The notes beneath the pieces were generated by a model. It did no database searches and had not been told where the DNA came from. It saw only the letters and a list, made by a program, of their open reading frames with translations. A program made the position numbers and the translations under genes. DNA of 36,321 bases, from positions 1-36,321 of IMG/VR virus record IMGVR_UViG_3300027868_000018; one strand, given 5' to 3'. Below are positions 1-36,321 of the stretch, one piece after another. Source of the stretch: a virus. Within the stretch, counting starts at the first letter, position 1. Each line of letters opens with the position of its first letter.

Positions 1-49
1 AACACAAGTACAAAATATAAAAACTTTAAAACAAAACAGGAGAAAAAAA

Positions 50-763
50 ATGCCAAACGAAAAAGGAGTAATTACTTTTGAAATTGGATCACATCTTAAA
101 GAGGTGTTGATTACGGTCCTTTCTGCTCTATTAAAAACAGAAGGTGAAGCGCCTATTATAAAGGAGTCTGAGACAGAAGAAGCAGTTGTTACAACACCAG
201 AAACACCTGATGTTTCTACTCAAGCACCGCCTCCTCCACCTCCGACAGACACGACCGTTGAACTTGCTGATGGTATTCCACATGATATAAGGATACATGC
301 AAGCACCCGAACTAAGTACGCAAAACCGCCGCATGGATGGAAGATTAAACGTGGTGTAGATCCAGCACTCGTCGAAACTGTTACGGCTGAACTACGCGCT
401 GCAATGGATATTCCTTCACCTACTGATGCTGCAGCAGCATATGCTCTCGCGACAGGCGGTTGCGGTGATACACCACCTGCTTCCTTTGTTCCATCTACGG
501 TTTTTAATAAGACTACTGCTCTTAATACTGTTGATCTTGCTCCGCCACCCGCACCACCAACTCCGCCTGTGCCTCCTGCTGCTCCAATAACTACGTTTGC
601 GGAGTTGGTGGCGGTTTTGACTCCTGCTATCGCATCGGGTCAACTCACACAAGAAATAATTAATGCGGAGTTAGCAGCTATAGGTTTACAATCTCTGCCA
701 TTACTTGGTGCACGTCCTGATTTAATACCTGTAGTAGCAGCAAAACTTTTTCCGGGGGTTTAA
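50..763 (+). CDS. Pro-rich phage protein of the replication/recombination module, function unknown
   Basis: 237 aa. An AGGAG ribosome-binding site at 38-42, 7 nt before the ATG, supports the start. Residues 1-30 form a short conserved-looking head, followed by an acidic and Pro-rich linker with a run of six prolines (about 60-65). The middle (about 72-115) carries the motif GIPHDIRIHAS and then GWKIKRGVD and a helical V..V.AELR segment. From memory, similar motifs (G-PWD-RIHAS... W--RRGVD) recur in phage proteins encoded beside ssDNA-binding and recombination genes. A second Pro-rich linker leads to a C-terminal helical domain (about 182-237). Two small domains joined by flexible linkers suggest a partner-binding accessory factor, but this is inference. 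The stop is 2 nt before the next ATG, so it is cotranscribed with the DUF2800 gene. Confidence 0.8.
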   Translation: MPNEKGVITFEIGSHLKEVLITVLSALLKTEGEAPIIKESETEEAVVTTPETPDVSTQAPPPPPPTDTTVELADGIPHDIRIHASTRTKYAKPPHGWKIKRGVDPALVETVTAELRAAMDIPSPTDAAAAYALATGGCGDTPPASFVPSTVFNKTTALNTVDLAPPPAPPTPPVPPAAPITTFAELVAVLTPAIASGQLTQEIINAELAAIGLQSLPLLGARPDLIPVVAAKLFPGV

Positions 764-765
764 TT

Positions 766-1929
766 ATGGAAAACGCACATTCTGTTTTATCACCTTCAAG
801 CGGTCATATTTGGGGTGCGGAAAAAGGCTGCACCGCGCATGTAAAAATGGTTCAAATGTATCCGGAGCCCGAAGATAATACAGCAGCAGCGGAAGGGGTC
901 GCGTCACATGAAGTCGGGGAACAACGAATACGAGCGGGAGTAGGTTGGTCCCATAACCCTATTATAGAAGGCGATATAGCACCAAACGGTGTGGTTATTA
1001 CAGACGAAATGATTGAAAATGCTGAAATCTATTCTACCGATGTTTTAAAAACATACAATGAAATGCAAGATAAAACTCTTGTCAAAATCGGCGTGGAAGA
1101 TAAAGGATTTATCACAAATATACACCCTGAATGCTTTGGTACGAAAGATTGTTGGATGTATGATACTGTTGCTCATGTTCTTTACATTTGGGATTATAAA
1201 TATGGGCATAGGTTTGTTGAGGTTTTTGAAAATATTCAAGGTATTCTATATGCAGCAGGTTTGATAGAGCAATTAAAATTATCTGATGATTGTAAAATTG
1301 TTTTTCGAATCATACAACCCCGTTCATACAGTTCTGAAGGTCCAATTCGAGAATGGTCTGTAACAGTAGATCAATTAATGCCCCATTTTGAGCGACTGAA
1401 GGAAAAAGCCATTGAAGCTTTAAGCGACGGAATGACAATGACTACAGGTAAACATTGCCGGGATTGTTATCCTCGTTTTGCGTGTGAACCAGCTCTTATT
1501 GCTGGTATGGGTCTTTATGAAGTAGCAGCTAAGCCAATAACTCATAAATTATCAGAAGGTGCTATGGGTTTACAGCTTAATATCATCAATCGCGCTATGA
1601 AACAGCTTAAAAGTCTTAAAGAAGCGTTTGAAGGTCAAATAGAAGCCACAATCAAACAAGGTAAAGGTGTTCCCGGTTGGACGTTGAAATCAACAGTAGG
1701 CCGCGAAGAATGGATTAAACCAATTGAAGAAGTATTATCTTTAGAGGATCTGTTTGGTTTAGAAATAAAAAAACCAACTGCAATAACCCCAAATCAAGCC
1801 CGGAAAAAAGGACTACCGGAGGACATCCTGAATCATTATGCCGGACGGAATAAAAAAGGTACAAAACTCGTAGAAGATAACGGATTAAAAGCGCGTAAAG
1901 CTTTTAGTTATAACGAAACAAAACAATAG
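766..1929 (+). CDS. DUF2800 family PD-(D/E)XK nuclease with probable Fe-S cluster
   Basis: 387 aa. The N-terminal HSVLSPSSGHIW signature is typical of phage DUF2800 proteins, which are RecB/Cas4-like nucleases found in phage replication and recombination modules. Candidate active-site residues are E43/H48 (AAEGVASHE), D133 (MYDTVAH) and D143-x-K145 (IWDYKYG), a normal PD-(D/E)XK spacing. Cys22 together with Cys231, Cys234 and Cys240 (CRDCYPRFAC) matches the one-plus-three cysteine arrangement that holds a 4Fe-4S cluster in Cas4 and AddB. It probably trims or resects phage DNA ends. It lies between the Pro-rich gene and the SSB-like gene with very short gaps. The family call is firm; the in vivo substrate is unknown. 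Confidence 0.88.
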   Translation: MENAHSVLSPSSGHIWGAEKGCTAHVKMVQMYPEPEDNTAAAEGVASHEVGEQRIRAGVGWSHNPIIEGDIAPNGVVITDEMIENAEIYSTDVLKTYNEMQDKTLVKIGVEDKGFITNIHPECFGTKDCWMYDTVAHVLYIWDYKYGHRFVEVFENIQGILYAAGLIEQLKLSDDCKIVFRIIQPRSYSSEGPIREWSVTVDQLMPHFERLKEKAIEALSDGMTMTTGKHCRDCYPRFACEPALIAGMGLYEVAAKPITHKLSEGAMGLQLNIINRAMKQLKSLKEAFEGQIEATIKQGKGVPGWTLKSTVGREEWIKPIEEVLSLEDLFGLEIKKPTAITPNQARKKGLPEDILNHYAGRNKKGTKLVEDNGLKARKAFSYNETKQ

Positions 1930-1941
1930 GAGAATATTACT

Positions 1942-2844
1942 ATGACAGAATTACTATTACCTGTGGGTCGTCTCGTCGGAGGTCATCCGATGAAGAAAAA
2001 CCCAGTAACTGATGATCGTACCACCCCACCTACCATTGTAATGCAAGCTGATGGAGTAACCCCTGCAACCAGTACTTATATCGGTGTGGCTATCGCAAAA
2101 GGTTCCGAAACTCACTGGAATCAGACAACATGGGGACAGATCATATATAATGAAGCTGTTACAGGATGGCCCATGGGGGAATACAATGCCCCAACTTTTG
2201 CCTGGAAAATAACAGATGGTGACTCTGCTATCCCTAACAAAAACGGTAAAAAGCCGAATGAGCGTGAAGGGTATCCTGGTCATTGGATTGTACACTGTTC
2301 GACCCGGTGGAATGTGAAAAGTTACCACAAAGATCGGTATTCAGCTGAACAAGAAATCCAAAATGAAAAAGAAATCAAACCAGGTGACTATTGTTGTGTT
2401 ATGTTGGATGTCAAAGGCAATGCTCCGAGTCAATCACCTGGTGTTTACATCAATCCTACTCTGTTTAGCTTGGAACGTGCTGGAATTGCTATTTCACTCG
2501 GTGATGGACCTGATGCAACAGCAGCTTTCGGCGGTGCAACACGTGAATTACCTGCAAACGCCCAGATCGACACGGCAGTTGTACCACCAGCAGCAGCCGT
2601 ACCACCAGCAGCAGCCGTACCACCAGCAGCAGCCGTACCACCAGCAGCCGTACCACCAGCAGCCGTACCACCAGCAGCCGTACCACCGCATACAAATTTT
2701 CTGAATAATGCACCTGCAGCCGTACCACCTGCCCCTCCTGCGCCAGTTGAGAACTATAATGTTAATGGTCAGGTATATTCTCGCGCGGCACTCGAAGAAG
2801 TTAAATATACACCGGAACAAATTGCCGCTCTGCCGAAAGCATAA
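1942..2844 (+). CDS. Phage ssDNA-binding protein (DUF2815-like) with a Val-Pro-Pro-Ala repeat tail
   Basis: 300 aa, starting 12 nt after the DUF2800 stop with a GGAG site upstream. The core (about 1-210) resembles phage DUF2815-type OB-fold SSBs: WNQTTWGQIIYNEAV, WIVHCSTRWNVKSY and a C-terminal GDYCCVMLDVKG...SPGVYINPTLFSLERAGIAI block followed by GDGPDATAAFGG. Position right after DUF2800 and before the polymerase supports the role: coating single-stranded DNA during replication and recombination. After about residue 212 comes a low-complexity tail of VPPAAA and VPPAA units, then a short conserved end (ENYNVNGQVYSRAALEEV). Flexible linkers ending in a short tip are usual in SSBs, where the tip recruits partners, though here the tip is not a classic acidic one. 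Confidence 0.75.
   Translation: MTELLLPVGRLVGGHPMKKNPVTDDRTTPPTIVMQADGVTPATSTYIGVAIAKGSETHWNQTTWGQIIYNEAVTGWPMGEYNAPTFAWKITDGDSAIPNKNGKKPNEREGYPGHWIVHCSTRWNVKSYHKDRYSAEQEIQNEKEIKPGDYCCVMLDVKGNAPSQSPGVYINPTLFSLERAGIAISLGDGPDATAAFGGATRELPANAQIDTAVVPPAAAVPPAAAVPPAAAVPPAAVPPAAVPPAAVPPHTNFLNNAPAAVPPAPPAPVENYNVNGQVYSRAALEEVKYTPEQIAALPKA
2581..2679 (+). repeat. In-frame tandem repeat coding for VPPAAA/VPPAA units
   Basis: Three 18-bp units (GTACCACCAGCAGCAGCC) at 2581-2634 are followed by three 15-bp units, each lacking one GCA codon, at 2635-2679. Both lengths keep the frame, so the linker can grow or shrink without breaking the SSB-like gene. The near-perfect DNA identity suggests recent expansion by slippage. 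Confidence 0.95.
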
Positions 2845-2903
2845 CATGAATACAGCCGTCGCTATACCGGGCGGCTATTTCACCCCCTCCGGAGGTTAAT
2901 ATA

Positions 2904-3179
2904 ATGTATTTTTTCAAGCATAAAGGTAAACAGATTTTGGATTGTCGTGGTGTTTTAATCCTGTCACATAATAAAAACGTTATTAGGACCCGGACTAAAA
3001 ATAATGGCCCGCGCGGTGTTCGAAATATTAAATATATTCAAGATATCCCAAACTTAAAATTTTTCAGAAAAATTCGCGCTACATGGGCCGCCGCTTGTTT
3101 CATTTGGAGCAAATCTCAAGCAATGGAAGTTAAACAGATAAATATAGAAAATGGGTTGACTTGGAGGGCAAATGATTAA
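2904..3179 (+). CDS. Small basic hypothetical protein upstream of nrdD
   Basis: 91 aa. The start has a strong GGAGG site at 2891-2895, and the stop overlaps the nrdD start by 8 nt, so translation is probably coupled. The protein is rich in Lys and Arg and has no recognised domain; TWAAACFIWSKS near residues 65-76 is the only hydrophobic stretch. The 59-nt gap upstream contains an imperfect hairpin (AGCCG near 2855 with CGGCT near 2873) and the palindrome CCTCCGGAGG that includes the Shine-Dalgarno site. No function is proposed. It could be a phage-specific partner of NrdD or DNA, but only position suggests this. Confidence 0.7.
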   Translation: MYFFKHKGKQILDCRGVLILSHNKNVIRTRTKNNGPRGVRNIKYIQDIPNLKFFRKIRATWAAACFIWSKSQAMEVKQINIENGLTWRAND

Positions 3180-5214
3180 AGTAAAAAAGCGAAATGGTGA
3201 TATTGTTGACTTTGATTCCGGAAAAATACGTGTTGCATTGAAAAAAGCTTTTGACGCAACCGGAGAATATTCAGAGTCTGCAATTAAGTCTATTTTTTTG
3301 AGAATAATGTCAGTAATATCATCTTACCCACCTATAGTTGAAATCGAAGTCATTCAAGATATTGTTGAACATGAGCTACTTAAATCGACTTTTTCCAGAA
3401 CAGCCAAAGCTTATATTTTATATCGTGAGCAGCGTTCACAAATTCGAAAAGTAAAAAATAAATTAAACGAAGATTTATTAAACGGATATCTTGATAAATT
3501 AGACTGGCGGGTAAACGAAAACAGTAATATGAGTTACTCACTCCAAGGGTTAAATAATTATATATCATCAAATGTTACATCTGAATATTGGTTAAACAAA
3601 ATTTATCCGGTTGAAGTTCGTGACGCACATACGAATTGTGATATACATATTCATGATTTAAGTCTTTTAGCGGTTTATTGTGTTGGTTGGGATCTTCAAG
3701 ATATATTATTGACAGGTTTCCGAGGGGTTGTCGGTAAAGTTGAGAGTGGCCCTCCTAAACATTTTAAAACAGCACTCGGGCAGATAATTAACTTTTTTTA
3801 CACACTTCAAGGAGAATCATCGGGGGCTCAAGCACTCTCAAATTTTGATACATTACTTGCACCTTTCATCCGGCATGATAAATTGTCATATGATCAAGTT
3901 TGCCAGTGTTTTCAAGAATTCTTGTTTAACATGAATGTCCCGACCCGCGTCGGTTTTCAAACCCCATTCACAAACATTACTATGGATCTGTATATACCAT
4001 CGATATTAAAAGATCAACCTGTGATTATAGGCGGTAAACACCAGGAAACAACTTATTCTGATTATCAAGAAGAAATGGACATTCTGAACAAAGCGTTCGC
4101 TACTGTTATGTTAAAAGGTGACGCTAAAGGCAGGATTTTCAGTTTTCCTATTCCCACTTACAATATTACAAAAGATTTTGACTGGAATAACCCCAATCTC
4201 GAACCGTTGTGGAAAATGACCGGAAAATACGGTATACCATATTTCTCAAACTTTGTAAACTCTGATATGTCACCAGACGACGCCAGGTCAATGTGCTGCA
4301 GATTGAGGCTTGATAAACGAGAGCTACAGAAGCGAGGCGGGGGTTTATTCGGCGCTAATCCACTTACCGGTTCAATCGGTGTGGTCACAATTAATTTGCC
4401 CCATATGGCTCATGGTGTAAAGTCAAGGAAACATTTATATGCTTTCTATAACAACCTTAAATCAATGCTTCAAATCGCAAAAACAAGCCTTGAGATAAAA
4501 CGAAAGGTGATTGAGGATTTCACCGATAAAAATTTATATCCATATACAAAGTTTTATCTGCGAAGCGTCAAAGAACAAACTGGTAAGTATTGGGCAAATC
4601 ATTTTTCAACTATTGGTATCATAGGAATGAATGAGGCTTGCATGTCTATGACAGGTCTGGACATAGGAACTAAATATGGTCAAAAGTTCGCACTTGAGGT
4701 GATGGACTGCATCCGAGATCAATTGACAGAGTTCCAGGAAGAAACGAGAAATTTTTATAACCTTGAAGCTACGCCAGCTGAAGGTGCGGGATATCGACTT
4801 GCTCAAAAAGACGGTAAGGAAATGTACACGAATTCAACTCAGCTACCTGTGAATTATTCCGACGATGTTTTCGAAGTGCTTGAATTACAAGACGAACTTC
4901 AAACAAAATACACAGGCGGTACAGTCTTGCACATGTTTATAGGTGAAGAAATTTCTGATATTGAGAATGTGAAAAACATCATTCGTAAAGTATCAAATAA
5001 CTACCGATTGCCTTATTTTACAATTTCACCCACATTCAGCGTTTGTCCTAAGTGCGGGTATTTACCTGGCGAAATAAAACAATGTACCGCATGTGGATCT
5101 GATAACGAGGTATATTCTCGGATTGTGGGATATTACCGACCTGTTGAGCAATGGAACAAAGGTAAAAAACAAGAATTTAAAATGAGAAAAACTTTTAAAA
5201 TCAAAGGAGTGTAA
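3172..5214 (+). CDS. nrdD: Anaerobic (class III) ribonucleoside-triphosphate reductase NrdD
   Basis: 680 aa, full length. It reduces ribonucleoside triphosphates to dNTPs by glycyl-radical chemistry, without oxygen, and so supplies precursors for phage replication. An N-terminal ATP-cone (about 2-92, KVKKRNGDIVDFDSGKI) should sense ATP/dATP. The catalytic barrel shows IHIHDLSLLAVYC (Cys170), ARSMCCRLRLD (Cys375/Cys376) and GSIGVVTINLP. The C-terminus has a four-Cys zinc site (C625, C628, C638, C641) and the radical loop SRIVGYYRPVEQWNKG with Gly653. No radical-SAM activase (NrdG) is encoded in the window, so the host enzyme or one encoded further left must install the radical. It is followed after 3 nt by the dCTP deaminase gene, giving a nucleotide-supply pair. 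Confidence 0.97.
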   Translation: MIKVKKRNGDIVDFDSGKIRVALKKAFDATGEYSESAIKSIFLRIMSVISSYPPIVEIEVIQDIVEHELLKSTFSRTAKAYILYREQRSQIRKVKNKLNEDLLNGYLDKLDWRVNENSNMSYSLQGLNNYISSNVTSEYWLNKIYPVEVRDAHTNCDIHIHDLSLLAVYCVGWDLQDILLTGFRGVVGKVESGPPKHFKTALGQIINFFYTLQGESSGAQALSNFDTLLAPFIRHDKLSYDQVCQCFQEFLFNMNVPTRVGFQTPFTNITMDLYIPSILKDQPVIIGGKHQETTYSDYQEEMDILNKAFATVMLKGDAKGRIFSFPIPTYNITKDFDWNNPNLEPLWKMTGKYGIPYFSNFVNSDMSPDDARSMCCRLRLDKRELQKRGGGLFGANPLTGSIGVVTINLPHMAHGVKSRKHLYAFYNNLKSMLQIAKTSLEIKRKVIEDFTDKNLYPYTKFYLRSVKEQTGKYWANHFSTIGIIGMNEACMSMTGLDIGTKYGQKFALEVMDCIRDQLTEFQEETRNFYNLEATPAEGAGYRLAQKDGKEMYTNSTQLPVNYSDDVFEVLELQDELQTKYTGGTVLHMFIGEEISDIENVKNIIRKVSNNYRLPYFTISPTFSVCPKCGYLPGEIKQCTACGSDNEVYSRIVGYYRPVEQWNKGKKQEFKMRKTFKIKGV

Positions 5215-5217
5215 ACA

Positions 5218-5733
5218 GTGATACTTAGTGGTAAAGAAATCCAGAAAAGGCAAGGCAAGGATATTATAATCAAGCCGTTTGACGAAAAACAAGTCAACCC
5301 CAACAGTTATAATGTGAAATTACATAACGAATTATTTTGTTATGAAACCTGTGAATATTTAGACATGAAAAAAGAACATCCAACACATTCAATAATAATT
5401 CCGGAAGAGGGTTTGTTGTTAGAACCAGGCAGATTATATCTCGGACGAACAGCAGAATACACCGAAACAAGAAATCTCGTTCCGAAAATTGAGGGCCGGT
5501 CATCAATCGGACGTTTGGGTATAGCTGTGCATGTGACTGCTGGTTTTGGTGACGTCGGTTTCTGTGGATATTGGACCCTTGAGCTTTTTTGCATCCATCC
5601 GGTAGTGATTTATCCTTTCGTAAAAATTGGTCAAATTTGCTACCACACAGTTTCCAAGGATCACGAAGGATACAACGGCAAATACCAGAACAATACAAAC
5701 GTACAAGCATCAATGTTGAATAAGGAGTTATGA
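5218..5733 (+). CDS. dcd: dCTP deaminase, possibly bifunctional dCTP deaminase/dUTPase
   Basis: 171 aa, starting at GTG with a GGAG site at 5206-5209; no in-frame ATG precedes it. It belongs to the dUTPase/dCTP deaminase trimer fold and converts dCTP to dUTP or directly to dUMP, feeding dTMP synthesis. Visible motifs: EGRSSIGRLGIAVH (R94, S95, S96, R99), TAGFGDVGF (A108, D112), WTLEL (E122, matching the catalytic Glu of Escherichia coli Dcd), and the C-terminal GYNGKYQ that closes over the nucleotide. The Ala-Gly after Thr107 resembles archaeal bifunctional enzymes more than the Ala-His of the E. coli enzyme, so direct dUMP formation is plausible (inference). It pairs with NrdD, which makes dCTP from CTP. 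Confidence 0.9.
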   Translation: MILSGKEIQKRQGKDIIIKPFDEKQVNPNSYNVKLHNELFCYETCEYLDMKKEHPTHSIIIPEEGLLLEPGRLYLGRTAEYTETRNLVPKIEGRSSIGRLGIAVHVTAGFGDVGFCGYWTLELFCIHPVVIYPFVKIGQICYHTVSKDHEGYNGKYQNNTNVQASMLNKEL

Positions 5734-5734
5734 T

Positions 5735-6178
5735 ATGTTTTATGATAAACCGAAATGTAGAAAATGTGGACATTATACTACTAATATTCGCTTAGATCCT
5801 TGCAACGAGTGCAAAGGAACTGGTTTTTGTTTTGAACCTAAAGAAAAAACTTGTGATAACTGCGCAGATGCAATGGATATAAATATTTGTTTAAGTGAAA
5901 AAGCTTGTATTAATCACGATCAATGGAAACCTATCCTTGAAGAACCACCTATCGCACCTGAAGACCCAACACCGGACTATTATAATTACATGTATAAAGG
6001 TGTTCAGTTTGATCCGTATCGCGCGGGGATTATTTATAATATAACTTGTCCTGCAATGTTTCATGCTTTTAAAAAAATAATTCGCGCAGGGCAAAATAAA
6101 AAAAGCCTTAAACAAGACATTGAAGAGGCGATTAAGTCCCTACAACGTAAACTTAAAATAATGGAAGAGGATGCATGA
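5735..6178 (+). CDS. Cys-rich zinc-ribbon protein with DUF3310-like C-terminus
   Basis: 147 aa, one base after the dcd stop. The first 60 residues hold paired cysteines (CRKCGHY, CNECKGTG, CDNCADA), consistent with a zinc ribbon. The C-terminal half, YYNYMYKGVQFDPYRAG through FHAFKKIIRAG and then LKQDIEEAIKSLQRK, resembles the DUF3310 family found in many phages and annotated as a nucleotide-kinase-like or small helical protein of unknown biochemical role. It overlaps the polymerase start as ATGA, suggesting coupled translation. Zinc binding is inferred from cysteine spacing; the DUF3310 match is from pattern memory. Confidence 0.75.
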   Translation: MFYDKPKCRKCGHYTTNIRLDPCNECKGTGFCFEPKEKTCDNCADAMDINICLSEKACINHDQWKPILEEPPIAPEDPTPDYYNYMYKGVQFDPYRAGIIYNITCPAMFHAFKKIIRAGQNKKSLKQDIEEAIKSLQRKLKIMEEDA

Positions 6179-8439
6179 AAATACCCGAGCTACTAAAAGG
6201 TAGACAAATAACTGCTGGATGTGGCATGGCGACAGTTCTCCCGGAAATGGATTTCGAAACATTTTCCGAAGCTGGTTTCATCTGGGATGAAGAAAAACAA
6301 AATTATTATAAACCACCAGGGGCGGCTAAAAAAGGTATCAGCGCTGTAGGAGCTGTCGTCTATACAGAACATCCGACGATGGAAGCAATGTGTCTCGCTT
6401 ATGACCTTAAAGATGGCCTTGGTCCAAGATTGTGGGTTCCAGGTACGCCCGACCCGCAAGATTTGTTTGACTACCTTGCTACAGGCGGTTTTATCGAAGC
6501 GGTCAACTGCCAATTTGAATACTGGACCTGGAAAAACTATTGTACTCCTAAACTCGGGTGGCCAGAGCTACCTTGGCATCAATTGAAAGACGCTGCAGCA
6601 AAGTTCCGGGCGCATGGATATCCAGGGGCGCTTGGACCTGCAGCAGAGGTATCAGGAGCGGAAGTTCAAAAAATGACTGAAGGTAAACGACTGATTAAAA
6701 AATTTGGCTGCCCAAAAAAACCGACTAAAAAAGACCCTCGAAAACGCATCAGGCCAGAAGATGAACCTGGCGGTGACGGTCAATTATTATATGATTATTG
6801 TCTTGGTGATATTGCGGCGGAATCTGCCGTATCTATGCTCTGTCCTGATTTATCACCTGAAGAAACTGAACATGAATTATACACAAGAGCATCAAACGTC
6901 CGTGGAATTGCACTTGATACAGTAACGATTGATGCTGGTGTATCAATACTTAACCAAGCGTTGATACGATATGATGAAGAGTTAAAACAAATTACAGGCG
7001 GAGCTGTTGAAAAAGGATCACAAGGGCAACGGCTGAGAGAGTGGTTAAGTACTCAAGGAATAACCACACCTACATTGGATAAAGATGATGTTAAACGACT
7101 ACTAAAGACAACAGATGTGGATTCTGTAGCTCATCGCGCGTTAACTATCCGGCAGCTTGTAGGTTCAGCCGGTGTTAAAAAACTATACGCTATGCAGCGA
7201 ATGGTAAGTCGCGAAGGTCGTGTCCATGACCTTATAGTGTACCATGGCGCTAAAACAGGTCGTGATAATGGTAGAGATTTACAACCTTTAAACCTGGTGA
7301 AAGCAGGCCCTAAATTACTCTGGTGCGGTGTGTGTGAAAAACCTTATGGTCAACATGTCACACACTGCCCACATTGTGGATGTGCATCAGTATTAACCAC
7401 TAAATCAGGATGGAAATGGGAAGCCGTTGACCATGCTGTCGAAGTTATCAGAACGGGAAGCCTTGACGAAGTCGAAAGAGTATTTGGTGATGCACTGCTT
7501 ACGTTATCTGGATGCATACGAGGTTTATTTACGTCAGCACCAGGGCATGATTTAATATGCTCTGATTATAGCAGTATTGAAGCTGTTGTAACAGCTGTCC
7601 TTGCTGGTGAGCAATGGCGTATAGATGCATTCAATAATAAAGAGGATATTTATCTTAGGTCGGCCAGTAGAGTAACCGGTACTCCTTATGAAGAATATCT
7701 CGCACATCCTGACGGCCCAAAAGCACATCCCGACCGTCAAAATATTGGAAAACCTGCTGAACTCGGTTTAGGTTTCGGCGGATGGATCGGTGCATGGAGA
7801 CAATTTGATAGCTCTGATACTTTTACCGACGAGGAGGCAATTAATAATATTAAAGCATGGCGCGCCGCTTCCCCTGCAATTGTGGAGTTATGGGGTGGTC
7901 AGGTTCGCGGTGTCCCATGGTCAAAAAATTATGAGCTGTTTGGGATGGAAGGGACGGCAATTAATGCTATAAAAAACCCGGGACAAGTGTTTGATTGCCG
8001 TGGTATGAAGTTTGGTGTAAAAGATGATATAATGTACCTACGTTTATTATCAGGTCGCCTGTTAACATATCATAAACCACGATTATCACCACATCATCGG
8101 TGGGATGACCAGCTTGCTATAAGTTTTGAGGGTTATAACACAAATCCCCAAAAAGGTAAAATTGGTTGGATCAGGATGTCGACGTACGGAGGGGATCTCA
8201 TGCAAGGAGCTGTGCAAGCGACAGCAAGAGATCTTATGTTCCACTCTATACCGCATTTATGGCGGGCTGGTTATCCGGTTGTTTTACGGGTACATGATGA
8301 GCTTGTGGCGGAAGTGCCTGAAGGTTTTGGCAGTATCGAAGAACTTGAACGTATAATGGGAACAGTACCTGCCTGGGCCGGAGGATGGCCGGTTCGAGCA
8401 TCCGACGGCTGGCGGGGCAAACGGTATAGAAAGGATTAA
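6175..8439 (+). CDS. Family A DNA polymerase with 3'-5' exonuclease domain
   Basis: 754 aa. This is probably the replicative polymerase of the phage. Exonuclease domain: motif I MDFETF (D26, E28), motif II NCQFEYWTW around 111-119, motif III YCLGD (Y208, D212). Polymerase domain: GRDNGRDLQPLNL at about 362-374, motif A SDYSSIEA (D464, E469), motif B RQNIGKPAELGLGFGG (R521, K526, Phe534 in the place of the usual Tyr), motif C RVHDEL (H707, D708). A four-Cys zinc ribbon (C384, C387, C398, C401) is inserted between the thumb region and motif A, as in a subset of phage polymerases. No 5' nuclease domain is present. It ends the left-arm cluster except for one small ORF. Confidence 0.95.
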   Translation: MKIPELLKGRQITAGCGMATVLPEMDFETFSEAGFIWDEEKQNYYKPPGAAKKGISAVGAVVYTEHPTMEAMCLAYDLKDGLGPRLWVPGTPDPQDLFDYLATGGFIEAVNCQFEYWTWKNYCTPKLGWPELPWHQLKDAAAKFRAHGYPGALGPAAEVSGAEVQKMTEGKRLIKKFGCPKKPTKKDPRKRIRPEDEPGGDGQLLYDYCLGDIAAESAVSMLCPDLSPEETEHELYTRASNVRGIALDTVTIDAGVSILNQALIRYDEELKQITGGAVEKGSQGQRLREWLSTQGITTPTLDKDDVKRLLKTTDVDSVAHRALTIRQLVGSAGVKKLYAMQRMVSREGRVHDLIVYHGAKTGRDNGRDLQPLNLVKAGPKLLWCGVCEKPYGQHVTHCPHCGCASVLTTKSGWKWEAVDHAVEVIRTGSLDEVERVFGDALLTLSGCIRGLFTSAPGHDLICSDYSSIEAVVTAVLAGEQWRIDAFNNKEDIYLRSASRVTGTPYEEYLAHPDGPKAHPDRQNIGKPAELGLGFGGWIGAWRQFDSSDTFTDEEAINNIKAWRAASPAIVELWGGQVRGVPWSKNYELFGMEGTAINAIKNPGQVFDCRGMKFGVKDDIMYLRLLSGRLLTYHKPRLSPHHRWDDQLAISFEGYNTNPQKGKIGWIRMSTYGGDLMQGAVQATARDLMFHSIPHLWRAGYPVVLRVHDELVAEVPEGFGSIEELERIMGTVPAWAGGWPVRASDGWRGKRYRKD

Positions 8440-8443
8440 AAAT

Positions 8444-8620
8444 ATGGAATATATGGAATCGAAAATACAAGATCTTTATGACGCAGGTGAAGCCAAAATG
8501 GAACATCTTTGTGATATAGTGGAAAAAATTAAACAGTTTTGTGATGAGAATAAAATTGATATAAATGACGTTCAAGACGCGTTCAGTTTTTTTAAGGAAA
8601 TGAAATGGTCTTTAAAATAA
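8444..8620 (+). CDS. 58-aa helical hypothetical protein after the polymerase
   Basis: Starts at the ATG 4 nt after the polymerase stop and ends in TAA at 8618-8620. The translation (MEYMESKIQDLYDAGEAKM..., ending FFKEMKWSLK) is acidic with heptad-like spacing (I, L, M, L, I, I), so a short coiled coil is likely. An internal ATG at 8453 is an alternative start. There is no strong separate ribosome-binding site; the polymerase end reads AGAAAGGAT at 8427-8435, which could serve. Function unknown. It is probably the last gene of the replication transcript because a new promoter begins 3 nt later. Confidence 0.55.
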   Translation: MEYMESKIQDLYDAGEAKMEHLCDIVEKIKQFCDENKIDINDVQDAFSFFKEMKWSLK

Positions 8621-8622
8621 AA

Positions 8623-8653
8623 GGTTGACAGTGTAAACCATAGGGTATAGAGT
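8623..8653 (+). promoter_or_regulatory. Cassette promoter 1 with palindromic operator over the -35 box
   Basis: GGTTGACAGTGTAAACC at 8623-8639 is an imperfect palindrome whose left arm includes the -35 box TTGACA (8625-8630). With 17-nt spacing the -10 would be TAGAGT (8648-8653); TATAGA at 8646-8651 (15 nt) is an alternative. The same 17-mer occurs at 15737 and, with one change, at 32127, each time before a plus-strand small-gene cassette. It drives the 8685 gene. Confidence 0.8.
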
Positions 8654-8684
8654 AAATATATAACCTATTAAAAAGGAGAACGTT

Positions 8685-8915
8685 ATGAAAAACATCATTT
8701 TATCCGGTCGGAGGTTTATGATACCAGAGTATATAACACATTTAAGACATCATGGAAAAAGGTATTCAACTACACCTTGCTGTAAAAGACGTCTTCGACA
8801 TCCTTATCCTTCTGATTATTCCACGAGAATACAAGCTGAAAATAAACAGGCTGCTTTTGCAGACCGTTGCGAACGACACATTAAAACATTAGAATATGTA
8901 GCACGTCGCGTTTAA
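8685..8915 (+). CDS. Small basic His/Arg-rich protein, single gene of cassette 1
   Basis: 76 aa with an AAAAGGAG site 7 nt before the ATG. It is strongly basic (many Arg, His and Lys) with a Cys-Cys pair (TTPCCKRRLRHPYPSDYSTR) and a helical C-terminus. No family was recognised. It has its own promoter and ends 5 nt from the convergent stop of the holin gene, so it is a separate unit expressed independently of both arms. The basic charge would suit nucleic-acid binding, but nothing else supports that. Confidence 0.75.
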   Translation: MKNIILSGRRFMIPEYITHLRHHGKRYSTTPCCKRRLRHPYPSDYSTRIQAENKQAAFADRCERHIKTLEYVARRV

Positions 8916-8919
8916 CACA

Positions 8920-9171
8920 CTAACCCCGTTTCGGCGGGGTCCCTTCTATTTCTGCAATTTTATCACGTAATAAACGCTTTTCTAAACGACTTTTAGTAAT
9001 AGTGCAATAGATAACCACAACTGATAAAATAATACCTGTTATCGATGCTATAATACCTAATAAACCTGGTAAAAAATCCATATAAGTACTAACACCGGTT
9101 AAAAGTGCCCCGCCACCTGTAACCGCTCCTGTTTTTTGCCCTATTTTATCAATCAATTTCATGTTCCTCAT
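8920..9171 (-). CDS. Holin-like small membrane protein
   Basis: 83 aa. A short charged N-terminus is followed by two hydrophobic segments (about 16-36, and about 38-60 containing LLGIIASITGIILSVVVIYC), then a charged tail (KSRLEKRLLRDKIAEIEG). Size, layout and position directly after the lysin gene (1-nt gap) fit a phage holin, which makes lesions in the cytoplasmic membrane and so controls lysis timing. The exact holin family is not clear. It is the last gene of the late operon. Confidence 0.75.
   Translation of the reverse strand: MRNMKLIDKIGQKTGAVTGGGALLTGVSTYMDFLPGLLGIIASITGIILSVVVIYCTITKSRLEKRLLRDKIAEIEGTPPKRG
8923..8940. terminator. Hairpin between convergent arms, probable two-way terminator
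   Basis: ACCCCG and CGGGGT pair around a short TTTCGG loop. It lies between the plus-strand gene ending at 8915 and the minus-strand gene ending at 8920, and takes in the last holin codons. The following tracts are not strongly T-rich on either strand, so efficiency is uncertain, but the same arrangement (GC hairpin overlapping the late gene stop) is seen at 33382-33397. Confidence 0.65.
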
Positions 9172-9172
9172 T

Positions 9173-10015
9173 TTATAACGTTAACTCCACCCAACGATAA
9201 CCTATTACTTTACTTTTTGGATATACAGAAATACAAACTTTATTTTTCTGATTTCCACCAAGACAACGAATAACATTTTTATCTTCATCAGGCCCAGCGT
9301 AAAATCCTACATGCCCTTGTTTCTTAGATAAACCCCGTTTAAAAATCACCACGCAGCCTATGCGAGGTTTATCAATAGGAACACCCCATGATAACCAAGA
9401 TCGAGCGTTAGCTTTGTTCGTCCTGGTCACATTTGATTTATACATACACCAGTTGACAAACGAAGAACACCAAGCAACCTCATCTGATTTTGCTTTCAGA
9501 CTCGTAGTTTTATGATATTCAACTATTTTAGGATTATGTATCTCAATTCCAGATTTTTCAGAAACACCAAAGCTTAATTCACTTAAAGCGACTTGATACC
9601 AAGGAGCATGATACGGTGTTCTGTATGTTACGGGCATATCTTCCATTATTGTAGCCTCCGAAAAAGCTTCCAAACCACCTTCTGATACCGCATTATAATA
9701 GCTCGTCGCCCTGTAACGTCTTAGACATCTAAGTATACGAGATTGAGATTGATTATTTATAATCAACATCATATTGTTAAACATGCGTAAATCAGCTATA
9801 TTTTTTTGTAGCAACGTTGTACCGATACCATACTCAAAGTCGTGAATTGCGCATGCTGGTCTTACATTTAAACCCCAAATCGCATCAAACCATCCGAAGT
9901 TACCTAACGCCCCGGGACCACACCCCCCTGTTATCATTGCGAGGGTGGGTTCATCGGTTATCCAAAAAGACGACGGCGCATCAAGTCCTAACTGCTTCGC
10001 CTCAGCTTTTATCAT
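9173..10015 (-). CDS. Fused phospholipase A2-like domain and TIGR02594-type peptidoglycan hydrolase (putative two-headed lysin)
   Basis: 280 aa in two modules. N-terminal (about 25-125): GGCGPGALGNFGW, then RPACAIHDFEYGIG with the Cys-x2-His-Asp signature (C55, H58, D59), an Asp-bearing helix (KNIADLRMFNNMM, D75) and RRYRATSYYNAV. This matches the phage PLA2-like domain that normally forms a whole short protein. C-terminal (about 136-280): APWYQVALSEL, VAWCSSFVNWCMY, SWLSWGV, GHVGFYAG and CLGGNQ, the pattern of TIGR02594 NlpC/P60-CHAP-like endolysins with catalytic C183 and H235 and probably N255. Together it could attack both membrane phospholipid and peptidoglycan. No signal peptide is seen, so export would depend on the adjacent holin. 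Overlaps the lipoprotein gene by 4 nt. Confidence 0.85.
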   Translation of the reverse strand: MIKAEAKQLGLDAPSSFWITDEPTLAMITGGCGPGALGNFGWFDAIWGLNVRPACAIHDFEYGIGTTLLQKNIADLRMFNNMMLIINNQSQSRILRCLRRYRATSYYNAVSEGGLEAFSEATIMEDMPVTYRTPYHAPWYQVALSELSFGVSEKSGIEIHNPKIVEYHKTTSLKAKSDEVAWCSSFVNWCMYKSNVTRTNKANARSWLSWGVPIDKPRIGCVVIFKRGLSKKQGHVGFYAGPDEDKNVIRCLGGNQKNKVCISVYPKSKVIGYRWVELTL

Positions 10016-10449
10016 TTTAGCGCCTCCAAACCGCGCCTACGTGCCTGAAACCAACTTAATAATATATCCTGATCAAACCGTGTCATGATTTGTGGATTTG
10101 AAAACTCATCAAGATAAACTTCTGCTACTATAAATAACCCTGGATATTTCATAGTATGTTTTTTAATTTCACTTTTTATAAATAAATAAGATACCGGGTT
10201 TTGTACCGCTTCGATAAGATTATCTAAGACATTGATAGCGTCATCTACATCATAAGCACCTTCGCCTATTGCTACGGCGTTAGCTATAACCAGAATTACT
10301 CCAATATCTTCAAGTTTTATGTCATGTTTTTCCGCTACCTCACATAAATAAGATGGTTGATCCACTGTGATACAAACACTTGGTTTTTTACTGATAGTCA
10401 CACAAGCTACTAAAATTAAACAATATGCTACTAAAATTAATTTTTTCAT
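10012..10449 (-). CDS. Phage-encoded lipoprotein in the lysis cassette
   Basis: 145 aa. The signal MKKLILVAYCLILVAC has a lipobox ending in Cys16, so the mature protein should be lipid-anchored. The rest is mostly helical (LEDIGVILVIANAVAIGEG, DDAINVLDNLIEAVQN, ending in WFQARRRGLEALK), without the Pro-rich linker typical of outer-membrane spanins. Located between the tail fibre and the lysin, it could act as an o-spanin-like factor in outer-membrane disruption or as a surface-exclusion protein. Position favours a lysis role; the sequence does not decide. A GGAGAA site precedes the start. Confidence 0.7.
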   Translation of the reverse strand: MKKLILVAYCLILVACVTISKKPSVCITVDQPSYLCEVAEKHDIKLEDIGVILVIANAVAIGEGAYDVDDAINVLDNLIEAVQNPVSYLFIKSEIKKHTMKYPGLFIVAEVYLDEFSNPQIMTRFDQDILLSWFQARRRGLEALK

Positions 10450-10465
10450 GTTTGTTTCTCCTTAA

Positions 10466-11308
10466 TTAATCTAATGGTATTGTTGCTTCAAAAGCTATAT
10501 CTACATTATCATCATTATAAACTTTGATTTCTCCATTTGTGTTAACAGTCATTTGACAGGCTTGGAGATCACCAGATACTTTTGCACCACAAAAACCGAC
10601 GAGGTTTGCTGGTCTGTATCCAGACGGTAATGTTCCGATTATATTAGATCCAGATGCGTGATTAAATGCCCCGCTTATCTGAACGTTTTTACCATCACTT
10701 GATTTTCTGCAAACCATGCTTTGTCTGTAAAAACTTGAACCTGGCACGGTGGTCCCTGTATTATAAGATATTGTTTGCCATGAACCCCACGGTGTAGCTG
10801 AGTCAATAATATCTTCAAAAGTTGCCACTTTAGCACCTGATATTAATTTTTTTGTTGCGGCTGAACCCGTGGTTGCCCCGACTTCAATCGCTCCTGTGGC
10901 CGCACTGCCATAATATTGACCCCCGGATGCAGCCCTGCCATAATATTGACCACCTACAGCGGACGTACCATAAAATTGACCCGCTTTGTAACCGTTTCCA
11001 ATTTCAGCACTCCCTGGCGACGCACTTGTATCATTTTCTATTAATTTATTAGCGTTCAAATAAGAGTAAATCAATTTTAAAGCATCCCATAAATCAGAAG
11101 CAACCGCCGTCTCAGCGTTTCCTGAAACTATGACCCCTGTTTCTGTTATAAGTGCTTGAAAAAATCCAATTATATCATTTATTAACTCCTCATCCCATGG
11201 AGTCCCTGTCCCGTCACCAGGACTGGTGACATTCTGCGCACCTCCAAGTGGATAATTAGCGTCTGGCGCAGTTGTTTGAGTCGGATATTTTGAAGCATAA
11301 TTTAACAT
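10466..11308 (-). CDS. Short tail fibre protein
   Basis: 280 aa. The N-terminus (MLNYASKYP... DGTGTPWDEELINDIIGFFQALI) is the kind of attachment domain found in phage fibres after gp48/gpI. The middle has a small Gly/Tyr repeat (GQFYGTSAVGGQYYGRAASGGQYYGSAATG, broken here only for description, about 131-160). The C-terminus, from about GSWQTISYNTG to the end, is a beta-rich tip with GTLPSGYRPA, as in many receptor-binding fibres. It sits directly after the gp48-like baseplate gene with a GGAGG site before the ATG, the expected place. It is short for a fibre, so it may be a tip protein or cooperate with other adhesins such as the 27.8-30.2 kb proteins. Confidence 0.8.
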   Translation of the reverse strand: MLNYASKYPTQTTAPDANYPLGGAQNVTSPGDGTGTPWDEELINDIIGFFQALITETGVIVSGNAETAVASDLWDALKLIYSYLNANKLIENDTSASPGSAEIGNGYKAGQFYGTSAVGGQYYGRAASGGQYYGSAATGAIEVGATTGSAATKKLISGAKVATFEDIIDSATPWGSWQTISYNTGTTVPGSSFYRQSMVCRKSSDGKNVQISGAFNHASGSNIIGTLPSGYRPANLVGFCGAKVSGDLQACQMTVNTNGEIKVYNDDNVDIAFEATIPLD

Positions 11309-11321
11309 TTTCTACCTCCTG

Positions 11322-12035
11322 TTATACGTATTCAACGATCATCCCGAGCCATAAATGACACGGGCATATTTTCAAACATAGCGCTTCAAACTCATCACGA
11401 CGACCAGAATCGATTTGCGCTAATGTACCAAAACTGGCAGCTCCTATATATAAAAAATAGTGATGCTGATCAGAATTGAGCGGTGTTACATATTCCCTAC
11501 GAGCATCCTTGAAATCAATATAATTACCCGCCTGCGCATCTACTTCACCAGCTTGAGCAATTGCTTCACCAGCTAAAACTATTAAATCAGGTGTGGTTTC
11601 TAAAACAATATTTACTAATGGATATTTCGGTGACACTAATATTGTCGCCGCATTCCTTGCAGCCACACAAGATTTTACCCCAACCGCCGGTTCTGTTCCT
11701 GGAACCCACCATTCGTGGACATATACATCAAAACCGTTATCCTGTAAAGTATCTTGTATATACCTTGGACTTTGCCCGCCTGTTGCTTTCCAAGCGGCAT
11801 CGAGTCTATTTCGACGATCCGCTTCACTTAAACTGGTGTTAGGTAAACCAAATTGAGTTTCCCATGTGTCTAACTCCCGTGTTTCAGCGGGATCAATATC
11901 TTGAAAGATCTCATCTAAAAATGTTCGTGTATCATCAATTAAAGCAACCGTCAACCCTTCAAAAAATTGTTTTAATTGCTTGTTTATAGTCAATTGCCAG
12001 GCTCGCGCCTGTGGTAATAAATGTTTAAAGATCAT
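11322..12035 (-). CDS. Mu gp48-like (P2 gpI/DUF2313) baseplate wedge protein
   Basis: 237 aa. N-terminal LLPQARAWQ and the following helical region (FLDEIFQDIDPAETRELDTWETQFGLP) are characteristic of Mu gp48/DUF2313 proteins, which close the baseplate wedge and carry the fibres. The middle has the GGQSPRYIQDTLQDNGFDVYVHEW pattern. The last part ends in KICPCHLWLGMIVEY, reminiscent of the C-x-C-x-T segment of the family. The start overlaps the gp47-like stop as ATGA, and the fibre gene follows after 13 nt. Confidence 0.88.
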   Translation of the reverse strand: MIFKHLLPQARAWQLTINKQLKQFFEGLTVALIDDTRTFLDEIFQDIDPAETRELDTWETQFGLPNTSLSEADRRNRLDAAWKATGGQSPRYIQDTLQDNGFDVYVHEWWVPGTEPAVGVKSCVAARNAATILVSPKYPLVNIVLETTPDLIVLAGEAIAQAGEVDAQAGNYIDFKDARREYVTPLNSDQHHYFLYIGAASFGTLAQIDSGRRDEFEALCLKICPCHLWLGMIVEYV

Positions 12036-13228
12036 ATAAACGTCACCGTTGTTTTAGCTTTTTCACCTATACCTAAAGTATAAACCGGTGTAACAACTGA
12101 TGATAGTTCAATAACCACACCAGTAAATATACCTCCTGCTGCCGTTACTACATCGTCAACTACCCCACCAACAGCCGTTTGTGTTATTCTGTCACGTCTG
12201 GGTGGTACTGCCAGCCCTACAATATATGGCTCTCGGTTATAAAAGAATTCTTCAATAGCATCTTCAACGTCGCTTTCGACCTGCGCAATATCATCAACAC
12301 CGGATATCCCGGAAACTGTTACATCAAAACCGGTCCGGGTAATTGGAAACGTATTAGCCAGCGCCCCTGCCGGACGTCTTGATGCAAGTCCATTATCATC
12401 ATATTCAATCGAAGCGAGGACAGCTTCTAATTGTGCTGTTGTTGGTATCCCGTCCGCACTGCCGGAGCTGGCGACTGTAGCTTCACAATAACAATCTACT
12501 TGACCAGGACAGTCAGATGTGTATGGGTAGACATTTAAAATACCCGCTACTTCTTCACCCCATATTTCGTAATCAGAATATGCCCCACCTTGTGGTCGTC
12601 TTTGGAATCGATCAATTATCCGCTGTCGGTAAGCGTCAGTACTTTCTGCATCCGCTCCTGTTACGGTCTGCGCTGTGACAACCGCGTCTCTCGCTACATT
12701 AGCTAATGGATTAGCAAAACTAACAGTAGCTCCTATTTCAAGATTTCCGATTGCTCCCGCGCCACCACCTCCGCTTTGATCTGAAGCAGCTAAAATAGTA
12801 GCCGGAACTGTTGCAGCACTTAAAGCAACTGCACCGACTGTTAGGTATGTTACTCCATTTAAAGCACTTACAAGTTGTGTTCCAGAGGGTAAAGATCCTA
12901 CTTGCGTTTCGACCGTTATGTCAATTGTGAGTTCAGCACTTGTTGCTGCAACCGGCTCCCCTACTCCAATCAACCGACCCCAAAAAGTCAAAGGGTTAAC
13001 CGTTACACCAAGAATAGTGGTATCTATAGCGCTTGCAGATTGTACAAACATTTGCAGGAAAATAAACCCACCATATTTATAAAGCAGGATAAAAACAGCT
13101 CCAAGTGTTTTTGATAATACACGGAAAAAAGCTTTCGATAGTAGCGGAATGGTTTGACTGAATGCAGCTTCTAAAGAAGCAATAATATTATCGGATATTT
13201 CTTTGGTAGTTGGTGTGATTAGACTCAT
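12032..13228 (-). CDS. Mu gp47-like (baseplate J-like) protein
   Basis: 398 aa from the ATG at 13228, which has a GGAAGG site 7 nt upstream and overlaps the preceding stop as ATGA; an upstream in-frame ATG at 13243 lacks such support. Members form the large baseplate wedge subunit of contractile tails. Motifs: FVQSASAIDTTILGVTVNPLTFWGRLIGVGEPVAATSA-type N-terminus (given only in part), TVTGADAESTDAYRQRI followed by GGAYSDYEIWGEEVAGI, and a C-terminal region with RREP-like FFYNREPYIVG. Neighbours gp46-like and gp48-like confirm the assignment. Confidence 0.9.
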   Translation of the reverse strand: MSLITPTTKEISDNIIASLEAAFSQTIPLLSKAFFRVLSKTLGAVFILLYKYGGFIFLQMFVQSASAIDTTILGVTVNPLTFWGRLIGVGEPVAATSAELTIDITVETQVGSLPSGTQLVSALNGVTYLTVGAVALSAATVPATILAASDQSGGGGAGAIGNLEIGATVSFANPLANVARDAVVTAQTVTGADAESTDAYRQRIIDRFQRRPQGGAYSDYEIWGEEVAGILNVYPYTSDCPGQVDCYCEATVASSGSADGIPTTAQLEAVLASIEYDDNGLASRRPAGALANTFPITRTGFDVTVSGISGVDDIAQVESDVEDAIEEFFYNREPYIVGLAVPPRRDRITQTAVGGVVDDVVTAAGGIFTGVVIELSSVVTPVYTLGIGEKAKTTVTFI

Positions 13229-13668
13229 GATACCGCCTTCCAATTTTCTATAAATTTAAAATCTGACTCTTTACCTTTTGCTATTATCTTACACGAAATT
13301 GAAATTTTATTCAACCCTGGCATACTAACCACAACTGCAATACTCGAAGCGACACCTGTGGTAACGAAAAAAGCGAGATCTCTTTCGGCTGCTTTTCCGA
13401 TCCGTTTTAAATTATTGACTGTTGCGGGTATAGATCGTAATAGATTTTGAGTCTCACTTCGATATTGTTTATTTGTATCGGTTTCATCGAGGTTACCCCA
13501 CCAGTTTTTATTAGTGTCTTGACTCCCGTCGTCGTCTTCATTCCCACCAAAAAGAGCAAGATATGCAGCCGTTTCGAAACCAGAAGTCATAGTAATTAAA
13601 CCATCTTCGACTGTTATTTCACCATCATCAATTGTTTGATATAATAATACATCACCTTGTTGTGTCAT
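13225..13668 (-). CDS. Mu gp46-like baseplate wedge protein
   Basis: 147 aa. GDVLLYQTIDDGEITVEDG, then FETAAYLALFGGNEDDDG and WWGNLDE near residues 52-60 are hallmarks of Mu gp46 (DUF-type gp46/GPW-like wedge component). The rest (LLRSIPATVNNLKRIGKAAE) matches the family helical segment. Lies between spike (gp45-like) and gp47-like genes; the start shares one base with the spike stop. Length is normal for the family. Confidence 0.88.
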   Translation of the reverse strand: MTQQGDVLLYQTIDDGEITVEDGLITMTSGFETAAYLALFGGNEDDDGSQDTNKNWWGNLDETDTNKQYRSETQNLLRSIPATVNNLKRIGKAAERDLAFFVTTGVASSIAVVVSMPGLNKISISCKIIAKGKESDFKFIENWKAVS

Positions 13669-14273
13669 TATACAGGTACTCCTGTAGGTTGTTGCACATC
13701 ATTAGCACTGTCATTACCTTGTGGATGTACATGTGTATCCAAATCAATACCGGCGGCGGTTGTTATTGTTCCTGCTGCTGTTATGATAACTCCATTTATA
13801 TCAACATCACCATTTGCTAATAATTGTATGGTTCCTGAACCGTTCGTTAGTGTACTTGTTCCAGTTGGTGTTAACGTAAAAGATAAAGAGCCAACAGTGC
13901 TTGTTGTTGTTCCATCAGGACTTATTGTTATATCAGCTTCATCATTTTCAAGGGTGATTGTTCCATCATTTTTCAACCAAACTTCCGCGACTTCAGCACC
14001 TGAACTATCTCTCGCGTAAATTCTTTTTTCCCCTTCTTCTGCTTTTTGTTCGCTTGAGGGATCTAAATAACCGACTGCTGCCTCTCTACCACTTCCTGTT
14101 CTTGGTACGGTTAAAGCCACATCAGTTGTCAAAGGAAAGGAGTCGTCGCCTGGTGGTGCAAAATGTTCGGCAGTAATGTTAGCACCACCACCTGGATTAC
14201 ATTTTACATCTGTTACTTTAGCGTCATTACGCAGGACTCTTATAAATGATAGTATGGTGTTTATTCGTCCCAT
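13668..14273 (-). CDS. Mu gp45-like baseplate spike protein
   Basis: 201 aa. N-terminal OB-like region with GDDSFPLTTDVALTVPRTGSGREAAVGYLD, then a charged linker (EGEKRIYARDS) and a beta-helical C-terminus rich in short repeats (TLENDEADITISPDG, GSGTIQLLANGDVDING). The end contains DTHVHPQGN, a His-x-His that in related spikes binds a metal ion at the tip. It should form the trimeric membrane-piercing spike. The GGAGG site lies 9 nt before the ATG, within the end of the hub gene, which it overlaps by 13 nt. Confidence 0.88.
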   Translation of the reverse strand: MGRINTILSFIRVLRNDAKVTDVKCNPGGGANITAEHFAPPGDDSFPLTTDVALTVPRTGSGREAAVGYLDPSSEQKAEEGEKRIYARDSSGAEVAEVWLKNDGTITLENDEADITISPDGTTTSTVGSLSFTLTPTGTSTLTNGSGTIQLLANGDVDINGVIITAAGTITTAAGIDLDTHVHPQGNDSANDVQQPTGVPV

Positions 14274-15493
14274 GGTAAAGCCTCCGGTATTTCTCCTGAA
14301 AAAGCCCCAGGTAGTGTTAATGTCAAAACAGTTGATTCTGATGAGCCTGTTTTATTAAAACTAACTGAGCGTATTATAAATTCATAGGTGTTATATATCA
14401 TAGCGCCTGGTGCTGTTAATTTAATTGTTGTATTAGGTTCCCATAGATTTCCATCAGGATCGCGCCACGTCGAAACCGATACAGAGTAAGAAACAATATT
14501 TCCAAACATTCGACCTATTTTAGCTCTTACGGACTCAGGAACATTTGAATCAACTGTATCAGGCGCTTCGAATGTCAACGGGCGTACGGCTCCTGAAAGA
14601 AAAGGGTTTTTCTCTGTATGTTGTACTCCAGGTATGCCGATTATTGTAGGCTGAATACCTGTTATGTGGCTATAATATTGTTGCATATCATGTGTCGGGG
14701 TTACTGATAAAACAGGTGATGCGCCTTGCGTTAACACTGCAACAGGCCCACCAACATCCACTGATTGTGTAAATCTTAACACTCCTGCTTCAGTATTATT
14801 TATTATTAAATTTCTTTGTTTAGCAAGTTCCGCAAGAAAAGTTAAGACTTTTTTTCCAGGCGTACAATTTACTCGTTCAAACACAGGACCTGCTTCAGCA
14901 TCAAAAACCACATTTAAACCGAACGGTCCTGCTAATGTTGTAGCTATTTCGTTCAGAGTCTGTCCATCGAATTCAATCGGATAAGCGTTCGCGGAGGCGT
15001 TACAATCATTAAGAACACCAGGCAGCGCGTAACCTGTAACAGATACAGTTTTCTTGTCTTTTGATAAAACAGGTGCGACTCCTATCATAGTTCCTGTAAA
15101 TAAAACAGGCCCACCGACAGTGATTTCTATAGGTTTGAAACTGCCGGGGCGAAAAGTTTCACGAAAATCTGGTTCATCAGGTTCAAAAGGTGCTGAAAAT
15201 TCAATAGTATCAAAAGAGTCAATTGATCTACTTATGGTAACTGCAGTCCAAAATCTAAAACGTTTTCCGCCTATTAAAATAGCAACTTCATTAACATCAT
15301 TTGCTTGAGATTCTTGAGGTTTATTTTTAGGGGCTTTTGGAAGAGGGGGGATAATAACAGAAATACCAGCGGATAAAGGTTCAACAAGTCCAGGATTAGC
15401 TTTCTTAATTCTATCGGCTTCTTGTTCTGTTCCGTATTCTTTTCGGGCAATGAGGTCAAAAGTATCGCCGCTTAATGTTGTATAAGTTGCCAT
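14261..15493 (-). CDS. Baseplate hub, LysM/tail protein X domain fused to a Mu gpP-like (P2 gpD-like) hub
   Basis: 410 aa. Residues 2-51 (YTTLSGDTFDLIARKEYGTE...NPGL...GISVIIPP) form a tail-protein-X/LysM-type module, followed by a Pro/Lys linker (APKNKPQESQ). Residues about 68-410 match the gpP/gpD hub: ILIGGKRFRFWTAVTISRSID, FRPGSFKPIEITVGG..LFTGTM, LNDCNASANAYPIEFDGQTLNEIA and WRDPDGNLWEPNTTIKL. In P2 the X and D proteins are separate; here they are one chain. The start overlaps the stop of the 60-aa ORF as TAATG and has no strong Shine-Dalgarno site, so translational coupling is likely. Confidence 0.9.
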   Translation of the reverse strand: MATYTTLSGDTFDLIARKEYGTEQEADRIKKANPGLVEPLSAGISVIIPPLPKAPKNKPQESQANDVNEVAILIGGKRFRFWTAVTISRSIDSFDTIEFSAPFEPDEPDFRETFRPGSFKPIEITVGGPVLFTGTMIGVAPVLSKDKKTVSVTGYALPGVLNDCNASANAYPIEFDGQTLNEIATTLAGPFGLNVVFDAEAGPVFERVNCTPGKKVLTFLAELAKQRNLIINNTEAGVLRFTQSVDVGGPVAVLTQGASPVLSVTPTHDMQQYYSHITGIQPTIIGIPGVQHTEKNPFLSGAVRPLTFEAPDTVDSNVPESVRAKIGRMFGNIVSYSVSVSTWRDPDGNLWEPNTTIKLTAPGAMIYNTYEFIIRSVSFNKTGSSESTVLTLTLPGAFSGEIPEALPWDE

Positions 15494-15675
15494 TATTTTT
15501 TATTTGGCCCTTTGCCGTCGCCGCCTTGGCCCCTCTGCGGAACACACTGCGTAAAATCTTTATTTATTTGTAAGACGGCTTTTGAATCATCAAAAACAAT
15601 AATCTTTTCTACATTCTCCATTTTTTCATATACTTTTCCCCCTGCTTTATTTTTTTTCTCAATAAAAATCCTCAT
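15493..15675 (-). CDS. 60-aa hypothetical protein opening the baseplate transcript, probably leaderless
   Basis: 60 aa: a basic N-terminus, the stretch EKIIVFDDSKAVLQINKDF and a Gly/Lys-rich end. Stop and hub start overlap as TAATG. No Shine-Dalgarno site precedes the ATG; instead a TTGACA/TAAATT promoter ends 5 nt before it. Mu has no gene at this place between gpN and gpP. It may mainly act as the entry point for translation of the hub after the cassette inserted upstream. No domain was recognised. It could also be a late-expressed small tail factor. Confidence 0.6.
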   Translation of the reverse strand: MRIFIEKKNKAGGKVYEKMENVEKIIVFDDSKAVLQINKDFTQCVPQRGQGGDGKGPNKK

Positions 15676-15680
15676 TATTA

Positions 15681-15709
15681 AATTTAACCCGAAAACAGTA
15701 GATTGTCAA
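15681..15709 (-). promoter_or_regulatory. Minus-strand promoter restarting the baseplate operon
   Basis: Read on the minus strand: TTGACA (15709-15704), 17 nt, then TAAATT (15686-15681), 5 nt before the ATG at 15675. The -35 lies 33 bp from the palindromic plus promoter at 15737, exactly the spacing at the 32-kb cassette. Transcription would begin at or next to the start codon. Confidence 0.65.
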
Positions 15710-15736
15710 TTTATTTTAAATAAAATGAAATTAAAG

Positions 15737-15767
15737 GGTTGACAGTGTAAACCTGTCATGGTAATAT
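15737..15767 (+). promoter_or_regulatory. Cassette promoter 2 with palindromic operator over the -35 box
   Basis: GGTTGACAGTGTAAACC at 15737-15753 is identical to the site at 8623. -35 TTGACA (15739-15744), 17-nt spacer, -10 TAATAT (15762-15767): a near-consensus sigma70 promoter. An A/T-rich stretch with a TTAAAGGG end precedes it, as at 32127. Confidence 0.88.
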
Positions 15768-15808
15768 GAATCATGCTTAACATTAAACAACATAATAGGG
15801 AAAACAAC

Positions 15809-15976
15809 ATGAAAACAAAAGTTGAAAAAATAATTGCAGATGCTGAAGAAACAATCGAAAAAGCTGAAGAAATCCTTAATGATGATGTGTTGATCGAAAT
15901 GTTAAAGCATAAAAATACTTCGAATGTAGTTCTTGACGATAATGTTTTTATCGAAATGTTCAAAAAGATTAAATAA
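15809..15976 (+). CDS. 55-aa acidic coiled-coil protein, first gene of cassette 2
   Basis: Starts at the ATG at 15809, which follows the same AAAACAAC spacer as the other two genes of the cassette. An upstream in-frame ATG at 15773 lies only 6 nt after the -10 box and was not chosen. The 55 residues (MKTKVEKIIADAEETIEKAEEILNDD and on, in part) form two amphipathic helices with a repeated (V/L)(L/F)IEML/FK element at about 27-33 and 47-52. No family was recognised. Its size and charge would suit a protein-binding inhibitor, which is speculation. Confidence 0.6.
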   Translation: MKTKVEKIIADAEETIEKAEEILNDDVLIEMLKHKNTSNVVLDDNVFIEMFKKIK

Positions 15977-15977
15977 C

Positions 15978-16104
15978 TTAGACGTCCGGGTCATCTTAAA
16001 TTTTAATTAGGAAGGTGATTTATGCAGCCGGATGGCAATAAAAAAAATCTATTAAAGCCCGTATTATAGCAACAAACCAATTATGGTAAAACTCGGACGT
16101 CTAA
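15978..16104 (+). repeat. Gene-free stretch bounded by a 14-bp inverted repeat, possible structured RNA
   Basis: TTAGACGTCCGGGT (15978-15991) and ACTCGGACGTCTAA (16091-16104) can pair over 14 bp with a single G-U. The 99 nt between contain a small GCCGGATGGC hairpin (around 16027-16036) and a possible 15-aa ORF (16022-16069) after AGGAAGG. The ORF is too short to assert. The stretch separates the first and second genes of cassette 2 and sits just before the lipoprotein leader. It may be an RNA stem that isolates this ribosome-binding site, or a remnant of a small inserted element. Confidence 0.5.
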
Positions 16105-16110
16105 TTTATT

Positions 16111-16620
16111 TAATAACCATCAAGGAGAAAAACAACATGAAAAAAATTATTTTATTATTTATTATTTTAATCAAAATTATTGGATGTATAACATGTGATG
16201 TTCAAACAAATACAAAACCTAAACCTTGGCCGGGCGAAGTATTTTATTATTATTCTGAAGAAATGTATGAACACCCTAACATCATTAAAAATTTTGAACA
16301 GGCGTTTACTGATATTGAAGATGAAATTGATATAATATTTTATGAAAGCTCTGAATTAAACAAAAACACATGGTTGATAACATATAAAAAAGGTGTTAAT
16401 TTTTCAACTGTTGGTGTGGTTGATGAACCAATTATTGCAACGTCATCATATACCTTATACCTCATTTATAATTTAATATTTCGCTCATTAGGAGTAATAC
16501 ATCAAGATACTGGTGATTACACTAATTGGATATCACAAGAAGACTGGGAAAAACTAAAAGAAATATACGGTGAATAATTCACTTTAATTTTAATAACCAT
16601 CAAGGAGAAAAACAACATGA
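16111..16620 (+). repeat. 30-bp leader repeated before two genes of cassette 2
   Basis: The 30 bases at 16111-16140 and 16591-16620 are identical and include TAATAACCAT, the AAGGAG site and the spacer up to ATGA. The first copy serves the lipoprotein gene, the second the zinc-finger gene. The coding sequences that follow are unrelated, so the leader was duplicated as a unit or the genes were exchanged by recombination in these leaders. Confidence 0.9.
16137..16577 (+). CDS. Putative lipoprotein, second gene of cassette 2
   Basis: 146 aa from the ATG at 16137 with AAGGAG 9 nt upstream; a longer frame from 16083 lacks a ribosome-binding site and would bury the signal peptide. MKKIILLFIILIKIIGC is a lipoprotein signal with the lipid-modified residue at Cys17. 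The mature part is acidic and aromatic (WPGEVFYYYSEEMYEHPN), ends in a helix (YLIYNLIFRSLGVIHQ and WEKLKEIYG) and has a TxxYxxx pattern of unknown family. Expression from its own promoter and export to the envelope suggest a lysogenic-conversion or superinfection-exclusion role (inference). Confidence 0.75.
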   Translation: MKKIILLFIILIKIIGCITCDVQTNTKPKPWPGEVFYYYSEEMYEHPNIIKNFEQAFTDIEDEIDIIFYESSELNKNTWLITYKKGVNFSTVGVVDEPIIATSSYTLYLIYNLIFRSLGVIHQDTGDYTNWISQEDWEKLKEIYGE

Positions 16621-16835
16621 AAGTAAAATACTCAGACAAACAATGTGATCACCCAGGCTGTGAAAAATTCATCAAACAAAGACTTGTTAATCTTTCTGAC
16701 AAACTTACAAAATGTTACAAACATTATTGTGCTGAAGAAGCAAAACGCGGGCATTTTGTCAATCATAAAAACAGAAAAGATAGAGTAGAAGCGAGCCTCC
16801 CTGTAAAATCTAACTTGAAATCACATCAAATATAA
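16617..16835 (+). CDS. Small Cys/His zinc-finger-like protein, third gene of cassette 2
   Basis: 72 aa with the repeated AAGGAG leader. CDHPGCEKF near residues 10-18 and CYKHYCAEEAKRGH near 33-46 supply four Cys and several His in a zinc-ribbon-like layout; the tail is basic. Small zinc proteins of this kind are frequent in phage accessory loci. Its last 10 bp overlap the convergent gpN-like gene end, and no terminator hairpin is seen there, so transcripts from both sides probably run over each other. Confidence 0.7.
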   Translation: MKVKYSDKQCDHPGCEKFIKQRLVNLSDKLTKCYKHYCAEEAKRGHFVNHKNRKDRVEASLPVKSNLKSHQI

Positions 16836-18079
16836 TACACAATCTCTTTCCCTGCCGGGAGTTCGAGGATTTCGTCACCGCTCAAATTATTTGAAGTGAT
16901 TAAAAAATCAAGCTCCTGGTCAACTGTTCCATATAATTCCCCAACTAAATCAATGATAGTTCGCGGTCGATCCAGAACAATACTACGTTCTTGTTTCAAT
17001 GTGAATGATAGTTCTACGAGAAAACCAATTGTTATTGATACTGCTTCCTGCAGTTGTTGATATGCTTCACCGGTGTCAATCACTTCTAACGCTTCAAAAT
17101 TATCGTCACGCCATGCGATAACTGCTTCAAATTGCTCAAGTATTACGTCAGCGGCTTCAAGTGCTTCTGTTTTTGTTACAAATTGGTTATTTAAAACAGA
17201 TATTATTTGACCCGTAACATAAGATGATACAAATAAATCAGTGGTCCTCAACTCGTTATTACTGCTCATATTCAACTCGCCGCCGGACGAACCGACACTT
17301 GCTCCGTTGCCTGATATTAACGCCTCTGCTAAATCACCATAAGCACTTAACCTGGCTTTTATGCTTGCTAAAGCTCTTGCTGGCGCTTGAATCATTTGGG
17401 TCACTTGAAAAGCTAAAGCTAAAGGCGCTTCGACTAAAATATCTATACCATTGTTTATGGAATCCACAATTGCATTGAATTGTTTTTGTACATCGTCTGC
17501 AAAATCTGCTATCGCTTGTAAATTACTTTGAACTGTTCCTACTAACGCTTCAACATTGTTTCCAAATGTTACGACAGCATTAACAGTTTTAAGAAATAAC
17601 CCGAGTTCTAATTCAGCAGCGGCAGCGGCGTTGTATTCTTCTACAGCTTCAGCCACTTCGCTTGCTGGATCTTCGGAACCTATCGGGTAAACCAGTCCTA
17701 TAGTTTCGCGGAAAGTGATTTGGAGAATGGTTTGATTTGCCGCTGTTTTTAAATCATCGCGACGTTTTATGACACCAAAAGGAATAACATCCCTGACACC
17801 GTATATCGGATGATCAAGTTTACCTGTCCCCCGCTCTCTCAGTGCTGTTTCAAAGGCTTCGGCTTCAACGTCATACTCAGCACCCCAAAAAAATATTCTA
17901 AGCGGAAACCTATCACTGGTTGATCCATTATCTTGTATATATGTTCCGTCGGCGTCCGCTGGGTCGAAAGCAGTGGTTTTCTTATCAAATTCTTTCGAAA
18001 CATTTTCATAATAAAAAACCAAACGTTCACCAGATGGTGATGTGTATGCTGCTTCTAAAAGTCGATCAATCCAAGGCAT
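16826..18079 (-). CDS. Mu gpN-like tail/DNA-circularisation family protein
   Basis: 417 aa. The first 130 residues (MPWIDRLLEAAYTSPSGERLVFYYENV, in part; then KTTAFDPADADGTYIQDNG, RFPLRIFFWG and DHPIYGVRDVIPFG) are the DNA-circulation N-terminal domain of Mu gpN. The rest is helical and less conserved. gpN-type proteins link the tape measure end to the baseplate hub. It starts directly after the tape-measure stop. The hub gene that should follow is displaced by about 1.1 kb by cassette 2. Confidence 0.9.
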   Translation of the reverse strand: MPWIDRLLEAAYTSPSGERLVFYYENVSKEFDKKTTAFDPADADGTYIQDNGSTSDRFPLRIFFWGAEYDVEAEAFETALRERGTGKLDHPIYGVRDVIPFGVIKRRDDLKTAANQTILQITFRETIGLVYPIGSEDPASEVAEAVEEYNAAAAAELELGLFLKTVNAVVTFGNNVEALVGTVQSNLQAIADFADDVQKQFNAIVDSINNGIDILVEAPLALAFQVTQMIQAPARALASIKARLSAYGDLAEALISGNGASVGSSGGELNMSSNNELRTTDLFVSSYVTGQIISVLNNQFVTKTEALEAADVILEQFEAVIAWRDDNFEALEVIDTGEAYQQLQEAVSITIGFLVELSFTLKQERSIVLDRPRTIIDLVGELYGTVDQELDFLITSNNLSGDEILELPAGKEIVYYI

Positions 18080-19960
18080 TTACATTGCTCCTGTCTGCTG
18101 TAGTTTTAATCCCGGTCCTAAACTCCCGCCGGTAACCTCTGCGCTCGTTCCCATGTCAGCGCGAAGTGTGATTTCAGAATTATTCGTTGTTCGTTTTTCT
18201 TCGATGCTTCGGGCTACACGCTCTTGAGGAGTTATCATCTGGGTGTCTTGTTTCCCACCAGGTTTAATTTCATCCTCTTTGTCACCGCCTACAAAACCAG
18301 CAACAGTTGATGCAATACTCTGCATAGCGTCAAAACCGGAAAACTTTTTAACCACATTAGCAACGGCTGATATTTTATCGAATTGTCGTCCTATTACCTC
18401 CCCGATGCTGATAAAAAGATTTTTTATAGGTTCCCATGCTTTTATAACTAAAGCCGCTGCCGCTATCAAAAGACCAATAGGACCAGCCACTATTGCTGCT
18501 ATGACTTTTGCCGGTCCTGATAAATTCATGAAAGCTGCTTTTAATTCATCCCACCAGAATACTACTGCTGTTATCGCTGCTATTAAAGCTGTTATACCAA
18601 TTATAATAAGGCCGATAGGGTTCATTAACATCAAACCATTAACAACCGCTATGATCAACGCTAATGTCTTTAAAACAACTACTAACGAAGTAAATACAGC
18701 AAGTGCTATTCCAATACGTTTCGCCCATTTTACTATATTTTCGAGATTGTTTACTATTAATGTGAGAAAATCTCCAATTTTAGTAGCTATTAAATTTTCA
18801 TTAGCACTTACCCACGCTGTCATCCGGTCAACTACATCTTTAAGAGGGCCTTCGTTCATTCCGAAAATTTTAACTTTTACCGCATCAATCGCAGAACCAA
18901 GTAATAACATACTACCGGAAAAAGTATTCATTCTAAGATCCGCCATTTTCTTTGCAGATCCTGTTGCATTTTCTAATTCTTTTGTAAGTTTTTCCAACTT
19001 ACCGGTTTCGAATAACATACCTAAATTAGCCGCTGCTTTTTGACCTCTGAGTCCGACGAGTTCAGCTAAAAATGCAACTTGATCAAAATTACCACCCAGG
19101 CGTTTCGAAGCTTTGTTAAGCTGTCCGATAACACTTTGGAAAGGAAGCATATTTCCTTTTGCGTCTTTGAACGTAATACCGAGTCGTCGCATTTTCTTTT
19201 GCATACCGACAGTCGGAGCGGCCATTTTAGTAAGCATTGTGTTAAATGCCGAACCTGCAACAGAGGCATCAAGACCTACATCCTGAAGTAAAGCCACACT
19301 TGCTGCTACTTCTTCGAACGGTATGTTTAATTGTCTGGCTGTTGATGCAACATTACGTATAGATTCACCGAGAGAACCTATTGTTGAATTCGTTCGGGAA
19401 GAAGCTAAAGCAAGAACATCAGAAACCCTGGCTGCCTCGCTTGTTTCAAGTCCCATGCCTTTTAGGGCATTTGATACATGGTCTGCTACTTCTGCAATCT
19501 CTAAACCAGATGCAGCGGCGGCACTTAATATCGCAGGTGTTGCCTGTAAAATTTCCTGAGTTTTAAAACCTGCGCGCGATAAAATTTCCATGGCGTTCGC
19601 AGCTTCTGTAGCTGTGAATTTTGTGGTCTTACCTAATTGTAGCGCCATTTGTTCAAGCGGCGCTATCTCTGCCCGGGTTTTGAGGGATACCGCCCCGACA
19701 TTTGTAATTGCCTGTTCAAAGCCAGCCCCCGCAGCCACAACATTTGTAAAGGCTCCCGTCATAATAAGAGCGGCGCCTGTTACAGCAACCGCTCCTTTCT
19801 TCAAGCCTGATGAAAACTTATCAACTGTCCTATTTAATTTTTTAAAATTCCTGTCCGCTGACCGAGTGAATTTACCGACACGGTTCTGCATACGGGAAAC
19901 AGGAGCCGTTACCCTGTCAACTGCTTTAAATACTGCTTCGACACTGAAACGACCTGCCAT
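18080..19960 (-). CDS. Tail tape measure protein (TP901-like core)
   Basis: 626 aa. MAGRFSVEAVFKAVDRVTAPVSR and the following basic helical segment open the protein. Residues about 85-330 carry the TP901 core (FEQAITNVGAVS, TKFTATEAANAMEILSRAGF, AEVADHVSNALKGMG and LVGLRGQKAAANLG). A cluster of hydrophobic segments (about 415-505, e.g. MNPIGLIIIGITALIAAI) follows, as in most tape measures, which cross the host inner membrane at DNA injection. An AAGGGG site precedes the ATG. It is relatively short, implying a modest tail length. It follows the frameshifted chaperone frame after 2 nt. Confidence 0.93.
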   Translation of the reverse strand: MAGRFSVEAVFKAVDRVTAPVSRMQNRVGKFTRSADRNFKKLNRTVDKFSSGLKKGAVAVTGAALIMTGAFTNVVAAGAGFEQAITNVGAVSLKTRAEIAPLEQMALQLGKTTKFTATEAANAMEILSRAGFKTQEILQATPAILSAAAASGLEIAEVADHVSNALKGMGLETSEAARVSDVLALASSRTNSTIGSLGESIRNVASTARQLNIPFEEVAASVALLQDVGLDASVAGSAFNTMLTKMAAPTVGMQKKMRRLGITFKDAKGNMLPFQSVIGQLNKASKRLGGNFDQVAFLAELVGLRGQKAAANLGMLFETGKLEKLTKELENATGSAKKMADLRMNTFSGSMLLLGSAIDAVKVKIFGMNEGPLKDVVDRMTAWVSANENLIATKIGDFLTLIVNNLENIVKWAKRIGIALAVFTSLVVVLKTLALIIAVVNGLMLMNPIGLIIIGITALIAAITAVVFWWDELKAAFMNLSGPAKVIAAIVAGPIGLLIAAAALVIKAWEPIKNLFISIGEVIGRQFDKISAVANVVKKFSGFDAMQSIASTVAGFVGGDKEDEIKPGGKQDTQMITPQERVARSIEEKRTTNNSEITLRADMGTSAEVTGGSLGPGLKLQQTGAM

Positions 19961-19962
19961 TA

Positions 19963-20214
19963 TTACCCCTTTGGTTTTGTATGTTCTTTTAATTCTGCCC
20001 GTAGTCCGTCATAAAAGAAACGGATTTCGGAGGCTTTTAATGTTCTGACATCTGGTAGTCCTGGATAATCTCGGGTTACTTGTAATAACATTTCCGTGTA
20101 TACTGCTTGAAACGTGTTGTTACCTCCTGGAATTTTGTAATCTACCCCATGCCGTACAACGTGACATGCGACTACGCCATTAAAAGCGAGAAAATAGCTT
20201 CTGAAACTTTTACG
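19963..20214 (-). CDS. Tail assembly chaperone C-terminal extension, reached by -1 frameshift
   Basis: The -1 frame is open from just after a TGA at 20215-20217 to a TAA at 19963-19965. It encodes a plausible domain: FNGVVACHVVRHGVDYKIPG, then YTEMLLQVTRDYPG and KASEIRFFYDGLRAELKEH. There is no ATG, GTG or TTG before about residue 40 of this domain, so it cannot be a normal separate gene. Ribosomes must shift -1 between 20214 and 20172; candidate sites are A-AAA-G (20211-20207) and T-TTC (20193-20190). With the second site the fusion would be 208 aa. The layout matches the chaperone pairs (P2 E/E', lambda G/GT, Mu 41/42) between tube and tape measure. Confidence 0.8.
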   Translation of the reverse strand, partial: RKSFRSYFLAFNGVVACHVVRHGVDYKIPGGNNTFQAVYTEMLLQVTRDYPGLPDVRTLKASEIRFFYDGLRAELKEHTKPKG

Positions 20215-20588
20215 TCAATCCCAACAAATGTGGCAAATACTTTGGGATGGACTTTACACATATCTGCAAGAACCGCATACATTTTAGCAGCGTCGTGGCC
20301 TTTTTTCTTTCCGTCCATTGCCATAATTGAAGCGCCAGTTCTTTCATGAAAAGTAATTGGATCTTTATGTTTAGATCGATCATTCTGCGCTGTGTAAACC
20401 GCTTCGCCATCATCATTGAAAACTAAGGCGCCGCGTTGAATAGCAGTCATGATTTTTTTCTTTTGTGCGTTGAAACCTGTCAGGTCTTCTGCATCCATTT
20501 CAGATGTATCGAGGTCCAGGTCCATTGCCTCAACCCATTTATTAAACTCTTGTTCGGCTACTTCTCTGCTTATTAATTCTGTTTTCAT
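20172..20588 (-). CDS. Tail assembly chaperone, zero-frame product
   Basis: 138 aa, with a GAGG site 6 nt before the ATG. It is acidic and helical (EFNKWVEAMDLDLDTSEMDAED-like start, given in part; later MAMDGKKKGHDAAKMYAVLADMCKVHPK). Such proteins bind the tape measure during tail assembly and are absent from the virion. The short form ends at TAG 20174-20172; a minor product continues in the -1 frame. The upstream 79 nt contain the interlocked RNA helices, which could set the amount of chaperone relative to tube protein. Confidence 0.8.
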   Translation of the reverse strand: MKTELISREVAEQEFNKWVEAMDLDLDTSEMDAEDLTGFNAQKKKIMTAIQRGALVFNDDGEAVYTAQNDRSKHKDPITFHERTGASIMAMDGKKKGHDAAKMYAVLADMCKVHPKVFATFVGIDVKVSEAIFSLLMA

Positions 20589-20597
20589 TTTATACCT

Positions 20598-20676
20598 CGC
20601 CCTATTTTGTTAAGTGCTACGCCCGGATAATGTATCCGGTACAGGGATAGGGCGTCCCGCGTAGCAAAGCCCTGTA
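20598..20676 (-). ncRNA. Interlocking pseudoknot RNA upstream of the tail chaperone gene
   Basis: Read on the transcribed minus strand: a TACAGGG (20676-20670), CTTT, b GCTACGC (20665-20659), GGGA, d CGCCCTAT (20654-20647), a' CCCTGTA (20646-20640), c CCGGATA, loop CAT, c' TATCCGG (20639-20623), b' GCGTAGC (20622-20616), short linker, d' ATAGGGCG (20605-20598). Helices of 7, 7, 7 and 8 bp are all perfect Watson-Crick pairs, and a/a' crosses b/b', which crosses d/d'. Helix d' runs into the GAGG ribosome-binding site (20598-20595). This GC-rich block in an AT-rich gap looks like a cis-acting translational or attenuation switch. No known RNA family was recognised. Confidence 0.65.
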
Positions 20677-20681
20677 TTTTT

Positions 20682-21065
20682 CTACTGTTTTGTTAGCTCT
20701 CCTGGTCCCATTAAAGATAGTGCTGCTGTAGCATTTTGCGAACTTACTTGCATTTCACCCACAATGATTCCGGAGCCTTGATAGGTTTCACCAGACGCGT
20801 AAGTTATAGCCATCGGCCAATAATCTGTTTCGTTTGCTAACTCTTGTAAAAACTCATGATCACCCCGGCTATCATCTACTGCCACGGTCAGACCATCAAG
20901 CCCGAAAGGGACACGAGTTTTGATTATCCGCGCTGTTCCGTCTCCGTTTGCTTGCACTTCATTTTCCCACCCACCGAGTTTTCTTTGCGCTTCAGCATCA
21001 GCTGCCACGGCAAATTCTCGACCCGACAGGGTTACACTTTCAATACTTCCACCAATTGCTGTCAT
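20682..21065 (-). CDS. Tail tube protein (Mu gpM-like position)
   Basis: 127 aa. GGSIESVTLSGREFAVAADAE at the N-terminus (given without its first residues), KLGGWENEV, DGTARIIKTRVPFGLDGLTVAVDD and ETYQGSGIIVGEMQVSSQNATA are typical of short contractile-tail tube proteins. It forms the inner tube through which DNA passes. Located between sheath and chaperones, the canonical order. Length is normal. GGTAATAT precedes the start with only a weak Shine-Dalgarno site (GGCAGG). Confidence 0.88.
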   Translation of the reverse strand: MTAIGGSIESVTLSGREFAVAADAEAQRKLGGWENEVQANGDGTARIIKTRVPFGLDGLTVAVDDSRGDHEFLQELANETDYWPMAITYASGETYQGSGIIVGEMQVSSQNATAALSLMGPGELTKQ

Positions 21066-21078
21066 ATATTACCTGCCT

Positions 21079-22578
21079 TTACGCTACTACAGCGTCGGTT
21101 CCAAAATTAAAACCAAAATCAAGATCGATTGAAATTATGTTTGTATTTCCGGACAATTTTACAGGGACTACCATATCCAACCTTTTCGGATTTTGACTGT
21201 TGATCTGGGCGGCGATATCAGGAATGGTCGATTTTGTATCACTTAAAATTGCATTAAGACCCAGACTGTTAACAATCGCTGCTGCTGCTGCAACCGCTGT
21301 TTTTGGCTTCTTAGCGTTTGGGTCAACAGTCGGTTGATCATCAGGAATTAACGCCGCGCCATCCCATTTAGTTGATGCAAATTCCAGATCCAAATTAAAA
21401 ATAATATTCTGCAGTTTGACGATATCAACAACGAAACGATAAGCGGGAATTGGATCACCAGTCGGATGATAAAAAGTGATCGTGTCCGAAAGATTTACAA
21501 CGCCGTCTTTTACGTCAACTGTGGAACTCCCTGCCTTAACAGCCACATCTTTTTGAACATACGTCCATTGTTCGCCGTCTGTCCCTGGTGTTAATCCGGT
21601 CAGATCTAAACTACCATAATCATAAGGGGGACTGTTGTTTGCTCTCACAGCGATCCTCGCTAACGCTCTGGCTGCTGTTACGAGAGGTAAATCATTTGAT
21701 CCGGGACTCGGTATAGCGCAGTTTGTTTTGTCTGTTTTTCGAGCATCCGGAACCGCTGTTGCAAGTGTTACCGTAGCATTATTATTACCGGTAAAAACTA
21801 CTAAAGGTTTACGTGTTAACGCACCCCACCGACCATCGCCGAATGTTGAGAATAAATCAAGTGTTGTAGTATCTGCAATTTCCATGCAATTTAAACACAT
21901 TGTTTCCCATACATTACCGACTTGAGCGAGGGCATCTGTTATATCTGGATTGACTAAACCCCCGACAGGTTGTGTAAAAGCAAAAGTTGTTCCGGCGGTC
22001 AAAGATCCTTCAATTTCAAGGTAAATATCATTTGATGAAAGACCAGCCCATTTGGAGGTTATTGTCACTTCTGTTGTGTTGTCTGCCGCTATAACAGGCA
22101 TTTCAAGAACAGCATTAATTGCTGCTGTTATTTGAGCTACAACTGTGGCAACCGTGGCCCCTGTTGCTGGAATTACAAACGGTTCTGATGCAATATTGTT
22201 GACATAAACAATATAAGAAGCTGCCACTGTTTGCGAAACTGTCGGGGTAATGTCTCCGGCTGCTGCTACACCTGAACCATCGTCTTCGAGTGGGTAAATT
22301 GTCACAGGTATTGTTCCGACACCGTCTCCATTTTCAGGAAAAAGTTGTCGTGCGGCAAGGTGTACAGGCGAACCAAACCCATATAATGTACCGACCTCGT
22401 AAGCACTTGTTACTTGCCTTTTAGTAGTGGCATAAGTGGACGCTGTTGAACCTTGCCCAAAAACCGCTACGCGTTGAGGGAGAAATAAAATACCTCCCTG
22501 CCGTAAATCTTTGTATTCCGTTTGTATTCCGACTACTCTTGCAACTGCTGAAGCATCGACGGCGGTACTTATACCCAT
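21079..22578 (-). CDS. Contractile tail sheath protein (Mu gpL-like)
   Basis: 499 aa, AAAGGAG site 8 nt before the ATG. Motifs of the Mu gpL family: ARVVGIQTEYKDLRQGG, LPQRVAVFGQGSTAS, FGSPVHLAARQLFP with GTIPVTIYPLEDDGSG, and the C-terminal QINSQNPKRLDMVVPVKLSG followed by NIISIDLDFGFNFG. It polymerises around the tube and contracts on infection. A good promoter lies immediately upstream, so sheath, tube and the genes after them can be transcribed apart from the head genes. Confidence 0.95.
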   Translation of the reverse strand: MGISTAVDASAVARVVGIQTEYKDLRQGGILFLPQRVAVFGQGSTASTYATTKRQVTSAYEVGTLYGFGSPVHLAARQLFPENGDGVGTIPVTIYPLEDDGSGVAAAGDITPTVSQTVAASYIVYVNNIASEPFVIPATGATVATVVAQITAAINAVLEMPVIAADNTTEVTITSKWAGLSSNDIYLEIEGSLTAGTTFAFTQPVGGLVNPDITDALAQVGNVWETMCLNCMEIADTTTLDLFSTFGDGRWGALTRKPLVVFTGNNNATVTLATAVPDARKTDKTNCAIPSPGSNDLPLVTAARALARIAVRANNSPPYDYGSLDLTGLTPGTDGEQWTYVQKDVAVKAGSSTVDVKDGVVNLSDTITFYHPTGDPIPAYRFVVDIVKLQNIIFNLDLEFASTKWDGAALIPDDQPTVDPNAKKPKTAVAAAAAIVNSLGLNAILSDTKSTIPDIAAQINSQNPKRLDMVVPVKLSGNTNIISIDLDFGFNFGTDAVVA

Positions 22579-22605
22579 AATTAACTCCTTTTGTTTATTA
22601 ATATT

Positions 22606-22634
22606 ATCATAATTTAATTATCTGTCACTGTCAA
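22606..22634 (-). promoter_or_regulatory. Internal late promoter for the tail genes
   Basis: On the minus strand TTGACA (22634-22629), 17-nt spacer, TATGAT (22611-22606), 27 nt before the sheath ATG. The bases after the -35, TTGACAGTGACAG, resemble the first half of the cassette operator (TTGACAGTGTAAAC) without its right arm. It lies in a 68-nt A/T-rich gap, unusual in an operon with otherwise minimal spacing. Confidence 0.75.
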
Positions 22635-22646
22635 GTATGTGATTTT

Positions 22647-23321
22647 TTAAAGCGGGTATACATAATCTGCATTAATAAATACCTCGCCGTCTTCTTGTCG
22701 TGTTACTTGTGTTGACACAAGCTCCAAATCTTCGCCAACAACTTGCGGTGAAAACTCGTTAAAACTTACATGTAAAGCAATCCGAGCGCCTACAATCTGC
22801 TGTATTGTACGTGCGTCGATTTGTGGTTGGAATACTGTTATGGATTGAGGCCATCTCATACCGACGACACCGCGTAAACCGAGATATGTATATTCACCAG
22901 CCATTAATATATTTCTTACGAGTCTAACCGCTTTTTGAACAGCTAAAGCTGCGTTCTTATCGCCCGCACTGTGTCCTCCTGCTTGTTCGTTTGAGCTTCG
23001 TCCATAACCATAGCAATCAATATTAAAAATAGATTTAGATGTCTGTCTTTCCACAATATCACTGGATTTCTGATCAAAATTAGAATTATCATACCAAACA
23101 TTTACAATCGGTACTGAGATATCAGCGCATTCTGTAACATTTAAATATTTTTCCCAGGGGTTTGACCGTTCTACAAATATTTTTAAATTCCAATCGTCAG
23201 GATCTTTTCCGGCAGCTGTAGCCAGTGTCATTTGATTAGCTATTTCTGTAGCGAGAATAGCGGCTATTTGATCGCGAATAATTTCAAAATTATCTTGTTT
23301 ATCAATTAATTCAGGTATCAC
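22647..23321 (-). CDS. Probable tail completion/terminator protein
   Basis: 224 aa, no firm family. Sits directly upstream of the sheath, where Mu-like phages encode the tail terminator that links tail to head. It has an N-terminal helical part (FEIIRDQIAAILATEIANQ), a central beta region with VPIVNVWYDNSNFD, FNIDCYGYGRS and a helix (AALAVQKAVRLVRNILMAG), then ITVFQPQIDARTIQQIVGARIALHV. This mixed fold, with FNIDCYG and ALHV strands around a helix, fits tail terminators. Overlaps its upstream neighbour by 11 nt. Confidence 0.65.
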   Translation of the reverse strand: MIPELIDKQDNFEIIRDQIAAILATEIANQMTLATAAGKDPDDWNLKIFVERSNPWEKYLNVTECADISVPIVNVWYDNSNFDQKSSDIVERQTSKSIFNIDCYGYGRSSNEQAGGHSAGDKNAALAVQKAVRLVRNILMAGEYTYLGLRGVVGMRWPQSITVFQPQIDARTIQQIVGARIALHVSFNEFSPQVVGEDLELVSTQVTRQEDGEVFINADYVYPL

Positions 23322-23706
23322 AATAAGCCTCCAAATGACATACTACTAAACCAAGGGAACGGTCTGGATTTGATTGTGAAACTTTGAATGTATACGAACT
23401 ACCTTCAATATCATCAAAAACCACAATCCATGGTTTTAAATCTTCATCAGCTACTGCTTCTGGTAGCGTACTGAAACCTGCTGCAGTTAAAGCAGTCATA
23501 TCAAGTGCTACGGTCGCCGAACGACCTGAAACAGCTTCACCGGTATCTGGATCTATAATTTGAGATATATCATTTGAAAAACCAGTAAAACCCGACGGGG
23601 TTGATGTACCTGCCGGGTTAGTAACTGTGATTAAATAAGCAAACCCATAATCTGAGTCTGCTAATATTAAAGATAAATCTGTTTTTGCTATATCTCGTAA
23701 TCCCAT
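23311..23706 (-). CDS. Probable head-tail connector protein
   Basis: 131 aa. MGLRDIAKTDLSLILADSD, then GFTGFSNDISQIIDPDTGEAV-type strands (in part), SGRSATVALDMTALTAAGF and a terminal PDRSLGLVVCHLEAY. The repeated pattern 'D-L-x2-IL' plus beta barrel-like middle is like small joining proteins that sit between the capsid and tail genes in Mu- and lambda-like phages. Its start overlaps the preceding stop by one base. Function is from position; no catalytic motif is visible. Confidence 0.65.
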   Translation of the reverse strand: MGLRDIAKTDLSLILADSDYGFAYLITVTNPAGTSTPSGFTGFSNDISQIIDPDTGEAVSGRSATVALDMTALTAAGFSTLPEAVADEDLKPWIVVFDDIEGSSYTFKVSQSNPDRSLGLVVCHLEAYCDT

Positions 23707-24011
23707 TATGACCCTTTAATTATATGACCAGATTTTATCCTGTCATCAATTGTTTTTTGACCACCACTCATGTATTCGGTTTTAACCTCTTCCCCTGGTC
23801 CAAGTATACCTTTTTTTGATGTTATTGATTTACCAGGTGCTACTTTGTATATAGATTTAATAACCTCAACCGGTTTAATAGGTTCAGCAGGTGGGGTTTG
23901 TTTTGGGGTAAAAGGTTTAATTGGCTCGTCCAAATCTTTTATTTTCGGAATAGCTGGTTTTTTTACTTTTTTTACTTTTTTAGTTTTCTTAGTTACTGGC
24001 ATAGGTTTCAC
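23706..24011 (-). CDS. Lys/Pro-rich small protein after the major capsid gene
   Basis: 101 aa. The first 60 residues are almost entirely Lys, Pro, Val and Ile (VTKKTKKVKKVKKPAIPKIK), predicted to be disordered and strongly basic. The last 40 (YKVAPGKSITSKKGILGPGE and then DDRIKSGHI) resemble a compact motif seen in small phage head-completion proteins. A disordered basic arm would suit contact with packaged DNA or the capsid interior. GTTTAAACAAAGGTG supplies a weak ribosome-binding site. Confidence 0.65.
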   Translation of the reverse strand: MKPMPVTKKTKKVKKVKKPAIPKIKDLDEPIKPFTPKQTPPAEPIKPVEVIKSIYKVAPGKSITSKKGILGPGEEVKTEYMSGGQKTIDDRIKSGHIIKGS

Positions 24012-24049
24012 CTTTGTTTAAATTTAGGCGGCCGGAGCCGCCTGATTAA

Positions 24050-25144
24050 TTATAGACCAGTATCAAGACAGCCGTATTGATCAATTGCTGTTGGGATCAT
24101 CAAAGGTCGAGCGCCTACACCGGCGAAAATGTTCTCACCGTCGGGACTTAACCAAACATTAGGATGTAGATCCATGCCGCCCGCTGCATTAGTTATACGG
24201 CCAGGAAGTTCCGGAAGTAATTGCGCTCTTCCGACACCAAGAAGTTTTCCGATATTAGGAATACCGCCGAATGTAGCATCAAGACGGACACCGTCTGATA
24301 TTGCAATCACTTTTGCTGGATCAAGATATGGTGTAATAACTCCTGTTTGCGGATGCTTGTATTTTCCTGTGTATGTCCACATCTCATATACATAAGAGCC
24401 TATAGCGATCCAACCATGGAATCTCCCACCTTGCCCGCGCATAACTGGTTTATCTATCATACCTCTGTTAATACGACGGTTATCAAGAGCGGCCAAAACA
24501 GTAGTATCTTTAATAAAAGATTTAAAAGCTGTTTCCCCAAAAATAAAACGGTCAACATCTCTCTTACCATCCGATCTAATCACATCGGCCAAGGATTCAA
24601 GATCCCCCATTTTATCATCGCTTGGTGCATCCCATGTTGTACTCGCTGTAGGAAAATGAGTAGCTTTCGGTTTAAAATCGATGGTATAAATAGAAGCACC
24701 TGTCTCATTTGTCAATGTTACTGTTCCTGTCTGCAAAACTTGAGATGCTTGTAGTTCTATAGCCCTTCTTATTTTTGCTTCGACTTTTACCATGTTGTTA
24801 TACATATACGCGATTAAATCAGTCCTGTATCGAGGACTTTCAAATGGGTTTTTCCCTGGTGTTCTGTTGAGTAACTGAACCGAGTTCATTGCAATAGCTT
24901 CTTTGTGAATCGGTGCAATAAAACTCTTGTTAGTGTAGATGGAACCTTCGTTCATACGGTATCCCGTCGAAAGATCAGTAACAGCAATTGAGACGTCTTC
25001 TTCTGATCTTATGATGTCAAATTCCACTTCTTTTCCTGGGTAAAAATTTTCAGGGGGACTGCGAAACATCCCTGCAAAAAATAGCGTAACTGCTGCCATT
25101 TGGTTGTATACTCGAATCATTCGACGTGTGGTTTCGTTGCTCAT
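24050..25144 (-). CDS. Major capsid protein, lambda gpE family
   Basis: 364 aa, GGAAGGAG site upstream. Signatures of the gpE-like HK97-fold family: FFPGKEVEFDIIRSEEDVSIAV-type opening (actual: NFYPGKEVEFDIIRS), FIAPIHKEAIAM, NPFESPRYRTDLIAYM, AIELQASQVLQTGTV, WTYTGKYKHPQTGVITPYLD and the C-terminal DENIFA-like PDGENIFAGVGARPLM. It builds the icosahedral shell, with the D-like protein just upstream as its cement. Length is normal for the family. Confidence 0.95.
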   Translation of the reverse strand: MSNETTRRMIRVYNQMAAVTLFFAGMFRSPPENFYPGKEVEFDIIRSEEDVSIAVTDLSTGYRMNEGSIYTNKSFIAPIHKEAIAMNSVQLLNRTPGKNPFESPRYRTDLIAYMYNNMVKVEAKIRRAIELQASQVLQTGTVTLTNETGASIYTIDFKPKATHFPTASTTWDAPSDDKMGDLESLADVIRSDGKRDVDRFIFGETAFKSFIKDTTVLAALDNRRINRGMIDKPVMRGQGGRFHGWIAIGSYVYEMWTYTGKYKHPQTGVITPYLDPAKVIAISDGVRLDATFGGIPNIGKLLGVGRAQLLPELPGRITNAAGGMDLHPNVWLSPDGENIFAGVGARPLMIPTAIDQYGCLDTGL

Positions 25145-25169
25145 AGTTCAACTCCTTCCTGATTAAAAA

Positions 25170-26480
25170 TTACTGATTATCTAAATCGTTTAGTTCGAAA
25201 ACGTTAGTAGCTACAAGACCATAATCCCTCAACTGATCTCTTACCGCACTATCTATGTTACTATCGTCAGTGTCCGAATGGATAACCAATCTTTCTTTTT
25301 TGTAAGTACCTTTAATTCCAGCTCGAATAACAACTGAACTTACAGCACCTGTGATTATCTCATAAGTAAGAATAGCCAATGGAATTTGCGCTCCGCCTGC
25401 TCCGTCTTTTTCGAAAACAACCATGTTGCCGTTGGAAACAGTTGTCAGAGAAAATTTATCACCGACTATAAAATCTGTCGCACCATCTGTGAGAGTAAAT
25501 TTTAATCCAGCAACTTCAATTGCGGTTGCTTGTAGTGCCCCTGCTGCCATTTCGATATTCGATGCTATTAAAGCGCCGTTAGGATCTTCCAGTTTCCACA
25601 AACCGACTGTATTAGCAACAGTCACTGCAAATTTATCACCAACGATAAAATCTGTTGCACCGGCGGTTATAGTGAACGCTATTCCTGCAACTTCAATTGC
25701 TGTTGCTTGTAACGCTCCTGCATCCATTATAATGTTACTGTCGATTATTGATCCACTCGGATCAACTAATTTAAAAACACCGCCAGTATCAGTGATGGTA
25801 ATAGTCCAGTAATCACCAACGATAAAGTCCGTTGAACCATCTGAAATTGTTATACCAAAATGACTGTTAAGATATGCAACACCGACTGTCAAATCCTCAA
25901 GCACTTGACCATCTGGGTCGATTACTTGGAAAATTTCAGAACCAGAAACAGAAGCATCTGTACAAGTAGCTATGTACGCGCCTGCTTTAGCTACCGCACC
26001 GGCTACAACAGCAGATGCTGTACCATTACCTGTACCTGTGGCAACCGCAGCCCCTACTGCAACACCGCCTTTTGTTCCAAGTTCAGTCATTTCAAGATTA
26101 TAAGCCCCTGGCTCTAAACCTTTTTTATCGGCTGTTATAACCAAGGCCGTTACAGTACCGTCACCTGTGTTGCCACCATCAGCCGCTGCTGTTGCCGTTG
26201 CTGTACCTTTTGCAACCGCAACTGATGTACATTCAAGATTATGTGCACCTACTAATGGGACGATAGGACCATCCGCAACTGTTGACAATGTTACAGTACC
26301 GTCACCTGTATTACCAGCATCTGCTGCTGCTGTAACCGCATCGTTTAACACTTTGCGTCCAAGAAGAGTACCTTCTTTGTACGTTGTAGAACTTGACACT
26401 GATAAGGTAGCGTCTTCAAATTCTGCATCATTCAGAAGCACTGTTCCGATGTCTAAATTTGTTATTGTTAAATTAGCCAT
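25170..26480 (-). CDS. Enlarged lambda gpD-like head decoration protein with repeat insert
   Basis: 436 aa, about four times lambda gpD. Residues 1-50 (LNDAEFEDATLSV, TTYKEGTLLGRK) and 351-436 (NMVVFEKDGAGGAQIPLAIL, IRAGIKGTYKKERLVI, LRDYGLVATNVFELNDLD) are the two halves of a D-type decoration domain that binds and stabilises the expanded capsid. Between them lies a 300-residue insert of Gly/Ala/Thr-rich beta repeats (NTGDGTVT at 57 and 104, GNGTAS at 151, TDFIVGD at 217, 276 and 335). The insert would project from the capsid surface. GGAG site upstream of the ATG. Confidence 0.88.
   Translation of the reverse strand: MANLTITNLDIGTVLLNDAEFEDATLSVSSSTTYKEGTLLGRKVLNDAVTAAADAGNTGDGTVTLSTVADGPIVPLVGAHNLECTSVAVAKGTATATAAADGGNTGDGTVTALVITADKKGLEPGAYNLEMTELGTKGGVAVGAAVATGTGNGTASAVVAGAVAKAGAYIATCTDASVSGSEIFQVIDPDGQVLEDLTVGVAYLNSHFGITISDGSTDFIVGDYWTITITDTGGVFKLVDPSGSIIDSNIIMDAGALQATAIEVAGIAFTITAGATDFIVGDKFAVTVANTVGLWKLEDPNGALIASNIEMAAGALQATAIEVAGLKFTLTDGATDFIVGDKFSLTTVSNGNMVVFEKDGAGGAQIPLAILTYEIITGAVSSVVIRAGIKGTYKKERLVIHSDTDDSNIDSAVRDQLRDYGLVATNVFELNDLDNQ
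25437..25790 (-). repeat. Two 59-residue tandem units inside the decoration protein
   Basis: Residues 231-289 and 290-348 align without gaps and share KLxDPxGxxI, GALQATAIEVAG and GATDFIVGDKF; the TDFIVGD element of a third, more diverged unit lies 59 residues earlier. The DNA period is 177 bp. The two units differ at many third positions, so the duplication is not very recent. Confidence 0.9.
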
Positions 26481-26513
26481 GTTTTTTTTTTACTCCATTA
26501 TTTTGAGTTTAAA

Positions 26514-26879
26514 TTAATCTGCTTCCGGGGCTACACCAAATTTTTCTTCTATTGCTGCCGCAACTGCTTCTGCTTCTGTTTCAACGTCTTTATCAGTGTT
26601 TACATCGTCTGCCGGAGTAGCTTCTTTATCATCTTCCACGCGATCTTGCATATCACGTTTGTTCATCCCGGCGGCCATGTATTTTGCTTGAATAGTCGCA
26701 GTCATGACCGAACCATCTTCGATTGCGGCAAACGCTGTTTTCGTATCGCCTGAAGCATTCCCAAGAGTCAGATGCGCATTTACTCTGTCGCGTTCAGCAA
26801 GCACACCTTGTTTGTGTCCTTCTTCGATTAACGCAGCATAAATTTCTGGATGTTTTGCTTTCAATTCATTGATGTCCAT
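26514..26879 (-). CDS. Nested scaffold protein (internal start in the protease gene)
   Basis: An in-frame ATG at codon 237 of the protease gene (26879) has a perfect AGGAG at 26890-26886, 6 nt upstream. The 121-aa product starts MDINELKAKHPEIYAALIEEG (in part), is acidic with helical stretches, and ends in AAIEEKFGVAPEAD. This is the lambda C/Nu3 arrangement: many scaffold copies from the inner start, few protease-scaffold fusions from the outer start. Confidence 0.82.
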   Translation of the reverse strand: MDINELKAKHPEIYAALIEEGHKQGVLAERDRVNAHLTLGNASGDTKTAFAAIEDGSVMTATIQAKYMAAGMNKRDMQDRVEDDKEATPADDVNTDKDVETEAEAVAAAIEEKFGVAPEAD

Positions 26880-27587
26880 TGTTTTCTCCTTTTTAATGCG
26901 GTTATCCCTGCTTTCTGCTTTTGCAGGTTTTTTAATATCTGTAAGCAGGGAACCTGCATTACATTCTAAATCCGGTAACAACGCTGCTACCTGGTCATAA
27001 TCGTCTGGTTCTTCATCTCTTAATTTTTTCATGCTTGCATTAAAAGATTCTTTCGCTGCAGCAAGTGCAATGATTTTCGAATCAGGATTCAAGTCTTCTT
27101 CACCGTTCACCGAATCCACAAATCCGCTCTCTAAGATAGCTGCACCGCCTATTAAATATGTTTCGTCGTCCATCATCTTTGCTATAGATTCTGCATTAAT
27201 GCCGGTTTTTTTAGTGTATTCTTTTGCTAACATCTGCGAAAGACGTTCAACAATATCTGCTGACTTTCTTAATTCTTTATAATCGCCGGATGTATAAGTC
27301 CACACATTGTGAATCATAAAAATTGCGTTTGCTTCGGCTGTTATTTCATCACCAGCTAAGGGTATATAGGAACCCATTGACGCCGCCAGCCCCACTAAAT
27401 TAAAAGTCACTTTTCCAGAATAATTTTTAAACATATTAAAAACTTTTATTCCGGTATAAACAGCGCCCCCAGGGGATGAAAAATCAACTATGATATCTTT
27501 ACCCCCTGCTTTATGTAATATCGCTTTTACAACTCGGGTATTTATTTCCCACCCGACTTCACCATCAAGTGTAAATTTTTCCGCCAT
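26514..27587 (-). CDS. ClpP-like head maturation protease with C-terminal scaffold region
   Basis: 357 aa. The protease part (about 1-200) has the ClpP/S14-type layout: DFSSPGGAVYTGIKVFNM, VGLAASMGSYIPLAGD with nucleophile Ser70, ANAIFMIHNVW with His93 and MMDDETYL with probable Asp141. The last 120 residues are acidic and helical, the usual scaffold, as in lambda C with Nu3. The fused form would cleave scaffold and capsid arms inside the prohead. An internal start (see next entry) releases the scaffold alone. Gene start overlaps the preceding stop as TAATG; decoration and capsid genes follow. Confidence 0.92.
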   Translation of the reverse strand: MAEKFTLDGEVGWEINTRVVKAILHKAGGKDIIVDFSSPGGAVYTGIKVFNMFKNYSGKVTFNLVGLAASMGSYIPLAGDEITAEANAIFMIHNVWTYTSGDYKELRKSADIVERLSQMLAKEYTKKTGINAESIAKMMDDETYLIGGAAILESGFVDSVNGEEDLNPDSKIIALAAAKESFNASMKKLRDEEPDDYDQVAALLPDLECNAGSLLTDIKKPAKAESRDNRIKKEKTMDINELKAKHPEIYAALIEEGHKQGVLAERDRVNAHLTLGNASGDTKTAFAAIEDGSVMTATIQAKYMAAGMNKRDMQDRVEDDKEATPADDVNTDKDVETEAEAVAAAIEEKFGVAPEAD

Positions 27588-27856
27588 TATAAGTCCACCC
27601 TTACTGCTCCTGCAGTTGTTATAGCTTTTACATACACGTCAATTGCTACACTGTGGTTAATTATTGCGTAATCAGCACATGAAAAAAGAGGCCCTGCTTC
27701 ATCATCATCTGTCGGCGCTGCTTCGCCTGTTAGTTTATAAGTTTGTACATATTTAGCAGGTGAATTAATCTGCTTAGAAATAGTACCTGAAGTGACATTA
27801 GTAGCCACTTTTGTCCAAACATCTGCGAGACATGTTACTGAAACTGGATTTGCCAT
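27587..27856 (-). CDS. Small beta-rich hypothetical protein upstream of the protease
   Basis: 89 aa: MANPVSVTCLADVWTKVATN, then GTISKQINSPAKYVQTYKLTG and SHSVAID-type strand SVAIDVYVKAITTAGAVRVDL at the end. It looks like a single small beta-sandwich domain. It lies in an insert of four genes (27.6-30.2 kb) between portal and protease that is absent from lambda and Mu. Possibly a base or cap for the two larger beta-structured proteins beside it. No catalytic residues seen. Confidence 0.65.
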   Translation of the reverse strand: MANPVSVTCLADVWTKVATNVTSGTISKQINSPAKYVQTYKLTGEAAPTDDDEAGPLFSCADYAIINHSVAIDVYVKAITTAGAVRVDL

Positions 27857-27859
27857 ATT

Positions 27860-29284
27860 TTATCCTTTACCTAATACCACATTAATATTTGTTCCTAATA
27901 TATTTGACGTTGTGTCATGGTTATCTACGAAAACTTCTATTTCATCACCAGATGAATAATCTATTTTTGCTCCAATGGTCAAATTACCTGGACTATTGCT
28001 TGATGGTGAAGTTGTTATCTCGCTATATTCAATATATTCTCCGAGAGCATAATAATGTGTTCCACTGCCGTCATCTGTAAATGTGTGCACCGCCCCACCT
28101 TTGGTATTAGACACTTGAAACGTATCTGCTGCTGTGTTCACAATCCAATAAAATTGATCTTCTCTAATTTCAGCGGGCAATGTCCCGTCAGTAGAGAGTC
28201 TTATTGATGTATCATTAGCCAAACCATGTCCAACACGATTAATTATGTTTGTTCCATTTGTATACGTGACTTCATATGTTTCTGATTGCGTGTGAGTTAT
28301 ATAACAGCCCATTAGTATGTTGACACCTGTTACTGGTTCGATGGATATATAAGCGGTAATATCAGCAGTGATTGATTCTGGACTTTCGCTTATAATTTTC
28401 CCATCTGATGTATATGATGTTCGTTCCTGAAATCCATCAACATATGTTCCATTAATACGTACAGGAACTCCTGTTTGATCTATAACCGTTTCAGTAGTGT
28501 TATTTTGAAAACCTATTCTTGCTGATACAGTAGAGTCTGATATATTTGTGTTGCCTGTAAATTTAAACCCGATTTCGGTTTGATCCAATGAACCTGCCTC
28601 GAAAACATTATCAATTGTTGCTGATCCAGATAAACCAATAGTACAGCCATGAGCTGTAACGTTATTAAATGATGTACCAGAATCAAAATTAATAGCTATT
28701 TCATTGCCTTGAATTGTAGGTGCATAGCTTACAATATCAATATCGCCTTGTGTTGTACCTTCCCATGAGATGAATGTTGTAGATTGGTTTGTTCCAGTCA
28801 TCAATAAACCCGCTATATTTGTTATAGATAGGTTTGATAAAGTTAATCCAGTGCCTATAGTGATAAACCGTGATGTTGTTATAGAAAAAACCCCACCATT
28901 AACAGATCCTACTGAACCTGGGCTTAATGCTGCAAAGTTATCTATAACAAGCGCACCTTGTGGGGTTGTTGATGTTATATCAAATAAAGTACCACCACCT
29001 GTAAATATTGCAAATATATCTGATATTCTTTTGACACGAGATCCCATTTCAGGCGTATCAAACAATACACCCGCTCCCTCATATATGATTGTACCATTTA
29101 TTAATTTACAATTACTATCCTCCGGAAATCTGATTGGATCAGATATAGTAACAGTCCGCAACTGAAGATCATAAACTTTATCTTCGAGTGAAATAAAACC
29201 GCCATCAGGATCAGGAAGATCATTAAAACAAGCACAATCTGCTCCACCTGCTCCGTTTCCTATTATAGACCCATTACACACCAT
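27860..29284 (-). CDS. Beta-helical fibre- or spike-like protein encoded among head genes
   Basis: 474 aa. The N-terminus has a Cys-rich patch (NGSIIGNGAGGADCACFNDL). Residues about 60-290 show regularly spaced short strands and turns (INGTIIYEGAGVLFD, LVIDNFAAL, LTLSNLSITNIAGLLMTG, IDNVFEAGS, FTGNTNISDSTVSAR), a right-handed parallel beta-helix pattern as in tailspikes. The C-terminal 170 residues form compact beta domains (YEVTYTNGTNIINRVGHGL, ADTFQVSNTKGGAVHTFTDDG). No polysaccharide-lyase residues are identifiable. Location suggests a capsid-attached fibre; a misplaced tail adhesin is the alternative. Overlaps the upstream stop by one base. Confidence 0.7.
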   Translation of the reverse strand: MVCNGSIIGNGAGGADCACFNDLPDPDGGFISLEDKVYDLQLRTVTISDPIRFPEDSNCKLINGTIIYEGAGVLFDTPEMGSRVKRISDIFAIFTGGGTLFDITSTTPQGALVIDNFAALSPGSVGSVNGGVFSITTSRFITIGTGLTLSNLSITNIAGLLMTGTNQSTTFISWEGTTQGDIDIVSYAPTIQGNEIAINFDSGTSFNNVTAHGCTIGLSGSATIDNVFEAGSLDQTEIGFKFTGNTNISDSTVSARIGFQNNTTETVIDQTGVPVRINGTYVDGFQERTSYTSDGKIISESPESITADITAYISIEPVTGVNILMGCYITHTQSETYEVTYTNGTNIINRVGHGLANDTSIRLSTDGTLPAEIREDQFYWIVNTAADTFQVSNTKGGAVHTFTDDGSGTHYYALGEYIEYSEITTSPSSNSPGNLTIGAKIDYSSGDEIEVFVDNHDTTSNILGTNINVVLGKG

Positions 29285-29475
29285 TAGTCTTCCTCTTCTT
29301 GAATGCTTTCTCCAAACGCTATAACTAATTTATCTTTTGCCTGGTATTTATATTTAAGTTTCTTTTCGAGGTCATTTATTCTTTTTTTTGTTACTCTCCA
29401 GTCATTTGGTATATCTTCGAGATTTAATAAAATTTCGATCCTTCTAATTCTATTCTCTAAATCTTTTGACGCCAT
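29284..29475 (-). CDS. 63-aa coiled-coil protein in the structural insert
   Basis: MASKDLENRIRRIEILLNLE and then KKRINDLEKKLKYKYQAKDKL (in part) show heptads of Leu and Ile with flanking charges, so an oligomeric coiled coil is likely. It lies between two beta-structured proteins and its stop overlaps the next start as TAATG. It may be a trimerisation or attachment factor for them. No homologue recognised. Confidence 0.65.
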   Translation of the reverse strand: MASKDLENRIRRIEILLNLEDIPNDWRVTKKRINDLEKKLKYKYQAKDKLVIAFGESIQEEED

Positions 29476-29486
29476 TATATAATCCT

Positions 29487-30206
29487 TTATTTTGTGTAAA
29501 TTTCATCTTGCATAAAAAAACCACGTGTGAAGTATTGCATATTTATAGAACCAGAAGCAGATAAATTTATTTGTTTTGATGAATCTGTTAATATCTCTAT
29601 ATTTATTGCACCCCTACCAGCTACGGTATACTGATGTATATCTTCATTAGTTTCACCACCAGTGGATACATGTGTGTTTGTTGAACCCGCATCAACCATC
29701 CATTCACCAATAACAATCATACCGCCCATTGGTATAGTACAAATAACATCAGTCCCAGAAACAGCCGCCCATACAAAATCATTTATTTTACCTTTTATAT
29801 AAAAAGCCCTACCGCCAGTATAAAACGGATATATGTTACCGGAACCATTAATATAAACAAATCCTATACACCGCCATGTGGTGTTTGTAGGATGATAATA
29901 ACCGTATTTACTTGCGTTCAACGTTGGCATTGTATCGGAATACTCTACATCAGTAGTAGTTACCGTAGAAGTCGTAGGTGGGTCTATATAAATAGCATAG
30001 AAGGTACTATTAGATACAGAAGTTAGTTGTTTAGTTATATCTGATGTTACATTAAAATAGCGGTCTAAACCATCATTTATATGTATTTGTCCTGTATGTA
30101 TGTAGATTTCGTCGGCGTCTTTATAAGACACACGTAAAGTTTGCGTACCATAAGGTAACTCATTTATATTTCTGCCTCCATTTCCTATTGTAAGACCGTT
30201 ATTCAT
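29487..30206 (-). CDS. Beta-structured virion protein downstream of the portal gene
   Basis: 239 aa. GNGGRNINELPYGTQTLRVSY opens it in part. The middle has alternating strands typical of fibre shafts (TFYAIYIDPPTTST, YGYYHPTNTTWRCIGFVYI, GNIYPFYTGGRAFYIKG) and the end has IVIGEWMVDAG and INLSASGSINMQYFTRGFF. The pattern 'xxYYxIY...P...WRCIGF...' recurs in phage fibre and neck proteins of unknown receptor. Overlaps the portal stop by 4 nt, so it is expressed with head genes. Role as capsid or neck fibre is inference. Confidence 0.65.
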   Translation of the reverse strand: MNNGLTIGNGGRNINELPYGTQTLRVSYKDADEIYIHTGQIHINDGLDRYFNVTSDITKQLTSVSNSTFYAIYIDPPTTSTVTTTDVEYSDTMPTLNASKYGYYHPTNTTWRCIGFVYINGSGNIYPFYTGGRAFYIKGKINDFVWAAVSGTDVICTIPMGGMIVIGEWMVDAGSTNTHVSTGGETNEDIHQYTVAGRGAINIEILTDSSKQINLSASGSINMQYFTRGFFMQDEIYTK

Positions 30207-31861
30207 TTAACATCCTTTACGTCTGCTATGTCAGTGGTTTCTTTTGGTCCAAACTCTTGTTCAAGTTCTAACATTGGTCGCATTGCTTCTATTTTTAATA
30301 AATTTTCCTGCTTAAGACGTTTTATATTTTTCGAAAATTTAGTTCCTGTGATTCCTCTGGCTTCCCTGGCATTTGTGGACCAACCTTCGTCGATTAACAT
30401 TTTACTGCCTTTGGCTTGTTTAAGCATATCAGTAGATGGTTTTATTGATCCATACCATTCAACTGATGTCCATGCTCCGAACACATCATATTCAACAGGA
30501 TTTCGCCACGCTTCTAAAAATCCGGGAGTTTTTATTTTTTGGAGCAAAACTTCTGATATTAACCATTCAATATAAATAGGAGTGCAGAAAAATTCACCGA
30601 AAGCAGACCACTCTTTATTTAAAAATATTTTGAATTCGTTTATAGCAGCTTGACTGGCGCTGTAGTTATTAGAGAAAGCCAACGTTAAAATTTCCGGGGG
30701 TACTTCATTTGACCAGGCTACAGCTTGAATTATAGCGGCTTCAAAAATAGGAAAATTAATGTCTGTACCCTCTCCGCCTTTTAAAACTGGTTCTTCCCCT
30801 GTTTGCAATTCTTCAATAACCATTCCTGGTATTTGACTGGCGATATTAAATTTTCGTGCTTGACCATCACTATCTGTTATTGATACAGCGTCCCGGCGAA
30901 CCGCCCCGCCTTGAATTGGTAGAGTCCCCATTTTATCATCTGTTTTCTTTATGAACATAGCTAAAATGGAATTCACAACGGCTTTCCGTTGCGTAGAGTC
31001 TCTATAACGATCGACCTCTTTTAGAGATTGTAAAACTAATGATAAAATAGGGGTCCCGCGAACGTCATCAAAACGTTTATCACTCCCGAAAACTAACCAG
31101 GATATTTTACGACCGGTTTTTTTTCCATATGCTGGAATACGTTTTGTTTTTAAGTCATCTTGTCGTACCCAGTATGCAACAACTCGTTTTTTACTATCAA
31201 ATTCTACACCGTGTTTAATTTCATGTTTCTTATTTAATTTTGTTTTTTCTGAAAAATAAGGTGTCTGAACTTTATTACCTGATATTAACTGAATCATAGG
31301 TGTGTTAGTAACCTTCGAATGTCTCATAACTACCAGTACGTCACCTGAGATTAAAGCTGCTGTCTTAGCTGCTCTTTGTATAGCACCCCAGGTATTTGCT
31401 TGATTATAATCACATACTAAAGGATTTTTTCCCCATATTCCGAAGCGGGTTTCTACCGTCTCTGCCCATTCGTTTAAACTATCCTCTGGTACTCCAATTA
31501 TTTTTTCAAATGGGCAGGCTTCTGGCATTAAACCCGTATTTATAATATTGGTTACAAGCCTTTTAATTAATCCGGCGGCATATAAATTTTCGTTGAATAA
31601 TTGTTCAGATCTCGCACGTAGTGTCCAGTAATCAATCTGTTGTAATTGTGTAGGTCCAAAACCCCCGGAGAATTTACCACCATCCCAGATTGAATCCTGG
31701 TAGTCTGATGTGTTATTCTGTCCAGCATATGCAAAAGGATTTAGTTTATCTACAGGTATGGTATTAGTTTCTGTATCTACTGGTTTTTTACCGAATGTAA
31801 ACCCAAATATTTTTACCAATTTGGCCTCACTAATGTTGTTCCGCCTTCCAACCGCGCGCAT
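30203..31861 (-). CDS. Portal protein, lambda GpB family
   Basis: 552 aa. Signature segments: YWTLRARSEQLFNENLYAAG, LVTNIINTGLMPEACP, SGDVLVVMRHSK, LISGNKVQTPYF, GTPILSLVLQSLKEVDRYRD and PPEILTLAFSNNYSASQAAI. The dodecameric ring is the DNA gate, terminase docking site and tail attachment point. The ATG at 31861 would overlap gpW by 49 nt; a TTG at 31819 (codon 15) with GTGAGG just upstream overlaps the gpW stop directly and would begin VKIFGFTFGKK, a more usual portal start. The true start is open. Confidence 0.95.
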   Translation of the reverse strand: MRAVGRRNNISEAKLVKIFGFTFGKKPVDTETNTIPVDKLNPFAYAGQNNTSDYQDSIWDGGKFSGGFGPTQLQQIDYWTLRARSEQLFNENLYAAGLIKRLVTNIINTGLMPEACPFEKIIGVPEDSLNEWAETVETRFGIWGKNPLVCDYNQANTWGAIQRAAKTAALISGDVLVVMRHSKVTNTPMIQLISGNKVQTPYFSEKTKLNKKHEIKHGVEFDSKKRVVAYWVRQDDLKTKRIPAYGKKTGRKISWLVFGSDKRFDDVRGTPILSLVLQSLKEVDRYRDSTQRKAVVNSILAMFIKKTDDKMGTLPIQGGAVRRDAVSITDSDGQARKFNIASQIPGMVIEELQTGEEPVLKGGEGTDINFPIFEAAIIQAVAWSNEVPPEILTLAFSNNYSASQAAINEFKIFLNKEWSAFGEFFCTPIYIEWLISEVLLQKIKTPGFLEAWRNPVEYDVFGAWTSVEWYGSIKPSTDMLKQAKGSKMLIDEGWSTNAREARGITGTKFSKNIKRLKQENLLKIEAMRPMLELEQEFGPKETTDIADVKDVK

Positions 31862-32064
31862 ATAGTTGCAAGTTGGTTATATAAACTGTTTATAGTCCGT
31901 TGTAATGACGCAACATTAATTTTTGTTACGGTTTGACGAGTCTGTCCAGTATCTAATGTATAAGACTCTATAGCGCCTGAAGCAAGAGACGCCGCCGCTG
32001 TTTGGTATGCGATTATTTGAGCTTCTATTGTTGCTTTTTGTGCTATTAAGAAAGTGTTATCCAT
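31813..32064 (-). CDS. gpW-like head-tail joining protein, first gene of a leaderless transcript
   Basis: 83 aa: an N-terminal helix (NTFLIAQKATIEAQIIAYQT), a hinge with a beta turn (SYTLDTGQTRQTVTKINVAS) and a second helix (LQRTINSLYNQLATICARLEG). This is the lambda gpW pattern and it lies directly before the portal, as in lambda. gpW enters the virion after packaging and prepares the tail-binding site. No Shine-Dalgarno site precedes the ATG; a promoter ends 6 nt before it. Confidence 0.88.
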   Translation of the reverse strand: MDNTFLIAQKATIEAQIIAYQTAAASLASGAIESYTLDTGQTRQTVTKINVASLQRTINSLYNQLATICARLEGGTTLVRPNW

Positions 32065-32070
32065 ATCGAT

Positions 32071-32099
32071 AATATATAGGTTATGTCGTACGCTGTCAA
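32071..32099 (-). promoter_or_regulatory. Minus-strand promoter for the connector-capsid operon
   Basis: On the minus strand TTGACA (32099-32094), exactly 17 nt, then TATATT (32076-32071). Six nt separate it from the ATG at 32064, so the transcript should start at or beside the start codon. The -35 lies 33 bp from the plus-strand palindrome at 32127, matching the 15.7-kb site. Confidence 0.8.
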
Positions 32100-32126
32100 T
32101 TTAATTTTACTTTATTTTAATTAAAG

Positions 32127-32157
32127 GGTTGACACTGTAAACCTACCGTGTTATTAT
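32127..32157 (+). promoter_or_regulatory. Cassette promoter 3 with palindromic operator over the -35 box
   Basis: GGTTGACACTGTAAACC at 32127-32143 differs from the two other copies only at its central base. -35 TTGACA (32129-32134), 17 nt, -10 TATTAT (32152-32157). It drives five small genes to the hairpin at 33382. Confidence 0.88.
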
Positions 32158-32187
32158 GAGTCATGATCAACAACCAAGGAGATTATC

Positions 32188-32406
32188 ATGAAAAGAATAA
32201 AAGCACCTGAAGAAACAATCGATAGAGACGGAAGACTTATCCGCCCTGGTGATATGTTAACACATCCAACATTTGGCCTTGTTCAACTTAATAGTGTCGA
32301 TCTTACATCATATTCAATACCTATGGTAATAGTAAGATTAATTAAAGACGGAGAATACACCGTCGAGATAGTTCGTTCAGCAGTTGAGTTTACTAAAAAA
32401 GGATAA
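32188..32406 (+). CDS. 72-aa hypothetical, first gene of cassette 3
   Basis: AAGGAG lies 8 nt before the ATG. The sequence RDGRLIRPGDMLTHPTFGLVQL, in part, followed by VIVRLIKDGEYTVEIV, suggests a small beta-barrel (SH3/KOW-like) fold of the type found in RNA- or protein-binding adaptor domains. No specific family was recognised. An upstream ATG at 32163, just after the -10 box, is out of range for translation. First gene of its cassette and so probably the most strongly expressed. Confidence 0.7.
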   Translation: MKRIKAPEETIDRDGRLIRPGDMLTHPTFGLVQLNSVDLTSYSIPMVIVRLIKDGEYTVEIVRSAVEFTKKG

Positions 32407-32416
32407 ACATTAAACG

Positions 32417-32430
32417 CCCGGTTCGCCGGG
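32417..32430 (+). other. Intercistronic CCCGG-TTCG-CCGGG hairpin
   Basis: A 5-bp GC stem with a TTCG loop lies 10 nt after the 72-aa gene stop and 11 nt before the AAGGAGG of the next gene. No T-run follows. It may be a processing or mRNA-stability element, or a leaky attenuator that lowers expression of the later genes. Confidence 0.6.
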
Positions 32431-32450
32431 TATAACCAAGGAGGTAAATC

Positions 32451-32648
32451 ATGTTAGTATACGCAGGGGAATTAACAACGAGAGACGTTATTCAATACCA
32501 AGGTGTTACTTATGTGGTATGTAAAGACTTGGTTGAATTCGAAAAACTTATTGTCGTAGTCGTCGATAAATTCAAGAAAAAAGTAATTCGTGAATTGAAA
32601 TATATCGCCGGTGTTACATTTTTAGGTCGTTTGAACAAGAAGGTGTAA
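32451..32648 (+). CDS. 65-aa hypothetical, second gene of cassette 3
   Basis: Very strong AAGGAGG site before the ATG. MLVYAGELTTRDVIQYQGVT, then YVVCKDLVEFEKLIVVVVDKF (in part) and FLGRLNKK suggest five short strands, a small barrel like its upstream neighbour, with which it may be paralogous. Function unknown. Its stop is 1 nt before the next ATG. Confidence 0.7.
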   Translation: MLVYAGELTTRDVIQYQGVTYVVCKDLVEFEKLIVVVVDKFKKKVIRELKYIAGVTFLGRLNKKV

Positions 32649-32649
32649 T

Positions 32650-32841
32650 ATGAAAAAGGAAGATGTAATAGAAGTAGCAAAAAATCTTATTGACAGATCT
32701 ACTTATGGTGTTTTCGATGATAATATTCTTTCACATATAGAATGCTCCTACTGCCAGTGTGATGTTTACGAAGGACACCATGAAGATTGTGTAGTTCTAA
32801 AAGCACAAAACATAATCAAAGAATATAAAAATAAGGAGTAA
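32650..32841 (+). CDS. 63-aa zinc-binding-like protein, third gene of cassette 3
   Basis: MKKEDVIEVAKNLIDRSTY, a helix, is followed by ECSYCQCDVYEGHHEDCVVL, where Cys-x2-Cys and His-His/Cys can hold a zinc ion, and a final helix (KAQNIIKEYKNK). The CxxC...HxxxC layout with flanking helices is common in small phage and prophage proteins of unknown function. AAGGTG serves as ribosome-binding site within the preceding gene end. Confidence 0.7.
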   Translation: MKKEDVIEVAKNLIDRSTYGVFDDNILSHIECSYCQCDVYEGHHEDCVVLKAQNIIKEYKNKE

Positions 32842-32850
32842 AGGAACAAA

Positions 32851-33174
32851 ATGGTTAACGTATGTAATGACTGTGTTTATTTAAAAGAATCAAAGAGTGT
32901 AAGTTTTAAATGTTCATGTCGACATGAAGCTTTTCTATATGTGCAAACATCAATTGTTGAACATATGTTTGCAGCTCAAGCTCATACGATCGAATGTGGG
33001 CATACAAACATGCCACAGCCGCCGCCACTAAATGAAATTGCATGGGCTTGTAGGGATTTACCGGAAATACAAGTTGAATTCATAGAGGATTATTCAGGTG
33101 ATGGTAGGAATCAGTGGCCTTTTATGTTTTTACTTGAAGACATTATTTCATGTACAGGAAAAAGGAGTAAATAG
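32851..33174 (+). CDS. 107-aa Cys-rich hypothetical, fourth gene of cassette 3
   Basis: AAGGAG lies about 13 nt before the ATG. Cysteines (CNDCVYL, FKCSCRHEA, IECGH, WACRDLP) suggest one zinc site near the N-terminus. The middle includes TSIVEHMFAAQAHTIECGHT, the end FMFLLEDIISCTGKRSK. No family recognised. A repeated pattern 'C-x2-C...C-x-C' like this also occurs in zinc-dependent adaptor proteins that bind host factors, but no role is claimed. It ends 1 nt before the lipoprotein start. Confidence 0.65.
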   Translation: MVNVCNDCVYLKESKSVSFKCSCRHEAFLYVQTSIVEHMFAAQAHTIECGHTNMPQPPPLNEIAWACRDLPEIQVEFIEDYSGDGRNQWPFMFLLEDIISCTGKRSK

Positions 33175-33175
33175 T

Positions 33176-33376
33176 ATGAAAAAGTTATTTGTTTGTTTAA
33201 TTTTATTGATTTTAACAGGTTGTGTAACTAAAACTGTAGATCCCAGGGGTATTCATGGTGCTATTCTTTATAATACTAAAACTGGTGATAGTTATTTGGC
33301 TGAAAAAGCAGGAGAAAAAACATACAACATGCATACTGTTGATAAAAAAACTGGTAGTGTTACGTACGTAAAATAG
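33176..33376 (+). CDS. Small lipoprotein, last gene of cassette 3
   Basis: 66 aa from the ATG at 33176 with AAAGGAG upstream; a longer in-frame start at 33098 lies inside the previous gene and spoils the signal. MKKLFVCLILLILTGC is a textbook lipoprotein signal (Leu-Thr-Gly-Cys16). The mature 50 residues are polar (VDPRGIHGAILYNTKTGDSY, ending KKTGSVTYVK), too short for an enzyme. A lipoprotein gene also occurs in cassette 2, so both late-operon cassettes deliver an envelope protein. Superinfection exclusion is one plausible job (inference). Confidence 0.78.
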   Translation: MKKLFVCLILLILTGCVTKTVDPRGIHGAILYNTKTGDSYLAEKAGEKTYNMHTVDKKTGSVTYVK

Positions 33377-33381
33377 CCCTA

Positions 33382-33397
33382 AGCCCCGCGAGGGGCT
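33382..33397. terminator. GC hairpin between cassette 3 and terL, probable two-way terminator
   Basis: AGCCCC and GGGGCT flank a GCGA tetraloop. It starts 6 nt after the lipoprotein stop, and its right arm includes the first bases of the terL stop (33396-33398). Downstream on the plus strand the sequence is A/T-rich with TTTTT at 33417-33421; the minus side has no clear T-run. It should end both cassette 3 and the terS-terL transcript. Confidence 0.75.
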
Positions 33398-35378
33398 AAC
33401 TAAAATATAATTGCTCTTTTTCTATATATTTCCAGAATTGTTGCCAGTTAATATTTTCTAACTCGAAATGTTCAATGCAGATTATCCAGGCGAGTATTTC
33501 CACAGCGGCATGTCCATAAACGAGTAAATCCCACAATTCATTTTTAGCATTACCGGGGCGATACCATACATAAGTTACTTCACCTCGTTCATTTTTCTCT
33601 TCGCGTCGGACTTCTCTTGTTAATTCCATTAACTGTGCGTCTGTAATATCGACAGGCGCGTTAAAATGATATGGCTTTTGTTGTCCTTCTGCTTCATTCC
33701 ACCCTCTTCTCAAAACAGGTGCGTTACGATCTTTATAATGATCAACTAAAATTTTATAACCTTTTGTACCACTTTGTGTTTTAAATTCTGCAAACTCAGA
33801 AATTTTTTGATTTTTTCCCGGTCTATCTCTTCCTAAAATTGGATAAACACCAGATTCATAAGCTGAACAAAATGTTGTTACTGTATCGTTTACATATCCC
33901 GCATCAACCAAAGTTATTATTATTTTATATTGTTTTCCGTCATCGGCGGTGTATTCTTTCTCTTCTATTAACTCACGGAGTCTACCCCATACCGAACAAT
34001 TAATCTCTCCACAATCATTCTCTTTTTCGTTGACTTCGAAACGCCAATAATCTATGATATAAGGTTTTGATTCTTTGCACCACCCCATTACTGAAACAGC
34101 AAGATCATTTTTATGTACATCCACTTGGCATGTAAGAAAAAGAATAGGGGATCCGCTCCATTTTTCCGCATATATGTTTGGTATCTCTCCAAGTCTATAC
34201 TCAGCCCTACGGTGTGCTGAAACTTGCTGGAAAACAATTCTATCACCTAATATTTTGAATGGTTCTGCTAAAACATTATTATAAAAAGCCTGATATTTTC
34301 CAATATCGATAACTTTTTTCGTTTCCGGATCGTATCCAGCTAAATAATCCAACACACAACTATACCAAGGCGCCATACCTATCGGAGAATAAAAACTTGG
34401 TAGGTGATAAGATCTTATCCCAGGTTCCTTCGGTCTTGCGGTAGGTTTCCAATATGCTCCATGTTTCTCCGAAAACAACCTGGCTTTGTCATGCTCATAA
34501 TGTTCACCACCGCATTTACAACAGCAGTATCTCACTGACTCAAGAATTAATACCCCGTCATCCATATCCCATTTAAACCCGCCTTTTATACCTGTTTCTT
34601 TATTATGTGTTTCCCACCGAAGTTCTTGAGAAAAACCACAATGTTTACAATTTACCATATATTTGCGCTGGTCGCCGTTGAGGTATGCTTTTTGTATCTT
34701 AGAAACACCCCATATGGTCGGAGTGCTACCTCTGAATATTTTCCTACGTTCCCAATATCCTTTACACCTATGATCTGATAATACATCAGGGTCCCCGTCT
34801 TTTCCTACTACTTCCGGCCATGCATCTATTTCGTCTTTCTGCATCACACAAATTGAAAAAGATCTCATTTTATCAGCGTTTTTTGCTCCAAACGGAATTA
34901 AATACCCTCCGCCTTCAAACTGAATATGGTTTTTTGTCTTTCCTGTTTTACGTGAATTTCCAGTGTCACTTGATCGGATAATATGAGCCATATCAGATTG
35001 TGTGAGCATTGGTATAAAATTATTTTCAATACGAGCAGAAGCAAGTTCTTTATCTGCCGTCATATACATGATCGGCAAAACTTTCACGTGGCACATAAAA
35101 TAAAATGTTATAGATTCTAACGCCGTTGAGTATGTTATCTGTACGCCTTTTTTTAAATTTGTTTCTCGCACCGGAGAATTAACATCAGCGTTGTCTATAA
35201 TTTCACGCATAAAAGGATTTACACTATAACGTATATACCCTGGTATTGAGGTCACACTCGCTGGTAAATATCTAAATTCTTCATTAAATTTCGAAGGGGT
35301 AACATGGTCAATATAATCTGTTAAACCTTCGACCATTTCTAACAACCAATCTTTACCTAATGTGTTTAAATCAATCAT
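33396..35378 (-). CDS. terL: Terminase large subunit, lambda GpA family
   Basis: 660 aa. Packaging motor and nuclease. The family-specific deviant Walker A is K76/K77-GVQITYST (compare K-x2-R-V-G-Y-S in lambda gpA), followed by LPIMYMTADKELASARIENN, Walker B-like CVMQKDEIDAWPE, the GSTPTIWGVSKIQKAYLNGD coupling region and a zinc-ribbon (NCKHCGF...CCCKCGG). The nuclease half shows CQVDVHKNDLAVSVMGW with the expected metal-binding Asp, then TLVDAGYVNDTV and the C-terminal NELWDLLVYGHAA. Complete. Follows terS after 2 nt. Confidence 0.95.
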   Translation of the reverse strand: MIDLNTLGKDWLLEMVEGLTDYIDHVTPSKFNEEFRYLPASVTSIPGYIRYSVNPFMREIIDNADVNSPVRETNLKKGVQITYSTALESITFYFMCHVKVLPIMYMTADKELASARIENNFIPMLTQSDMAHIIRSSDTGNSRKTGKTKNHIQFEGGGYLIPFGAKNADKMRSFSICVMQKDEIDAWPEVVGKDGDPDVLSDHRCKGYWERRKIFRGSTPTIWGVSKIQKAYLNGDQRKYMVNCKHCGFSQELRWETHNKETGIKGGFKWDMDDGVLILESVRYCCCKCGGEHYEHDKARLFSEKHGAYWKPTARPKEPGIRSYHLPSFYSPIGMAPWYSCVLDYLAGYDPETKKVIDIGKYQAFYNNVLAEPFKILGDRIVFQQVSAHRRAEYRLGEIPNIYAEKWSGSPILFLTCQVDVHKNDLAVSVMGWCKESKPYIIDYWRFEVNEKENDCGEINCSVWGRLRELIEEKEYTADDGKQYKIIITLVDAGYVNDTVTTFCSAYESGVYPILGRDRPGKNQKISEFAEFKTQSGTKGYKILVDHYKDRNAPVLRRGWNEAEGQQKPYHFNAPVDITDAQLMELTREVRREEKNERGEVTYVWYRPGNAKNELWDLLVYGHAAVEILAWIICIEHFELENINWQQFWKYIEKEQLYFS

Positions 35379-35380
35379 AA

Positions 35381-36235
35381 TTATGCTTTCTTAAGTGCTT
35401 TCATTATTTTATCTTTTACTGGACGGATGAAACTTGACATTTGATCTACTACTGATTCTTCAATCTCTGCTAAGTCCTCTTTCGCCTGTACCATTGTTTG
35501 TATCTTTAAAGCCAGGGTTTTTGCTCCATCTGTGAGTAATTGTATATGAGCGTTATTGATCGGCTCTATAATTCCCGTCCTCACAAGTTCTCTATTTATT
35601 AAAACACCTGCTGACTCTGCATTTTTTATTCTCTTTGCTTCGATGTTTTCTAACTCTTTTACAGCTTTCAACCAGTCTAAAAACGCAATATCAGTTCCGA
35701 AACGCTCTATTAAATCACGGAGAGTCATATCAGCGAAAATTTGCATATCATCAGGGATTTCATGTTTATATGATTCTGTAGATATATTCTGTATGGCTTC
35801 TGATTTTTTTGTTTGCCTTTTAGCTGTGTGGCCTTTAATTACCCTTGGTTTAATTGGTGGGGGTTCTGGTTTTTTTATTATTGGTTTTGGTTCCCCCGGC
35901 CCTGGTATTATTCCCGCTGCTTTCATTAAAGCCACAATTTTGGTAGCTCGGACGGTTCCAACACCAAAACTTGTTTTTATGAAACGAATGGAATATTTGT
36001 TAGCATCTCTGCAAATTTTTACTGCATCTTCGAAATGCGGGTCAAATCCTGTAGCCATAATCCCATCAGGTTGTTTTGCTTGTAAATACTTTTCTGCTGC
36101 TTTGTGTTCCATATTAATTCTACTGCCCACGCAAGCAGCTTTTAAAACTCCACTACTTGCTTTCGTGATAGCTGCTGCTGAAACACCTGCCATTCTTGCA
36201 AATTCTGCTCTACTTGTTAACTTTAGGTTCACCAT
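35381..36235 (-). CDS. Terminase small subunit-like DNA-binding protein, leaderless first gene of the late operon
   Basis: 284 aa. The N-terminus (LTSRAEFARMAGVSAAAITK, in part) is a helix-turn-helix; a Pro/Lys linker (about 115-140, KPEPPPIKPRVIKGHTAKRQ in part) leads to a helical C-terminus (DMTLRDLIERFGTDIAFLDW, ANESAG-like KNAESAGVLINRELV), resembling oligomerisation domains of small terminases of GpA-type systems. It should recognise the packaging site and recruit TerL. No ribosome-binding site precedes the ATG; the -10 box ends 6 nt upstream. Longer than lambda Nu1. Confidence 0.78.
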   Translation of the reverse strand: MVNLKLTSRAEFARMAGVSAAAITKASSGVLKAACVGSRINMEHKAAEKYLQAKQPDGIMATGFDPHFEDAVKICRDANKYSIRFIKTSFGVGTVRATKIVALMKAAGIIPGPGEPKPIIKKPEPPPIKPRVIKGHTAKRQTKKSEAIQNISTESYKHEIPDDMQIFADMTLRDLIERFGTDIAFLDWLKAVKELENIEAKRIKNAESAGVLINRELVRTGIIEPINNAHIQLLTDGAKTLALKIQTMVQAKEDLAEIEESVVDQMSSFIRPVKDKIMKALKKA

Positions 36236-36241
36236 AAGTAC

Positions 36242-36270
36242 ACTATATCACACTGTGCTAAAAAGTTAAA
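36242..36270 (-). promoter_or_regulatory. Late operon promoter with weak -35
   Basis: On the minus strand: TTTAAC (36270-36265), 17 nt, TATAGT (36247-36242), then 6 nt to the ATG at 36235. The -10 is good and the -35 poor, as expected of a promoter that needs an activator. A perfect palindrome lies just upstream (next entry). Confidence 0.65.
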
Positions 36271-36271
36271 C

Positions 36272-36286
36272 TGACAATTTTTGTCA
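36272..36286. promoter_or_regulatory. Palindrome next to the late promoter, possible activator site
   Basis: TGACAATTTTTGTCA: two perfect 6-bp arms around 3 nt, centred about 44 bp before the predicted start of transcription, near the usual position of an activator that contacts RNA polymerase at a weak -35. A repressor operator is the alternative. The remaining 35 nt to the window end (36287-36321) hold no feature I can name. Confidence 0.5.
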
Positions 36287-36321
36287 CTTTTTGCGTGAGG
36301 CCGGCACTGGCGAATCAAAAC

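Follow-up and report, generated by a model that had tools for sequence, protein, structure and literature searches.

A covarying pseudoknot leader at the tail tube–chaperone junction of phages, a likely regulator of tail assembly chaperone translation

The window analysed here, a 36,321 nt stretch of viral DNA (IMG/VR record IMGVR_UViG_3300027868_000018, positions 1–36,321), carries on its minus strand a tail tube gene (phrog_4699; 20682–21065) as the upstream neighbour of a tail assembly chaperone gene (phrog_4648; 20172–20588), the latter being the gene probably controlled by the element described below. The chaperone of a relative passed the cut-off of Pfam Phage_TAC_7, and Vibrio relatives carry the gp41 annotation IPR019289. 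Phages need tail assembly chaperones in small amounts relative to the sheath and tube proteins, whose genes immediately precede that of the chaperone in the operon; to our knowledge, how phages set this ratio at initiation has been little studied, with recoding of the chaperone gene drawing most attention. At the distal end of the gene, a −1 frame ORF (19960–20175, minus strand) overlaps the end of the chaperone and reaches just before the tape-measure gene, has no evident start of its own and looks like a G/GT-type programmed frameshift of tail chaperones. The leader gap, running from the tube stop codon (20684–20682) to the chaperone start (20588), is GC-rich within an AT-rich operon and measures 93 nt, as opposed to the 80 nt reported by a first-pass annotation of the sequence.

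The first-pass annotation had described four perfect helices in this gap, and every arm is present exactly where it was placed, in RNA of the minus strand and thus in the same sense as the tube and chaperone genes. The helices join TACAGGG (20640–20646) to CCCTGTA (20670–20676; 7 bp), GCTACGC (20616–20622) to GCGTAGC (20659–20665; 7 bp, or 8 bp including 20615/20666), CCGGATA (20623–20629) to TATCCGG (20633–20639; 7 bp, loop of 3 nt), and CGCCCTAT (20598–20605) to ATAGGGCG (20647–20654; 8 bp). Along the RNA the segments follow the order A, B, M, C, B′, D′ and start codon. The 5′ arm A (RNA UACAGGGC; 20669–20676), defined from the window sequence and from an alignment of 56 sequences (alignment A2), contains AGGGC, which can pair with loop M as an anti-anti-Shine-Dalgarno (SD). 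Helix B is formed by a 5′ strand (UGCUACGC; 20659–20666) and a 3′ strand, B′ (GCGUAGCA; 20615–20622), assigned from the window sequence and covariation. Within it, the GG (20656–20657) and CC (20645–20646) of a mini-hairpin, H1, whose pairing was taken from alignment A2, display in their loop the anti-SD sequence M (RNA CGCCCUAU; 20647–20654), able to pair with D′ over 8 bp or with A over 5 bp. Hairpin C (CCGGAUA, 20633–20639; UAUCCGG, 20623–20629), seen in both the window and the alignment, immediately adjoins B′. D′ (20598–20605), identified by covariation, by its match to the anti-SD of 16S rRNA and by its survival where the element is lost, is overlapped at its end by an additional SD-like stretch, GAGG (20595–20598).

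Across the alignment, the predicted conserved core is an 8 bp helix B enclosing hairpin C and the mini-hairpin with its anti-SD loop M (GCCCUA). Arm A is a near-copy of D′ and able to pair with M in its place. One of the four helices proved not to belong to the family structure and was dropped: the register 20670–20676/20640–20646 was observed in no sequence but the window and L001, its closest relative, and the conserved partner of the 5′ arm is instead loop M (20647–20654), with covariation weaker than that of the pairing between the SD and the loop. For the window, a 7 bp pairing of A with 20640–20646 is possible, and it would not compete with M:D′.

Relatives were gathered by tube-protein searches (37 loci, followed by approximately 80 more from viral contigs, annotated phages and two bacterial MAG contigs), and the interval between tube stop and chaperone start was inspected in each. 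More than 65 distinct relatives share the layout at the corresponding gene junction, among them phages of Vibrio, Shewanella, Acinetobacter, Pseudoalteromonas and Oceanospirillum and the two MAG contigs, with a more divergent variant in Aeromonas. Exact pattern matches among 2.9 million viral contigs numbered 16, all at the tube–chaperone junction. A covariance model (R1) gave a single good match in the window (65 bits) and one good copy per positive phage record, with no convincing second copy in the 33 phage records. Among 398 genomes from the phylum of the Shimia MAG, the model matched that MAG and none of the other 397, and no matches were found in viral contigs scanned, via the chaperone, for the Vibrio variants. 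VP16-type Vibrio phages (L122, 2385–2461; L044; L045, 2385–2459; L046) possess a structural subtype poorly detected by R1, where a larger GGCGC/GUGCC-type hairpin carries M in its loop and M pairs over up to 8–9 nt with D′ (AGGGCUGA).

Single-sequence folding stood out only moderately (minus strand, z = −2.4; plus strand, z = −0.95), and the knotted architecture scored 56 compared to a best of 41 among dinucleotide shuffles of the gap (0 of 300 as high). A score of 45 was reached by 64 of the 67 related gaps and by 18 of 335 shuffles. From a structure-blind MAFFT alignment of 67 sequences, assessed against a custom tree-based null of 20 simulated alignments (R-scape-like in spirit), the top eight covarying column pairs of about 4000 all fell in B:B′, M:D′ or A:M, with hairpin C supplying the ninth; E was below 0.05 for just two of the top pairs, so this evidence depends on the agreement of the top pairs. 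For the fold combining B, the mini-hairpin, C and M:D′ in alignment A2, 91% of cells were paired and the covariation score was 0.379 (shuffles, 0.174 ± 0.009; slid partners, ≤0.125). Compensatory changes among homologous phages, on which the first-pass annotation had staked the element, were found on both sides in 19 of the 22 pairs. B:B′ held the strongest covarying column pairs (94% paired; two-sided changes in 7 of 8 pairs), with hairpin C (85% of cells; 4 of 5 pairs) and H1 (91.6% of cells; both pairs two-sided, with few sequences involved) also maintained. G-U pairs outnumbered A-C mismatches (88 vs 23), which points to the sense RNA as the constrained, structured strand. The comparative evidence, in which sequences diverge while pairings are kept, decides that the element is real, and the covariation together with the knotted score against shuffles bears out the earlier proposal of a structured RNA of pseudoknot topology at this junction.

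The two pairings open to loop M differed in strength. M:D′ considered alone was 91% paired, with 6 of 7 pairs two-sided and a covariation of 0.227 (vs 0.095), compared to 84% of cells, 5 of 7 pairs and 0.170 (vs 0.112) for A:M. Predicted energies were comparable (A:M, −10.7 ± 2.2 kcal/mol; D′:M, −12.2 ± 2.0 kcal/mol), but swapping in a common-type A cost 1.0 kcal/mol and a D′ swap 3.0 kcal/mol. By these measures D′ is the more constrained partner of M, and the support for A:M is weaker.

In all 67 members the best match to the 16S tail (anti-SD) overlapped D′; from the final G of D′ to the start codon the median distance was 8 nt. As M is itself a generic anti-SD, the overlap of D′ with the ribosome site does not constitute independent evidence; the natural losses of the element do. 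In L062 (2981–3010), comparison with a close relative (L080, 2172–2270) identified an exact deletion between the direct repeats A and D′ that leaves one TAGGGT before the start codon, likely a natural knock-out of the element. L105 and L081 likewise retain D′ after losing the rest, and in three Vibrio phages with an inserted gene (L141, L142 and L149) only CAGGAC is left before the start. Because D′ persists ahead of the start codon where the remainder has been lost, it is very probably a working ribosome-binding site. These results support the earlier claim of mutually exclusive pairings, one of which ends on the ribosome-binding site of the chaperone.

The element was present in 66 and absent from 20 of the 86 distinct rows placed on a tube-protein tree, and those without it mostly had a short gap with a plain ribosome-binding site. 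The distribution calls for 14 gains or losses, at least nine of them forced by well-supported branches, and repeated loss would be the simpler reading given the clean deletions and the tree. The element is thus widely kept yet dispensable, since about a quarter of the tube lineages are without it and use a plain ribosome-binding site. Other structures were seen in two of the intervals. In place of the element, L002 (3373–3430) has a simple hairpin rich in GC (GGCCCCGUCGAUAGGGGCGGGGUC) together with AGGAGG, a strong ribosome site. The gap of L035 (about 1775–1930) contains a hairpin of ~20 bp with GAAACCC inside its loop, and GGGUUUC precedes the start codon; this may be masking of the same kind in an extreme form that lacks arm A.

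Several relatives separate the two genes and indicate to which of them the element belongs. The tube gene and the element are set apart by an additional gene carrying terminator-like hairpins in phage Scuro (L040) and by about 70 nt in AeroV_348 (L041); in both the element still adjoins the chaperone and keeps arm A despite the distance from the tube stop. In 1.030.O-type Vibrio phages several genes intervene and the element, lacking arm A, sits directly at the chaperone; L119–L121 have inserted DNA after the tube gene, and the element, without arm A, stays with the chaperone. As the element remains with the chaperone wherever other DNA separates off the tube gene, comparison of these genomes identifies it as a chaperone leader and not the 3′ end of the tube gene, and the insertions in L040, L041 and L119–L121 rule out a 3′ element of the tube mRNA as its main role. 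A conserved TATACT just upstream of the Vibrio variant suggests that a transcript may start there in the 1.030.O-type phages, though a promoter scan upstream of that variant returned no site at the scan threshold. The tube–chaperone interval of L119, L120 and L121 is a hotspot of small inserted genes, many on the opposite strand, including ones for homeodomain-like or HTH proteins and for NinH-like proteins in relatives.

The structure is conserved and covaries on the sense strand, it overlaps the ribosome site and it is associated with the chaperone gene; on these grounds we consider it likely that the element is a cis-acting translational attenuator that masks the chaperone SD in a pseudoknot, with A as a competitor and dosage as the purpose. 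Helix B would close a domain holding hairpin C and the mini-hairpin, whose loop M is complementary to the SD region D′. Pairing of M with D′ would create an H-type pseudoknot with B, blocking the 30S subunit and keeping chaperone translation low (the off state). In most members arm A, nearly identical to D′ and transcribed before it, could take M and leave D′ free (the on state). Such a two-state leader would keep the chaperone at a lower level of synthesis than the products of the sheath and tube genes, which are heavily translated from the same operon. A conserved alternative, knotted pairing takes in the ribosome-binding site as one of its strands, by which the masking step itself is strongly implied; that masking lowers initiation, that A raises it and that dosage is the purpose we infer from this arrangement. 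Arm A is best described as a modifier of a masking core, because D′ is under the tighter constraint and one lineage has no A. Overall, the element probably sets the amount of chaperone made.

The balance might be shifted by the ribosome, by a protein or by nothing at all. On a possible but minority reading, the chaperone (or the tube protein) would act on the knot, repressing chaperone translation by stabilising M:D′ on binding; autogenous pseudoknot operators already known have a similar topology and position (PMC3014915, PMC10931766) and the element tracks the chaperone gene, but the helix sequences vary freely and few bases outside the helices and the M loop are highly conserved, so any protein recognition would be by shape. 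The idea that the element senses a tail-assembly factor, raised in the first-pass annotation, drew no finding in its support. A ribosome finishing the tube gene might alternatively cover A and free M to mask D′, such that heavy translation of the tube cuts chaperone output from the same mRNA. In 48 of 66 members the GGG of A starts 9–13 nt past the tube stop codon (range, −1 to 18), A sometimes contains that stop codon (L015 and L084) and A:M has covariation of its own, yet a distance of 9–13 nt past the stop is, by ribosome footprints, only at the edge of a terminating ribosome, the Vibrio members have no A, and the retention of A far from the tube stop in L040 and L041 counts against this as the sole role, leaving the proposal rather doubtful. 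In those two genomes and in L119–L121 the element has parted from the tube gene and stayed with the chaperone, so the suggestion that the chaperone is tuned against the tube is only one option.

Readings that dispense with translational masking fare worse. Stable RNA structures can protect mRNA from decay, and a knot just downstream of structural genes, which are normally highly expressed, might block 3′-to-5′ decay or be cut so that tube and sheath mRNA outlast the downstream message; this is unlikely, as the element follows the chaperone start and not the tube end, no terminator-like site was found in this region of the window, and a stability element does not predict the conserved pairing of D′ onto the ribosome site. 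The SAM-II and preQ1-II riboswitches use an H-type pseudoknot with the SD as its 3′ strand, a general logic that the element shares. A small-molecule riboswitch of this type is nonetheless very improbable: the element places hairpin C between M and B′, matches no Rfam riboswitch, was seen only ahead of one phage assembly gene and, with few positions of ≥80% identity outside the helices and the M loop, has no invariant unpaired core of the ligand-pocket type. HDV-like and theta ribozymes of phages are also compact multi-helix pseudoknots; such a fold was excluded, as the strand order A-B-M-C-B′ has neither a P3 helix nor a J4/2 catalytic strand, the strand lengths in alignment A2 leave no space for P3, hairpin C directly abuts B′ and no Rfam match was obtained. 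The GC-richness of the gap in an AT-rich operon might suggest a DNA-level feature or chance inverted repeats, a reading given almost no credence as it is refuted by the covariation, the knotted topology, the excess of G-U over A-C and the fixed relation to the start codon.

The first-pass annotation knew of no described RNA with this layout, and the searches agree. Against Rfam 15, the window gave no gathering match, with only chance-level matches to the element at E up to 10, six divergent relatives gave no match at E up to 1, and the literature searched, a coverage that leaves out most subscription journals and preprints, held no description of the element. By analogy, the nearest functional parallels are the leader pseudoknots of T4 gene 32 and of the S4 and S15 operons. 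The gene 32 leader of T4, T2 and RB69 forms a pseudoknot through which gp32 represses its own synthesis (PMC3014915), and pseudoknots of the E. coli alpha operon (S4) and rpsO (S15) include the ribosome-binding site and control initiation (PMC10931766). In common with gene 32, the element is a pseudoknot in a phage mRNA leader upstream of a putatively regulated gene, with control of translation proposed; in contrast, the T4 knot precedes the start by ~67 nt and seeds protein binding across a ribosome site that is itself unstructured, whereas here the SD is a strand of the knot and faces a competing 5′ arm, and the gene serves tail assembly where that of T4 encodes a single-strand DNA-binding protein. 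The S4 and S15 leaders, like the element, incorporate the ribosome-binding site in the pseudoknot, but they are bacterial, are bound by ribosomal proteins and use other helices, and they are not known to have a similar competing arm. Nor is the layout of the element known to be shared by the gene 32, S4 or S15 leaders.

More tentatively, the element may represent a new phage RNA family acting as an assembly-dosage switch, in which two almost identical strands, located at the end of the gene for the abundant tube protein and at the ribosome site of the chaperone, compete for an anti-SD loop, with ribosome traffic or a tail protein deciding chaperone output. A conserved, covarying leader spread across phages of several host genera is testable with simple reporters, for which the natural losses of the element are ready-made controls, and it would add to the few known translational pseudoknot operators of phages.
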